From positions 1-42,147 of IMG/VR virus record IMGVR_UViG_3300017605_000345: DNA of 42,147 bases. One strand, written 5' to 3'. Source of the stretch: a virus. Both the position numbers and the translations under genes were made by a program. The notes below the pieces were generated by a model that had not been told where the DNA came from, searched no databases, and was given only the letters and a program-made list of their open reading frames with translations. Of this stretch, positions 1-42,147 are shown in pieces; the first letter of the stretch is position 1, and the number at the start of each line of letters is the position of its first letter.

Positions 1-58
1 AGCCGACAGCGCCCCCTACAATAGAGGGCAGGAGGATGCGAAGGAGGAAGAATTCCAT
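1..58 (-). CDS. 5' part of a 29-aa putative membrane peptide spanning the window ends
   Basis: An ATG at 58 opens a minus-strand frame (MEFFLLRILLPSIVGG...) that is still open at position 1. If position 1 is joined to 42147, the frame continues and stops at 42116-42118, giving 29 residues. The first 19 residues are hydrophobic with one Arg, so a single membrane segment is likely. An AAGGTG Shine-Dalgarno lies just upstream, next to the stop of the 67-285 gene, and the stop overlaps the start of the 41908-42126 gene. This chain of couplings is the main reason to believe the ORF. Function unknown; a small membrane-acting phage peptide is the natural guess. Confidence 0.5.
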   Translation of the reverse strand, partial: MEFFLLRILLPSIVGGAVG

Positions 59-66
59 AGGACACC

Positions 67-285
67 TTAATTATCGCGTAGGAAGTGAAAGATAAGGGTG
101 GATATTTCCGTCTTGGCGTCCGCCTCATTATGGCTATAGCCGCTATTGATGAGGAGCCAATCCTGTACCCCGTTGATCTTTGCCCACACGTCATAGACGT
201 GTAATGAGTGTTCTGGGGCGCGTCCGCTGCTGTGTAGTTCAACTTTGAACTTGTAGATAAGTGCTGTGCTCACAGCCGCCCCCAT
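67..285 (-). CDS. hypothetical early protein, 72 aa
   Basis: A small minus-strand gene in the early operon. Its start (285) overlaps the end of the upstream gene by 16 nt, typical of the packed operon. The protein is soluble, with no membrane segment and no motif I recognise; it contains a conserved-looking aromatic stretch (YDVWAKINGVQDWLLIN) and an Asp/Glu-rich C-terminal half. The Shine-Dalgarno (GAGG) is rather far from the start, so translation may depend on coupling. Function unknown. Confidence 0.65.
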   Translation of the reverse strand: MGAAVSTALIYKFKVELHSSGRAPEHSLHVYDVWAKINGVQDWLLINSGYSHNEADAKTEISTLIFHFLRDN

Positions 286-563
286 GTTTGGTCGTCAGCC
301 TCTGACATGTGCCCATCGTCAAAGAAAGGATCGGGGCCAATCCAAGGCCCCACGATGTCGAGCGGCGTTTCGTGCATGACATCGGCGCGGCCGTCTGTAC
401 GCCAGATGCAAAGTCCGCGAGGGCGGTACTTGCCCCGGAACAGTTTCCATACACTGCCCTTGACCGGGAATGTGAAAGGCTGATTCGTGTTGACTTCATG
501 GACGGTGACGCGACGCCCGTTTCGGGTCCGATAAGCGCCGGGGCCTGTGATGGTGAAGGGCAT
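270..563 (-). CDS. hypothetical early protein, 97 aa
   Basis: A minus-strand early gene with a strong GGAGG Shine-Dalgarno 5 nt before the ATG at 563. The N-terminus (MPFTITGPGAYRTRNGRRV) followed by short strands and a KGxxxRPRGLCIW segment resembles small beta-rich phage proteins often found in early regions. The C-terminus is acidic and Trp-containing. No catalytic motif is visible. It overlaps the next gene by 16 nt. Confidence 0.75.
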   Translation of the reverse strand: MPFTITGPGAYRTRNGRRVTVHEVNTNQPFTFPVKGSVWKLFRGKYRPRGLCIWRTDGRADVMHETPLDIVGPWIGPDPFFDDGHMSEADDQTWGRL

Positions 564-571
564 AGGGCCTC

Positions 572-820
572 CTATTTTTTGGCCATAGCAAGGAAGAGTT
601 CAGGAGTGGCATGGATGCGCATTGAAGCACCAGCCCATACGTTGCCATGCCCGAAGTTGCCGACGATCTTGTAGCTGTCACGCCACTTCATCCAAATGTA
701 ACCGTCAGTAGCTAGGTCGCGGCACAGCCGGATGATATAGGAGGGCGTGTACTCGCCGCTTAGGTGTGGTTTGCGGAAGTCTTGGCCGATAACGAAGGTG
801 CGTTTGCGTTCAGTAGCCAT
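572..820 (-). CDS. hypothetical early protein, 82 aa
   Basis: The start is placed at 820 (MATERKRTF...) because this ATG overlaps the TAA stop of the upstream gene in a TAATG arrangement; a longer frame to 919 would lie wholly inside that gene. A GGAG lies about 12 nt upstream. The protein is small and basic at the N-terminus, with an aromatic centre (GYIWMKWRDSYKIVGNFGHG). No domain recognised. Confidence 0.7.
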   Translation of the reverse strand: MATERKRTFVIGQDFRKPHLSGEYTPSYIIRLCRDLATDGYIWMKWRDSYKIVGNFGHGNVWAGASMRIHATPELFLAMAKK

Positions 821-1194
821 TAGCGGGGATTCTCCTGACGGTAGGCTTCGACGTTGACCTTGATGGCGAGCTGAGCCAGAAGCCAGTCGAGGAGGGCGAG
901 GCGGCGCGGATTGGCCCATAGCGTGCCGGCTTCGCGTTCGTCTATGAATTCGGCAGAACCGCCCACAGGATAGGCTGAGCTGGCGAAGACGCCACTACGC
1001 CGATAGATAGCCGGCCACTCTCTCATGAGGTCAAGTACCAATTCGTGAGCCTCCTCATACATGCTTTCGGGACGCTGAAAGCGAGTCAACTCATATTCCA
1101 GGGCAAAGCAGATGCCGCCCGCATAGGGCAGGTCACCATGGACGTTAGTGTGAACGCGGTAAAGGGCCTGATAGGCTTCGCTGAGGGCGGTCAT
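820..1194 (-). CDS. hypothetical early protein, 124 aa
   Basis: A minus-strand early gene with a GGAGG Shine-Dalgarno 5 nt before the start. It is mostly helical in character (repeated EAxxLxLxxMxEW-type segments) with an Arg/Leu-rich C-terminal helix. It overlaps the upstream stop by 4 nt (ATGA) and the downstream start (TAATG), so three consecutive genes are translationally coupled. I do not recognise the family. Confidence 0.75.
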   Translation of the reverse strand: MTALSEAYQALYRVHTNVHGDLPYAGGICFALEYELTRFQRPESMYEEAHELVLDLMREWPAIYRRSGVFASSAYPVGGSAEFIDEREAGTLWANPRRLALLDWLLAQLAIKVNVEAYRQENPR

Positions 1195-1451
1195 AGGGCC
1201 TCCCGGTGGAAGGGTTTAGTTAGTGACTTGCCAAGTGGCCATGTCGGGTGCGTGGAGTAGCAATGGTACTTGGTGGCTAGCTCATGTTCGTTGTGGAAGA
1301 ACGTGCGCTCGTACCACTCTTTATCGGTGGCATATAAGGGGGCATGGTAGGTGCCGTCGATGCGAACAGCTAAAGCCCAGCTCGGGACATTCTCCATGGT
1401 GAAGCGGGACGGATAGCGTCGGCACGCCTCTTCGAAGGAAAATTTACGCAT
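1191..1451 (-). CDS. hypothetical early protein, 86 aa
   Basis: A minus-strand early gene with a GAGGAG Shine-Dalgarno 8 nt before the ATG at 1451. The sequence is rich in aromatic and His residues (YHAPLYATDKEWYERTFFHNEHELATKYHCY). The spacing of His and Cys is not a clear zinc motif. Its end overlaps the next start by 4 nt. Function unknown. Confidence 0.75.
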   Translation of the reverse strand: MRKFSFEEACRRYPSRFTMENVPSWALAVRIDGTYHAPLYATDKEWYERTFFHNEHELATKYHCYSTHPTWPLGKSLTKPFHREAL

Positions 1452-1462
1452 AGCTGAACTCC

Positions 1463-1669
1463 TCAGCGGGGCAGGTTGGGGCGAGTGATGGGTAGGCGGC
1501 GTGCGAGGCTCATGTAATGGGCGACGTCCTTAAGCTCGACGGCTACAAAGATCGGGAAGCCTTGAGAGCGCCAATCGAGGGCAAAATGCGCCTTAATGCG
1601 CGCTTGGGCAAGCCAGTAGGCGCGCGGGTTGGCGAAGAGGAGGCTGCGCTGCATGGTGGGCATGGTCAT
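1463..1669 (-). CDS. hypothetical early protein, 68 aa
   Basis: The start is chosen at 1669 (MTMPTMQRSL...) because GGAGA sits at correct spacing upstream, whereas the alternative start at 1693 has none. The protein is small and basic with a helix containing RAYWLAQARIKAHFALDW, reminiscent of the helix in the neighbouring 1716-1994 product (YWDAQSKLQLIL). The two may be distant paralogues, but the similarity is too short to insist on. Confidence 0.65.
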   Translation of the reverse strand: MTMPTMQRSLLFANPRAYWLAQARIKAHFALDWRSQGFPIFVAVELKDVAHYMSLARRLPITRPNLPR

Positions 1670-1715
1670 GACGGGTCTCCGGCGGGGTAGCACTTGGCTA
1701 CCCCGCTTGAGTGAG

Positions 1716-1994
1716 TTAACGGGCGTACTGGGCGACGAACTTGAGTTCGACCGCCGCGCAATCGATGCGGCTCAGCTCTTCATGAGCTTTGGCAGCGCAG
1801 ACGCGAAGAGCTTGCTCGCGGCGGATGTTGTCGCCGTCCAGAGCGGCCACGTATGACATGCCGCGCAGGATGAGCTGCAGTTTGCTTTGCGCGTCCCAGT
1901 AGGCGGCTACGGCGTTCTGGTAGAAGGCCCCACGCAGCGCCTCGACTTGGTCGAACCGGATGACGTGGGCGTCATGAGTGGTTGTAGTGGTCAT
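1716..1994 (-). CDS. hypothetical early protein, 92 aa
   Basis: The start is placed at 1994 (MTTTTTHDA...) with CAGGAG as Shine-Dalgarno. The upstream in-frame ATG at 2030 is unlikely because its codons coincide with the parS palindrome at 2014-2029. The protein is helical and of mixed charge, with the segment AVAAYWDAQSKLQLILRGM. It is the first gene after the minus-strand promoter at 2318-2346 and has a leader of about 310 nt. Function unknown. Confidence 0.7.
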   Translation of the reverse strand: MTTTTTHDAHVIRFDQVEALRGAFYQNAVAAYWDAQSKLQLILRGMSYVAALDGDNIRREQALRVCAAKAHEELSRIDCAAVELKFVAQYAR

Positions 1995-2013
1995 GGTGGT
2001 TCTCCTGTTAGAG

Positions 2014-2029
2014 TGTTTCACGTGAAACA
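2014..2029. promoter_or_regulatory. parS-type ParB binding site (perfect 16-bp palindrome)
   Basis: The sequence TGTTTCACGTGAAACA is a perfect 16-bp palindrome and matches the chromosomal ParB site consensus TGTTNCACGTGAAACA at every position. It lies in the leader of the early operon, 20 nt upstream of the start at 1994. The window encodes no recognisable ParA or ParB, so any binding would be by host ParB (or a Noc-like relative). Chance occurrence in 42 kb at equal base frequencies is of order 4 in 100,000. Confidence 0.8.
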
Positions 2030-2317
2030 TTTGAAGAGGCTTAGCGGGCTGCTGTCTTCCGTGGCGCCGATGTCCCTAAGCGGTGACTAGCCTTCCTTGG
2101 CTCGGCCATCCTTCGCAATGGGTTTGAAGCGGTAGGGCAGGGTATAGCTGTGTTTTTAATCTGGTTTGTTTCACTCGGCCCGCATGGCACGCCTTAAACG
2201 TCTACCTATGCTGCGGGGCGGTTGGATCGCCGGCTATGTTAAAGAGCGTTTAGGCTGGGGGCCTAGGCATCGCTGCCTTTGTTGCTTTTGTTTCTCCTGT
2301 TTGGTTGGTGTGATGTC

Positions 2318-2346
2318 AGTATCGGTTAGCGCGTATGAGTTGTCAA
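2318..2346 (-). promoter_or_regulatory. sigma70-like promoter for the early operon
   Basis: On the minus strand a perfect -35 TTGACA (2346-2341) is followed by a 17-nt spacer and -10 GATACT (2323-2318; four of six matches to TATAAT). Transcription would start near 2311 and read the small early genes from 1994 leftwards. It is the best promoter match I found in the window and argues that the early arm depends on host RNA polymerase. Confidence 0.6.
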
Positions 2347-2385
2347 TACCGTTCGTCGGACTTTCAAACTTTCTTTGCCCGGCCT

Positions 2386-2408
2386 GCGCGGCCCCTGGCA
2401 GGCCGCGC
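2386..2408 (-). terminator. GC-rich hairpin after the 2425-3153 gene
   Basis: GCGCGGCC (2386-2393) and GGCCGCGC (2401-2408) form a perfect 8-bp stem with a 7-nt loop, starting 17 nt beyond the minus-strand stop at 2425. No T tract follows, so it is not a canonical intrinsic terminator. It may be a pause or Rho-assisted site, or simply protect the 3' end of the mRNA. Confidence 0.35.
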
Positions 2409-2424
2409 CTCGCGCCCCTTGACG

Positions 2425-3153
2425 TCAGTCCTTATAGATGGTCGACATCTTGCTGAACCGCAACAGGGCCACGGCGCTGCGCCCCACCATGCCGGCCTTG
2501 AGGCGGGTCCGGTCTATCTGCGCCTCTGCGGCGGCCTCCTCGAGCTCTTCCGGGGTGGGCGCCACTGGGGTAGCGGCAGGCGCCCCGAACGCCGGGGTGG
2601 CCGGCTCTGAGTCGCTGTAATCGACGTAACCCCCCATGGTGGCGTAGTCGATGGCGCCCGACTCGGCCAGGGCGTATGGATCGAATTCCTTGCTTTCCGT
2701 GTGGGTTACCTGAGCGACGGGCTCAGCCTCCCGCGCCATCCTTTCGCACTCCGCTACGCGCTTGCGCTGCGTCATGGTCAACACAGGTTCGCCCTTAAGC
2801 TCGGCTACTTTCCGATCCATTTCATCTGATGTCAGAAGTTCAAGACCCGTCGAGCTGAGCTGTTCCAGCGTGCCATCATCCCGTTTGCGGTACAGAGCAC
2901 AGAAGCCAGGTACCTTGCCCCGTCTTGGGGACAGAAGGCGTTCAGCCAAATGAGCTTCGATGGCCCCAATTCCTTCGGGGTGGATGGTCCAATAGCGTGG
3001 TGTCGTGGCGGACCGCTGCGCAATCCCTACGGGCTCCCATGAGTAGCAGAGCCCGACCACCACAGGGTTGGGGCTAGTGATGAAGAGCGTGCCGGCTGGG
3101 GCTGCTGCAAGGGCGTCTGCGGGTATGCAGGAGGTGGGGTCGAAGGTGGGCAT
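2425..3153 (-). CDS. hypothetical protein, 242 aa, first gene of the early arm
   Basis: This is the gene nearest the divergent control region and the first of the minus arm, with GGAG 11 nt before its ATG at 3153. The N-terminal 120 residues look like a compact mixed alpha/beta domain (GTLFITSPNPVVVGLCYSW). Residues 120-200 are charged and then Pro/Ala/Glu-rich (probably disordered), and the C-terminal 35 residues form a basic helix. No family recognised. Its position, flanked by the two parS sites, makes it a candidate for a very early function such as host takeover or replication control; that is inference from position only. Confidence 0.75.
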   Translation of the reverse strand: MPTFDPTSCIPADALAAAPAGTLFITSPNPVVVGLCYSWEPVGIAQRSATTPRYWTIHPEGIGAIEAHLAERLLSPRRGKVPGFCALYRKRDDGTLEQLSSTGLELLTSDEMDRKVAELKGEPVLTMTQRKRVAECERMAREAEPVAQVTHTESKEFDPYALAESGAIDYATMGGYVDYSDSEPATPAFGAPAATPVAPTPEELEEAAAEAQIDRTRLKAGMVGRSAVALLRFSKMSTIYKD

Positions 3154-3207
3154 GGTGTGGTGCTCCGGTTGGTTGGGGTGGATAGCTTAGGTGGGGAGGG
3201 AGGGACG

Positions 3208-3314
3208 GCGCAAGGTGTTTGGTTCGTCCTTTTTTCGTTTTTTCGATAGTTATGTTTGTTAACTTTTTTTTTTCTGAAACAGACTAGGGAAAAGAAGAAC
3301 GACAAACCTTGCGC
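3208..3314. repeat. imperfect inverted repeat around an AT-rich core
   Basis: The left arm GCGCAAGGTGTTTG (from 3208) pairs with CAAACCTTGCGC (3303-3314) with one 2-nt bulge. Weaker G-rich/C-rich pairing continues outward to about 3186 and 3335, and T-rich/A-rich pairing continues inward. The core carries runs of 6, 6 and 10 T. It could be an easily melted origin segment, a bidirectional terminator, or a curved promoter element. Unlike the four GCGAAGC elements, it lacks their apex motif. Confidence 0.5.
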
Positions 3315-3362
3315 AGTCTCCCCCTCTCCTAGTGGCACTTCGCTTATGGCATACGCTCGCAA

Positions 3363-3378
3363 CGTTCCACGTGAAACA
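3363..3378. promoter_or_regulatory. second parS-like site (15 of 16 match)
   Basis: CGTTCCACGTGAAACA matches TGTTNCACGTGAAACA at all positions except the first. It lies 1.33 kb from the perfect site at 2014-2029, so the first early gene is bracketed by two sites. Two near-consensus copies in 42 kb argue against coincidence. Confidence 0.65.
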
Positions 3379-3480
3379 CTGACGCGGTTGGAGGATTGTT
3401 GCGGCAGGCGTAATCGATAGTTTACGAAGTATCGGGATGAGGCGATGCGAGGATGGGCAAGGACCATGCCAAGTAGTGGT

Positions 3481-3536
3481 TGGCACGCTTCTTGATGCGA
3501 GCTGTTCGCATTGAGCGGCATGCATGGAGCGTGCCA
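3481..3536. repeat. nested inverted repeat
   Basis: TGGCACGCT (3481-3489) pairs with AGCGTGCCA (3528-3536), a perfect 9-bp stem. Inside it ATGCGA (3495-3500) pairs with TCGCAT (3506-3511). It lies in the divergent control region, so it may be an operator or origin structure. No T tract follows, so it is not an intrinsic terminator. Confidence 0.45.
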
Positions 3537-3578
3537 TGTCAAGGATCGTGCCAGGCCAGCCCATGCAAACGGCGTACC

Positions 3579-3597
3579 CGATTGATTCTCTCAATCG
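3579..3597. promoter_or_regulatory. 7-bp inverted repeat, possible operator
   Basis: CGATTGA (3579-3585) and TCAATCG (3591-3597) form perfect 7-bp arms around a 5-nt centre, about 150 nt upstream of the terminase small-subunit start. The size and symmetry suit a dimeric regulator, but no candidate regulator gene is evident. Confidence 0.3.
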
Positions 3598-3750
3598 ACC
3601 GGGGGGTGGTGATGCAGCGGACGGGGGGTTGTATGCGAGACCTTTACGGGCTCGACGTTTAAGGATGGGGATAAAAACCAAAAACCTCTAGGGTAGCCTC
3701 TAACTCCACGCTACACTAGGCCCATTGGAAGACAAAGAGAGCCGAAGGCC

Positions 3751-4539
3751 ATGCGAAGCATCGATTTGACGGACCCTTGGGGCCTCGCGCCGCCGGTCGA
3801 AGTGGCAGCCTGCCCCAGCGTGCGGCCACGGGAGCCTGAGTCCGACCCTCAAACGACTGATTACACTCCCCTTGCCCCCCTGATTGGTGCGTATGAAGGG
3901 GAGGGGGGTTCGTATGGGGGCCTTTTCGAGGAGGAAGGGACTCCCGGATGCGGACCCGAAAAGACCTCGCGCCGAGCGGGAGGCAGGGCGACCAATCCGG
4001 GCGGTCCAGGCAGGCCCAAAGGCTCTGTCACCGTGCCGCACTTCGGCTCGGACGAGGCCCTCGCAGGGACGGAGGCCAATAAGCAGTGCCTCCAGCGCCT
4101 CACCTACACCCATGACGCCATGATTGACCATATCCTGGCTACACCCTGGATCGAAAAGAAGGAACTGGCCAAAATCTTCGGCTACTCGGTCGAGTGGGTT
4201 CGGCGCGTCATCTGCTCGGACGCCTTCCAGAGCCGCCTAGCGGAGCGCCGCAAGGAGTTCTCGGACCCTGGCATCGCGGCCTCCGTTGAGGAGCGCATGC
4301 GAGTCGTCACAAGTCTGTCCCTCGAAGTCATCGAAGAAAAGCTAGACATGACTCGGGACGTTAAAGTGGCCCTCAAGACGCTCGACGTGCTCCAGAGGGC
4401 GGCCGCGATGGGCAGCCGGACGGCCCAAGTCCAGATCAACAACAACCAGTACGTTGTGGCCATGCCTGAGAAGGCATCCTCGCAAGAGGCTTGGGCAGAC
4501 AAGTACAAGGACGGTCCGGTTGTAGGGGACGGAAAGTAG
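3751..4539 (+). CDS. terS: putative terminase small subunit
   Basis: This is the first plus-strand gene, directly preceding the large terminase. Residues 1-90 are Pro/Gly-rich and probably disordered, with a GRPKGS AT-hook-like patch (87-92). Residues 137-154 (KELAKIFGYSVEWVRRVI) read as a helix-turn-helix, followed by charged helices and a C-terminal segment suitable for oligomerisation. Small terminases bind the packaging site through HTH motifs and feed DNA to the large subunit; position and HTH both fit. At 262 aa it is longer than many. The first 80 residues might start later, but no better Shine-Dalgarno was seen. The identification rests on context more than on sequence recognition. 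Confidence 0.7.
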   Translation: MRSIDLTDPWGLAPPVEVAACPSVRPREPESDPQTTDYTPLAPLIGAYEGEGGSYGGLFEEEGTPGCGPEKTSRRAGGRATNPGGPGRPKGSVTVPHFGSDEALAGTEANKQCLQRLTYTHDAMIDHILATPWIEKKELAKIFGYSVEWVRRVICSDAFQSRLAERRKEFSDPGIAASVEERMRVVTSLSLEVIEEKLDMTRDVKVALKTLDVLQRAAAMGSRTAQVQINNNQYVVAMPEKASSQEAWADKYKDGPVVGDGK

Positions 4540-4555
4540 GCCGCTGATCATCTTA

Positions 4556-4742
4556 GCGCCCTAGGGCGTCAGGGCGTGCCGGCATGGCGAAGCTGCGAGG
4601 TGGCAGAGGCTCCAAGTCAAGGGGCCTAGCGAGGGAGGGAGGGGGCGCGAAGCGCCCCCGACTGACCGAAGTGGCCCCTTGATCTTGGAGAGGCCACCGA
4701 AGCAAGCTAGCCAGGGCGGCATCGCCCCTAGCCCTAGGGCGC
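4556..4742 (+). repeat. structured palindromic element A (TerS-TerL gap)
   Basis: A 187-nt imperfect palindrome centred at 4650 that fills the gap between the two terminase genes. Outermost arms are GCGCCCTAGGGC (4556-4567) and GCCCTAGGGCGC (4731-4742). Further in, CTCCAAG-TCAAGGGGCC pairs with GGCCCCTTGA-T-CTTGGAG with one bulge. The apex is GGGGGCGCGAAGCGCCCCC (4641-4659). Between them are GA steps that can form tandem G-A pairs, including a GG/CT step that pairs only with a G-U wobble, favouring RNA. It ends 19 nt before the TerL start. It is homologous to element C (29105-29272), with compensatory changes. Function unknown: an mRNA processing site, leader regulator, ncRNA or DNA hairpin are all open. 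Confidence 0.8.
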
Positions 4743-4761
4743 GCCATCACAGGAACCGACT

Positions 4762-6243
4762 ATGTCCATCTTCACCTCCCCTACGCCCGGCCAGATCATG
4801 CAAACCATCGTCTGGCAGCCGCAGCCAGGCCCACAGATGGCCTTCATTGAATGCCCTGTCTTCGAAGTCTTCTTTGGCGGGGCGCGCGGCGGTGGTAAGA
4901 CTCAATCCTCTATCGGAGACTGGCTCCAGCACTCCGCCATCTACGGTGTTCACGCTGTCGGTATCTTCGTCCGCCGTCACTTCAAAGACCTCGCCGAAGT
5001 CATCGCGACTACAAAGCGTCTCTTTAAGCCTCTCGGCGCTATCTATAATGAACAGCGTGCCGAATGGTCCATGCCTGGAGGCGCCCGCCTTCGCTTCGTC
5101 CACCTCGACCGCGACCAAGACGCCGAATCTCTCCAAGGTCAAGAATTCACCCGTATCTACGTCGAAGAAATCGGCAACTTTCCCAACTACAGCCCTATCG
5201 GCAAGATCAAAGCCTGCCTTCGTAGCGGTGCCGGAGTCCCTTGCGGCTTTCGCGCCACCGGCAACCCTGGCGGCCCTGGTCATCAGTGGGTCAAAGCCCG
5301 CTACATCGACCCCGCCCCCCAAGGCTACAAGCTCATCACTGAATCCGAAGAACTCGAAATCAACGGCGTCTTAACGACCGTCTCCATTTCCCGTGTCTTC
5401 ATCCCCTCCAAGCTTACTGACAATCGTCTCCTCCTCGAAAGCGATCCGACCTACATCCTGCGCCTCAAACAGTCCGGCTCCGAGGCCCTCGTCCGCGCCT
5501 GGCTTAACGGCGATTGGGACGCCATTGAAGGAGCCTTCTTTGAGGAGTGGGATGCCGCCAAGCATGTCCTGGAACGCAGCTGGGAAGACAAGATTCCGAA
5601 GAGCGCCTTGCGCTTCCGCTCCCACGACTGGGGCTCAGCTCGCCCCTTTGCTACCCACTGGTTTGCCCTTAGCGATGGCACATGGGGTCTCCCCAAAGAT
5701 GCCCTTTTCTGCTACCGCGAATGGTACGGGTCGAGCGGACCTAACAAGGGCCTCAAGATGGACGCTATTGAGGTCGGACGGGGCATTAAAGAGCAGGAAG
5801 GCAAGGAGCCCATCCGTTATGGTCGGGCCGACCCGGCCATCTTCATCCGCAACGGCGGCCCCAGCATCGCCGAACACATGGCCAAGGCCGGCTGTATGTG
5901 GCAGCGGGGCGACAACAAACGTATCCCTGGAGCGGAGGCTATGCACTGCCGCCTCAAGGGCGAAGGGGGAGTCCCCATGCTCTACTTTTCCGAGCAGTGC
6001 CAAGACCTTATCCGTACCTTGCCTATGCTCCAGCACGACGACCACAACGCCGAGGATGTCGACTCAGACCTCGAAGACCATGCCTACGATTCCGTCCGCT
6101 ATGGTATCATGAGCCGGCCATGGCACCCTCGGACGGGGGCTGGTCCTGCCCCAACGGGCACCAAACTGCCAGGCGAAATGACAATGCAAGAACTGTTAAA
6201 GTTCAAATCCCAAAAAGCCGCCTCCGCTTCTCACAATGTCTGA
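4762..6243 (+). CDS. terL: terminase large subunit
   Basis: This is the packaging motor ATPase and nuclease that pumps DNA into the prohead through the portal. Walker A is GGARGGGKT (residues 39-47) and Walker B with catalytic Glu is IYVEEI (132-137). The C-terminal RNase H-like nuclease shows SHDWG (Asp289), GRADPA (Asp357) and HAYDSVRYG (Asp443), the expected acidic triad. At 493 aa the protein is full-length for the family. The start at 4762 has AGGA upstream, just after element A. The C-terminal 40 residues are probably the portal-docking tail. The coding strand is markedly pyrimidine-rich (many CTC and TTC codons). Confidence 0.95.
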   Translation: MSIFTSPTPGQIMQTIVWQPQPGPQMAFIECPVFEVFFGGARGGGKTQSSIGDWLQHSAIYGVHAVGIFVRRHFKDLAEVIATTKRLFKPLGAIYNEQRAEWSMPGGARLRFVHLDRDQDAESLQGQEFTRIYVEEIGNFPNYSPIGKIKACLRSGAGVPCGFRATGNPGGPGHQWVKARYIDPAPQGYKLITESEELEINGVLTTVSISRVFIPSKLTDNRLLLESDPTYILRLKQSGSEALVRAWLNGDWDAIEGAFFEEWDAAKHVLERSWEDKIPKSALRFRSHDWGSARPFATHWFALSDGTWGLPKDALFCYREWYGSSGPNKGLKMDAIEVGRGIKEQEGKEPIRYGRADPAIFIRNGGPSIAEHMAKAGCMWQRGDNKRIPGAEAMHCRLKGEGGVPMLYFSEQCQDLIRTLPMLQHDDHNAEDVDSDLEDHAYDSVRYGIMSRPWHPRTGAGPAPTGTKLPGEMTMQELLKFKSQKAASASHNV

Positions 6244-6252
6244 GGGAATTAT

Positions 6253-7554
6253 ATGGCCACTGTAGGTTACGACACGGATAATATTTGGCACAGTCGTCCT
6301 TTCTCTTTTTGGGGTGATAGTCGGACTGTGCAAAATTGGGTTTCCGATACCACAACGGATCAGGTTCGTTGCGGGAGTCCGTATTTTTGGCTTGAAGCCC
6401 TGACACGCCGTATGCGTCTCTCCAAATTATATGGCTTTGGTGTGAGCGGGGACGGAACCTACCAATTACTTCGCCGTTTGGTAGATAACGTCCCCAACTC
6501 CAAAGGAATACGCCCGGCCGATGTCCCACCCTCTTATGCTTTCATCTTACTCGGTACTAACGATGTCTCGGGAAGTCTGGCGGTAGCCAATTTCATCATT
6601 AACTATGAAGTTATACTTGAGTGGTTTTTGCGACGAGGGCACATTCCAATCATTATCGCTGAGTGGCCGCGCGGGGATAGTGACAGCGGAACATTAACAA
6701 CCGCCGGGCAGCTAAAAATGCTAGCTTGGTGTGACTACCTGCGCGGACTGAACTCAAGAGAAAACATCTTCGTCGCCGACCCCTGGGTCTACGTGATGGA
6801 TAAAGCACGAACAGACCTTCGTCCCCTAGAAGGGATTCTGCAAGACGATGGGCTTCACAACAACCCCCCTATGGGAGTTGCTACAGCCCTGTCTCTAAAC
6901 TCAATCATCGTTAACGAATTGCGGCTTCCCTACATAGAACTCTCTCCCAGCTGCAATGGAGACCAATACAATTCAACTTCCTTCCTTCGTGGGTGTATCA
7001 ACACCAATCCTATGCTTGTGCAGGGGGCGGGCGGAATTTTGGGTGCAAATGCTTCCGGGCTAGCCCCAGAAGGCTACACACTCGAAACAACCAATGCGGG
7101 TCTTTTAGTCGCCGGCAGTTTCACAACCACAGTTTTCGAGGGAAGAACAACGCCCTGTTTTCGCATGACAATCTCGGGGACTCCTTCAATAGATTCTGCC
7201 GTAGCGCGCCTTGTACAAACAGGACTTAAATCCAAAATGCCTGTAGGAATCTCTTATTTTGGCGGAATGGAGGCCGTAATTGCAGAAAACCATACAAATC
7301 TTTACGGGCCGACTGTCAATCTCGACACAGGGAACACGGATACTCAAATTATCGCTGGTGTAATGATGACAACTTTCAGGCCATTTCCTTCGGGTTTTGC
7401 GCCCAAATTAGACATCAGGCCATTGACTCCCGATAATATTCTGGCTGATGACGTGACTTCTGTTTCGGCTAAATTCGAAATATGCGCAGGGAAGCCAGGA
7501 GTCGCAGCCAGCATTGTAGTTGATTTCATCAGTGCTTTTGTCCGTAGAACCTAA
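6253..7554 (+). CDS. SGNH/GDSL-type esterase, probable tail-spike or receptor-modifying enzyme
   Basis: Residues 1-225 carry the four SGNH blocks: GDS (21-23, nucleophile Ser23), Gly66 in GFGVSGDG, GTND (101-104), and DGLH (199-202, catalytic Asp199 and His202). SGNH hydrolases in phages de-acetylate or de-esterify surface polysaccharide. The C-terminal 200 residues are beta-rich and Thr/Gly-rich, suiting a trimerising or carbohydrate-binding part. It lies between terminase and portal, an unusual place, and its DNA is clearly more AT-rich than its neighbours (frequent TTA, ATA, AAT). That suggests recent acquisition. Whether it is in the virion is inference. Confidence 0.75.
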   Translation: MATVGYDTDNIWHSRPFSFWGDSRTVQNWVSDTTTDQVRCGSPYFWLEALTRRMRLSKLYGFGVSGDGTYQLLRRLVDNVPNSKGIRPADVPPSYAFILLGTNDVSGSLAVANFIINYEVILEWFLRRGHIPIIIAEWPRGDSDSGTLTTAGQLKMLAWCDYLRGLNSRENIFVADPWVYVMDKARTDLRPLEGILQDDGLHNNPPMGVATALSLNSIIVNELRLPYIELSPSCNGDQYNSTSFLRGCINTNPMLVQGAGGILGANASGLAPEGYTLETTNAGLLVAGSFTTTVFEGRTTPCFRMTISGTPSIDSAVARLVQTGLKSKMPVGISYFGGMEAVIAENHTNLYGPTVNLDTGNTDTQIIAGVMMTTFRPFPSGFAPKLDIRPLTPDNILADDVTSVSAKFEICAGKPGVAASIVVDFISAFVRRT

Positions 7555-7571
7555 CAAAAGAGAGGCATATC

Positions 7572-7853
7572 ATGCAACGTGACTATAAAGCCGAAATCCC
7601 GCTCGGCTACCAGCAAATTACCTCGATTGCTGCGGCTACAGCGCTGACCGTCCCGGCCGGGACTTCCTTAGTGCTCATTTCCCCAGAAGCGCAAGCTGTC
7701 CGGTGGCGCGACGATGGCGTCAACCCGACCGCTACTATCGGTTACCCTTTGGCTGTCGGCTCCGAACTCGCCTACTCCGCCGCCAATATCGCGGCCCTCC
7801 GTTTCATCGAGCAAGTGGGGGGCGGCATCCTTAATGTCGTCTACTACGGTTGA
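7572..7853 (+). CDS. small putative structural protein, 93 aa
   Basis: A short beta-rich protein with repeated small residues (TVPAGTSLVLISPEAQAVRWRDDG ending in LNVVYYG). Such proteins are frequent next to tail-fibre or head genes in phages and often have a jelly-roll-like or decoration role. GAGGCA precedes the start. Its stop overlaps the next start region by 4 nt. No enzyme motif. Assigned as structural from context. Confidence 0.65.
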   Translation: MQRDYKAEIPLGYQQITSIAAATALTVPAGTSLVLISPEAQAVRWRDDGVNPTATIGYPLAVGSELAYSAANIAALRFIEQVGGGILNVVYYG

Positions 7854-8785
7854 AAGGGCGGCGTAAGGGGCTCAATGCGCAGGGACGCTCAATGGCCTTT
7901 GGCGGACATGCGATGGGCACTAAGCGCCAGCTTATTGGGCCGCCAGCAACAGGGCTCTTGGATATCTATTCCGGGGCTCTTTTTGCATTCTCCACCGGCA
8001 GGCGTTTACGCGATGCCTACGCAGGGGCTCTTTTCCGCGTTCGCCGCTCTAGCGACAACGCAGAGCAGGACATCGGATTTAATTCCGGCACGGGTCTCGT
8101 CGATACGGCAGCTTTAACTTCCTTCGTCGGTGCCAATAGCGGCTTTATCGCCACTCTCTACGACCAATCGCTTAACGTTCGGGATGCTATCCAGGCCACG
8201 GCGGCCAACCAGCCTGCAATTGTCGTAGCCGGTGTTGTACAGACGATGGGTACGAACGCTCGCCCGGCCCCCCTCTGGGACGATACGGACGACTTAATGT
8301 CGACTGGAACCTTCACTATCGGGTCCGACGAGTGTTTAGCCTATTGGGCCTGCAGAAACAACTCCCATGCCACTTACGGCACAATCTTCCAATACGGCGA
8401 CGGAGCCAACGGCTCCGGTGAATTTACCGTCAATTCACCGGAAGGTGATGCCATCGATGCGGTAGGTTTCTATAACAACAGCGCCTCCGTCACCACACGC
8501 GCTATAGCGGCGGCTCCTCTTACCTATTTAGGGCGTGTCCGAGGTAAATTGACATCCGGCTCTACGCTCCGCAACATACGTGTCAGTAAAAGTGCCGAAT
8601 CAACAGGCACTACAACATCGGCGGCTAACTACGGAACTGCCAAAGCCCTCCGCATCGGCAATCGTTCCGACCTCATCACGCCTTATGCCGGCACCATCGG
8701 CGAGCTTATTCTCTTCAACACCATCGCAAGGGCTGCAACGGATGGCATCGACGATAATATGATGACCTTCTGGGGGATTACATGA
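7850..8785 (+). CDS. tail-associated protein with arabinofuranosidase-B/lectin-like domain
   Basis: Residues about 35-130 contain the pattern LRDAYAGALFRVRRSSDNAEQD, then FNSGTGLVDTAALTSFVG, TLYDQS and a run ending NQPAIVVAG. This is the signature of a concanavalin-like domain, often annotated as arabinofuranosidase B-like, that recurs in phage tail proteins. The rest is a beta-rich lectin-type fold. Its likely role is binding or cleaving host surface glycan. The frame begins at a TTG (7850) coupled to the previous stop; an ATG at 7892 (MAFGG) is an equally plausible start and would remove 14 residues. Confidence 0.65.
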   Translation: MKGRRKGLNAQGRSMAFGGHAMGTKRQLIGPPATGLLDIYSGALFAFSTGRRLRDAYAGALFRVRRSSDNAEQDIGFNSGTGLVDTAALTSFVGANSGFIATLYDQSLNVRDAIQATAANQPAIVVAGVVQTMGTNARPAPLWDDTDDLMSTGTFTIGSDECLAYWACRNNSHATYGTIFQYGDGANGSGEFTVNSPEGDAIDAVGFYNNSASVTTRAIAAAPLTYLGRVRGKLTSGSTLRNIRVSKSAESTGTTTSAANYGTAKALRIGNRSDLITPYAGTIGELILFNTIARAATDGIDDNMMTFWGIT

Positions 8786-9015
8786 AATTCATATCCTACC
8801 CTACGCAAGCTGCTGCTATTGCGCGCAGCAGAGCTGAGGCGCAGACCCGCAAATGCGGACCCGTTACCACCCATTGGTGGGATGTTGTGGAAGGAGCCGC
8901 GGGAGACTTCGCTATCCGTATCCCTGAAAAGGCTAGCGAAGAGGTTAATCTCACAACAGCCGAGAAAGGCCGTTTAGCTACCACCTTCAATCGCAAAGCG
9001 CCGGAGGCACCATAA
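8782..9015 (+). CDS. hypothetical small protein, 77 aa
   Basis: A small protein between two tail-type genes, with start and stop overlapping both neighbours (ATGA at 8782; shared base at 9015). Residues 23-50 contain TRKCGPVTTHWWDVVEGAAGDFAIRI, a compact beta segment. The C-terminus is lysine-rich. Comparable small proteins occur beside phage fibre genes, where chaperone or fibre-connector roles have been proposed; here that is only inference. Confidence 0.6.
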   Translation: MKFISYPTQAAAIARSRAEAQTRKCGPVTTHWWDVVEGAAGDFAIRIPEKASEEVNLTTAEKGRLATTFNRKAPEAP

Positions 9016-11966
9016 TGTACGTCGCCGGTATTAACGTAAACGATTTCTCTAATCCAGGGGAGCAGCCCAAAGCCAAATTTGGCACAGTTGTTACTGTTGT
9101 CGACAATGATGGCTTTACCAAAAGCTATCAGTATGCCTCTGTAACTCAAGGAGGCGTGGTGCTCGGGAATGTCTGCCTGATGTCCTCGGGGGGCTCTGCA
9201 CGCAACCTGACGGTGGGGCGTGCTGCGACAGGATTGGGGGATTCGACCAGGGTGGCCGTTGCAGCAGCGACCATCCCTAATGGGGGTTCTGGCTGGTTCC
9301 AGGTCTACGGTAATTGCAAGATCGCGGTAGATGGCCCAACCCCGGCCGGTACGCGTCTCTTTGCTACTGTCGTCGATGGTCTCGTCGGCAACGAAGTGAC
9401 GGCTTCCTTTATCCAAAACCTTGTCACCACTTCCAGTACAGGGGCAGCCGCTACTGTCTCCGGCTTTATTAACTGGGCTTCCACTGTCACTTCGACAGGA
9501 GACGGCACGCAAGGCCCAGTAGGTTCGCAAGGCCCTTCGGGAGCCGATGGCGCTACAGGCCCTGCCGGTAGCTCAGCCTACCAGCTTGCCGTGGCCAATG
9601 GCTTTACGGGAACATTGGCCGAATGGCTTGATAGTCTTGTCGGCCCTCAAGGGCCGGCTGGTTCCCCTGGTGGCCTGGATGCCTACGAGATCGCCGTTGC
9701 CAATGGCTTTAGCGGCACAGAAGTGGAATGGCTAGAATCCTTAATTGGACCCCAAGGCCCCGCAGGTCCGCCTGGCTCTGGCGGCTCAGGGGCAGATCCC
9801 TCCAGCGACCGTTGGATGGACGACTTCGGGGCCATTGGTGATGGTGCAAGCCACCCACTTTCGGCCTCCTACGCCTCCCTGGCCTTAGCGCAAGTCGATT
9901 TCCCTTACGCTACCAGCCTAACCCAAGAGAAGGACTACTGTGCCTTCTTGACAGCCCTTTATGGCGCTACTCCGGGCGGAAATAGTAATATCGTCACAGT
10001 GCGGATGCGCCGTTACAAGTTCTACTATTTCGGCGAGAGCACTATCGATCCAACTCGTCGTGTCCGTCTTGTCGGCTACGGACAGTCCGTCAACTCCATT
10101 ACCTTCAAGAGGTTCGGTCCTGGCGGGCTTGGAGTTCCCGCTATTTGGGTCCACAACTCCAGCGCCAATGAATCCGAGTTCTGGGACTTCACCGTTACAG
10201 GGGACGGCTCGGGAGCCCGTTGGACCGGCGGCACTATATTCGAGTATAATGCCGCCCACAACATGCTCTTGATGAACGATGGCGTTAACGGAACATCCAA
10301 TAAATCTTTCGAGGCTCGCCCATATATTGCGCCTCGCGGCGATGTAATCGACGTCAAGTTTACGACCGGGTCAAAAAATCCCTACGGCCTTCCCAAGGAC
10401 ATCATCAGCATTGCCGGCAACCCGATGGCCTTTACGCCGAATGAGCAGCTGACGGTTATCCGGGGTGGTGTTCCAACACCATTCTGTACAGTCTTCTACT
10501 GCTGTTTGAAGATTAACGCCATCCTTTGCACTGATGTTCTGACTCCGGGCGTGGTTGGGGAGACCATCACAGGAGCAACCAGCGGAGCGACGGCCCTATA
10601 CCTCCAGAAGAGCGACCAAGCGGGCCTTCACATGCTCCAGGTCGCAAGCGTCACCAGCACTGGCGGCATCGGCCTTGACGCCGGCAACTACCTAACCGAT
10701 ATCTACTCCCGTCAAATCTTCTGCGAAGAGGGCACCTTTGCGCACGGCGTGGAGTTTAACCAAGTTGCCTACGCTACCCGCATCAAGGTCCAGGGCTTCG
10801 CCGGGGACGGCTTCAAAATCACGGCAGGCTCCGAGGGACGCGAAGGCAATGCTAACCGCAGTTGGCTGCTCCGTTGCGTAGCTGTCAACAATGGCGGCAA
10901 CGGCTTCCACATTGCCGGCTCGGACGGCAACGTCTGCACGGCCATCGAATGTAACGCCATTAGCAACGGCGCCCTAGGCTTCAATGATCGCTCCTTTCTG
11001 GGCGGAACCTTCCAAGCCTGCCACATGTCTCTTAACCTTGTCGGCGGATACCACTCGGTCCGCAACTCTTCCTTTATTGGGTGCTATGTCGAAGGGGGGT
11101 ATGAGTCCTACCCTCATTTGAGGCCCGAAAACATCATCGACGGTGACGCCGTGACCATCAACGGTCAGACCGGCGTGCAGATGACAATGGGCGATTCTGG
11201 CGGCCTAAGGCTGACAGGTCGCGAGATTACCCACGGCTGCATCAAGGGGGTTGCCGGTACTACTGTCTCGCTTGGCTATGATGGGAACGACAATTATCTG
11301 ACTTCGGAGCCCTCCCTTCGCGTTTACTCCGGCCCCATGGAGTTCTTGAAGAAACGTTTCTCGGCGTCAGACTCCGGCGGGGCTTTCGCACAGGACTACG
11401 AGCCGGCTTTCCGTTTCAACGCGGCCTCTGAGCTTTGGTATCGGAACGGTTCGGGGGCACGGCTCTCGGCATCGGGTGGCAATAACAAGTTCCACGGAAG
11501 CTTCACGGTCGACGGATCGGGCGCCATCACTGGTGCAGAAGTCATCACCGAGGGTAGTGGCTACAGCCCCGTCTCGACCGTCATCAACATCGACAACACA
11601 GGGGGCTCAGGGGCCATCCTAAAGGCTATGGTCGGCCCCAAAGGTGGCATCATCAAAATCGTAGTCGTAGCGGGCGGCTCCGGCTACACTGGCTCCAGGG
11701 ACTGGAAGCCTGTGCTGCAGATGCACGGAACGGGCATTGCGGTTGGGGCTCAGTGGGCTGGTGGCGAATCTCAGATCACCTCCATTGGGCCGGATGCCAA
11801 CCACAATATCCGTATCATTCCGAAAGGCACTGGTCGGACCGTTTGCGTCAAACCGTCCGTAACAAACGTCGACAACTACGCCGACGACGCGGCGGCTGCT
11901 GCCGGGGGAGTCCCTGTCGGTGGCCTCTATCACACATCAGGCGTACTCAAAGTGAGGTTAGTATGA
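9015..11966 (+). CDS. large tail spike/fibre with collagen-like linker and beta-helix
   Basis: A 983-aa receptor-binding protein. Residues 1-155 form a virion-anchor domain related to the product of 17095-17592. Residues about 161-262 are collagen-like (GPQGPAG runs) with two copies of an A-Y-x-x-AVANGF unit. From about 275 a right-handed beta-helix begins (DDFGAIGDG motif), with rungs such as CVAVNNGGNGFHIAGSDGN around 615-690, typical of pectate-lyase-like depolymerase spikes. The C-terminal part has GSGY repeats (GSGYSP, GSGYTG) and a trimerisation-type tail. It probably binds and degrades capsule or LPS. Catalytic residues cannot be assigned by eye. Confidence 0.85.
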   Translation: MYVAGINVNDFSNPGEQPKAKFGTVVTVVDNDGFTKSYQYASVTQGGVVLGNVCLMSSGGSARNLTVGRAATGLGDSTRVAVAAATIPNGGSGWFQVYGNCKIAVDGPTPAGTRLFATVVDGLVGNEVTASFIQNLVTTSSTGAAATVSGFINWASTVTSTGDGTQGPVGSQGPSGADGATGPAGSSAYQLAVANGFTGTLAEWLDSLVGPQGPAGSPGGLDAYEIAVANGFSGTEVEWLESLIGPQGPAGPPGSGGSGADPSSDRWMDDFGAIGDGASHPLSASYASLALAQVDFPYATSLTQEKDYCAFLTALYGATPGGNSNIVTVRMRRYKFYYFGESTIDPTRRVRLVGYGQSVNSITFKRFGPGGLGVPAIWVHNSSANESEFWDFTVTGDGSGARWTGGTIFEYNAAHNMLLMNDGVNGTSNKSFEARPYIAPRGDVIDVKFTTGSKNPYGLPKDIISIAGNPMAFTPNEQLTVIRGGVPTPFCTVFYCCLKINAILCTDVLTPGVVGETITGATSGATALYLQKSDQAGLHMLQVASVTSTGGIGLDAGNYLTDIYSRQIFCEEGTFAHGVEFNQVAYATRIKVQGFAGDGFKITAGSEGREGNANRSWLLRCVAVNNGGNGFHIAGSDGNVCTAIECNAISNGALGFNDRSFLGGTFQACHMSLNLVGGYHSVRNSSFIGCYVEGGYESYPHLRPENIIDGDAVTINGQTGVQMTMGDSGGLRLTGREITHGCIKGVAGTTVSLGYDGNDNYLTSEPSLRVYSGPMEFLKKRFSASDSGGAFAQDYEPAFRFNAASELWYRNGSGARLSASGGNNKFHGSFTVDGSGAITGAEVITEGSGYSPVSTVINIDNTGGSGAILKAMVGPKGGIIKIVVVAGGSGYTGSRDWKPVLQMHGTGIAVGAQWAGGESQITSIGPDANHNIRIIPKGTGRTVCVKPSVTNVDNYADDAAAAAGGVPVGGLYHTSGVLKVRLV
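9576..9767 (+). repeat. duplicated AVANGF/GPQGPAG module in tail spike
   Basis: Two 29-codon units (9576-9662 and 9681-9767; period 105 nt) each encode AY[QE][LI]AVANGF[TS]GT..EWL[DE]SL[VI]GPQGPAG. The protein match is strong while third positions have drifted, so the duplication is not recent. The units lie in the flexible collagen-like linker between anchor and beta-helix. Such modules are common recombination points for exchange of receptor-binding ends. Confidence 0.8.
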
Positions 11967-12127
11967 ACAGCGTTATCGTCAACATGATTCTGAGCGGGCT
12001 TAGCTCGACCGTCATCAAAGAGGTCTTTCTCGCCCTGGCGCAACACTATGTCGAGAAGACCACCAACACCTTTGACGACGAACTTCTGAAAGCCGTTAAG
12101 AAAGCCCTCGAAGACGAAGGCAAATAA
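11963..12127 (+). CDS. small helical protein, 54 aa
   Basis: The start at 11963 (MNSVIVNMIL) overlaps the spike stop in an ATGA. The protein has a hydrophobic N-terminal helix (residues 3-30) and a charged C-terminal helix (DDELLKAVKKALEDEGK). Small two-helix proteins at this place could be spike assembly factors or holin-like peptides. The hydrophobic stretch contains Ser and Lys and is not a convincing membrane span. Function unknown. Confidence 0.6.
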   Translation: MNSVIVNMILSGLSSTVIKEVFLALAQHYVEKTTNTFDDELLKAVKKALEDEGK

Positions 12128-12154
12128 TTCCGCTACTTAATCAAGGGGCACAAG

Positions 12155-14482
12155 ATGGCCAAGTCCGAACCAGTAGGGCAACAAAAGGGAGAATCCAAAG
12201 TTGAGCACTGGCTCAAGGAGGTAGATGCGGCCGTCAAGCGGGAAGAGCCCTATCGTAAGAACGCATGGGAGGGCATCAAGCTCTATGAAGCCGAAAACTG
12301 CAACCAGACGCATTTTAATATTCTCTACTCCAACACTGAGGTTCTTCTTCCGGCACTCTACTCGGCGACTCCAAGACCAGTTGTACAACGCCGGTATAAG
12401 GACGAAGACCCGGCCGGAGCGGCTGTCGCTAAGCTGGGCGTTAGGACTCTGGAATTCCTGGTCGACGAGGGCGCGCAACCTTACACGTCATTTGACAACC
12501 TTATGCAAAAGGCTACTCTCAGTGGCCTTGTGGCTGGGCGTGGGATCACCCGCTTCAAATACGACGCATACATTGTCGGGGCTGAGGAAGATGGCGATGA
12601 TGAGACCGAAACGACCGACCACGAAGCCGAAGAGGGGAAGGTTCTTCCAGGAACTACCGAGGAAGAGCTGACCAAGGGTGGTCGAGTCGCCTGGGAGACC
12701 GTGTGCGGCGAAATCATCCCCTGGAATCGCATCGTCTATCCCTATGCTACTTCCTGGTGCGAGCTTCCCTGGTTATGTTTCAAACATCCTATGACGGCCA
12801 AGGAATTGGTCGATAACTTCGGTGCGTTGGGCGGCAAGATCAAAGTCTCGGCGCTCGGTATGCGCGATAAAGAGGAGGAAATGAGCGAGGACTCAGCAGG
12901 CCCCAGCATGACGGCCTCCGAAGCTATGCGCAACGGCTGGCAAGGCGAGGGTCCGGTCGGAGCTTGGGTCTACGAGATTTGGGACAAGGTAGCGAAGAGG
13001 GTTATCTTTATCAGCCCTGGACTGCCGGATGAGACCCTGAGGGATATCCCGGACCCGTTGGGCCTGGAGGCTTTCTTTCCGTGCGAGCAGCCCCTTACCT
13101 TCTTCGACCGGATCGACGACCTTACGCCGCAGACCCTCTACACCTTCTACCGTCAACAGGCCGAAGAGCTGGACCGTATCTCTTTCCGCATCAATCGCCT
13201 TCTGAGCGCCCTCAAGGCTCGCGGCATGTATGACTCGACCGTCGAAGGCTTCGACCAACTCATGGCGGCCGACGATAACGAACTCATCCCAGCCCAAAAC
13301 GTAGCCGCGCTTATAGAAGGAAAGACACTCGAAAATAGCGTCTGGTTCATGCCCATCGACCGCATCATGCAAGTGCTCCAGGGCCTCTACATTCAGCGGG
13401 ACCAGTGCAAGCAAGTCATCTACGAAATCACGGGCATATCGGACATCGTTCGGGGCGCTTCGGTGCCCTCCGAGACTCTCGGTGCGCAGCAGATTAAGGA
13501 GCAGTGGGGCAACATGCGGTTGCGCCGCTACCAGAAGAGGGTTCAACAATACTGCGCCGGCTGCATGCGCATCATGTTTGAGATTGCGGCTGCCAAGTTC
13601 TCCATCGACACCTTCAAGAGCATGACGGGACTCAACTTCCCGACAGCTCAAGAAAAGGCGGCTTTGGAGCAGCAGCAAGCTATGCAGCAGCAGCAAGCTT
13701 TGGCAATGGCAGCCCAAGCTCAGCAGCAGGGCCAGGAGGCTCCGGAAATGCCGGAGCCGGAGCCCATCCCGCCCTCCTGGGAAGAGATTGCGGACATAGC
13801 CAAGTCGGACCTGCGCCGCTCCTATCGTGTCTCTATCGAGACAAACTCGACAGTGGACCCGGAAGCTGTCGAAGACCAGAAGCACATTTCCGAGGTCATG
13901 AATGCCCTGAGCCAACTCATCATCGGCTCCCAGCCCTTGCTGGAGAACGGCAGCCTGCCTTTCGAGGCCTTCAAGGCCCTTCTGCTCACTGTCGTGCGGC
14001 GCTTCCGCTTCGGCACGGAACTAGAAGAGACAATCCGCTCGATGCAGGCGCCGCCCCAGAAGACAGGGGAAGCCGAACAAAAGGCGCAAGAGGAACTCGA
14101 CAAGCAGAAAAAGGACATGGAGTCGAAGGCGGCTCAGCAAGAGATCGCAGCCTACAAGCAACAACTCAAGATGGAAGCCGAGCAGGCTCAAATGAAGATG
14201 GAAATGGACTTCCAGAAAAAGGTCTTCGAGCTAGAGCAAAAGATGGCTCGCGAGGTCATGCGCCTAGAGCAGCAGGCACAGGCCCAAAAGCTCTCCGTCA
14301 TGGAGGCGGAGGCTAACCGCAACATGCAGGCTAAGGAAGCTATGCACGCAAACCAGATGGCCGAGACCATGCGCCAAAGGGAGTCTGAACAACAAGGGGA
14401 AGACATGGGAAGGGAAGTCAACCATCGTATGGAAGACATGGAGCGGGAGTCGGCTGCCGAAGCCGAGAAAGAGAAAGAATGA
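12155..14482 (+). CDS. portal protein (P22-like)
   Basis: The dodecameric channel at the unique capsid vertex through which DNA enters and leaves. At 775 aa it matches the size of P22-type portals. The N-terminal half contains typical portal segments (EPYRKNAWEGIKLYEAENCN, then NTEVLLPALYSATPRPVVQ). A conserved clip/stem region follows, and from about residue 495 a Gln/Glu-rich segment continues as a long coiled coil (555-775) that would form a barrel inside the head, as in P22. It lies upstream of scaffold and capsid genes. Confidence 0.88.
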   Translation: MAKSEPVGQQKGESKVEHWLKEVDAAVKREEPYRKNAWEGIKLYEAENCNQTHFNILYSNTEVLLPALYSATPRPVVQRRYKDEDPAGAAVAKLGVRTLEFLVDEGAQPYTSFDNLMQKATLSGLVAGRGITRFKYDAYIVGAEEDGDDETETTDHEAEEGKVLPGTTEEELTKGGRVAWETVCGEIIPWNRIVYPYATSWCELPWLCFKHPMTAKELVDNFGALGGKIKVSALGMRDKEEEMSEDSAGPSMTASEAMRNGWQGEGPVGAWVYEIWDKVAKRVIFISPGLPDETLRDIPDPLGLEAFFPCEQPLTFFDRIDDLTPQTLYTFYRQQAEELDRISFRINRLLSALKARGMYDSTVEGFDQLMAADDNELIPAQNVAALIEGKTLENSVWFMPIDRIMQVLQGLYIQRDQCKQVIYEITGISDIVRGASVPSETLGAQQIKEQWGNMRLRRYQKRVQQYCAGCMRIMFEIAAAKFSIDTFKSMTGLNFPTAQEKAALEQQQAMQQQQALAMAAQAQQQGQEAPEMPEPEPIPPSWEEIADIAKSDLRRSYRVSIETNSTVDPEAVEDQKHISEVMNALSQLIIGSQPLLENGSLPFEAFKALLLTVVRRFRFGTELEETIRSMQAPPQKTGEAEQKAQEELDKQKKDMESKAAQQEIAAYKQQLKMEAEQAQMKMEMDFQKKVFELEQKMAREVMRLEQQAQAQKLSVMEAEANRNMQAKEAMHANQMAETMRQRESEQQGEDMGREVNHRMEDMERESAAEAEKEKE

Positions 14483-14492
14483 ATCCCCATCT

Positions 14493-14644
14493 GCCCACTA
14501 ACGGACCGGCCGACGCTGTAGGAATACCCCTCCGAGGCCGCTTGTCAAGGGAGGAAGCGAGGGAGCGAAGCGACCGAGCGACCCTTGACAAGCAAGGCCG
14601 AGAGAGGGGTACGCCGGGCAGCGCCGGCCGGTCTGTTGGTGGGC
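14493..14644 (+). repeat. structured palindromic element B (after portal gene)
   Basis: A 152-nt palindrome centred on GCGAAGC at 14565-14571. GCCCAC (14493-14498) pairs with GTGGGC (14639-14644). Moving inward, stems of ACCGGCC/GGCCGGT and GCTTGTCAAGGG/CCCTTGACAAGC lead to the apex, where short GC or GG/CC steps alternate with opposed GA dinucleotides (GC-GA-GG-GA-GC-GAA-GC-GA-CC-GA-GC). It starts 10 nt after the portal stop and ends 22 nt before the next start, so it is the whole gap. Element D (38151-38319, minus strand) is a close relative with compensatory pair changes. Confidence 0.8.
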
Positions 14645-14666
14645 CTAGCACTTAGAGAGAACTATC

Positions 14667-15047
14667 ATGGCCGAGAGATTACCCTGCGATTGTCACCCCC
14701 GTTACATCACTCGTATCAATGGCCCGGCTCGCTGCTCCGTCTGCGGTTGCGCCCCTGTCCAATACACTCCTGCTTCGGCCCGCCACCAAATGGATGTCGA
14801 CTACGCCTGTCCTATCACTGGCAAGCCTATCCGTTCCCGCCGTGCCCACGAAGAAAACCTTCGCCTTCACGGCTGCCATGTCCTCGAAGCCGGCGAAAAG
14901 GAAGATGCAGCCCGCCGTGGCCGTGAAGCCGATGCTGAGTGCGATGCCCACCTCGATGCCACTATTGATTCCGTGATAGACTCCATGTCTGAGGACAAGA
15001 AGAACCAACTCATCCAAGAACTTTCCACTACTCTGCCCGAGGCCTAA
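14667..15047 (+). CDS. putative zinc-binding protein upstream of scaffold, 126 aa
   Basis: The N-terminal part has two Cys clusters (CDCHPRYI and CSVCGCAP, residues 7-28) followed by YACPITGKPIRSRRAHEENLR and a further HGC. This suggests one or two zinc sites. The C-terminal third is an acidic helix (SMSEDKKNQLIQELSTTLPEA). Similar small proteins lie before scaffold genes in other podovirus-like phages. A role in assembly or regulation is possible but unproven. AGAGAG precedes the ATG, just after element B. Confidence 0.7.
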   Translation: MAERLPCDCHPRYITRINGPARCSVCGCAPVQYTPASARHQMDVDYACPITGKPIRSRRAHEENLRLHGCHVLEAGEKEDAARRGREADAECDAHLDATIDSVIDSMSEDKKNQLIQELSTTLPEA

Positions 15048-15050
15048 ATC

Positions 15051-16094
15051 ATGAGTGAATTCAACATGGAAGCAGGCATTGCCGCTCTCGCGGACATCCC
15101 CGGCCTGACTTCCGAAGAGCGTGACTACGATGGCGATATCTTTGATACTCCGGCTGATGACACATCTTCGGAGACTGAGGAAGAACAGGAACTTTCTGTT
15201 ACTTCCGACGACGAAGAACCGGAAACTGAGGAAGAAAAGCCGGTTACCGAAGCTAAGGAGCCCACTGCCAAAGAGAAATCCGAGGATAGTCCGGCTCCTG
15301 ACGGCACCCCCACTGATGCACCCAAAACCTGGCGCAAAGATGCTGCTGCCGAATGGGCCGCTCTAAGCCCCACTGTCAAAGCCGAAATTCTCAAACGCGA
15401 AGAGGACATGTATCGTGGACTGGAGGGCTACAAACAAGAGGCAACAGTGGGCCGCAATGTCGGCAACATCCTCTCTCCTTACCTCCCCGAACTACAACGA
15501 CGCGGAATTGATCCAGGCCAAAATCTACAAGTTCTGCTTCAATTTCAACATACCCTACAGACAGGAACGCCTGACCAAAAACTGGGTCTCCTGCAACAAA
15601 TTGCCCAAGAATTCGGAGTTTCTTTGGGGGATGCCGATGCCGGTGCATACTCCGACCCGGCTGTCTCTGCGTTGCGCCGTCAAGTTGAAGAGCTGACTAC
15701 AGCCCAACAACAACACCTCGCTCGTCAACAAGAAGCTGAGCGTACACGCATTGCCTCCGAAATCGATGCATTTGCATCGGACCCCAAAAACATCTACTAT
15801 AACGACGTAGCAGACGACATGGCCAAGCTCATCCGCGCCGGGGTTGCTACCAACCTCACGGATGCTTACGCCAAAGCCATCGGATTCAACGTCGAAGTCA
15901 AAGCCAAGGAACAGGCCCGCTTGCTCGCCGAACACGACAAGCAGAAGGTTGCCGAAGCCAAGAAGGCCCAACAGGCCACTGCCGCCAACCTCAAAACCTC
16001 TCAGCGTAAGGCACGTCAGACGACCTCCCCGCGCACAATTGACGATACCCTCAAGGATACTCTGCGGAGCATCCGTGAACGCGAATCCACTTGA
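15051..16094 (+). CDS. scaffolding protein
   Basis: A 347-aa highly charged protein directly upstream of the capsid gene. Residues 20-110 are very acidic and low-complexity (many Glu/Asp/Thr). Residues 200-320 are helical and coiled-coil (QVEELTTAQQQHLARQQEAER). The C-terminal 30 residues are basic (TSQRKARQTTSPR), as in scaffolds that bind the capsid shell electrostatically. Scaffolds guide prohead assembly and leave or are degraded before packaging. No protease gene was seen nearby, suggesting exit rather than proteolysis. Confidence 0.85.
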   Translation: MSEFNMEAGIAALADIPGLTSEERDYDGDIFDTPADDTSSETEEEQELSVTSDDEEPETEEEKPVTEAKEPTAKEKSEDSPAPDGTPTDAPKTWRKDAAAEWAALSPTVKAEILKREEDMYRGLEGYKQEATVGRNVGNILSPYLPELQRRGIDPGQNLQVLLQFQHTLQTGTPDQKLGLLQQIAQEFGVSLGDADAGAYSDPAVSALRRQVEELTTAQQQHLARQQEAERTRIASEIDAFASDPKNIYYNDVADDMAKLIRAGVATNLTDAYAKAIGFNVEVKAKEQARLLAEHDKQKVAEAKKAQQATAANLKTSQRKARQTTSPRTIDDTLKDTLRSIREREST

Positions 16095-16112
16095 TAGCAA
16101 GGAGAATCGGCC

Positions 16113-17081
16113 ATGCCGAGCCCAAATGCGGTCTTCACCGAATTGGTGACTACCACTTTCCGCAACCATCGGAAAACCATGTTCGACAACGTGTCGAAGC
16201 ACAACGCTTTCTGCCGGCGCCTGCTCAAGTCGGGGCAGTATCGTCTCGAAGACGGCGGCCTGAGCATCGTCATGCCCCTGGAATACGCTGAAAACGCCAC
16301 CTACCAGCGCTTCTCCGGTTTCGACGTCCTGAACATTTCGGCCTCTGATGTCTTCTCTTCGGCCGAGTTTCAGTGGCGCCAGATTGCCATCCATGTTGCT
16401 TCGTCCGGTCAGGAGCTGCGCACCAACAACGGTGATTCTCGCATTCTGAATCTCGCCAAGCAGCGCATCAAAAATGCGATGAACACCTTCAAGAACAACT
16501 TTTCGGTCGACCTCTACTCGTCCGGGGCTTTGTCCAACCAGATCAACGGCCTGCAAGCTCTGGTCGCTGATGCTGGCACCGGGACCGTAGGCGGCATCGA
16601 CTCCTCGACTTTCACCTTCTGGCAAAACAAGGTGCAGTCGGCGGCGGCTCCCATCCAGGGCGGCGGTGCTATCACCCCTTCGGCCACCACCATTGAGAGC
16701 CTGATGCTTCCGCTCTGGCTGGCCCAAACTCGGGGCGATGACCAGCCGGACCTCATCATCGCCGACACCAACTACTTCACCTTCTTCGAGCAATCTCAGG
16801 GCTCCCTCAAGCGCTATACCAGCGACAAGGGCTCCATGGGCTTCGTCGACTTGAAGTACAAGCGTGCCGATGTGGTCTACGATGGTGGCTCGGGCATCCC
16901 AGCCAACCACATGTATTTCCTCAACACCAACTATCTGGAGCTTGTTGTCCACTCGCAAGCTAACCTGTCGGTGTTGGAAGAAATGCGCCCCTACAACCAG
17001 GACGCTGCCATCGTCCCCATCCTCTGGATGGGCAACCTGGCTTGCTCCAACCGCTCGCTCCAGGGCGTGCTAAAAGCCTAA
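16113..17081 (+). CDS. major capsid protein
   Basis: A 322-aa protein following scaffold with a strong Shine-Dalgarno (AAGGAG). Its composition and pattern suit an HK97-fold subunit: an N-terminal arm (FRNHRKTMFDNVSKHN), an E-loop region (DGGLSIVMPLEYAENATYQRF), a long spine helix (LNLAKQRIKNAMNTFKNNF) and a C-terminal P/A-domain (PDLIIADTNYFTFFEQ ... MYFLNTNYLELVVH). No cleavable propeptide is evident. The assignment rests on order (portal, scaffold, this) and these features. Confidence 0.88.
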   Translation: MPSPNAVFTELVTTTFRNHRKTMFDNVSKHNAFCRRLLKSGQYRLEDGGLSIVMPLEYAENATYQRFSGFDVLNISASDVFSSAEFQWRQIAIHVASSGQELRTNNGDSRILNLAKQRIKNAMNTFKNNFSVDLYSSGALSNQINGLQALVADAGTGTVGGIDSSTFTFWQNKVQSAAAPIQGGGAITPSATTIESLMLPLWLAQTRGDDQPDLIIADTNYFTFFEQSQGSLKRYTSDKGSMGFVDLKYKRADVVYDGGSGIPANHMYFLNTNYLELVVHSQANLSVLEEMRPYNQDAAIVPILWMGNLACSNRSLQGVLKA

Positions 17082-17094
17082 CGGGAGGCCCGTC

Positions 17095-17592
17095 ATGTAC
17101 ATTACTGGTATTAAGGCGGATCGCGTCCGCACCGCAGCCGAAGGCCCGGAATACGCGCTCGGTACACTGGGCGCTGAAATGACCTCCGTTGGACCGAAGA
17201 TTTATATGTACGTCACCACTACGACAGGCATTACTGGTGCCGGTTATGTGTGCCTCGTACATCCTACTTTGTATTCGGCTACAATGGCGTCTGTTTCATC
17301 TACCGCTCCAGGTTCTGGCCAAGGACGCCAGGCGGCACTAGGTGTCGCAGCTGTAGCCGCAAACGGATATGGCTGGGTCCAGGTCTTCGGACAATGCTCC
17401 GTCCGCGTCGCGGCCAACTGTGCCGGATATACCCAGCTAAACTCAACAGCTAGTACCGGCGTTATCGATGACGACGCTACCGCCAGTTCCGAGGTCATGG
17501 AAGGTATCGTCACCACAGCGAGCCCTGGCGGTGCAGAAGGCACCGTAGTTGGCTACGCCAACTGGCCGCGAGCAGGCAGGACGCTGCCATGA
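17095..17592 (+). CDS. putative head decoration protein, related to the tail-spike anchor domain
   Basis: A 165-aa beta-rich, Ala/Gly/Thr-rich protein immediately after the capsid gene, the usual site for decoration proteins that cement the shell. It resembles residues 1-155 of the 9015-11966 spike over its whole length. Both begin MY[VI].GI and share G.VCL, a GVAA..A.G.GW.QV[YF]G.C segment, A.GT-type turns, IVTT/LVTT..G, and finish VxG[FY][IA]NW. Either this protein is also at the tail, or one fold serves both head and tail attachment. Confidence 0.65.
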   Translation: MYITGIKADRVRTAAEGPEYALGTLGAEMTSVGPKIYMYVTTTTGITGAGYVCLVHPTLYSATMASVSSTAPGSGQGRQAALGVAAVAANGYGWVQVFGQCSVRVAANCAGYTQLNSTASTGVIDDDATASSEVMEGIVTTASPGGAEGTVVGYANWPRAGRTLP

Positions 17593-17828
17593 TTATCCTT
17601 GTTGATTCGTATGCAGATTTTGTCGCTGTCTGCAATCGTTTCGGGGTACCTCAAGGAGTGTTCTACATGCTGTCCTCCGGGAATGTTGCCCATGCAACAG
17701 CTTTTTTCTTAGGGGGTTACGGGGTATTCGGAAGCACAGCGTCTGGAGCGCAAAGTGAGGCTTCATTTCTCACTGAGTTTCCGGGTGCTGTGCAAGTAAC
17801 AGCAGCCCTCAGTCTCCGAAGCGACTGA
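17589..17828 (+). CDS. hypothetical small protein, 79 aa
   Basis: The start overlaps the decoration gene stop (ATGA). The protein is hydrophobic and aromatic with Gly-rich turns (FFLGGYGVFGSTASGAQSEASF), without a clear membrane helix. It is the last gene before the intrinsic terminator at 17854-17890, so it closes the head-gene transcript. Possibly a minor head protein. Confidence 0.6.
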   Translation: MIILVDSYADFVAVCNRFGVPQGVFYMLSSGNVAHATAFFLGGYGVFGSTASGAQSEASFLTEFPGAVQVTAALSLRSD

Positions 17829-17853
17829 TAAACTTTCTCCGGGCAGGGGATTT

Positions 17854-17890
17854 AGGCCGGATTGCTCTAAGAGCCTTCCGGCTTCTTTTT
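17854..17890 (+). terminator. intrinsic terminator inside the late operon
   Basis: AGGCCGGA (17854-17861) pairs with TCCGGCTT (17877-17884, one G-T wobble); inside, GCTC (1764-17867 region, i.e. 17864-17867) pairs with GAGC (17871-17874) around a TAA loop. The run TTCTTTTT follows. It lies in the only large gap between head and adaptor genes and would lower expression of tail genes relative to capsid genes by partial termination. Confidence 0.8.
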
Positions 17891-17908
17891 AACTAAGAGG
17901 CTCTACCT

Positions 17909-18520
17909 ATGTTCACCATCGCCGAAGAACGCCCTCCTTTTGTCAACTTTGAGAAGCGCCCCATTGAAGATAGGGCGGCCTCCATCGAAGCTGGCCATTA
18001 TGTCGCCCAAGACGTCGACTTTGCCATCATCGTTCCACAAGGTTCCAAAGATCGTATCGAGCAAGAGGTCTCCGTCTGGCTGGAAACGCTCCGCTCCGAA
18101 GTTGCTAATGGCCGTTTCAAACGCGACTGGCTAACAGCCTTCGAAGACTACTATAAGAAATGGCAAGCTGGCCAAGAAATCCCTGTCAACGGCACCCCGC
18201 TTTCGCAATGGCCGGGCATCAGCCCCGCCCAGCACAAGACCCTCATCGCCCTCAATATTCGCACAGTCGAGGAGCTTGCCTCCTGCAACGAAGAGGCCAT
18301 TCGCTACGTTGGTCCCGGCGCCCGTTCCCTCAAGGAGCGCGCTAACCTCTGGCTTCGCTCCCGCGAAGAGGGTGGCGGTAAGATGGTCGAGGAAGTCGAG
18401 GCCTTACGTATCGAAAACAGAGACCTCAAGGATCGCGTCGCTATCCTCGAAAAGGACATCGTTGAACTCCTCAATGGTATCGATAAACAACCTTCTGCGC
18501 CTACCTTCAAAAAGGGATAA
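17909..18520 (+). CDS. putative head-tail structural protein with HhH-like segment, 203 aa
   Basis: A 203-aa protein between the capsid block and the adaptor gene. The N-terminal 90 residues are a mixed alpha/beta domain. Residues 110-150 (WPGISPAQHKTLIALNIRTV then EELASCNEEAIRYVGPGAR) look like a helix-hairpin-helix-type repeat, which may bind DNA. The last 45 residues form a leucine-rich coiled coil (VEALRIENRDLKDRVAILEK). This architecture occurs in conserved proteins at this position in other podovirus-like phages, without a proven role. Confidence 0.65.
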   Translation: MFTIAEERPPFVNFEKRPIEDRAASIEAGHYVAQDVDFAIIVPQGSKDRIEQEVSVWLETLRSEVANGRFKRDWLTAFEDYYKKWQAGQEIPVNGTPLSQWPGISPAQHKTLIALNIRTVEELASCNEEAIRYVGPGARSLKERANLWLRSREEGGGKMVEEVEALRIENRDLKDRVAILEKDIVELLNGIDKQPSAPTFKKG

Positions 18521-18523
18521 GCC

Positions 18524-19240
18524 ATGACGCTCCTGGAAGTGATTCAATACATGAGCGTGCGGACGGGTCTGCGGACCCCTTCTGCCGCCACAACCTCAGC
18601 AGATCCTGGCGTGCTTCAACTTATCGCCCTGCTTAACGAACTCATGACTGAAATCACTTCCAGGTGGCTCTTCGAGGAACTCATCCAAGAAGCTACTTGG
18701 ACAGCGACCGCAGTCGAAGACCAAGGTGATATCGATGCGCTCGCACCCAGAGGCTTTGGCGGCATCCTCCCGCACACTTTTTACAATCGTACCACGGGCC
18801 TGGAAGTTCTGGGTCCAATTTCCAAGGAGGCTTGGCAAGCAGACAAAGCCCTGTCGTCGGTCGGCACTACTTTGGCTTACCGAATCCGAAACAATCATCT
18901 ATTGTTCAACCCAGTGCCAACAGCGGGCCATGCGCTCGCCTTTGAGTACCGCTCCCTTACGCCCATATATAACGCCACTGACGCTGTTTATAAAGAGTTC
19001 TTCACCAAGGACGCCGACGAGTTTCTACTGAATCCGAATCTGCTGCTGCTTGGCTTGCGCTACAAGTGGAAGGCTGAAAAGGGCTTTTCCTATGCTGAGG
19101 ATTTGTCCCGCTTCGAAATCTTCGCCAACGACCTTGCCGGTCGTAGTGGTTCTAAGCCCGTCCTTGACGCTGGCTCTTGCACTCGCACCAAAGATGCCAA
19201 GCCGGGCCTCGTTATTCCGCCTGGGAACTGGCCGCTATGA
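18524..19240 (+). CDS. head-to-tail adaptor (P22 gp4-like)
   Basis: 238 aa. The N-terminal helical part (LLNELMTEITSRWLFEELIQ) is followed by a beta-sandwich-like region (GDIDALAPRGFGGILPHTFYNRT ... YRIRNNHLLFNPVPTAGHALAFEYRS). This matches the pattern of the first tail-completion factors that dock under the portal in podoviruses. The next gene overlaps it in an ATGA. The role is inferred from pattern and order: portal, capsid, adaptor, hub. Confidence 0.65.
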   Translation: MTLLEVIQYMSVRTGLRTPSAATTSADPGVLQLIALLNELMTEITSRWLFEELIQEATWTATAVEDQGDIDALAPRGFGGILPHTFYNRTTGLEVLGPISKEAWQADKALSSVGTTLAYRIRNNHLLFNPVPTAGHALAFEYRSLTPIYNATDAVYKEFFTKDADEFLLNPNLLLLGLRYKWKAEKGFSYAEDLSRFEIFANDLAGRSGSKPVLDAGSCTRTKDAKPGLVIPPGNWPL

Positions 19241-20805
19241 TTCGTCGCTCAAACACTAGTCAAAGAGTGCCAGGGCAAACCTACACTCAAAAACAGGTCT
19301 TGGCGGCTCCTACCAGCGGCTGGAATACCAAAGACCCGATTGCCAACATGGCCCCCAACTTCGCCATCGAAATGGTGAACTACTTCCCAGAGACTTCCCG
19401 TGTTAAGAGCCGAAAGGGATGCGCTAATCACGTCACAGGTTTTGGCTCCCGAGTTAAGAGCCTCTTCTCATATTCACCAACTGTCGATGCCAACAAAAAG
19501 CTGTTTGCTGCCACAGACTCCGGCATCTTTGACGCGACTACTGCGGGCGCTGTCGGGGCCGCAGTCTCAGCCCTTACCAATGGGTACTGCCAATCCCTCA
19601 ATTTCAAAACCGCTGCCGGTTCTTATCTCCAAGTTGTTAATGGCACAGACTTTATGCGTCTCTATGACGGTACTACGTGGACCACCATTACCGGCGCTTC
19701 GACACCCGCTATTACTGGCCTTGCCACTACCGAACTGATTCACCTTAACGCTTTCAAAAGGCGAATTTGGTATGTTCAAAAGAATAGCCTTAGTGCTTGG
19801 TATCTGCCTATTGATAGTATTGCAGGGGCACTTACTGAGTTTACTTTTGGCCAGTATTGCACAAGGGGTGGACATTTGGTTGCGCTTGCAACTTGGTCTA
19901 TAGACGGGGGTATTGGCGTTGATGACTTCATGGTCGCTATTACTTCGGAGGGCGAGCTCCTCGTATTCCAAGGCACCGACCCTGCGAGCGCTACTACTTT
20001 CGCCCTCCAGGGCGTCTATTACATTGGGCCGCCGCTCGGCTCTCGCTGCTTCGTTAAAATGGGCGGAGACTTACTATACCTTTCGGATCGAGGCATTTAC
20101 CCTCTTTCCCAGGCCCTTCAATCCTCTGATTTTGGGAGCATTATTTCCCTGAGCGGGACTATCGACTCGGCTTTCGTAGCAGCAGCGGATGCTTATGGGT
20201 CTACACAAGGCTGGGAGGTTCAACTCTTCCCGAAAGGCAACTTCCTGCTAGTTAACGTGCCAGTGAAGGAAGGGGCACGTAACGATCAGTACGTCATGAA
20301 TACCGTGAATAAATCGTGGTGCAGCTTTCAAGGCTGGAATGCCTCTTGCTTCATCGTCCATAATCGGGAGCTTTACTATGGGTCCGAGACGGCTGTCGTC
20401 AAGGCTTGGACGGGCAATAACGACCTGGGCTCGAACATCACATCGCACTGCTACCAGGCATTCACCTACATAGGTGGATCGCCCGACCTCAAGCACGTTA
20501 AGTTAATTCAACCCGTACTATCGGCTACGGCTCTCTTTGATCTCAAGGCAGGTGTTAATACGGACTACCGTATCCTGGCGCCGGAGCCGAACTTGTCTTA
20601 CGGAACGGGGGCAGTGGCAGTGTGGGACTCTTCTGTGTGGGACTCTGCCCTCTGGGCTGACGAGTCGACTATCTTCGACGACTACCTACACGACCCAAGC
20701 GGTTCAGGCTACGTTCATTCGGTGACTATGGTCACACGGTCCAACTTGGCCCAAATCGAATGGACCGCTACTGCCCTCTTCTTTGAAGTGGGGGCCGGGC
20801 GGTGA
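19237..20805 (+). CDS. tail hub/stabilisation protein (P22 gp10-like)
   Basis: The start is placed at 19237 (MIRRSNTSQRV) because of the ATGA overlap; this gives 522 aa. The protein is beta-propeller-like, with repeated segments such as KLFAATDSGIFD, YLQVVNGTDFMRLYDG, LLVFQGTDP and DLLYLSDRGIYPLS, as in nozzle or hub proteins that extend the tail tube below the adaptor. The start region KQVLAAPTSGWNTKDPIANM is typical of these proteins. It is likely the second tail-completion factor. Confidence 0.7.
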   Translation: MIRRSNTSQRVPGQTYTQKQVLAAPTSGWNTKDPIANMAPNFAIEMVNYFPETSRVKSRKGCANHVTGFGSRVKSLFSYSPTVDANKKLFAATDSGIFDATTAGAVGAAVSALTNGYCQSLNFKTAAGSYLQVVNGTDFMRLYDGTTWTTITGASTPAITGLATTELIHLNAFKRRIWYVQKNSLSAWYLPIDSIAGALTEFTFGQYCTRGGHLVALATWSIDGGIGVDDFMVAITSEGELLVFQGTDPASATTFALQGVYYIGPPLGSRCFVKMGGDLLYLSDRGIYPLSQALQSSDFGSIISLSGTIDSAFVAAADAYGSTQGWEVQLFPKGNFLLVNVPVKEGARNDQYVMNTVNKSWCSFQGWNASCFIVHNRELYYGSETAVVKAWTGNNDLGSNITSHCYQAFTYIGGSPDLKHVKLIQPVLSATALFDLKAGVNTDYRILAPEPNLSYGTGAVAVWDSSVWDSALWADESTIFDDYLHDPSGSGYVHSVTMVTRSNLAQIEWTATALFFEVGAGR

Positions 20806-20809
20806 GCGT

Positions 20810-21247
20810 ATGGACTATCGATGCGGATGCGACGATGAGGTAGGCCAATGGGTCATGGAGCGGGCTGGGGGCGTCTGGAATGCGTCCGTTAGCTCCACCA
20901 TCGGCATCTACAGCGGGGGCCGGCTAGTTGCCGGCTTTGTCTTTTTCTCCTACAATGGAGCCAATGTCTATGGGGCGATGGCCGGCGATACCGCCAGCAA
21001 CTGGCTATCCAGGTCGACCGCCCGCTTCGTCATGCAGTACATCTTCCTCCAGCTCGGTTGCCGCCGAGTCACCGCCGTCATCGCAGCCTCCAATACCTCA
21101 TCCCTCCGGGCTGCCCGCTTCCTCGGGCTACAGCATGAATGCCTCATGTCCGACGCGATGCCAGACGGCAATGCTATCCAACTTGTCTCGCATAGGGCTA
21201 CCAATCCCTGGCTAACTGAGGATCAACGACATGACCGGAAGCTCTAA
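20810..21247 (+). CDS. GNAT-family N-acetyltransferase-like protein
   Basis: 145 aa from the ATG at 20810 (MDYRCGCDD). The pattern fits GNAT: a central strand pair (VSSTIGIYSGGRLVAGFVFF), helix, then RRVTAVIAASNTSSLRAARFLGL, which corresponds to the acetyl-CoA pyrophosphate-loop region and the classic N-xx-S-xx-xx-xx-GF/L motif. Such genes lie among virion genes in many podovirus-like phages. Their substrate is unknown; acetylation of a virion or host protein is possible. Confidence 0.65.
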   Translation: MDYRCGCDDEVGQWVMERAGGVWNASVSSTIGIYSGGRLVAGFVFFSYNGANVYGAMAGDTASNWLSRSTARFVMQYIFLQLGCRRVTAVIAASNTSSLRAARFLGLQHECLMSDAMPDGNAIQLVSHRATNPWLTEDQRHDRKL

Positions 21248-22577
21248 GGCTCCCAAGGCTCCCGACTATAAGGGGGCGGCTCAGGCGCAGGGAGAGGCTG
21301 ACCTCAAGCTCGCCAAGTACAATACGGCGATGGACAGGCCGAATCAATACAGTCCATATGGTTCTACCACTTGGGAATATGACAAGACGGCTGCCCAGAA
21401 AGTCTATGACGAACAGGTTAAGGCTCTGGAGCAGCAACACTTAGCAGCTAAGGCATCACGCAACAAGAAGGAAGAAAAGCGAACTTACGACCTAATCCAA
21501 AACATGTATTCCAAGGGGCTCGATTCGGTATCGGATCAACCGGGCCTCTGGAAACAGATTACCTCACTGTCGCCCCAAGAGCAGCAAATCTTTGATCGGG
21601 AGCAGGCCAACCGTAATTTAATGCAGTCAATAGCAGGTACAGTAGGGGGCCAACTCCAGAATACCCTAGGTACGGCTTTTAACCCTAATCTGACGGATTG
21701 GAAGCCGGCCGGCGATAGGGCGGGGGCCAACGTGGCGCTACCGCAAGCTGACTTTCGCCAGTTCATGGGCAACGTGCCCACTAACACCCTGACAGGCCTC
21801 CAGGACGTAATGGAGAGTCCCGATGCTTTCAAGCAAAACGGGGAGCAGGTACGGGATGCCCTCTACCAGCAACTGACGCGCTTTAACAATGAGCGCTTCG
21901 GGAAGCAGGAGGAGGCAGAGCGATCCCGTCTAGCCAATATGGGATTTCAGATGGGTACGTCGGCCTACGATACGGCCATGTCGGAGTTCCAGCGAGCCAA
22001 AAACGAAGCCTATGACAGCGCGGGGCTGAATGCGACTTTGGCCGGCGGGCAGGAGCAGTCCCGTCTCTATGCCGACATGCTCGCGGGCCGCAATTCCAAT
22101 ATCGGTCTACGTCAAGGTCAGTTCGGGCAGGACATGAGCCGCCTTAATGCAATGGCTGGCCTTGAGACTTCGCAGTTTGGGGCTGACAGCAACCGCTACC
22201 AGATGGACCAGTCCGAGAGGGATGCGGCTGCTAACTATGGGCTCCAGCAGGCATCGCAAGCAGCCGCGCAACGGTCTCAGCAAATGCAGGAAGAGCTGAC
22301 GCGGCGTGGTGTTCCCATGAATGAGATCGCTGCCTTAATGTCTGGCTCCGGCGTCAACATGCCGACCTTCCAGGGCTTCAATCAAGCCGCGGATGCGACT
22401 GCTCCGGACATCATGGGCGCTACTCAAGCCAACTACCAAGCCAAACTCAATGCAGCCAATGCCTCTAATGCTGGCGCCCAAAACTGGATGAATCTAGCCG
22501 GGACACTGGGCGGCTCCTACTTGGCCGGTCCGGGCGGCGCTACGGTCGGCAACTACCTTGGGAGTCTCTTCAAATAA
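21231..22577 (+). CDS. putative internal virion / ejection protein, 448 aa
   Basis: Start 21231 overlaps the GNAT gene. The sequence is Gln/Ala/Asn-rich and mostly helical (RLANMGFQMGTSAYDTAMSE, then ADMLAGRNSNIGLRQGQFGQ), with a Gly-rich, hydrophobic C-terminus (GTLGGSYLAGPGGATVGNYLGSLFK). It is the first of three large genes in the place of P22- and T7-type ejection proteins. The C-terminal hydrophobic stretch could insert in a membrane during DNA entry. No enzymatic motif. Confidence 0.65.
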   Translation: MTGSSKAPKAPDYKGAAQAQGEADLKLAKYNTAMDRPNQYSPYGSTTWEYDKTAAQKVYDEQVKALEQQHLAAKASRNKKEEKRTYDLIQNMYSKGLDSVSDQPGLWKQITSLSPQEQQIFDREQANRNLMQSIAGTVGGQLQNTLGTAFNPNLTDWKPAGDRAGANVALPQADFRQFMGNVPTNTLTGLQDVMESPDAFKQNGEQVRDALYQQLTRFNNERFGKQEEAERSRLANMGFQMGTSAYDTAMSEFQRAKNEAYDSAGLNATLAGGQEQSRLYADMLAGRNSNIGLRQGQFGQDMSRLNAMAGLETSQFGADSNRYQMDQSERDAAANYGLQQASQAAAQRSQQMQEELTRRGVPMNEIAALMSGSGVNMPTFQGFNQAADATAPDIMGATQANYQAKLNAANASNAGAQNWMNLAGTLGGSYLAGPGGATVGNYLGSLFK

Positions 22578-23800
22578 TGGCCACTACAACAGGGCGCGAA
22601 GCGGCGCTTGCCCGTCGCCAACAGTTGATCGAGGCGCTGCGCCAGTCGGCAGCCACCCCACAGCAGAATCAAATGGTAGGGGGACAGCTTATCACTCCCG
22701 GCTGGGCTGGCCTCCTGGGGCAACTTGGGTCCGGCGCTATGGCAGGCTACATGCAGCAAGGAGCCGACAAGGAGCAGGCCGACATCGAGGCTACAAAGCG
22801 GCAGCAGCTTATGGACTCGATCCAAGCTGCGCAGGGGGCTGGGACGCCGGAGCAAAGCCTCATGACGCTGGCGGCTAGCGAAAACCCGGACGCCTCGAAG
22901 GTGGGTTTGTCGGGCTACGGTGCCCTCATGTCGCAGCGGCCGAAGTCGCCTGCCCAAGAGAAATGGAAGGCACTGCCGGGGGCTAGACCCGGTACTCTGT
23001 ACTCTGACCAAGGCGGATCGAAAGTCCTGGAGGGGGTCGAGCCGGCGCCACATCCGATGGCTATTCGGGGTGAACTGGTGGACGCTTCGACAGCAGAGCC
23101 TGGCATGTATGGGCAAGCTTCGCAAGGACAGAAGATCGACATCACTATGCCGGGCGCTCCTGAGCAATCCGCCTATGGAGCCTATACCAAAGAGCTTGGG
23201 AAAGGTGCAGCACAGGCTACGCTCAAGGATCAGGAAAAGCTGGATTCTACCTATGCGATGGACCAGCATCTTGACGAAATGGAATCCATCCTCCAGCAAG
23301 GGGCGCGGACGGGCGGGGCGGTGCCTGCCATAGCCACCATTAACAACGTGCTGCAATCTTTTGGCGTGTCCCTTGGACGAGATTTCGAATTGTCCAAGCT
23401 GGGGCAGATTCAGACGGACGCCCAACTTGCCAATGTCCTGACCGGGGAGGGGGCGTCTCGCTTGACCGATTCCGACCTGAACACTATCCGTAAGTCTATC
23501 GACCTCATTAGCCAAGGGAATGCACCGGAAGCACTGGCCATTCTACGCCGCAACAATGAGAACAAACGCCTCCTCATCAATAGAAAGATTGAGGCCCGCG
23601 CCCGCTCCTTTCAGCGCCCCGAAGGCGAGCTTGATGCGAGACCGGGGAATTACAAGCAAGATACCCGTTACAAGGCGCCTCCACAACCTAGCGGCTGGGA
23701 TAAGGACTACCAGGATGCACAGCGCGCACTCCAGGCCCACCCGGACAAGGCTGAGGAAATTAACAGGCGCTTGATGGAAACTTATGGGAGGGGCCTGTAA
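22577..23800 (+). CDS. putative ejection protein, 407 aa
   Basis: It directly abuts the previous gene (TAATGG) and is followed by the transglycosylase gene. It is Ala/Gln/Gly-rich and helical, with a small hydrophobic Gly-rich patch near 45-65 (GWAGLLGQLGSGAMAGYM). The C-terminal part (QRALQAHPDKAEEINRRLMETYG) is typical of phage internal proteins. It probably forms part of the periplasm-spanning conduit. Assigned by position and composition. Confidence 0.6.
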   Translation: MATTTGREAALARRQQLIEALRQSAATPQQNQMVGGQLITPGWAGLLGQLGSGAMAGYMQQGADKEQADIEATKRQQLMDSIQAAQGAGTPEQSLMTLAASENPDASKVGLSGYGALMSQRPKSPAQEKWKALPGARPGTLYSDQGGSKVLEGVEPAPHPMAIRGELVDASTAEPGMYGQASQGQKIDITMPGAPEQSAYGAYTKELGKGAAQATLKDQEKLDSTYAMDQHLDEMESILQQGARTGGAVPAIATINNVLQSFGVSLGRDFELSKLGQIQTDAQLANVLTGEGASRLTDSDLNTIRKSIDLISQGNAPEALAILRRNNENKRLLINRKIEARARSFQRPEGELDARPGNYKQDTRYKAPPQPSGWDKDYQDAQRALQAHPDKAEEINRRLMETYGRGL

Positions 23801-26511
23801 TGGGACTGTTCGATGACATGCTGGAGGCTGCACCGGCCCCGGCCGAAGCTCCCCCTAAGCAAACGGGCGGTCTGTTCGACGACCTCCTGGAAGGCGTTGC
23901 GCCTGCCACCCAGCCTCGCGGCTATGGGGCCAAGGATGTAGCAGGGCGTTCTAAGTACGATGTATGGTTGGAGCAAGTAGATGATGCACAGACGATGCAA
24001 GAATCGGGTGGGCGTCAATATGATTCCAAAGGACGTGTACTGCGGTCCCCGAAAGGCGCAGAGGGCATCAAACAGATCATGCCTTCGACTGGCCCCGAAG
24101 CTGCTAGCCTTGCTGGCGAAAAATGGGATCGCCGTCGTCTCGCCGAAGACCCCGAGTACAATCGAAGGCTGGGCAACGCCTACCAGAAAAACCTATTCAA
24201 GAAGTATGACAACCTTGAATTGGGGCTTGCTGCCTACAACTTCGGTATGGGGAACATTGACAATCTGCTGAAAGAAAAGGGTGATCCGCGTTTGGGACAA
24301 ATCAGCTGGTCCGAGTTTTCCAGCCATCTGCCGAATGAGACAAGGGACTATGTGACCAACATCCTGGCGAAACGCAAGCGGCCACAGATGGACCCCGATG
24401 TGCCCATGCCGGAGTTGGCCCAAGAGGAACCAGGCTTTAGCCGTCCGCAGGCACCCCCCACCGTAGGCGACCAAGTCATAGGAGGGCTAGAGGAAGCTAA
24501 TCGGGTAGCGGATACAGGCGTCAAAGGTGCTGTCTCCTTCATCACTGATCCGCTCGTCTACGGTACTGGGCAGCTTGCCGACATGGCGCTCGGTGCCGTA
24601 AGCCCTGAACTCCAGGGCCAAAACAGAGAGCTGATGCAAGCTTTGGGCGAGAGCCCCGTAGGCCAAACCTATCAGGCCATGACGCAGCCGAAAGAAACGC
24701 CCCGGACCACACCCGGCCGTATCGCTTCGGATGCTCTGTCAGCTAGCTTGCTAGCTCTAACCCCGGCAGGGGCTATGGCCAAGAGTGCACAAACTATGGG
24801 AGCCCCCTTACTACAGCGTGCCGGCTTCCAGGCAGCTAACAGGCTGGCTCAGGAAGGGCTAGCGGGTGCGGCTGGCGGTACGGCGGCAGCTGAGTTGGCC
24901 GGGCAACTATCTGGGCAGAATCCGGTAGCTCGCGCAGTTGGTGGTATAGTGGGGGGTATGCCTTTCGGCACTCCAAGCCTAGCTACTGGCGGACCTCGCG
25001 CTCGGATGGCCGAGCAGACTATCCAAGGGGTGTCCGACTACGAACTATCTTTCGCTAAGAACATGCAGCGGATGGCTAAGGAACGCTACGGCGTCAATCT
25101 TACTCTGGACCAGGCCCTGCCGAGCGAGAGCAATGCTCGCAACATAGAGAGAGCACTTGCCTCTTCGTCGGCTGGCTCCGACCTTGGGCGCGTCTTCCGG
25201 GAACAACTGGCCCAAATTGACGAGCTCGGCAAGACGGCCCAAAGGCAAATGCCAGGCACTGTACGGCAGTCCGGCGAAATGGGCAATATGCTGCAAAATA
25301 CCTTGACTCAGGTTACAAAGACCTACCAAAAGTTTCTGGACTCCCAGACAGAGCCTTATTTCAAGCAATCCGGCCGCATCCCGCAAGATGTCATGCAAGG
25401 TATCTATGACGACCTCGATAATGCTATGCAATCGATTGGCCCCACAACAGATTCGGCCGGTGCCCTGCGGCGTTTGCAGCGGAAGCTCAAAGTAGGTACG
25501 ACGGAAGTTCTTGGCGAAGGCCCTCGTCCTAAGAGGATTAACGTCTATGAAGATCGCCCAGAGGTTATCAATCGCCTGCTTAACGAAAGCAAGGACCGCG
25601 CTGGCCAAGTTGTACTTGGTGGGCCTAGTTCTAGTAATACTGTGTCACGTGCTATTGGTGGTCCTGCTGCCGATATTAAGGAGACTCTCAAGGAAGCTAG
25701 TCCGGGCTTTAAGAAAGGCATGGAGGAGCAATCGAGGCTCCGGCGGAAGTTGATAGAGCCTCTGACGAGTGGGCCGATAGGTCGCATTGTGAATTCGGTT
25801 GGTACGAGCCGCGGACAGCCCTCGTCGCCAGATATGTTCTACAAGATCCTGGACGAAGGGACAGCAGTAGATCCGAAGACAGGGAAGGCTACCCATTCGA
25901 CCATTATGGAACTGCGGGATAGGATGGCGCGCGGGGCGGGAGAGGAAGGCCGCACTGTCTTTAACGATGGCGTAGCGACTTGGCTAGCCGGGAAGGTGGA
26001 CGCCGCTTTCGAGACCGAAGGTGGACGGCAGGCAGCCCAGGCCGGGGGCAAACTGTACCAAAATCTGTTCGGGACTGCCAACTCCAAACAAGGGACGCGA
26101 GATGCCCTTAAAGCAGTAGGGCGTAACCAGGGGCTGCGTGGCGCTGACTTAGATGCCTACGTTAAAGGGTTTGAGGATACGGTGGATGTAATGGGCAGGA
26201 TGGCACGGCGCCCAGAGCCCGAATACAGAATAGGTAGTTCCGCGGCTGACTTAAAGAAAGCCAGCGATGTCCCTGGTCTCACTATTGCCTCTAAATGGAC
26301 CTGGGTTCAGCCACTCAGGCAGCCTGTCGTCAAGGTGGACATGTATTTCAGGGCTAAGAATTACAAATGGCTAGCGGAGAATCTGTCCTCGGCGGAGGGC
26401 GTTGAAGCAATCCAGAAGATAGGCAGAGCACGCGGCAATCGCAACTTGCAGGGACAGCTTGTAAACACCTTCCTCATCGGTGGGTCTACTGCAAAAACTT
26501 CGGAGGAATGA
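23800..26511 (+). CDS. ejection protein with lytic transglycosylase domain
   Basis: 903 aa. Residues 58-190 are an SLT-type lytic transglycosylase: QESGG (catalytic Glu68), GIKQIMPST (89-97) and AAYNFG (144-149) are the three canonical motifs. It would open peptidoglycan locally as DNA enters. Two near-identical peptides, GLFDDML and GLFDDLL (2-8 and 24-30), precede the domain and may dock partner proteins. Residues 290-420 are Ala/Gly-rich and hydrophobic in patches, and the remaining 480 residues are helical. A protein of this size and domain order is typical of T7 gp16-like or P22-like ejection proteins. Confidence 0.85.
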   Translation: MGLFDDMLEAAPAPAEAPPKQTGGLFDDLLEGVAPATQPRGYGAKDVAGRSKYDVWLEQVDDAQTMQESGGRQYDSKGRVLRSPKGAEGIKQIMPSTGPEAASLAGEKWDRRRLAEDPEYNRRLGNAYQKNLFKKYDNLELGLAAYNFGMGNIDNLLKEKGDPRLGQISWSEFSSHLPNETRDYVTNILAKRKRPQMDPDVPMPELAQEEPGFSRPQAPPTVGDQVIGGLEEANRVADTGVKGAVSFITDPLVYGTGQLADMALGAVSPELQGQNRELMQALGESPVGQTYQAMTQPKETPRTTPGRIASDALSASLLALTPAGAMAKSAQTMGAPLLQRAGFQAANRLAQEGLAGAAGGTAAAELAGQLSGQNPVARAVGGIVGGMPFGTPSLATGGPRARMAEQTIQGVSDYELSFAKNMQRMAKERYGVNLTLDQALPSESNARNIERALASSSAGSDLGRVFREQLAQIDELGKTAQRQMPGTVRQSGEMGNMLQNTLTQVTKTYQKFLDSQTEPYFKQSGRIPQDVMQGIYDDLDNAMQSIGPTTDSAGALRRLQRKLKVGTTEVLGEGPRPKRINVYEDRPEVINRLLNESKDRAGQVVLGGPSSSNTVSRAIGGPAADIKETLKEASPGFKKGMEEQSRLRRKLIEPLTSGPIGRIVNSVGTSRGQPSSPDMFYKILDEGTAVDPKTGKATHSTIMELRDRMARGAGEEGRTVFNDGVATWLAGKVDAAFETEGGRQAAQAGGKLYQNLFGTANSKQGTRDALKAVGRNQGLRGADLDAYVKGFEDTVDVMGRMARRPEPEYRIGSSAADLKKASDVPGLTIASKWTWVQPLRQPVVKVDMYFRAKNYKWLAENLSSAEGVEAIQKIGRARGNRNLQGQLVNTFLIGGSTAKTSEE

Positions 26512-26514
26512 GAA

Positions 26515-27549
26515 ATGGCTTTCAATGGGTCCGGTGTGTTCCAGGCTCTGACTCCACCCACGTTTCCGGCGGTAGCTGGCGAGACCATCTTTGCCTCCCG
26601 GTTCAATGCCGTTATCAATGACATCATTAATGAAGGTTTGTCGAAAGTAATAACCAGGGATGGACAAAGTCCGCCGACTAATAATCTACCGATGGGTGGA
26701 TACAAGCTGACCGGGCTGGATGTCGGCGTATCGGATGCGGATTCCGTCAATGTATCGCAATCGCCTGTTATTAAGGGTCCGATTGGCACGGCAGATTGGG
26801 ATTCTCTTGTTTCGTATGGGCTCTGGGAGGCTACTGCGGCCTCCTTGGCCGGGCCTGCCTCGCATTTTCCGGCTACCTCACGCATAGGGCAGCTGCTGGT
26901 ACTGGGCAACAATGGCGCCAATATCATTCAGCTCTACTTTACGGACATTAATACCTGGGTACGGCGTCGGGTGGCGGGCGTTTGGACGGTCTGGAACCAG
27001 GACAACGTATTTCCCGATGTCGATAGTAACGTGGATTTCGGCTCGTCAGCGTTACGTTGGCAGATCGGGCATTTCGAGGGCATTAACTTCCCAGCCTCTC
27101 AAGTCCCGAGTGGAAATGCCAACACCTTGGATGACTATGAAGAGGGGTCGTGGACGCCTACCATCGGGTTTGACATACCGGGCGATTTGAGTGTGACCTA
27201 TGGGTTTAATACCGGTAGCTACACTAAGAAAGGACGGGAAGTCACTATTCACGCCTCCATCGCCACAACCACTTTCACCCATACGACAGCAAGTGGGTCT
27301 TATCGGGTGTTCGGCATTCCCATCGCGGCCTCCTCCGGGCATGAGTTTCCGGCAGCTTTGTGGCTCTTTGATGGCTTAACCGTCAATACAGCAGAGCAAA
27401 TCGTTGCGGGTATAGATGCCGGCGCGGGCGTAGCGGTACTATTTCGGAAGAATAATGTAACTACGGGAGGCACGGCGGGGATAGACAACACCAATGCTCC
27501 GACAGGCGTAAATAAGCGCGTATACCTTACAGTGACCTACCATACTTGA
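26515..27549 (+). CDS. tail fibre protein, 344 aa
   Basis: The N-terminal 80 residues (FPAVAGETIFASRFNAVINDII ... PMGGYKLTGLD) are a conserved anchor found on many phage fibres. The middle holds a WxV-rich segment (NTWVRRRVAGVWTVWNQDN), and residues about 200-215 show NTLDDYEEGSWTPTIGF, a hallmark of fibre C-terminal modules. It is a second receptor-binding protein, much shorter than the 983-aa spike and lacking a beta-helix. GAGGAATGAG provides the Shine-Dalgarno. Confidence 0.8.
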   Translation: MAFNGSGVFQALTPPTFPAVAGETIFASRFNAVINDIINEGLSKVITRDGQSPPTNNLPMGGYKLTGLDVGVSDADSVNVSQSPVIKGPIGTADWDSLVSYGLWEATAASLAGPASHFPATSRIGQLLVLGNNGANIIQLYFTDINTWVRRRVAGVWTVWNQDNVFPDVDSNVDFGSSALRWQIGHFEGINFPASQVPSGNANTLDDYEEGSWTPTIGFDIPGDLSVTYGFNTGSYTKKGREVTIHASIATTTFTHTTASGSYRVFGIPIAASSGHEFPAALWLFDGLTVNTAEQIVAGIDAGAGVAVLFRKNNVTTGGTAGIDNTNAPTGVNKRVYLTVTYHT

Positions 27550-27558
27550 GAGATCATC

Positions 27559-27855
27559 ATGGCTATCGAAAAGAAAACAGTGATTGACCAGATCGAAATC
27601 AATCGGTACGGGGACGTATCGGTGCGTTTTTCGCTGGAATTGCAAGACTCGGCTACCGGCGAAGTCTTTGCGTCCAAATACCATCGAACAGCCTTTACCA
27701 ACGAAAATCAAGTCCTGCCGACTATGGCACTAGTAAACCAGCATTTGACAAAAATGGGTTTCCCCATCGTCGATGCGGCAGACACGCTGGACCTGCGAGA
27801 CAAAACAGCGGTCTCTAAACAGTCCGCTAAAGCGCGAGGTAAAGACCGTAAGTAA
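27559..27855 (+). CDS. conserved hypothetical protein, 98 aa
   Basis: A small protein between fibre and lysis genes. The central part alternates polar and hydrophobic residues as in beta strands (DQIEINRYGDVSVRFSLELQ, then EVFASKYHRTAF). The C-terminus is Lys/Arg-rich. Similar small proteins next to fibre genes occur in other phages; the role is unknown. Confidence 0.65.
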   Translation: MAIEKKTVIDQIEINRYGDVSVRFSLELQDSATGEVFASKYHRTAFTNENQVLPTMALVNQHLTKMGFPIVDAADTLDLRDKTAVSKQSAKARGKDRK

Positions 27856-27893
27856 TCCGCCACACCCCAAGAAGCGAGAAGGAAGGAGTCCCC

Positions 27894-28082
27894 ATGAAAA
27901 GTCTAACTGATGCCGAAATCGAAGAGATAGCAGAGAAGGCCGCGGAAAAGGCCGTCGAAAAGATAACCGCCCACTTTTATCAGGAGATAGGGAAGACGGT
28001 TGTTAAAAGGGTGCTTGTGTTGTTAGGAGTAGTGGCCGTCGGTATCACTACCTGGATGGCCGGACATGGGTGGCTGAAATGA
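27894..28082 (+). CDS. putative holin, single membrane segment
   Basis: 62 aa with a charged amphipathic N-terminus (EIEEIAEKAAEKAVEK), one strong hydrophobic segment (about 38-57, RVLVLLGVVAVGITTWMAG) and a short polar C-terminus. It lies immediately before the endolysin, overlapping it by ATGA, and has a good AAGGAG. Holins time lysis by permeabilising the inner membrane. One membrane segment suits a class III-type holin or a pinholin. Confidence 0.75.
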   Translation: MKSLTDAEIEEIAEKAAEKAVEKITAHFYQEIGKTVVKRVLVLLGVVAVGITTWMAGHGWLK

Positions 28083-28603
28083 GCCTCTTCGATACGGTGT
28101 TTGATAGGTGCATGGGCCATGAGGGCGGGTTTCAGAATGCGCGCACGGATCGCGCTAACTGGACAAGCGGGAAGGTGGGGCAAGGGAAGCTAAAGGGAAC
28201 GAAGTGGGGAATTTCGGCGATGAGCTACCCCGAGGTAGATATCGTCAATTTGACACGGGAGGCGGCGAAGGAGATTTACAAGAGGGATTGGTGGGATGGA
28301 CTACAGATGGCGCAGTTTGGTCCAGGGCTCTGCTTCCAGATGTTCGACGCAGCCATCAACCACGGGATGGATAATGCGACGATGATGTTGCAGAAGGCCC
28401 TTGGGACGAAGGCGGACGGCATCATCGGACCGAAGACGAAGGCCGCACTTGCGGTCGACAATCCGTCCGATACGTGCTTGCTGTTCTTGGCCGCCCGGAT
28501 GGACTTCTTTCTGACGCTGGGGATGGGGAGTTGGCAGCAGTTCGGAAGGGGGTGGATGAAGCGGGTAGCCGATAACCTGCGGTATGCGGCACAGGATTTA
28601 TAA
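28079..28603 (+). CDS. endolysin, GH108 family with peptidoglycan-binding C-terminus
   Basis: From the ATG at 28079, 174 aa. The N-terminal HEGGF (14-18, catalytic Glu15) followed later by TKWGIS is the GH108 muramidase signature. The segment ALGTKADGIIGPKTKAAL is the C-terminal peptidoglycan-binding type 3 motif. There is no signal peptide, so export depends on the holin. A GTG start at 28070 is possible; the ATGA overlap with the holin favours 28079. No convincing Rz/Rz1 spanin pair was found nearby. Confidence 0.88.
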   Translation: MSLFDTVFDRCMGHEGGFQNARTDRANWTSGKVGQGKLKGTKWGISAMSYPEVDIVNLTREAAKEIYKRDWWDGLQMAQFGPGLCFQMFDAAINHGMDNATMMLQKALGTKADGIIGPKTKAALAVDNPSDTCLLFLAARMDFFLTLGMGSWQQFGRGWMKRVADNLRYAAQDL

Positions 28604-28623
28604 GTTCACGGATAGGGGGCAGT

Positions 28624-29097
28624 ATGTCAGATTTTGAAACTTCATTATTGCTTGGGAAGTTGTTCACAACCGCGTACACAACGGCTAATTTGGCGGCGGC
28701 TGGGGTGGAGGCGGTTGGGATGACAATGGGGGCAGACCCCGTAATGTATCTGACACGTAACTATAGTTCCACGACATCCTCCTTTCTTATTGAGTTGTGG
28801 GAGGAGGCTTTCACTGGAGGCGCACTGCGCCCAGCCCCAAATCGAAATTTGATAAACGCCAGCATAGCTCCGGCTTCCCACTACAGCGGCATAACCCCCG
28901 GAGGCGGAGGAATCTTGCGTGCCTCTTTTATTCTACAAGGTAGCTCGTCGACCGGTTTGTCGAGTGTGGCAGTGACAGCTGAGACAGAATTTTACGTCCT
29001 TAAGCCAAACACGCAATACGTCCTGCGGTTCACTAACACATCCTCCCAAGCTGGGACACTATCCTACCGCTTCACCCTCAAGAAGGCCCAAGACTGA
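28624..29097 (+). CDS. hypothetical beta-rich protein, 157 aa, last late gene
   Basis: Preceded by GGGGGC(A)GT, with the start at 28624. The protein is beta-rich with ILRASFILQGSSSTG and FYVLKPNTQYVLRFTNTSSQ, which look like a jelly-roll or Ig-like strand pattern seen in small phage structural proteins. Being after the lysis genes and last in the operon, it could be a minor virion protein. Its stop is 7 nt from element C. Confidence 0.65.
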   Translation: MSDFETSLLLGKLFTTAYTTANLAAAGVEAVGMTMGADPVMYLTRNYSSTTSSFLIELWEEAFTGGALRPAPNRNLINASIAPASHYSGITPGGGGILRASFILQGSSSTGLSSVAVTAETEFYVLKPNTQYVLRFTNTSSQAGTLSYRFTLKKAQD

Positions 29098-29104
29098 GAA
29101 AGGA

Positions 29105-29272
29105 GGCATCTGCCCATGGTGCTTGCCGCCTGGGCGAAGCTAGCGAGGCAGTCAGGGGCCCAAGTCAATCGGCCCAGTGAGGGCGAGCGAAGCGAGCCCG
29201 AATGGCCGATTGATCTTGGGAAGACTGCCGAAGCAAGCTAGCTCAGGCGGCGAAGCGCCTTGGGCTGATGCC
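29105..29272 (+). repeat. structured palindromic element C (convergent junction)
   Basis: A 168-nt palindrome that fills the gap between the ends of the plus and minus arms. Arms: GGCATC(T)GCCCA (29105 on) pairs with TGGGC(T)GATGCC (ending 29272). Then follow GCCGCCTG, AGCTAGC, GGCAGTC, CCCAAG and TCAATCGGCC stems with small bulges. The apex is GGGC-GA-GCGAAGC-GA-GCCC (GCGAAGC at 29187-29193). About 55 of 70 arm positions pair. It may act as a bidirectional terminator or 3'-end protector, but no T tract follows and its homology to elements in the other three gaps argues for something more specific. Confidence 0.8.
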
Positions 29273-29276
29273 GACG

Positions 29277-30464
29277 CTACAGCAGCTTGATAACCCAACT
29301 CATGCCTACCTGACCGCGTTTGATGATGCCGGCTTGTTGTAGGGCCATGACAGCATCTTCGAGGTCTTTGTTAGAGGGGAAGTGGGTGATGACGCGGGCG
29401 CAGAACTTTTGGTAGGGGATTTCCCCGCAACGCCTTAGTTCGGAGATAATGATGTCGGAGCGATGCGCTAGGTCGCTTTTTCCTACTGACTCAAAAACTG
29501 TCCGCATCGGCTCCTCCAGTTCCGTGACGAACATTTCGGCCGTTTGCAGATCATTCAAGCTGATAGTGCGATTGTTGCCCTTCGACGCACTATTTATCAT
29601 GGCCAGCTTGTGAATGTGAGCTTGCTTACGGCTCAAGTAGCCCCCGAAGAGGGCCATGTTCATTTGCTTGGCGTCCTCTTCGTAATGTTGCCGATACCAT
29701 TCCCTTCCCCACTCTCTGGCGTCTGCTGTTACCTTAAACTCGCCTATGATGTTCTCCTGCATGTCCACAAGGTCCGCAATGAGCGCCGCTCGACGACTAG
29801 CGTAATTCTCGACAAAGTGCTCATCAGGGTAAGCAATGAGGTTCTGCTTTTTATCTGCATACACGATAATGCAGCGCGAGAGAAAACCGCCGCCGATAAT
29901 ATAGCGGGAGCAGTTTTCGCCAATCCATGACAGCGTTGTGGCTGCAACCATGTTAATCCAGGGATTAAGCACACTGTCACAACCGCTGCCCTTCGTCTCT
30001 TTGTTAAAGGGACCGTCCGGGCAATCCCACAGTCTAACGAATACATCCACGAGCTTCCTATCATCGGGATCGAACAGGTTACCGAATTCACCAGCCGCGA
30101 GGGTGAGCGAGGAATGGACATAGGTTTTATCCTGATAGTCGAACTTGGTAAGGGAGGTGCCGAAGCGTGCTACGAGCGATTCCCATGTAGCAATGTGGGG
30201 GCCGAAGGTGACGCCCGGCACCTCCTTTAGCAAGCTCATGCTGAGGTCGATTGTGGTCGATTTCTGGACGATGCCGGGCGGGGCGATGAGGAGGACGAAC
30301 ATGTTGGGATACCAGCGGAAGCGCACCATGTCAAGCCATGCGCGCCGCTGGAGAACTGCTGCTATGGCAGAGGCCCCGCACCATGTATGAAAATGCGAGG
30401 GGGCCTCGCCTCCTGTCGTGAACTCTCTGTAGGACGTTAGCCAGTCCTCGCAATTTCGGGGCAT
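29277..30464 (-). CDS. primase/helicase-type P-loop ATPase (DUF3987-like)
   Basis: 395 aa, last gene of the minus arm. The N-terminal part (WCGASAIAAVLQRRAWLDM, then NMFVLLIAPPGIVQKSTT) matches phage DUF3987-type ATPases that act as replicative helicases or primase-helicases. The P-loop is APPGIVQKST (61-70) with Gln where Gly normally precedes Lys, a variant seen in this phage group. The C-terminal 90 residues form a winged-helix-like region (SELRRCGEIPYQKFCARVI ... ALQQAGIIKRG). It is the only replicative-helicase candidate in the window. Confidence 0.65.
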   Translation of the reverse strand: MPRNCEDWLTSYREFTTGGEAPSHFHTWCGASAIAAVLQRRAWLDMVRFRWYPNMFVLLIAPPGIVQKSTTIDLSMSLLKEVPGVTFGPHIATWESLVARFGTSLTKFDYQDKTYVHSSLTLAAGEFGNLFDPDDRKLVDVFVRLWDCPDGPFNKETKGSGCDSVLNPWINMVAATTLSWIGENCSRYIIGGGFLSRCIIVYADKKQNLIAYPDEHFVENYASRRAALIADLVDMQENIIGEFKVTADAREWGREWYRQHYEEDAKQMNMALFGGYLSRKQAHIHKLAMINSASKGNNRTISLNDLQTAEMFVTELEEPMRTVFESVGKSDLAHRSDIIISELRRCGEIPYQKFCARVITHFPSNKDLEDAVMALQQAGIIKRGQVGMSWVIKLL

Positions 30465-30469
30465 GGGCT

Positions 30470-30736
30470 TTACTCCGGTTGCTGGGCCTTGAGGGCCTGG
30501 AGGCGCTCCCAGTGGTAAAAGGAGGCGTCACGATGGTAGGTGACCTTGGCAAGCGCTCTCATCCATTGATCACTATTATATCGATAACTGTCTTTAAAGC
30601 TGCGGCACTCCTCCCAGCGTTTGCAATGCCATTTATGGCAAGCCTCATTCCAGGCAATAGGGTCATACTTCTTCGGTTCTTTCTTTTTGGGCCGAACTTC
30701 TATGGGCTTCGGCTGCCCAAAGGTAGGGAGGAGCAT
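30470..30736 (-). CDS. hypothetical basic protein, 88 aa
   Basis: The start is placed at 30736 (MLLPTFGQPK), which overlaps the polymerase stop in a TAATG; a TTG nine bases upstream is the alternative. It is Lys/Arg/Trp-rich (RPKKKEPKKYDPIAWNEA, then CHKWHCKRWEECRSF). The C-x3-H-C-x5-C arrangement could bind zinc. Lying between polymerase and helicase, it may be a nucleic-acid-binding replication accessory factor. Inference only. Confidence 0.65.
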   Translation of the reverse strand: MLLPTFGQPKPIEVRPKKKEPKKYDPIAWNEACHKWHCKRWEECRSFKDSYRYNSDQWMRALAKVTYHRDASFYHWERLQALKAQQPE

Positions 30737-33072
30737 TATTTGCAATCTCCATAGCTGACGGGGGATGTCTTCAAGCCAATCGGTATAATGATCGGCGTGG
30801 GATAGGGCAGGACCACTTTTGAAGCCATATGTAGTTGCTGCATGTGTTCCTCATAGCTGATCGTGGGAAAATACCCGGCCAGGCTATCGTGGGTTTGCAT
30901 CCTGATTTGAATGGTCGGATGGTTGCGGGCCACGTTACGCCATATTCGGTTAATGAGCAATCCGATTGTACTTTGGGGAATCCAGGCGATGGCTTCATTA
31001 AAGACGTTCCCCTCGATCCTGTCAAAAATGACTAGGCGGTTGCCGAAGATGTTGCGAACCATTTTGCGGCTGATAAGTTCGGCTTTGAAGCGGTTTTGCC
31101 ACTGCCTGATACGGGGGAAACGGTCTAAATACCACTTCTGGATATCCGCTACATCTGCCGGATCGAGGCCGATGTTAGCTGCAATACCGTCTGCACGGCC
31201 CAGATAATGCGTACCGTGGCAAAGCGCTTTGAAAATGCGATATTGAGGATGAGATTTGTCGATTGTCGAATCGCTATGAAACTCCCGCGCTACCATGACA
31301 TATGGCTTGAGGCCCGCATCCAGCCATTCCAACATACGTTGTTCGCCGGACTCGGCAACGACGATACGGAGGTCAGCGCTGTCCAGGTCCATATCGAATG
31401 CGGTGCAGCCCTCCGGTGGGATAAGGTACGATTTAATCTGGCCGGTAATGTTCTGCATGTTGTGGCCATAGCCGAATGCAGAAGTAGAAGATGCCAACCG
31501 GAAGGTTTTGGTTCCGGCCAGGTTGTAGGCGCAGCGGAGTTTACTGTCCGTATCGAGAGGCTTGTCAATCGCATTGGCTAGAAGGGTCCGACAGGTTCGC
31601 ATGCGCAATATGGCTTTGATAATGGGGCGGATGATTGGCTCTTTCCCAGCGATCTTTTCGAGAGCGTGGTCATCGCATGTAGGCGTGTTAGTTGTGCGGT
31701 TTCGTTGGACAGGCAGCCGAAGTTGCTCATAGAAGAAGTCCGCCATCTGTTTGGGGGAGGCTGGGTTGAGAGGCTGCCCTACAACATCATGCAGCCACGC
31801 TTCGAATTTTTCACGTAGCCGATTGTAGTAGCGGGAGATACGGGCACGTTTGCGAAGGTCAACTAGGACGCCCTCCTCTGTGAGTCTCGCCACAAGGAAG
31901 AACATTTGGAACTGGAAGTCTACCTGTTCTTGCTGATCGGAGGCTACGATAAGGCGCTTGAGGACTTGGAAGATTTCCAGAGTTTCGACACAGTCACGAC
32001 AGTTGTAAGCCCAAAGCTGGTCCTCTGGTATCTTGGGATTCCAGTCTTTACCATCGTCTTTCCAGTAAGAGGGGCGTTCCGTGTAGATGGAGGACATGAA
32101 GGCAAGGGATTTTTCCATTGTTGGAAACAAGGTGTGCTGTGCAATCATCGTATCAAAGATATTGCGGACGTAGCAAAGAAGATATCTTGACGTGTATTGG
32201 ATGTCGTAGGAGAAATTCTGGCCGACGACCAAAGTTTTGGGATGATGCATGATTTGGTATAGCAGCCAGACGAGTTCATGCTCTTCATCCAGTTCCCAAT
32301 ACCCGTCTGCCCTCTCCACGCACATAAGGGGGATGCATATGGCATCAAGGGTGGTCCAAGCCAGACCGACACAGGCGATGTGCCCCGCCCGCGTTTCCAA
32401 GTCGACCGACAGTGGAAATAGCGCATCTTCGCAAGCCTCTATTTTAGCCAGGATGTCCGAGAGTGTGGTCCGCGCCACTTCATAACATGGGCGCGTGATG
32501 AAATTATATTCCCGTTTGGGGTAAGTGCGAGTAGCGCTCTCCTTGACGGCTCTGCGTATGTCGTGCAGGAAGATCGGCCGCTGATGGTATTGCATTCGAA
32601 GGGCTTCAAGTGAAAAGGTCGGGATGACCTTAACATAAGTACCGGATGGCGTAGTGAAATCGAGGCACGAACCACGCCACTTAGAATATGAGAGTTCGCC
32701 ACCCAAGGCCAGAAATACCAAAGGGCCTCCGGCCAGTACCACCACAGGTTTCGATACGTCGATGAGTTGGTACAGTTCTTGGAAGGCATCGTAGACCTGC
32801 GGGAGGAGGTAAGTGCCATTGAAATTGATATGGGCGAGGGTGCGGGCCTTTTTGGACTTGGCAATGACTTGCCAGATTGAGGCCTTGAAGGGGCGGAAGT
32901 CGAGTAGGACAGAGCGGTTGAAGAGGAGTTCAGTGGTGCCGGCTTCTTTGGCCAAGGTTTGGAACTCCCAGCCATTCTGGCCGGTGCCTACGGTGCCCGA
33001 TGTAACTTCGCGCTCGCTGGGGAAGTCTTGGGCATAGAGGATTGTAGCGCCGTCGTTGAGTAGTGGTTTCAT
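30736..33072 (-). CDS. family A DNA polymerase with N-terminal UDG-like domain and 3'-5' exonuclease
   Basis: 778 aa, three parts. Residues 1-175 resemble family 4-type uracil-DNA glycosylases: YAQDFPSEREVTSG at the place of GEAPGxxE, LAGGPLVFLALGG (113-125) at the VALG strand, and PTFSLEAL (151-158) where a catalytic THPS/YHPA motif is expected. The His is replaced, so the domain is probably inactive. Residues 218-375: exonuclease motifs D224-x-E226, D290 and Y356-xxx-D360. Residues 400-778: polymerase motifs A (FDMDLDSADLR, Asp560/562), B (R612-xx-K615-x7-Y623) and C (THDS, Asp729). Ser replaces the usual Glu after Asp729. The GGAG-led start is clear. Confidence 0.9.
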   Translation of the reverse strand: MKPLLNDGATILYAQDFPSEREVTSGTVGTGQNGWEFQTLAKEAGTTELLFNRSVLLDFRPFKASIWQVIAKSKKARTLAHINFNGTYLLPQVYDAFQELYQLIDVSKPVVVLAGGPLVFLALGGELSYSKWRGSCLDFTTPSGTYVKVIPTFSLEALRMQYHQRPIFLHDIRRAVKESATRTYPKREYNFITRPCYEVARTTLSDILAKIEACEDALFPLSVDLETRAGHIACVGLAWTTLDAICIPLMCVERADGYWELDEEHELVWLLYQIMHHPKTLVVGQNFSYDIQYTSRYLLCYVRNIFDTMIAQHTLFPTMEKSLAFMSSIYTERPSYWKDDGKDWNPKIPEDQLWAYNCRDCVETLEIFQVLKRLIVASDQQEQVDFQFQMFFLVARLTEEGVLVDLRKRARISRYYNRLREKFEAWLHDVVGQPLNPASPKQMADFFYEQLRLPVQRNRTTNTPTCDDHALEKIAGKEPIIRPIIKAILRMRTCRTLLANAIDKPLDTDSKLRCAYNLAGTKTFRLASSTSAFGYGHNMQNITGQIKSYLIPPEGCTAFDMDLDSADLRIVVAESGEQRMLEWLDAGLKPYVMVAREFHSDSTIDKSHPQYRIFKALCHGTHYLGRADGIAANIGLDPADVADIQKWYLDRFPRIRQWQNRFKAELISRKMVRNIFGNRLVIFDRIEGNVFNEAIAWIPQSTIGLLINRIWRNVARNHPTIQIRMQTHDSLAGYFPTISYEEHMQQLHMASKVVLPYPTPIIIPIGLKTSPVSYGDCK

Positions 33073-33088
33073 AGGATCTCCAGAGGCA

Positions 33089-33109
33089 GAAAAGGGGGCC
33101 GAAGCCCCC
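33089..33109 (-). terminator. intrinsic terminator between SSB-like gene and polymerase
   Basis: On the minus strand GGGGGC-TTCG-GCCCCC forms a 6-bp GC stem capped by the stable TTCG tetraloop (plus-strand 33094-33109), followed by TTTTC (33093-33089). It lies between the stop at 33128 and the polymerase start at 33072, so it would reduce polymerase transcription relative to the SSB-like gene. Confidence 0.7.
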
Positions 33110-33127
33110 CGTTCTGATGTGCAGCGG

Positions 33128-33598
33128 TTAGGCTGCCGCTACGTCTTTCACGTCAGCGAAGATGACGCCATCAACGGCACGGTGGCCGACCTTGACGACA
33201 GCCGTCTGGCCCATGAGTTGGGCGGGACTGAACGGGCCATCGTTGAGACCGATGGCAGCCCTCAGGCGGCCGAATTTAACGTCCTCTTTGGCCTTATTCA
33301 TGTCGATGACGGACTGGCCCATTTCGTTCAGGGTGAAGTTGAACATGATGGACTGGCGCACGACTACCTTGTCGCGCTTGCAGGCTTCCCTGACCTGCTC
33401 GTCGAGAATCTCCCAGACAACATCCATGACGACGCCGGACTTGGACGGGTCGTCCTTTCCTTTCCAGACGCGGGCATCCACTTTGGTGACCAAAGCTGGG
33501 TATTCACCGACAGGGCAGGGCACGCTCTCAGTTTCTGAGGGCTGGTCGAACACTGTTTCCAGAAAAGTGTTGACATCAAACATATTGGCATTGGACAT
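33128..33598 (-). CDS. putative single-stranded DNA-binding protein (DUF669-like)
   Basis: 156 aa, adjacent to the Sak4-like ATPase and the polymerase. The N-terminus (MFDVNTFLETVFDQP) and a beta-rich core (CPVGEYPALVTKVDARVWKG, VVMDVVWEILDEQVR) match the pattern of phage DUF669/OB-like SSB proteins, which coat ssDNA during replication and recombination. The terminator just downstream suggests a high independent level of expression, as expected for an SSB. The gene starts with a GAGAAATAAACCATG leader. The acidic C-terminal tip typical of bacterial SSB is absent. Confidence 0.7.
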   Translation of the reverse strand: MSNANMFDVNTFLETVFDQPSETESVPCPVGEYPALVTKVDARVWKGKDDPSKSGVVMDVVWEILDEQVREACKRDKVVVRQSIMFNFTLNEMGQSVIDMNKAKEDVKFGRLRAAIGLNDGPFSPAQLMGQTAVVKVGHRAVDGVIFADVKDVAAA

Positions 33599-33601
33599 GG
33601 T

Positions 33602-34456
33602 TTATTTCTCTTCTTTGGTTTCAGTTTGGGTTGCAGCGGCGCGATTGCGCCATTTGGTGACAATAGCTTTGAAGTCAGGGGCTATGTCAGCAAGGACGGG
33701 TAGATTACGGGTCTTGAGGTCCGCTTGCGCAGAGGCGGTGTCCCAAGACCATTTTGCCCCTACCCGTGTGGACAAGATTACATCGGAGAATTTTTGCGGA
33801 AGGCGTGGTGTAAGGGCCTTGCCCAACGAAGATATTTGTATCTTAATGCCGCCAAAGATTTGGTCCACTTCTCTTTCGACGTGTGCAATAAGTACAAACC
33901 AACAAGGACAGTTGTCGGTGAGGAGTGAGAGCAGTCCAAAGGCGGTATCTTGAGCCTGACCCCAGTCTGGTTGCGAACGAACAGGCTTGCCGCCCACCAC
34001 AAGGGACATTGCAGCCTCACACAAGCCCGTAAGGCCGTCGATACAGATGGCCCGCTCAGGCCCCCATTCCGATACAGGTCCATAGCTCACTCCGGTGCGG
34101 TCATCGACGAAGTCATTGAGGGCTTCGAGCAGCTTAATAAAGCGATCATGCTTGGAGCGCTGCGGGTCGATCATCTTGGCCAGCGTCTCCATTGGCATGG
34201 TGTTGACCTTCTTGGCTCTGACCAGAAGCTCGTCGAGACCGGCCCGTGGGGCGCTGAGTTTCTTCCAATGGACATTAGGCGGCACCGACTTCCCCTTATC
34301 TGCCCAATGGGCGAGGAGGGATTCTAACCCATTCTCCAGATCGATGTAAAAGACTTCGATGCCGGCGTCCGCGAGGGACGCTAGGGAATAAGTTTTGCCG
34401 GTGCCGGCCGGACCCATGATGCACACATTAGGGCCTGGAAGGAAGGTTTCGGTCAT
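33602..34456 (-). CDS. RecA-like P-loop ATPase, Sak4-type (single-strand annealing/recombination)
   Basis: 284 aa with Walker A GPAGTGKT (15-22) and Walker B ICID (137-140), followed by a sensor-like FVLIAHVERE. Proteins of this shape next to an SSB-like gene and a PD-(D/E)XK nuclease form a common phage recombination-replication set; Sak4-type ATPases promote strand annealing with their SSB partner. The start overlaps the HNH-like gene stop (ATGA). The C-terminal tail is charged. Confidence 0.8.
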   Translation of the reverse strand: MTETFLPGPNVCIMGPAGTGKTYSLASLADAGIEVFYIDLENGLESLLAHWADKGKSVPPNVHWKKLSAPRAGLDELLVRAKKVNTMPMETLAKMIDPQRSKHDRFIKLLEALNDFVDDRTGVSYGPVSEWGPERAICIDGLTGLCEAAMSLVVGGKPVRSQPDWGQAQDTAFGLLSLLTDNCPCWFVLIAHVEREVDQIFGGIKIQISSLGKALTPRLPQKFSDVILSTRVGAKWSWDTASAQADLKTRNLPVLADIAPDFKAIVTKWRNRAAATQTETKEEK

Positions 34457-34788
34457 GCTGCCGCCTCTTTCTTGGCACGTTTAATGCTATCCCGATATTG
34501 CTTGTCTTCGCTGCGAGTTCGCCACAGACAGTTTTCGGGAGTGAAGTTGCCGGAGTGGTCGCGCCGACATAGAACGGTGTCTTCGGGACGCTGGCCCATG
34601 TCTTCGACGAAGGCTCGGAAGGAATCCCGCCAGCGGGCACACATGGTAGTGCCACGCCCCCCATAATCCGCATAGCGGAAAGCCGTGGGCTTGTAGCAGT
34701 TATCCTTCGCCAGCTTCCAGGACTTGTATTCGGGGCTCTGCGAGTCGTAGTGCTGGCCTTTAAGCCAGAAACCAATACGCTTGGGCAT
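34453..34788 (-). CDS. HNH-like endonuclease-family protein, 111 aa
   Basis: The start at 34788 (MPKRIGFWLK) is 2 nt from the upstream stop; a longer frame to 35160 would lie inside the nuclease gene. The core YADYGGRGTTMCARWRDSF, DMGQRP and SGNFTPENCLWRT is the well-known phage pattern (YGGRGI.VC..W..SF..FL.DMG..P ... G.Y.P.NCRW) of small HNH or AP2-linked nucleases. The usual LDRIDN is replaced by LCRRDH, so the metal site is altered. It may be a mobile nuclease or a domesticated DNA-binding protein inside the recombination cassette. Confidence 0.7.
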   Translation of the reverse strand: MPKRIGFWLKGQHYDSQSPEYKSWKLAKDNCYKPTAFRYADYGGRGTTMCARWRDSFRAFVEDMGQRPEDTVLCRRDHSGNFTPENCLWRTRSEDKQYRDSIKRAKKEAAA

Positions 34789-34789
34789 G

Positions 34790-35770
34790 TCAGGACTCCT
34801 CTGTGAGCCAAATGCGCTTGTATTCGGCAAGGGGGACTTGCTGGCGAGTATCGGGGCACCAGACCTCTTGCTTGTGGCCAGAGGCAATCCAGCGGTCAGG
34901 ATCGGAGGACTTGCAGGCCGATTGGAAGGGGCAGCCGCCATACATAGTGCAAGCTTCGTCCAGATTGAAGTCGAAGGCATAGTTAGCCTTATCTTCGTTT
35001 TCGTCCGCCAAGGCCCTCTTGTAGGCGTTATACATGCGAACCATGCGTTGGACATCGCGCTCGGTCTGATAAATCCAGCGGTCAATCTCCATTTGCGAAC
35101 GGTAAGTGAGGACTTCTGCCGTGTCGTAGCCGGATTTGAGGATAGAGATACCGCGGACAAGAGTCCCGGCTACTTTGAAGCCAGCCTTTTGGGCCATCCA
35201 GCAGTAGCCGGTGAACTGGCCTCGCATTTCCCATTTGTTGCGCCATTCGTTGCCCAGGCGAGAAGTGGTCTTGTCGTCTTCCAAGTAAAGGCCACCTGCG
35301 AAGTTGACGATGGAGTCGGCACGACCGGAAAAGATGATGGGATTACCCGTATCGGGATGCAGGGCGTCCAGTGGTTCCTGGAAAGAGAACTCAATGCCGT
35401 GATGGTCGCCCACTACCATAGGGCGGGCCGCGTCAGTGGACATCGGGTAGCGGCTGAAATAGAAGTCGAGCGCACCGAGCATGCGGACAAGGCTTTTGGC
35501 AGAGTCGTCAGGGCAGATGAAGTCGCCATAGTATTCGGACAGGGCGTCCGAAGCTATGCGCTCCGCTTCCTGCTCAGTCTTGCCGTCGATATAGAAGGCT
35601 TTGCGGCCCGCTTCCAGGCCGTTAGCGTAGGCACCGCCTGCGTGCAGATGGACGTTGCTGCCGGTGCTTTTCCAGTGCTGAATATGGGTGCGGAAGAACT
35701 TCTGCGGGCAGGCGCGGAAGTCGGAAAGCATGGAGCTGTCGATAGTTTGAGGAAAGAAAAAATCAGTCAT
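34790..35770 (-). CDS. PD-(D/E)XK nuclease, Cas4/RecB-like with likely Fe-S cluster
   Basis: 326 aa. Nuclease motifs: GRAD (149-152, Asp152), EDDKT (164-168, with Asp165/Lys167) and Q185-xxx-Y189. Four cysteines, Cys21 near the N-terminus and Cys274, Cys280, Cys286 near the C-terminus, match the 4Fe-4S arrangement of Cas4 and AddB. Phage Cas4-like proteins process DNA ends for recombination. Here it lies with the Sak4-like ATPase and SSB. There is no CRISPR array in the window. Confidence 0.85.
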   Translation of the reverse strand: MTDFFFPQTIDSSMLSDFRACPQKFFRTHIQHWKSTGSNVHLHAGGAYANGLEAGRKAFYIDGKTEQEAERIASDALSEYYGDFICPDDSAKSLVRMLGALDFYFSRYPMSTDAARPMVVGDHHGIEFSFQEPLDALHPDTGNPIIFSGRADSIVNFAGGLYLEDDKTTSRLGNEWRNKWEMRGQFTGYCWMAQKAGFKVAGTLVRGISILKSGYDTAEVLTYRSQMEIDRWIYQTERDVQRMVRMYNAYKRALADENEDKANYAFDFNLDEACTMYGGCPFQSACKSSDPDRWIASGHKQEVWCPDTRQQVPLAEYKRIWLTEES

Positions 35771-35777
35771 AATGGTC

Positions 35778-36083
35778 TCAATGCTTACTCAGGTTATGAA
35801 AGGCTGCGCTGTCTGCGTTATGGAAGGTTGCTTTAAGATGTTTCATGGCCTCCAGCTTGCGGCGTGCGTCTTCGGCATCGACGGCAGAGATAGAGGCCAT
35901 GAACTGGGTGTAGCCCTCATCCGGCTGGCCTTCCACATTTTCGACAAGGATAAGGATGTTGCGATTGCCGGAACGAAGGGAGAGTTCTTTCAGGAGGCAG
36001 GCCACCTCGATGCCAATTTCAGCATCGGTCCAAGTAGCAAGGTCGGGGTGCAGTTCGGGGGTGTCAAAGCGCTTAGTGGTCAT
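35778..36083 (-). CDS. hypothetical protein, 101 aa
   Basis: Starts with an AGGAATAACGCCATG leader, nearly the same as those of the 38327-38695 and 38700-39110 genes. The protein is mixed alpha/beta (IGIEVACLLKELSLR, NILILVENVEG) with a C-terminal helix and His-rich end. No family recognised. Upstream of the Cas4-like gene with an 8-nt gap, so co-transcribed. Confidence 0.7.
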   Translation of the reverse strand: MTTKRFDTPELHPDLATWTDAEIGIEVACLLKELSLRSGNRNILILVENVEGQPDEGYTQFMASISAVDAEDARRKLEAMKHLKATFHNADSAAFHNLSKH

Positions 36084-36087
36084 GGCG

Positions 36088-36324
36088 TTATTCCTGGGGG
36101 TCGGCGAACAGATTATCGAGAAGGGAGGCGACTTTAGCGTCAGTCATGACTTCCTTCTCGGCAGCGGCGGTTTTCTTGGTGCGACTTTTGGTGGAGACAA
36201 TGGCGGCGGAGACGCGGCCTTGACGCATGAGGAGGATGGCCTCCTTTAGTTCCTCTTTAGCTAGGGAATGGGTACGCGCCTTAGCGCGCAATTCGTTAAG
36301 CCGGTCGGTGTTGTAGTCGATCAT
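36088..36324 (-). CDS. hypothetical helical protein, 78 aa
   Basis: Start overlaps the upstream stop (ATGA). The protein is helical and charged (LNELRAKARTHSLAKEELKEAILLMRQGR) with a basic middle (STKSRTKKTAAAEK) and an acidic C-terminus. It could bind nucleic acid through the Lys/Arg patch. No recognised domain. Confidence 0.7.
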   Translation of the reverse strand: MIDYNTDRLNELRAKARTHSLAKEELKEAILLMRQGRVSAAIVSTKSRTKKTAAAEKEVMTDAKVASLLDNLFADPQE

Positions 36325-36518
36325 GAGACGGGTCCGTATTTGGCGAGGAGGAAGTCGTATTGGCGCTTCCAGTCGTCATAGGCTTCGACGTGGGAGGCGC
36401 CGTAACCATTGATAGCTGTGATCCAGCCACTGACGTGCTCGACGCGAGAGTAGCAGCGCCACACGCCATATTTACCGGCTTGGCGCAAGTGCGGCTTGCA
36501 TACTAGAGATAATGGCAT
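36321..36518 (-). CDS. hypothetical protein, 65 aa
   Basis: A small protein rich in Trp and Tyr (YGVWRCYSRVEHVSGWITAI), possibly a beta-hairpin domain. It lacks a clear Shine-Dalgarno. Its first part overlaps, in another frame, the 36472-36624 membrane peptide, so it may be translated by re-initiation. Function unknown. Confidence 0.55.
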   Translation of the reverse strand: MPLSLVCKPHLRQAGKYGVWRCYSRVEHVSGWITAINGYGASHVEAYDDWKRQYDFLLAKYGPVS

Positions 36519-36624
36519 TACGGGCGGCTCCGACGGCGGACTGGATATGGGCGGGTGTGATGAGGATAGAGCCGATGCAGAAGAGGCACCAGAGGAAAGC
36601 GATTATGAGGAATCTATCGCGCAT
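36472..36624 (-). CDS. small membrane protein, 50 aa
   Basis: ATG at 36624, stop at 36472-36474. After MRDR comes a strongly hydrophobic segment (FLIIAFLWCLFCIGSILI, residues 5-22), then a polar, Ala-rich tail. It has the form of a signal-anchor or one-span membrane protein; the Cys residues are not in a lipobox. The start lies 18 nt beyond the intrinsic terminator at 36642-36665, so expression needs read-through or a local promoter. It overlaps the 36321-36518 gene by 47 nt in another frame. Confidence 0.5.
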   Translation of the reverse strand: MRDRFLIIAFLWCLFCIGSILITPAHIQSAVGAARNAIISSMQAALAPSR

Positions 36625-36641
36625 ATGAAAGGTCCAAGGCT

Positions 36642-36665
36642 AAAAAAGCCCCGTCGAAACGGGGC
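36642..36665 (-). terminator. strong intrinsic terminator after the 36683-37285 gene
   Basis: On the minus strand GCCCCGT-TTCG-ACGGGGC gives a perfect 7-bp stem with a TTCG loop (36665-36648), followed directly by six T (36647-36642). It is 18 nt past the stop of the 36683-37285 gene and is the clearest terminator in the window. Confidence 0.9.
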
Positions 36666-36682
36666 GGAGTGGGCAGGGGGCC

Positions 36683-37285
36683 TTATTCGGCCGGACCGCC
36701 TTCCAGGAGGCCAGACAGGAGGTCCGGGCCTTCGGGAGTGACGGGCGCAGTACCGGACTTGGCGCGCTTGGCTTCCAGGCGGTCCTGTTCTTCCTTGGTG
36801 CGACGGGCGAAGATGGCAGCGACGCGCGGGTCGCGGCCGAGCTTGCGCTTTTCGACGGCCGACAGGCCGTTGATGTGGCCACGGACGACATCCAGCGGGC
36901 GGCCAGTGGCTTCGGCGACCGACTGTTCCAGGATGGTGTAGGTCGGGGTCAGAGAGCGCGGGCGGCGGCTGTCCGGGCCTTCGGCCAAGTGGGAACGCAG
37001 ATGTTCGAACTCAGCGGCGCTGCGGACGCCCGACAGGGCGCGCTTGAGGTGATCGATCAGGCCACGGGTGAAGTAGGCCCACAGTAGGCGCGAGTCGGAA
37101 GCCGGGATGGAGTAGGTGGAAGTGGCGCCGTCCTGGGTGACGACTTCGACATGGGCGCCTTCTTCGTTGATGACGATATTGAAGGCGGGCTTGCCGTCTT
37201 CCATGGCCAACTCGCGGCCATCGGGCAGGGCAACGAAAACTTGGGTGGCGGCAGAGGAGTCTTTGACTTGTTCGGGTGCGTTCAT
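36683..37285 (-). CDS. hypothetical protein, 200 aa, in its own transcription unit
   Basis: The N-terminal half is beta-rich (QVFVALPDGRELAMEDGKPA, FNIVINEEGAHVEVVTQ). Residues 115-185 are helical and basic (SVAEATGRPLDVVRGHINGL, VEKRKLGRDPRVAAIFARR), with VRGHINGLSAVEKRKLGRDP resembling a small helical DNA-binding motif. It is bracketed by a promoter-like sequence and the strongest terminator, so it is probably made in quantity and independently. Codon use is strongly G/C-ending (GGCG, CGCGG), unlike some neighbours. Possible roles: nucleoid-like or host-control protein. No family recognised. Confidence 0.75.
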   Translation of the reverse strand: MNAPEQVKDSSAATQVFVALPDGRELAMEDGKPAFNIVINEEGAHVEVVTQDGATSTYSIPASDSRLLWAYFTRGLIDHLKRALSGVRSAAEFEHLRSHLAEGPDSRRPRSLTPTYTILEQSVAEATGRPLDVVRGHINGLSAVEKRKLGRDPRVAAIFARRTKEEQDRLEAKRAKSGTAPVTPEGPDLLSGLLEGGPAE

Positions 37286-37323
37286 GAGGAAATACCGTAT
37301 GTGAGGTTGGTTCAGGAGTGGTA

Positions 37324-37353
37324 AGGATAGGCCAAAGCGGCAGTCCTAGTCAA
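37324..37353 (-). promoter_or_regulatory. sigma70-like promoter before the 36683-37285 gene
   Basis: On the minus strand TTGACT (37353-37348) and TATCCT (37329-37324) are separated by 18 nt (five and four of six matches). It lies in a 119-nt gap, the largest in this part of the early arm after element D, and would start transcription about 30 nt before the ATG at 37285. Confidence 0.5.
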
Positions 37354-37404
37354 GGCTTGGTTATGGCTACAAGAGCACGCACGTAGGCCATGAGGGCGAG
37401 CCGG

Positions 37405-37809
37405 TCAGTCGTCGAGAACGGGAGCACGGAGGATTGGCCCATACCCTGACGTGCCTCCTGATATATGGACATCCTCTCTTGGTAAGACAGGGGCTGGCCT
37501 TCGAGGTGCAGGAGGGCGGCGATAGATGACCATCCCTGCGACATAGACGATGGCGCCGTGTAGTTCGCGCTCGAATTGGGCGTCGTCAGTGAAGGCGCAG
37601 GCTTCGGCGATCTTTTTACAGGCTTGGAAAGCCATGCCCTTTTCTGTTTGCAGAAGGCTAGAAATCGTCTGCATAGGTTGGTCGCAAAATGGAAGGCCGT
37701 TGCCATGGCGTTCCGCGCCTTTGCCTTCTGAGGCTTGCAGGAAGGCATCGTAGAGGATGTTGAAGAGGTTGAGGTAGTCATCAGGGATGTCCAGGGTAAG
37801 GAGACTCAT
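37405..37809 (-). CDS. hypothetical protein, 134 aa
   Basis: The start is placed at 37809 (MSLLTLDIPD), whose ATG overlaps the stop of the upstream gene (TAATG). The protein is helical in residues 1-95 (YLNLFNILYDAFLQASEGKG ... KGMAFQACKKIAEACAF), followed by a Pro/Arg-rich tail (YRRPPAPRRPAPVLPRED). A possible four-helix or PolyPro-binding arrangement. No recognised family. A competing minus frame (37350-37781) lacks coding character. Confidence 0.65.
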   Translation of the reverse strand: MSLLTLDIPDDYLNLFNILYDAFLQASEGKGAERHGNGLPFCDQPMQTISSLLQTEKGMAFQACKKIAEACAFTDDAQFERELHGAIVYVAGMVIYRRPPAPRRPAPVLPREDVHISGGTSGYGPILRAPVLDD

Positions 37810-38138
37810 TAGGAGGATTCCTTGAGGCAAGCGGGGCAGGCAAGGCCGCCGCGTGAGATAGAGCCTAGCCAGACGAGGGGGCCGCCGCAAGAGGGGCAGC
37901 CGGCGCCAGCGGAAGAGGGCTTGGAAGGGATAAGGACGCCTTCGTGCCATCCGTCGATAGTGGATATGGGGGTGGAGCCTTTCCATTTGTGGATGTCGCG
38001 ATACTCCTGATAAAAGAGGAGGCCGACAGCATCCTTGCGTTTGATGGCGTTGAAGAGGCGGCTGTCACCAATCGCCCCTGTGAAGATGTGGGCGGGCGTA
38101 TCCGATGAAGGGAAGCGCCATTGTAGGGGCTTAGGCAT
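37809..38138 (-). CDS. hypothetical protein with C-terminal zinc ribbon, 109 aa
   Basis: The start at 38138 (MPKPLQWRFP) has GAGG 9 nt upstream; this Shine-Dalgarno lies just outside the stem of element D. The C-terminus has CPSCGG and CPACLKESS (CxxC...CxxC, zinc ribbon). The middle (KRKDAVGLLFYQEYRDIHKW) is a helix. It may be a transcription or replication accessory protein. The leader formed by element D suggests its expression could be controlled by that structure. Confidence 0.7.
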   Translation of the reverse strand: MPKPLQWRFPSSDTPAHIFTGAIGDSRLFNAIKRKDAVGLLFYQEYRDIHKWKGSTPISTIDGWHEGVLIPSKPSSAGAGCPSCGGPLVWLGSISRGGLACPACLKESS

Positions 38139-38150
38139 AACAGGTTCCTC

Positions 38151-38319
38151 GCATCTTGCTCCCATCAACAGACCAGCCGGTGCTGTATATCGTATTTCGG
38201 ACCATGGCCACACTGTCAAGCCCCCACTCGGCCGCTTCGCGGCCTCGCTAGGGGGCATTGACAGGTGGCCAGGTCCTCATAGTCCTACAGCATCGGCTGG
38301 TCCGTTAATGGGAGGATGC
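38151..38319 (-). repeat. structured palindromic element D (early arm)
   Basis: On the minus strand GCATC...CTCCCAT arms pair (38319-38308 with 38165-38151, one 3-nt bulge). Stems GGACCAGCCGATGCTGTA, CTGTCAA/TTGACAG and GCCCCC/GGGGGC follow, to the apex GGCC-GCGAAGC-GGCC. It starts 7 nt after the stop of the 38327-38695 gene and ends 12 nt before the start at 38138. Relative to element B on the plus strand it shares about 30 nearly identical bases in the outer arm, with compensatory changes in the other arm. TTGACA in its second arm could also serve as a -35 box (candidate -10 TACGAT at 19-nt spacing), so a promoter role is not excluded. Confidence 0.8.
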
Positions 38320-38326
38320 TCAACGA

Positions 38327-38695
38327 TCAGAGGCAGGAAGACCCGTTAGTGGCCAACGGGTCGACAAACTCCGCCTGACTGGTCTGGCAGGCTACTTCGG
38401 CCGTATTCGCGTCCCAATTGCGGCTTGCCTCCAAAGCCTCCATGCGTCTGGCCTTTAGCTCCGCGACAGGCATCGGGTAGTCGTAGGAAAAGGCGATGGC
38501 GTCCGCGACATCGGACAGGGACATCTGAACCTCGAAGGCATCGCCGTTCTTGAGGCAAAGCTCGCAGACGTTCGGGTCTTTCGGGTCGGCCTGCACCGTC
38601 AAGATGGTGTCAAGGGGGAACAGGAAGGAGGTCAGCTTGCCGCTGATGTCGCCGCGTTGGCCACGGACCGGCACTACGATGAAGGAGTTCGACAT
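38327..38695 (-). CDS. hypothetical protein, 122 aa
   Basis: Leader GAGGAATAACACCATG. The protein has a beta-strand-rich N-terminal half (SFIVVPVRGQRGDISGKLTS, FLFPLDTILTVQADPKD) with NVCELCLKNGDAF; the CxxC alone is not a zinc site. The C-terminus is a charged helix plus Ser/Cys tail. I cannot name a family. Confidence 0.7.
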   Translation of the reverse strand: MSNSFIVVPVRGQRGDISGKLTSFLFPLDTILTVQADPKDPNVCELCLKNGDAFEVQMSLSDVADAIAFSYDYPMPVAELKARRMEALEASRNWDANTAEVACQTSQAEFVDPLATNGSSCL

Positions 38696-38699
38696 GGTG

Positions 38700-39110
38700 T
38701 TATTCCTCGGTTTTGTCAGCCCGTGCTTGGGCCGCTTGGTTGGAGTAGGAGTAGCCAGGGTAACGGACGGCGAGCTTGCCCATGTTGGCGCGCAGCGTGA
38801 GGTCGCGGGGGATGTTGAGGGCGGCCCGCAAGCCCTCCATGTAGAACTCCAGGTCGCCGAGTTCCTCGATCACGTTGTCACGGTCAAGGGGCTTGTTGTA
38901 GATGGCCGCCTTCTTGATGGCATCGAGCAGTTCGCCGGCTTCGCCGGAGACGCCGACTGCCATGTGCAGGAGGTGGGCGCGGCCCGGCAGCAGGTCGCGC
39001 AGGACATCCTTGCCGGGCTTGGCCAGCTTGGCGACCATGTCGGCGAAGACGGTTTCCGTGGTGATGGCTGCGGACTGTTCGAGGGTAAGGTGGGGAGTTT
39101 CGGTAGGCAT
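38700..39110 (-). CDS. mazG: MazG-like nucleotide pyrophosphohydrolase
   Basis: 136 aa. The helical MazG core is visible: HMAVGVSGEAGELLDAIKK (EAGE at 57-60) and VIEELGDLEFYMEGL (EELGD at 82-86), the paired acidic motifs that bind Mg2+. MazG-type enzymes hydrolyse NTPs or (p)ppGpp; phage versions are thought to adjust nucleotide pools or blunt the stringent response. A GGAATAACCCTATG leader precedes the start. It sits among early genes, as expected. Confidence 0.85.
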   Translation of the reverse strand: MPTETPHLTLEQSAAITTETVFADMVAKLAKPGKDVLRDLLPGRAHLLHMAVGVSGEAGELLDAIKKAAIYNKPLDRDNVIEELGDLEFYMEGLRAALNIPRDLTLRANMGKLAVRYPGYSYSNQAAQARADKTEE

Positions 39111-39114
39111 AGGG

Positions 39115-39384
39115 TTATTCCACTTTGTAGGGGCTGACGCGCCCGCTTTCGGTAGGGTATTGGCCTGCGCTCTGGCAGCGATTGATTAGGGAGTTCGGAT
39201 CATTGGTATTGCAAGGTGCGTCTCCTTCGCGAAAGAAATCGCGGATGGTGGTCACATAGTAGGAGGGGGCAAGGTCATAGGAGTTGCCCATCACTCGCAG
39301 GATGCCTTCGGCTTCGCCAAGGCGGCGGGACAGGCGGGCGACTTCGGCCTGGGAGGCGGCCAGGAGTTCAATCAGGTCAGGCAT
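39115..39384 (-). CDS. hypothetical protein, 89 aa
   Basis: The start at 39384 (MPDLIELLAA) has GGAG upstream; the longer frame to 39570 lies within the neighbour. Residues 3-35 form a leucine-rich coiled-coil helix (LIELLAASQAEVARLSRRLG), followed by a tail with SYDLAPSYYVTTIRDFFREG. The first helix suggests dimerisation. Function unknown. Confidence 0.65.
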   Translation of the reverse strand: MPDLIELLAASQAEVARLSRRLGEAEGILRVMGNSYDLAPSYYVTTIRDFFREGDAPCNTNDPNSLINRCQSAGQYPTESGRVSPYKVE

Positions 39385-39386
39385 GG

Positions 39387-39635
39387 TTAGGACTCCAGCG
39401 ATTCGCAATGGGGGCAGCCGGGGCAGATTTCCCCGCCCCAGATCAGGGTGTCGTAGCAGTCGGGGCACAGGCTGTATCCGTTGTGGGCATTCGTCTCCTC
39501 GGTGTGGGTGGCGGCTTCGCCGGTCGGGGCTTCGTCGGGGGTAGTGTGGCTCACTCGGAACTCCTTCCAAAGGAAATAGGCGGCTAAGCCTAGGTATGTG
39601 AGGGATGCCGTAACGTCCGGGGTTAGGTAGTTCAT
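39387..39635 (-). CDS. membrane-anchored zinc-ribbon protein, 82 aa
   Basis: The start is placed at 39635 (MNYLTPDVTA), overlapping the previous stop (ATGA). Residues 8-24 are a membrane segment (TASLTYLGLAAYFLW), followed by an acidic Thr-rich linker. A C-terminal zinc ribbon (CPDCYD ... CPGCPHC) ends the protein. The arrangement places a zinc ribbon at the inner membrane, which is odd for a small phage protein; targeting a membrane-associated host machine is one idea. Inference. Confidence 0.65.
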   Translation of the reverse strand: MNYLTPDVTASLTYLGLAAYFLWKEFRVSHTTPDEAPTGEAATHTEETNAHNGYSLCPDCYDTLIWGGEICPGCPHCESLES

Positions 39636-39712
39636 TCGAGGAACTCCAAGAAGAGGCGGAAAAGGAGGGTGAAAGCTGCCCATAGCAGCAAGAACTCCCA
39701 GATGGACATCAT
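39632..39712 (-). CDS. tiny membrane peptide, 26 aa
   Basis: ATG-ATG at 39712, stop TGA overlapping the next start at 39635. GGAG lies about 9 nt upstream. The peptide (MMSIWEFLLLWAAFTLLFRL...) is almost wholly hydrophobic with a Phe/Leu-rich end, so it should be a short membrane helix. Its start overlaps the stop of the 39709-39783 peptide. It is too short to confirm by codon statistics, but the overlaps and Shine-Dalgarno are consistent. Confidence 0.55.
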   Translation of the reverse strand: MMSIWEFLLLWAAFTLLFRLFLEFLE

Positions 39713-39783
39713 GGGATCAGCTCCGTGATGACGATAGGGGCCACGTAGAAGATGATGATGGCCCAAAAGAGGCATTCAAGCAT
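39709..39783 (-). CDS. tiny membrane peptide, 24 aa
   Basis: ATG at 39783, GAGG about 9 nt upstream. The peptide (MLECLFWAIIIFYVAPIVIT...) is highly hydrophobic and likely a single membrane helix. Its TGA overlaps the ATG of the next peptide (ATGA). With its neighbours it forms a chain of three consecutive membrane-peptide genes linked by stop/start overlaps. Confidence 0.55.
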   Translation of the reverse strand: MLECLFWAIIIFYVAPIVITELIP

Positions 39784-39788
39784 TGGCG

Positions 39789-40127
39789 TTACCTCGGAAG
39801 GCGGTTGGCCGGCAGCCTAGGGATGCGGAAGGGGGCCACGGCATGTTGCTCTTCGGGGCTTCCCTTGTGCAAGGCTTTGATGATGGCGTGGATACCATCC
39901 CCAAGGATGACGTTGATCCACCAATTTTGGCGATCCCGCCGTACGAGCGGGTCCGGCCGTATGAAAGTCGCATACTCGACGGCCCGTTTGAGGCGGGCGC
40001 TTTCGGGAGACGGCGGATCGGTCATGCTTCCTTTGTCTTCACTGTCCCCCTTCCTGGCCCACATATAGTAGTAGCCGAACCAATAGCGGGTCTTCTGAGC
40101 ATGACAGGGCAAGGAGAGGTCAATCAT
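39789..40127 (-). CDS. hypothetical protein, 112 aa
   Basis: Start overlaps the upstream stop (ATGA). The protein has an aromatic N-terminal stretch (TRYWFGYYYMWARKGD), a Ser/Pro-rich linker and a helical region (RQNWWINVILGDGIHAIIKA) with a basic end. No recognised domain; possibly a peripheral membrane or nucleic-acid binder. Confidence 0.65.
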   Translation of the reverse strand: MIDLSLPCHAQKTRYWFGYYYMWARKGDSEDKGSMTDPPSPESARLKRAVEYATFIRPDPLVRRDRQNWWINVILGDGIHAIIKALHKGSPEEQHAVAPFRIPRLPANRLPR

Positions 40128-40300
40128 CGGTTGTACCCCTTATATAATGGTTGCCCGAAAAACAAGGTTCGTTCCACTACTTCGACGTTATGTCCTTTTT
40201 CCCATAGGGCTTGCATGAAGAGCTTTGCGTCTTCCTTCGATGAAAATATGGCGTAGGTTAGGCGCACCTTTTTGTTCGCGTCTTGCACAAGGTAGATCAT
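40124..40300 (-). CDS. hypothetical protein, 58 aa
   Basis: The start at 40300 (MIYLVQDANK) is chosen because the longer frame to 40561 lies inside the 40308-40658 gene and has a different composition. The compact alpha/beta sequence (VRLTYAIFSSKEDAKLFMQA, NVEVVERTLF) resembles very small ferredoxin-like folds. Its stop overlaps the next start. Function unknown. Confidence 0.65.
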   Translation of the reverse strand: MIYLVQDANKKVRLTYAIFSSKEDAKLFMQALWEKGHNVEVVERTLFFGQPLYKGYNR

Positions 40301-40307
40301 AGGGTAC

Positions 40308-40658
40308 CTAGGAGAAAAGGCGGACCCGCTCGCGGTCGAGTAGGGCGACATGGGCGGAGTTGCAGCAGGCCTCCCGCCACTGCTTTTCGATGGGAGGGGG
40401 CAGCAGGTCGGCAAGGACTTGCCAGTAGAGGTCGATGTCGTAGGAGGGCGCTCCCACCTCCCGCATCCGGATCCGGTGGGTGCGGCGGATGAAGGTATAC
40501 AGGTTGGCCAGGGCGGACGCTTCGGGCCTGTAGTGGCGCCAATGCGCCTTTGGATATCCATCCTGGCACATAAGGACGGCGCGATGCAGAAGCCGGATAA
40601 GCTCCCGCACGATGCGCTCAGCTTGGGCCGGCGTGAGGTGGTCCGGGCGTCTTGGCAC
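40308..40658 (-). CDS. hypothetical helical protein, 116 aa
   Basis: Helical throughout (AERIVRELIRLLHRAVLMCQ, PEASALANLYTFIRRTHRI), with a central DLYWQVLADLLPPPIEKQW. It is basic and Arg-rich. The first 41 nt overlap the end of the upstream gene in another frame, an unusually long overlap for this operon. No family recognised. Confidence 0.65.
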   Translation of the reverse strand: MPRRPDHLTPAQAERIVRELIRLLHRAVLMCQDGYPKAHWRHYRPEASALANLYTFIRRTHRIRMREVGAPSYDIDLYWQVLADLLPPPIEKQWREACCNSAHVALLDRERVRLFS

Positions 40659-40866
40659 TTGGTTGCCTCCAGATGCGGATAGTGAAGGGGCAGCCGAAGC
40701 CGCCGCTAAGGGTGACCTCGCGCCGCGTTAGGCGTCCATGCGAGCCAAAGATGCGCCGCTCGGTGTCTTGATAGGCGAGGCGGGCAAAGGCCCGGTCCGC
40801 CTCCTCGCGGCTTTCGTAGGTGAACTCGGCGCACAGGTCGGGCAGGGTTTCTTTAGACGATGGCAT
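40618..40866 (-). CDS. hypothetical protein, 82 aa
   Basis: The start is placed at 40866 (MPSSKETLPD) with a strong GGGAGG upstream, although a longer frame exists to 40908. The protein is mixed (CAEFTYESREEADRAFARLA, RREVTLSGGFGCPFTIRIW), perhaps a small beta-sandwich. It overlaps both neighbours. Function unknown. Confidence 0.65.
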   Translation of the reverse strand: MPSSKETLPDLCAEFTYESREEADRAFARLAYQDTERRIFGSHGRLTRREVTLSGGFGCPFTIRIWRQPSAKTPGPPHAGPS

Positions 40867-41224
40867 ACATCCTCCCGGAGTTGATGCCTTGGAGCCAGTA
40901 GCCGGCATGTTTCGGCAGGAGTTTGACCCCCTTTAGCCGCCCCATGACGCGGGCGAGGCCGTCCTGCGGGCGCACTTCACAGAATGTGCCGTCTTTCAGT
41001 TTCATGTAGTGCGGCGGGTTGAGGGCCGTCAGGGCCAGCGCCCCGGCCAAGTCGAGTCGCACGAAGTCGGCGCAGGTCAGCATACAGAAGTCTTCTAGGG
41101 GGAGGCCTCCTAGATGGCCTCGCAGACTGGTGGTGGGCACTTCGAGGCGCGCTAGGACTTCCAAGATGGATTCGGCGCCTCTCACGGGGATGATTGCGTA
41201 GTGGGCGCGGTCGGGGAGGTTCAT
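40853..41224 (-). CDS. hypothetical protein, 123 aa
   Basis: The start overlaps the upstream stop (ATGA at 41221-41224). Strand/helix pattern in the N-terminal part (HYAIIPVRGAESILEVLARL), then a helical leucine-rich middle and a C-terminal section containing HYMKLKDGTFCEVRP. No active-site motif recognised. Confidence 0.7.
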   Translation of the reverse strand: MNLPDRAHYAIIPVRGAESILEVLARLEVPTTSLRGHLGGLPLEDFCMLTCADFVRLDLAGALALTALNPPHYMKLKDGTFCEVRPQDGLARVMGRLKGVKLLPKHAGYWLQGINSGRMYAIV

Positions 41225-41604
41225 ACGCTGTCCTCGGACTTGTCGTCCCAGAAGGTGCCTACGATATTAAGGCCGCGAATGCGAAGCTCGGTCAGGAGGG
41301 CGCCACGTTCCTTTTTGACGGCTTCCCATTCGGCGCGGAGTTCCTGGCCCCTGTCTTTGTTGACGCGGCAGTGCGCCATGAGTTGGTCGATAGTTAGCGC
41401 ATTGAGACGAGGGCTGGAAAAGGTCACGGCGGCTTTTCGGACCCCTTCGGGGCAGCCGGCACTGGTAGTGTCGAAAATCGTTAGGGGGTAACGTTTGCCT
41501 TTGTGCAGTCCTTTGAATTTCTGCGCTTCGCCAAAGCTGTCGAAAGCCCCGAGCACTTCAAAATCGTCTGAGCAGACGACTACGAAACGGTTTTTGAGGG
41601 ACAT
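41221..41604 (-). CDS. hypothetical protein, 127 aa
   Basis: The start at 41604 (MSLKNRFVVV) has GGGAAG upstream; the frame to 41715 lies within the 41607-41717 peptide gene. The N-terminal half is mixed alpha/beta (FVVVCSDDFEVLGAFDSFGE, AQKFKGLHKGKRYPLTIFD). The C-terminal half is helical and coiled (GQELRAEWEAVKKERGALLT). Family not recognised. Confidence 0.7.
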   Translation of the reverse strand: MSLKNRFVVVCSDDFEVLGAFDSFGEAQKFKGLHKGKRYPLTIFDTTSAGCPEGVRKAAVTFSSPRLNALTIDQLMAHCRVNKDRGQELRAEWEAVKKERGALLTELRIRGLNIVGTFWDDKSEDSV

Positions 41605-41606
41605 GG

Positions 41607-41717
41607 TTAGTCTTCCCAGTGGTTGGTGTGGTCGGTCGGTGGGGGTGGGGCGCCGCGCCATTGCGCGAGTCCTGTCAGAAGGAGGACAAGGCCGAAGGCC
41701 CATAGGCCTATGCACAT
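41607..41717 (-). CDS. small membrane peptide, 36 aa
   Basis: ATG at 41717, stop at 41607-41609, AGGA upstream at about 10 nt. MCIGLWAFGLVLLLTGLAQW is a membrane or signal-like segment, followed by a Pro-rich, acidic tail (RGAPPPPTDHTNHWED). It overlaps the end of the 41708-41911 gene by 10 nt. Proline-rich tails after one membrane segment occur in spanin subunits and other small phage membrane proteins, but there is no lipobox Cys. Function unknown. Confidence 0.55.
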   Translation of the reverse strand: MCIGLWAFGLVLLLTGLAQWRGAPPPPTDHTNHWED

Positions 41718-41911
41718 GGTCCGTTTCCTGCCACTAGGGGATAGGATATGCGCTGCCCCTTGTATGTGAAGTTAATGAAGTCGTCACATTCAGTAGTTAT
41801 GAAAACTTCACCCATTTTGCTAGGGTCAATGGAAAAGAAGATTAGAACCTCATGCATCATGCGATGCAGGTCGGCCATGGATAACGTGGTGTTTGGGACT
41901 AACGTCATCAT
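41708..41911 (-). CDS. hypothetical protein, 67 aa
   Basis: Start overlaps the upstream stop (ATGA at 41908-41911). A helical segment with two Met clusters (MADLHRMMHEVLIFFSIDPS) is followed by short strands (GEVFITTECDDFINFTYKGQ). It may be a small alpha/beta domain. Function unknown. Confidence 0.7.
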   Translation of the reverse strand: MMTLVPNTTLSMADLHRMMHEVLIFFSIDPSKMGEVFITTECDDFINFTYKGQRISYPLVAGNGPCA

Positions 41912-42126
41912 TCGGCTTCCCCTTCCTTTGCGGCTTTGACGAGGGCAGCGGCTACGGCACAGGCCAGGGCGCGCTCAGCGTCCCGGCGCGTCGCATGCTT
42001 GCTTAGGTGGCTTGTGCGCCAGACGCCGCCACTCTTGACAGCCAGGTCGGCGCAGAAGAGTTCGCCGGGGTTGTGATGGTACACGGCCGGCATGGGATAG
42101 ATTTGCGCCTTGAGCTTAACTTTCAT
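41908..42126 (-). CDS. hypothetical protein, 72 aa
   Basis: ATG at 42126, with weak AAGAG upstream. Its first codons overlap the stop of the 29-aa peptide that spans the window ends, suggesting coupled translation. Beta-rich start (KVKLKAQIYPMPAVYHHNPG), then a basic helix with an Ala-rich end (RRDAERALACAVAAALVKAA). It resembles small phage proteins with a C-terminal Ala-rich helix; no function known. Confidence 0.7.
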   Translation of the reverse strand: MKVKLKAQIYPMPAVYHHNPGELFCADLAVKSGGVWRTSHLSKHATRRDAERALACAVAAALVKAAKEGEAE

Positions 42127-42147
42127 GGTCGGGACTCTTAGTGAATG
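42116..42147 (-). CDS. 3' part of the 29-aa peptide spanning the window ends
   Basis: This is the continuation of the frame starting at 58. If 42147 is followed by position 1, the frame runs without interruption and stops with TAA at 42116-42118, overlapping the start of the 41908-42126 gene by 11 nt. The C-terminal residues are SFTKSPDHES, a soluble tail after the hydrophobic segment. The seamless frame supports a circular map. Confidence 0.5.
   Translation of the reverse strand, partial: FTKSPDHES

Follow-up and report, generated by a model that had tools for sequence, protein, structure and literature searches.

The stretch of DNA analyzed here (the window, 42,147 nt of a bacterial virus) contains four intergenic gaps that are filled by palindromes of 152–187 nt, denoted E1 to E4 (Table 1). 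E1 occupies the gap between a TerS-like open reading frame (ORF; 3751–4539) and the TerL gene (4762–6243), starting 17 nt past the upstream stop codon and ending 20 nt short of the TerL ATG, and E2 lies between the portal ORF (12155–14482) and the following ORF (14667–15047). E3 is located where the late (plus-strand) and early (minus-strand) gene blocks converge, 8 nt past the last late ORF (28624–29097). Within the early block, E4 begins 8 nt past the stop codon of a minus-strand ORF (38327–38695).

Table 1. Palindromic elements of the window, their conserved cores and apices; the strand is the one that bears GCGAAGC
Feature	Position	Strand	Fold (kcal/mol)	Fold z	Palindrome score	Remarks
E1	4556–4742	+	−141.4	−10.6	25.5	subfamily B hairpin
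E1 conserved core	4599–4698	+				covariance model R1, training set including E1
E1 apex GCGAAGC	4647–4653	+				three tandem G-A mismatches underneath the apex
E2	14493–14644	+	−114.7	−12.7	32.4	subfamily A hairpin
E2 apex GCGAAGC	14565–14571	+				two tandem G-A mismatches on either side
E3	29105–29272	+	−123.3	−11.2		subfamily B hairpin
E3 conserved core	29147–29229	+				covariance model R1, training set including E3
E3 apex GCGAAGC	29187–29193	+				sequence and fold
E4	38151–38319	−	−123.9	−14.2	35.3	subfamily A hairpin; minus-strand fold
E4 apex GCGAAGC	38234–38240	−				GCTTCGC on the plus strand

The four elements are the four lowest-energy 200-nt segments of the 42-kb record in a whole-window fold scan and also the top four palindromes in a palindrome scan, with scores of 25.5–35.3; among 60 dinucleotide-shuffled versions of the window, the maximum palindrome score had a median of 15.5 and a highest value of 18.3. 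Each element is predicted to fold into a single rod, with z from −10.6 to −14.2, and none of the 200 shuffles made for each element folded equally well. A sequence-only reading of the window had already located the palindromes and proposed that they be folded: all four are confirmed at the coordinates in Table 1, each as one rod, and the motifs that it had described as common to the set, namely, TCAA/TTGA, GYGAGG…CCGAR and GCGAAGC, were found in every one of them.

Two subfamilies can be distinguished, A, which consists of E2 and E4, and B, which consists of E1 and E3. When E2 (plus strand) is aligned with E4 (minus strand), the two are homologous across most of their length; they match in the outer arms (CCCAYTAACGGACCRGCCGAYGCTGTAGGA) and at the apex, and their mid-arm sequences have diverged without loss of pairing. 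Homology between E1 and E3 covers the inner part (70% in blastn over about 150 nt), and their outer arms are mutually unrelated, yet self-complementary within each element. The 5′ side of this inner part consists of GCGAGG, stem P2, AGGGG, and CCCAAG followed by TCAA, and the 3′ side consists of TTGA, a T, CTTGGG, AA, stem P2, and CCGAAGCAAGC. In E1, helix P2 pairs 4599–4604 with 4693–4698, followed by the internal loop AGAGG/AG, the helix CTCCAAG/CTTGGAG, the bulged T, and TCAAGG/CCTTGA; in E3, P2 pairs 29147–29153 with 29223–29229, followed by AGGGG/AA, CCCAAG/CTTGGG, the bulged T, and TCAA…/…TTGA. Tandem G-A mismatches flank P2 on both sides and also lie beneath the apex in both elements. 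The link between the two subfamilies consists of short matches and the common core, and the covariance model scores E2 at an E value of only 0.84.

Altogether, nine elements were found in four phages: besides the four of the window, contig G039 has three, and the L418 and L007 phages have one each. A pattern derived from the right arm of subfamily B led to one true further locus, on the 44-kb contig G039, where two elements (G039a and G039b) form a facing pair at the convergent operon end; the third (G039c), detected by palindrome scan, is directly upstream of the G039 TerL. The pattern CAAGTCAA-N-TTGATCTTG retrieved the element of the phage represented by L349, L418 and L454, which has a G+C content of 62% vs 42.7% for the host phage genome. 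Covariance model R1 was built from E1, E3, G039a and the L418 element. In sequence absent from its training set, this model recognized the L007 element (E = 3e-9) as well as G039b and G039c (E of about 0.01). Across this wider family, the apex is GCGNAGC, with GCGCAGC in G039.

The phages that carry these elements differ in their relationship to the window. The TerL of the L007 phage is 60% identical to that of the window; for G039, the corresponding values are 39% for the primase and 30% for the polymerase, and the sole part that L418 shares with the window is a stretch of tail protein. The L007 element lies between the portal and ‘zinc’ genes and is flanked by genes that are absent from the window, and the elements of these two phages occupy non-orthologous places. 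Copies in the viral collection probably outnumber those found, given that the scans demanded exact letters and missed the L007 element.

In relatives of the window phage, the gaps homologous to the sites of E1, E2 and E3 are short or free of unusual hairpins. Of the relatives with complete annotated genomes, the closest is MW202489, in which the elements are absent, TerS and TerL overlap by 4 nt, the portal gap is 18 nt, and the convergent gap is 28 nt. G003 has a hairpin with z of −4.8 within a coding stretch beside the convergent point, with the family motifs absent, and palindrome scans of full-length relatives revealed nothing comparable to the window elements. There are also relatives that have the same replication genes and no elements. 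The spread of the family is sporadic, both between and within phage genomes.

Stem P2 provides a view of how the arms evolve. Its sequences in the four B elements that were aligned first are GGUGGC/GCCACC, GCAGUC/GACUGC, GGAGGC/GCCUCC and GAGACU/AGUCUC, all of them paired. In these four elements, 8 of 19 pairs have changed on both sides, a count reached by 1 of 500 shuffles, and the covariation score of 0.509 was reached by none of the 500; when the partner strand is slid by one column, the score falls to about 0.1 or less. With L007 added, none of 500 shuffles came up to either the both-sides count or the covariation score, and the signal is lost when the partner is slid. Because the alignments are short and few, with four or five sequences and hand-chosen trimming, we consider this covariation good rather than large evidence. 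The AGGGG/AA loops, the bulge and TCAA/TTGA hardly vary, the one difference noted in the bulge being a G instead of T in L007. Fixed loops on stems that have diverged and yet re-paired indicate that the structure is under selection. The proposal of a single family with a shared core, made from the window alone, is thus borne out by homologous elements in G039, L418 and L007 and by arms that vary with their pairing preserved.

The mismatches within the rods show which strand folds. Arm-against-arm duplex alignment of eight elements, read on the strand that is sense to the upstream gene, yields 493 Watson-Crick pairs, 64 A-G, 2 C-T, 20 G-T and 16 A-C mismatches. The excess of A-G over C-T implies that the folding strand is the one that bears GCGNAGC, so that the opposed GA dinucleotides noticed in the sequence-only reading are real and strand-specific. 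In all eight elements compared, folding is better for the sense than for the antisense strand, and folds with DNA parameters likewise favor the sense strand; in part, this energy gap is caused by the same G-A mismatches. Furthermore, the GCGNAGC strand is sense to the gene just upstream in nine of nine elements (two-sided 2^−8 = 0.004 if orientation were random). E4 and G039b are located in minus-strand operons and the L418 element in a minus-strand late block, and the two elements of the convergent G039 pair point in opposite directions, each sense to its own operon. In seven of the nine cases, the element starts 0–17 nt past the upstream stop codon, and the end is often just ahead of the next start codon. 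Along the window, the GC skew switches sign at about 4 kb and again at about 21 kb, the latter switch falling inside the late block and not at the convergent end; relative to the skew halves, the orientation of E3 disagrees with that of E1, E2 and E4. If the skew is a fair guide, orientation is therefore explained better by transcription than by replication.

Dispersed palindromic repeats that act in mRNA are a feature of bacterial chromosomes; to our knowledge, compact phage genomes are generally not thought to carry them. The placement after stop codons, the sense orientation and the fixed loops of the family fit an mRNA element that acts at gene boundaries. We tentatively favor the reading, to which we give slightly less than an even chance, that the elements are RNA hairpins that act in cis on polycistronic mRNA and form a phage-borne family, as yet unnamed and sporadic in its dispersal, with an action similar to that of the bacterial ERIC and NEMIS repeats. 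The element would be transcribed in one mRNA with the gene immediately upstream, and the transcript would fold into one rod-like hairpin broken by fixed features, namely, the GNA apex (GCGNAGC), tandem G-A mismatches, the bulge beside TCAA/TTGA, and the asymmetric loop AGGGG/AA. Such a rod would set neighboring genes apart, by offering a site for processing, by protecting a 3′ end, or by both, so that the expression levels of adjoining genes could differ; recognition by a ribonuclease or an RNA-binding protein would take place at the fixed loops. This reading goes beyond what the analysis shows directly, which is the fold, the homology between copies, the covariation of a single helix, the asymmetry between strands, the sense orientation, and the lack of elements in homologous gaps of relatives; we infer that the elements are transcribed and fold in vivo, as well as what binds them, how they affect mRNA and how they move.

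As a kind, dispersed intergenic hairpins are known from bacteria; as far as we searched, in a limited survey of the literature, the phage family and its design are not described in open papers. The ERIC (IRU) repeats of enterobacteria are 127 bp long, with TA ends and target duplications, and act on mRNA through RNase E in an orientation-dependent manner; the Correia (NEMIS) elements of Neisseria, small dispersed inverted repeats that have target duplications and conserved terminal inverted repeats of 24 bp, form transcript hairpins for which processing by RNase III has been proposed (PMC2229807). The window elements are of the size of ERIC and NEMIS (about 100–200 bp), intergenic, and predicted to form a long stem-loop in the transcript; orientation, which matters for the effect of ERIC, is also strict here, and dispersal as small inverted repeats with transcript hairpins (predicted in this case) is shared with Correia. 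Unlike ERIC, they are phage-borne, have no tested ERIC sequence or ends in common with it, carry tandem G-A mismatches and the GCGNAGC apex, and are represented by a strongly diverged copy in each gap; unlike in Correia/NEMIS, the outer arms of E1 and E3 are wholly different, although E2 and E4 share theirs. Terminal inverted repeats common to all copies were not found, the outer arms of E1 and E3 being unrelated and those of E2 and E4 shared. A search for target-site duplications and TA termini detected no direct repeat longer than 5 nt near the ends and none that was adjacent and consistent. Because conserved ends and target duplications were looked for and not found, we do not file the family under ERIC/NEMIS. 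Among phages, T7 has RNase III processing hairpins between genes, which resemble the elements described here in being phage-encoded, in lying between genes of a polycistronic mRNA, and in having internal loops that are unpaired (predicted here), but are shorter; we know of no report of the T7 sites as a family dispersed across unrelated phages.

The distribution of the family could also be that of a selfish small palindromic mobile element, MITE-like or REP-like, that does nothing for the phage, can be tolerated in gaps between genes only, and has a palindrome that is required for its own movement or regenerates by intrastrand copying. Several diverged copies per genome, sporadic occurrence, non-orthologous placement in two phages with 60% identical TerL, the empty or hairpin-free homologous gaps of other relatives, and the unrelated, each self-complementary, outer arms of E1 and E3 all point in this direction, and in this respect the palindromic mobile element that the sequence-only reading had listed among its options holds up. 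REP and REPIN sequences, which are mobilized by RAYT transposases, consist of 20–40 bp palindromes with a GTAG or CGTC end tag (PMC3733652, PMC3116915). The family described here is similar in consisting of repeated extragenic palindromes between genes that are plausibly transcribed, but its elements are 150–200 nt long, and the palindrome ends of E1–E4 lack a GTAG or CGTC tag. Integron attC sites were considered as well and rejected by eye: the GTTRRRY/RYYYAAC core boxes are missing at the hairpin foot, and the nearest sequences, ACTAAC/GTTGGTG in E2, do not fit. A search for the Y1 (HuH) transposase domain (PF01797) gave no match in the window, with the positive controls matched, nor was there a match to the tyrosine integrase domain (PF00589) in the four phage records, and hence these searches found no mobilizing enzyme for the family, although the host may encode one. 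For a mobile element, then, the searches turned up no transposase in the window, no convincing target-site duplication and no conserved terminal sequence; in addition, fixed loops and diverged, re-paired stems indicate selection on structure, and strict sense orientation would be unexpected from random insertion. We regard a purely selfish element as a less likely reading, though one with appreciable probability.

An alternative to the mRNA hairpin that also involves the sense strand is that this strand is active as DNA, in the form of a cruciform or a single-stranded DNA hairpin that functions in phage DNA metabolism as an initiation site, a recombination or packaging signal, or a site for a single-strand-specific phage protein. 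In a structure selected as RNA, G-U pairs are expected to be tolerated more than A-C. An excess of G-U was examined as proof of RNA and discarded, given that the counts, 20 for G-T and 16 for A-C, are about equal and do not favor RNA over DNA. The GCGNAGC apex is extraordinarily stable as DNA and merely ordinary as RNA; both d(GCGNAGC) mini-hairpins and tandem G-A pairs of the Py-GA-Pu type are established as very stable motifs in DNA. It is due to this near equality and to the known DNA mini-hairpin that the DNA reading is retained; the preference for the sense strand under DNA parameters agrees with it, as does the presence, in the window as well as in G039, of an element immediately upstream of TerL. 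What speaks against it is that orientation tracks transcription in nine of nine elements, with E3 opposed to E1, E2 and E4 when GC-skew halves are used, that relatives sharing the replication genes manage without the elements, and that the convergent G039 elements are opposed, each sense to its own operon. We deem a role at the DNA level rather improbable. The sequence-only reading had offered a list of functions and made no choice; what stands is that the evidence favors a folded sense strand, with RNA and DNA not separated by it.

Still less credible is a multi-copy, trans-acting non-coding phage RNA that would be cut from mRNAs and act elsewhere: loops and apex conserved on diverged stems, the stable rod-like fold and the several copies in the window and G039 would suit such an RNA, but the copies are embedded in operons, and none of the single-stranded parts looks like a conserved antisense region. 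Large phage-associated RNAs such as GOLLD are comparable as structured RNA candidates encoded in phages; they are branched, whereas the window-family elements are single rods, with no match to an Rfam family in the window. Ordinary transcription terminators or chance GC-rich palindromes can be largely dismissed, because, despite the location of E3 and the G039 pair at convergent operon ends, the combination of a stem with an immediate U-tract is absent (for E1, E2 and E4 by reading the sequence alone; for E3 by reading the sequence that follows and by a scan around this element, which revealed no terminator-like site on the sense strand), E1 and E2 are internal to the late block, where they precede TerL and the post-portal gene, and chance is excluded by the shuffle controls.

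Apart from the proposed action in cis on mRNA, the family might represent an undescribed class of small dispersed phage elements, in which long rods whose G-A mismatches and bulge are fixed, present in otherwise unrelated phages, would be recognized by a dedicated protein and retained as a structure of the sense strand in transcripts or DNA; this is a possibility that we hold with less confidence than the mRNA hairpin itself. A family that has several copies in one phage, recurs in phages without detectable similarity in the rest of their DNA, and combines fixed internal loops with free stems presents a testable case of a structured element passing from phage to phage. If the mRNA role is true, expression would be set inside long operons without extra promoters; if the DNA role is true, double-stranded DNA phages would have an unexpected hairpin signal.

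Several other searches produced no further members. E1 and E4 had no blastn matches in phage records, and E3 had none in plasmids. The subfamily B signature matched 18 times in 84,980 bacterial and archaeal genomes, none of these with the fold or the flanking motifs. The covariance model detected no element in 50 arbitrary phage records and none in 399 Pseudomonadota genomes, the latter a weak negative in view of strict filters and a set lacking a positive control. In the viral collection, the core patterns gave, among the matches listed, only chance coding matches as judged by palindrome score; a 23-nt subfamily A arm pattern found nothing, and the two matches to a 19-nt arm pattern are not elements. 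The matches of the L418 and G039 elements to named phages are short. A weak scan match in L288 has a GTCAAGG/CCTTGAC stem without tandem G-A mismatches and was not counted.

A match in Shewanella phage M16-3 (L484) has the apex CCAGTGGAGCGAAGCGGAACGG in common but belongs to a different hairpin of cassette-like appearance and was not accepted as a member. This long hairpin, at about 2390–2600, lies between small reverse-oriented genes, has GTTAG-like feet, is reminiscent of integron cassettes within a Peduoviridae phage, and shares 22 nt of its apex with the L418 element. Other long palindromes were encountered as well: a 187-nt palindrome (score 42) at 1002–1189 of another phage contig, L131, has GCGAAGC near its center, with no TCAA/TTGA core seen; G039 contains a further hairpin type (L460, 3031–3160) with long, nearly perfect outer arms GAAAACAGCAGTAGTGTGGGGGG; and an unrelated phage contig, L228, has a long inverted repeat (score 41) at 3312–3540.

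At the gathering score, Rfam 15 had no matches across the window. With E values up to 0.5, the five element loci gave a single match, to MIR7504, at 29.6 bits vs a gathering score of 83, and this sub-threshold match falls in the repeat at 3193–3329, outside all the elements. That repeat is a fifth long inverted repeat of the window and of another type, with 40-nt arms (78%), T-runs and a purine/pyrimidine-rich arm, and sits at the point where the early and late genes diverge. Similar-looking repeats with homopolymer centers are present in L003 (1026–1243), L014 (121–348) and L336/MW202489 (38405–38613), and repeats of this type may mark an origin or a promoter region in this group of phages.
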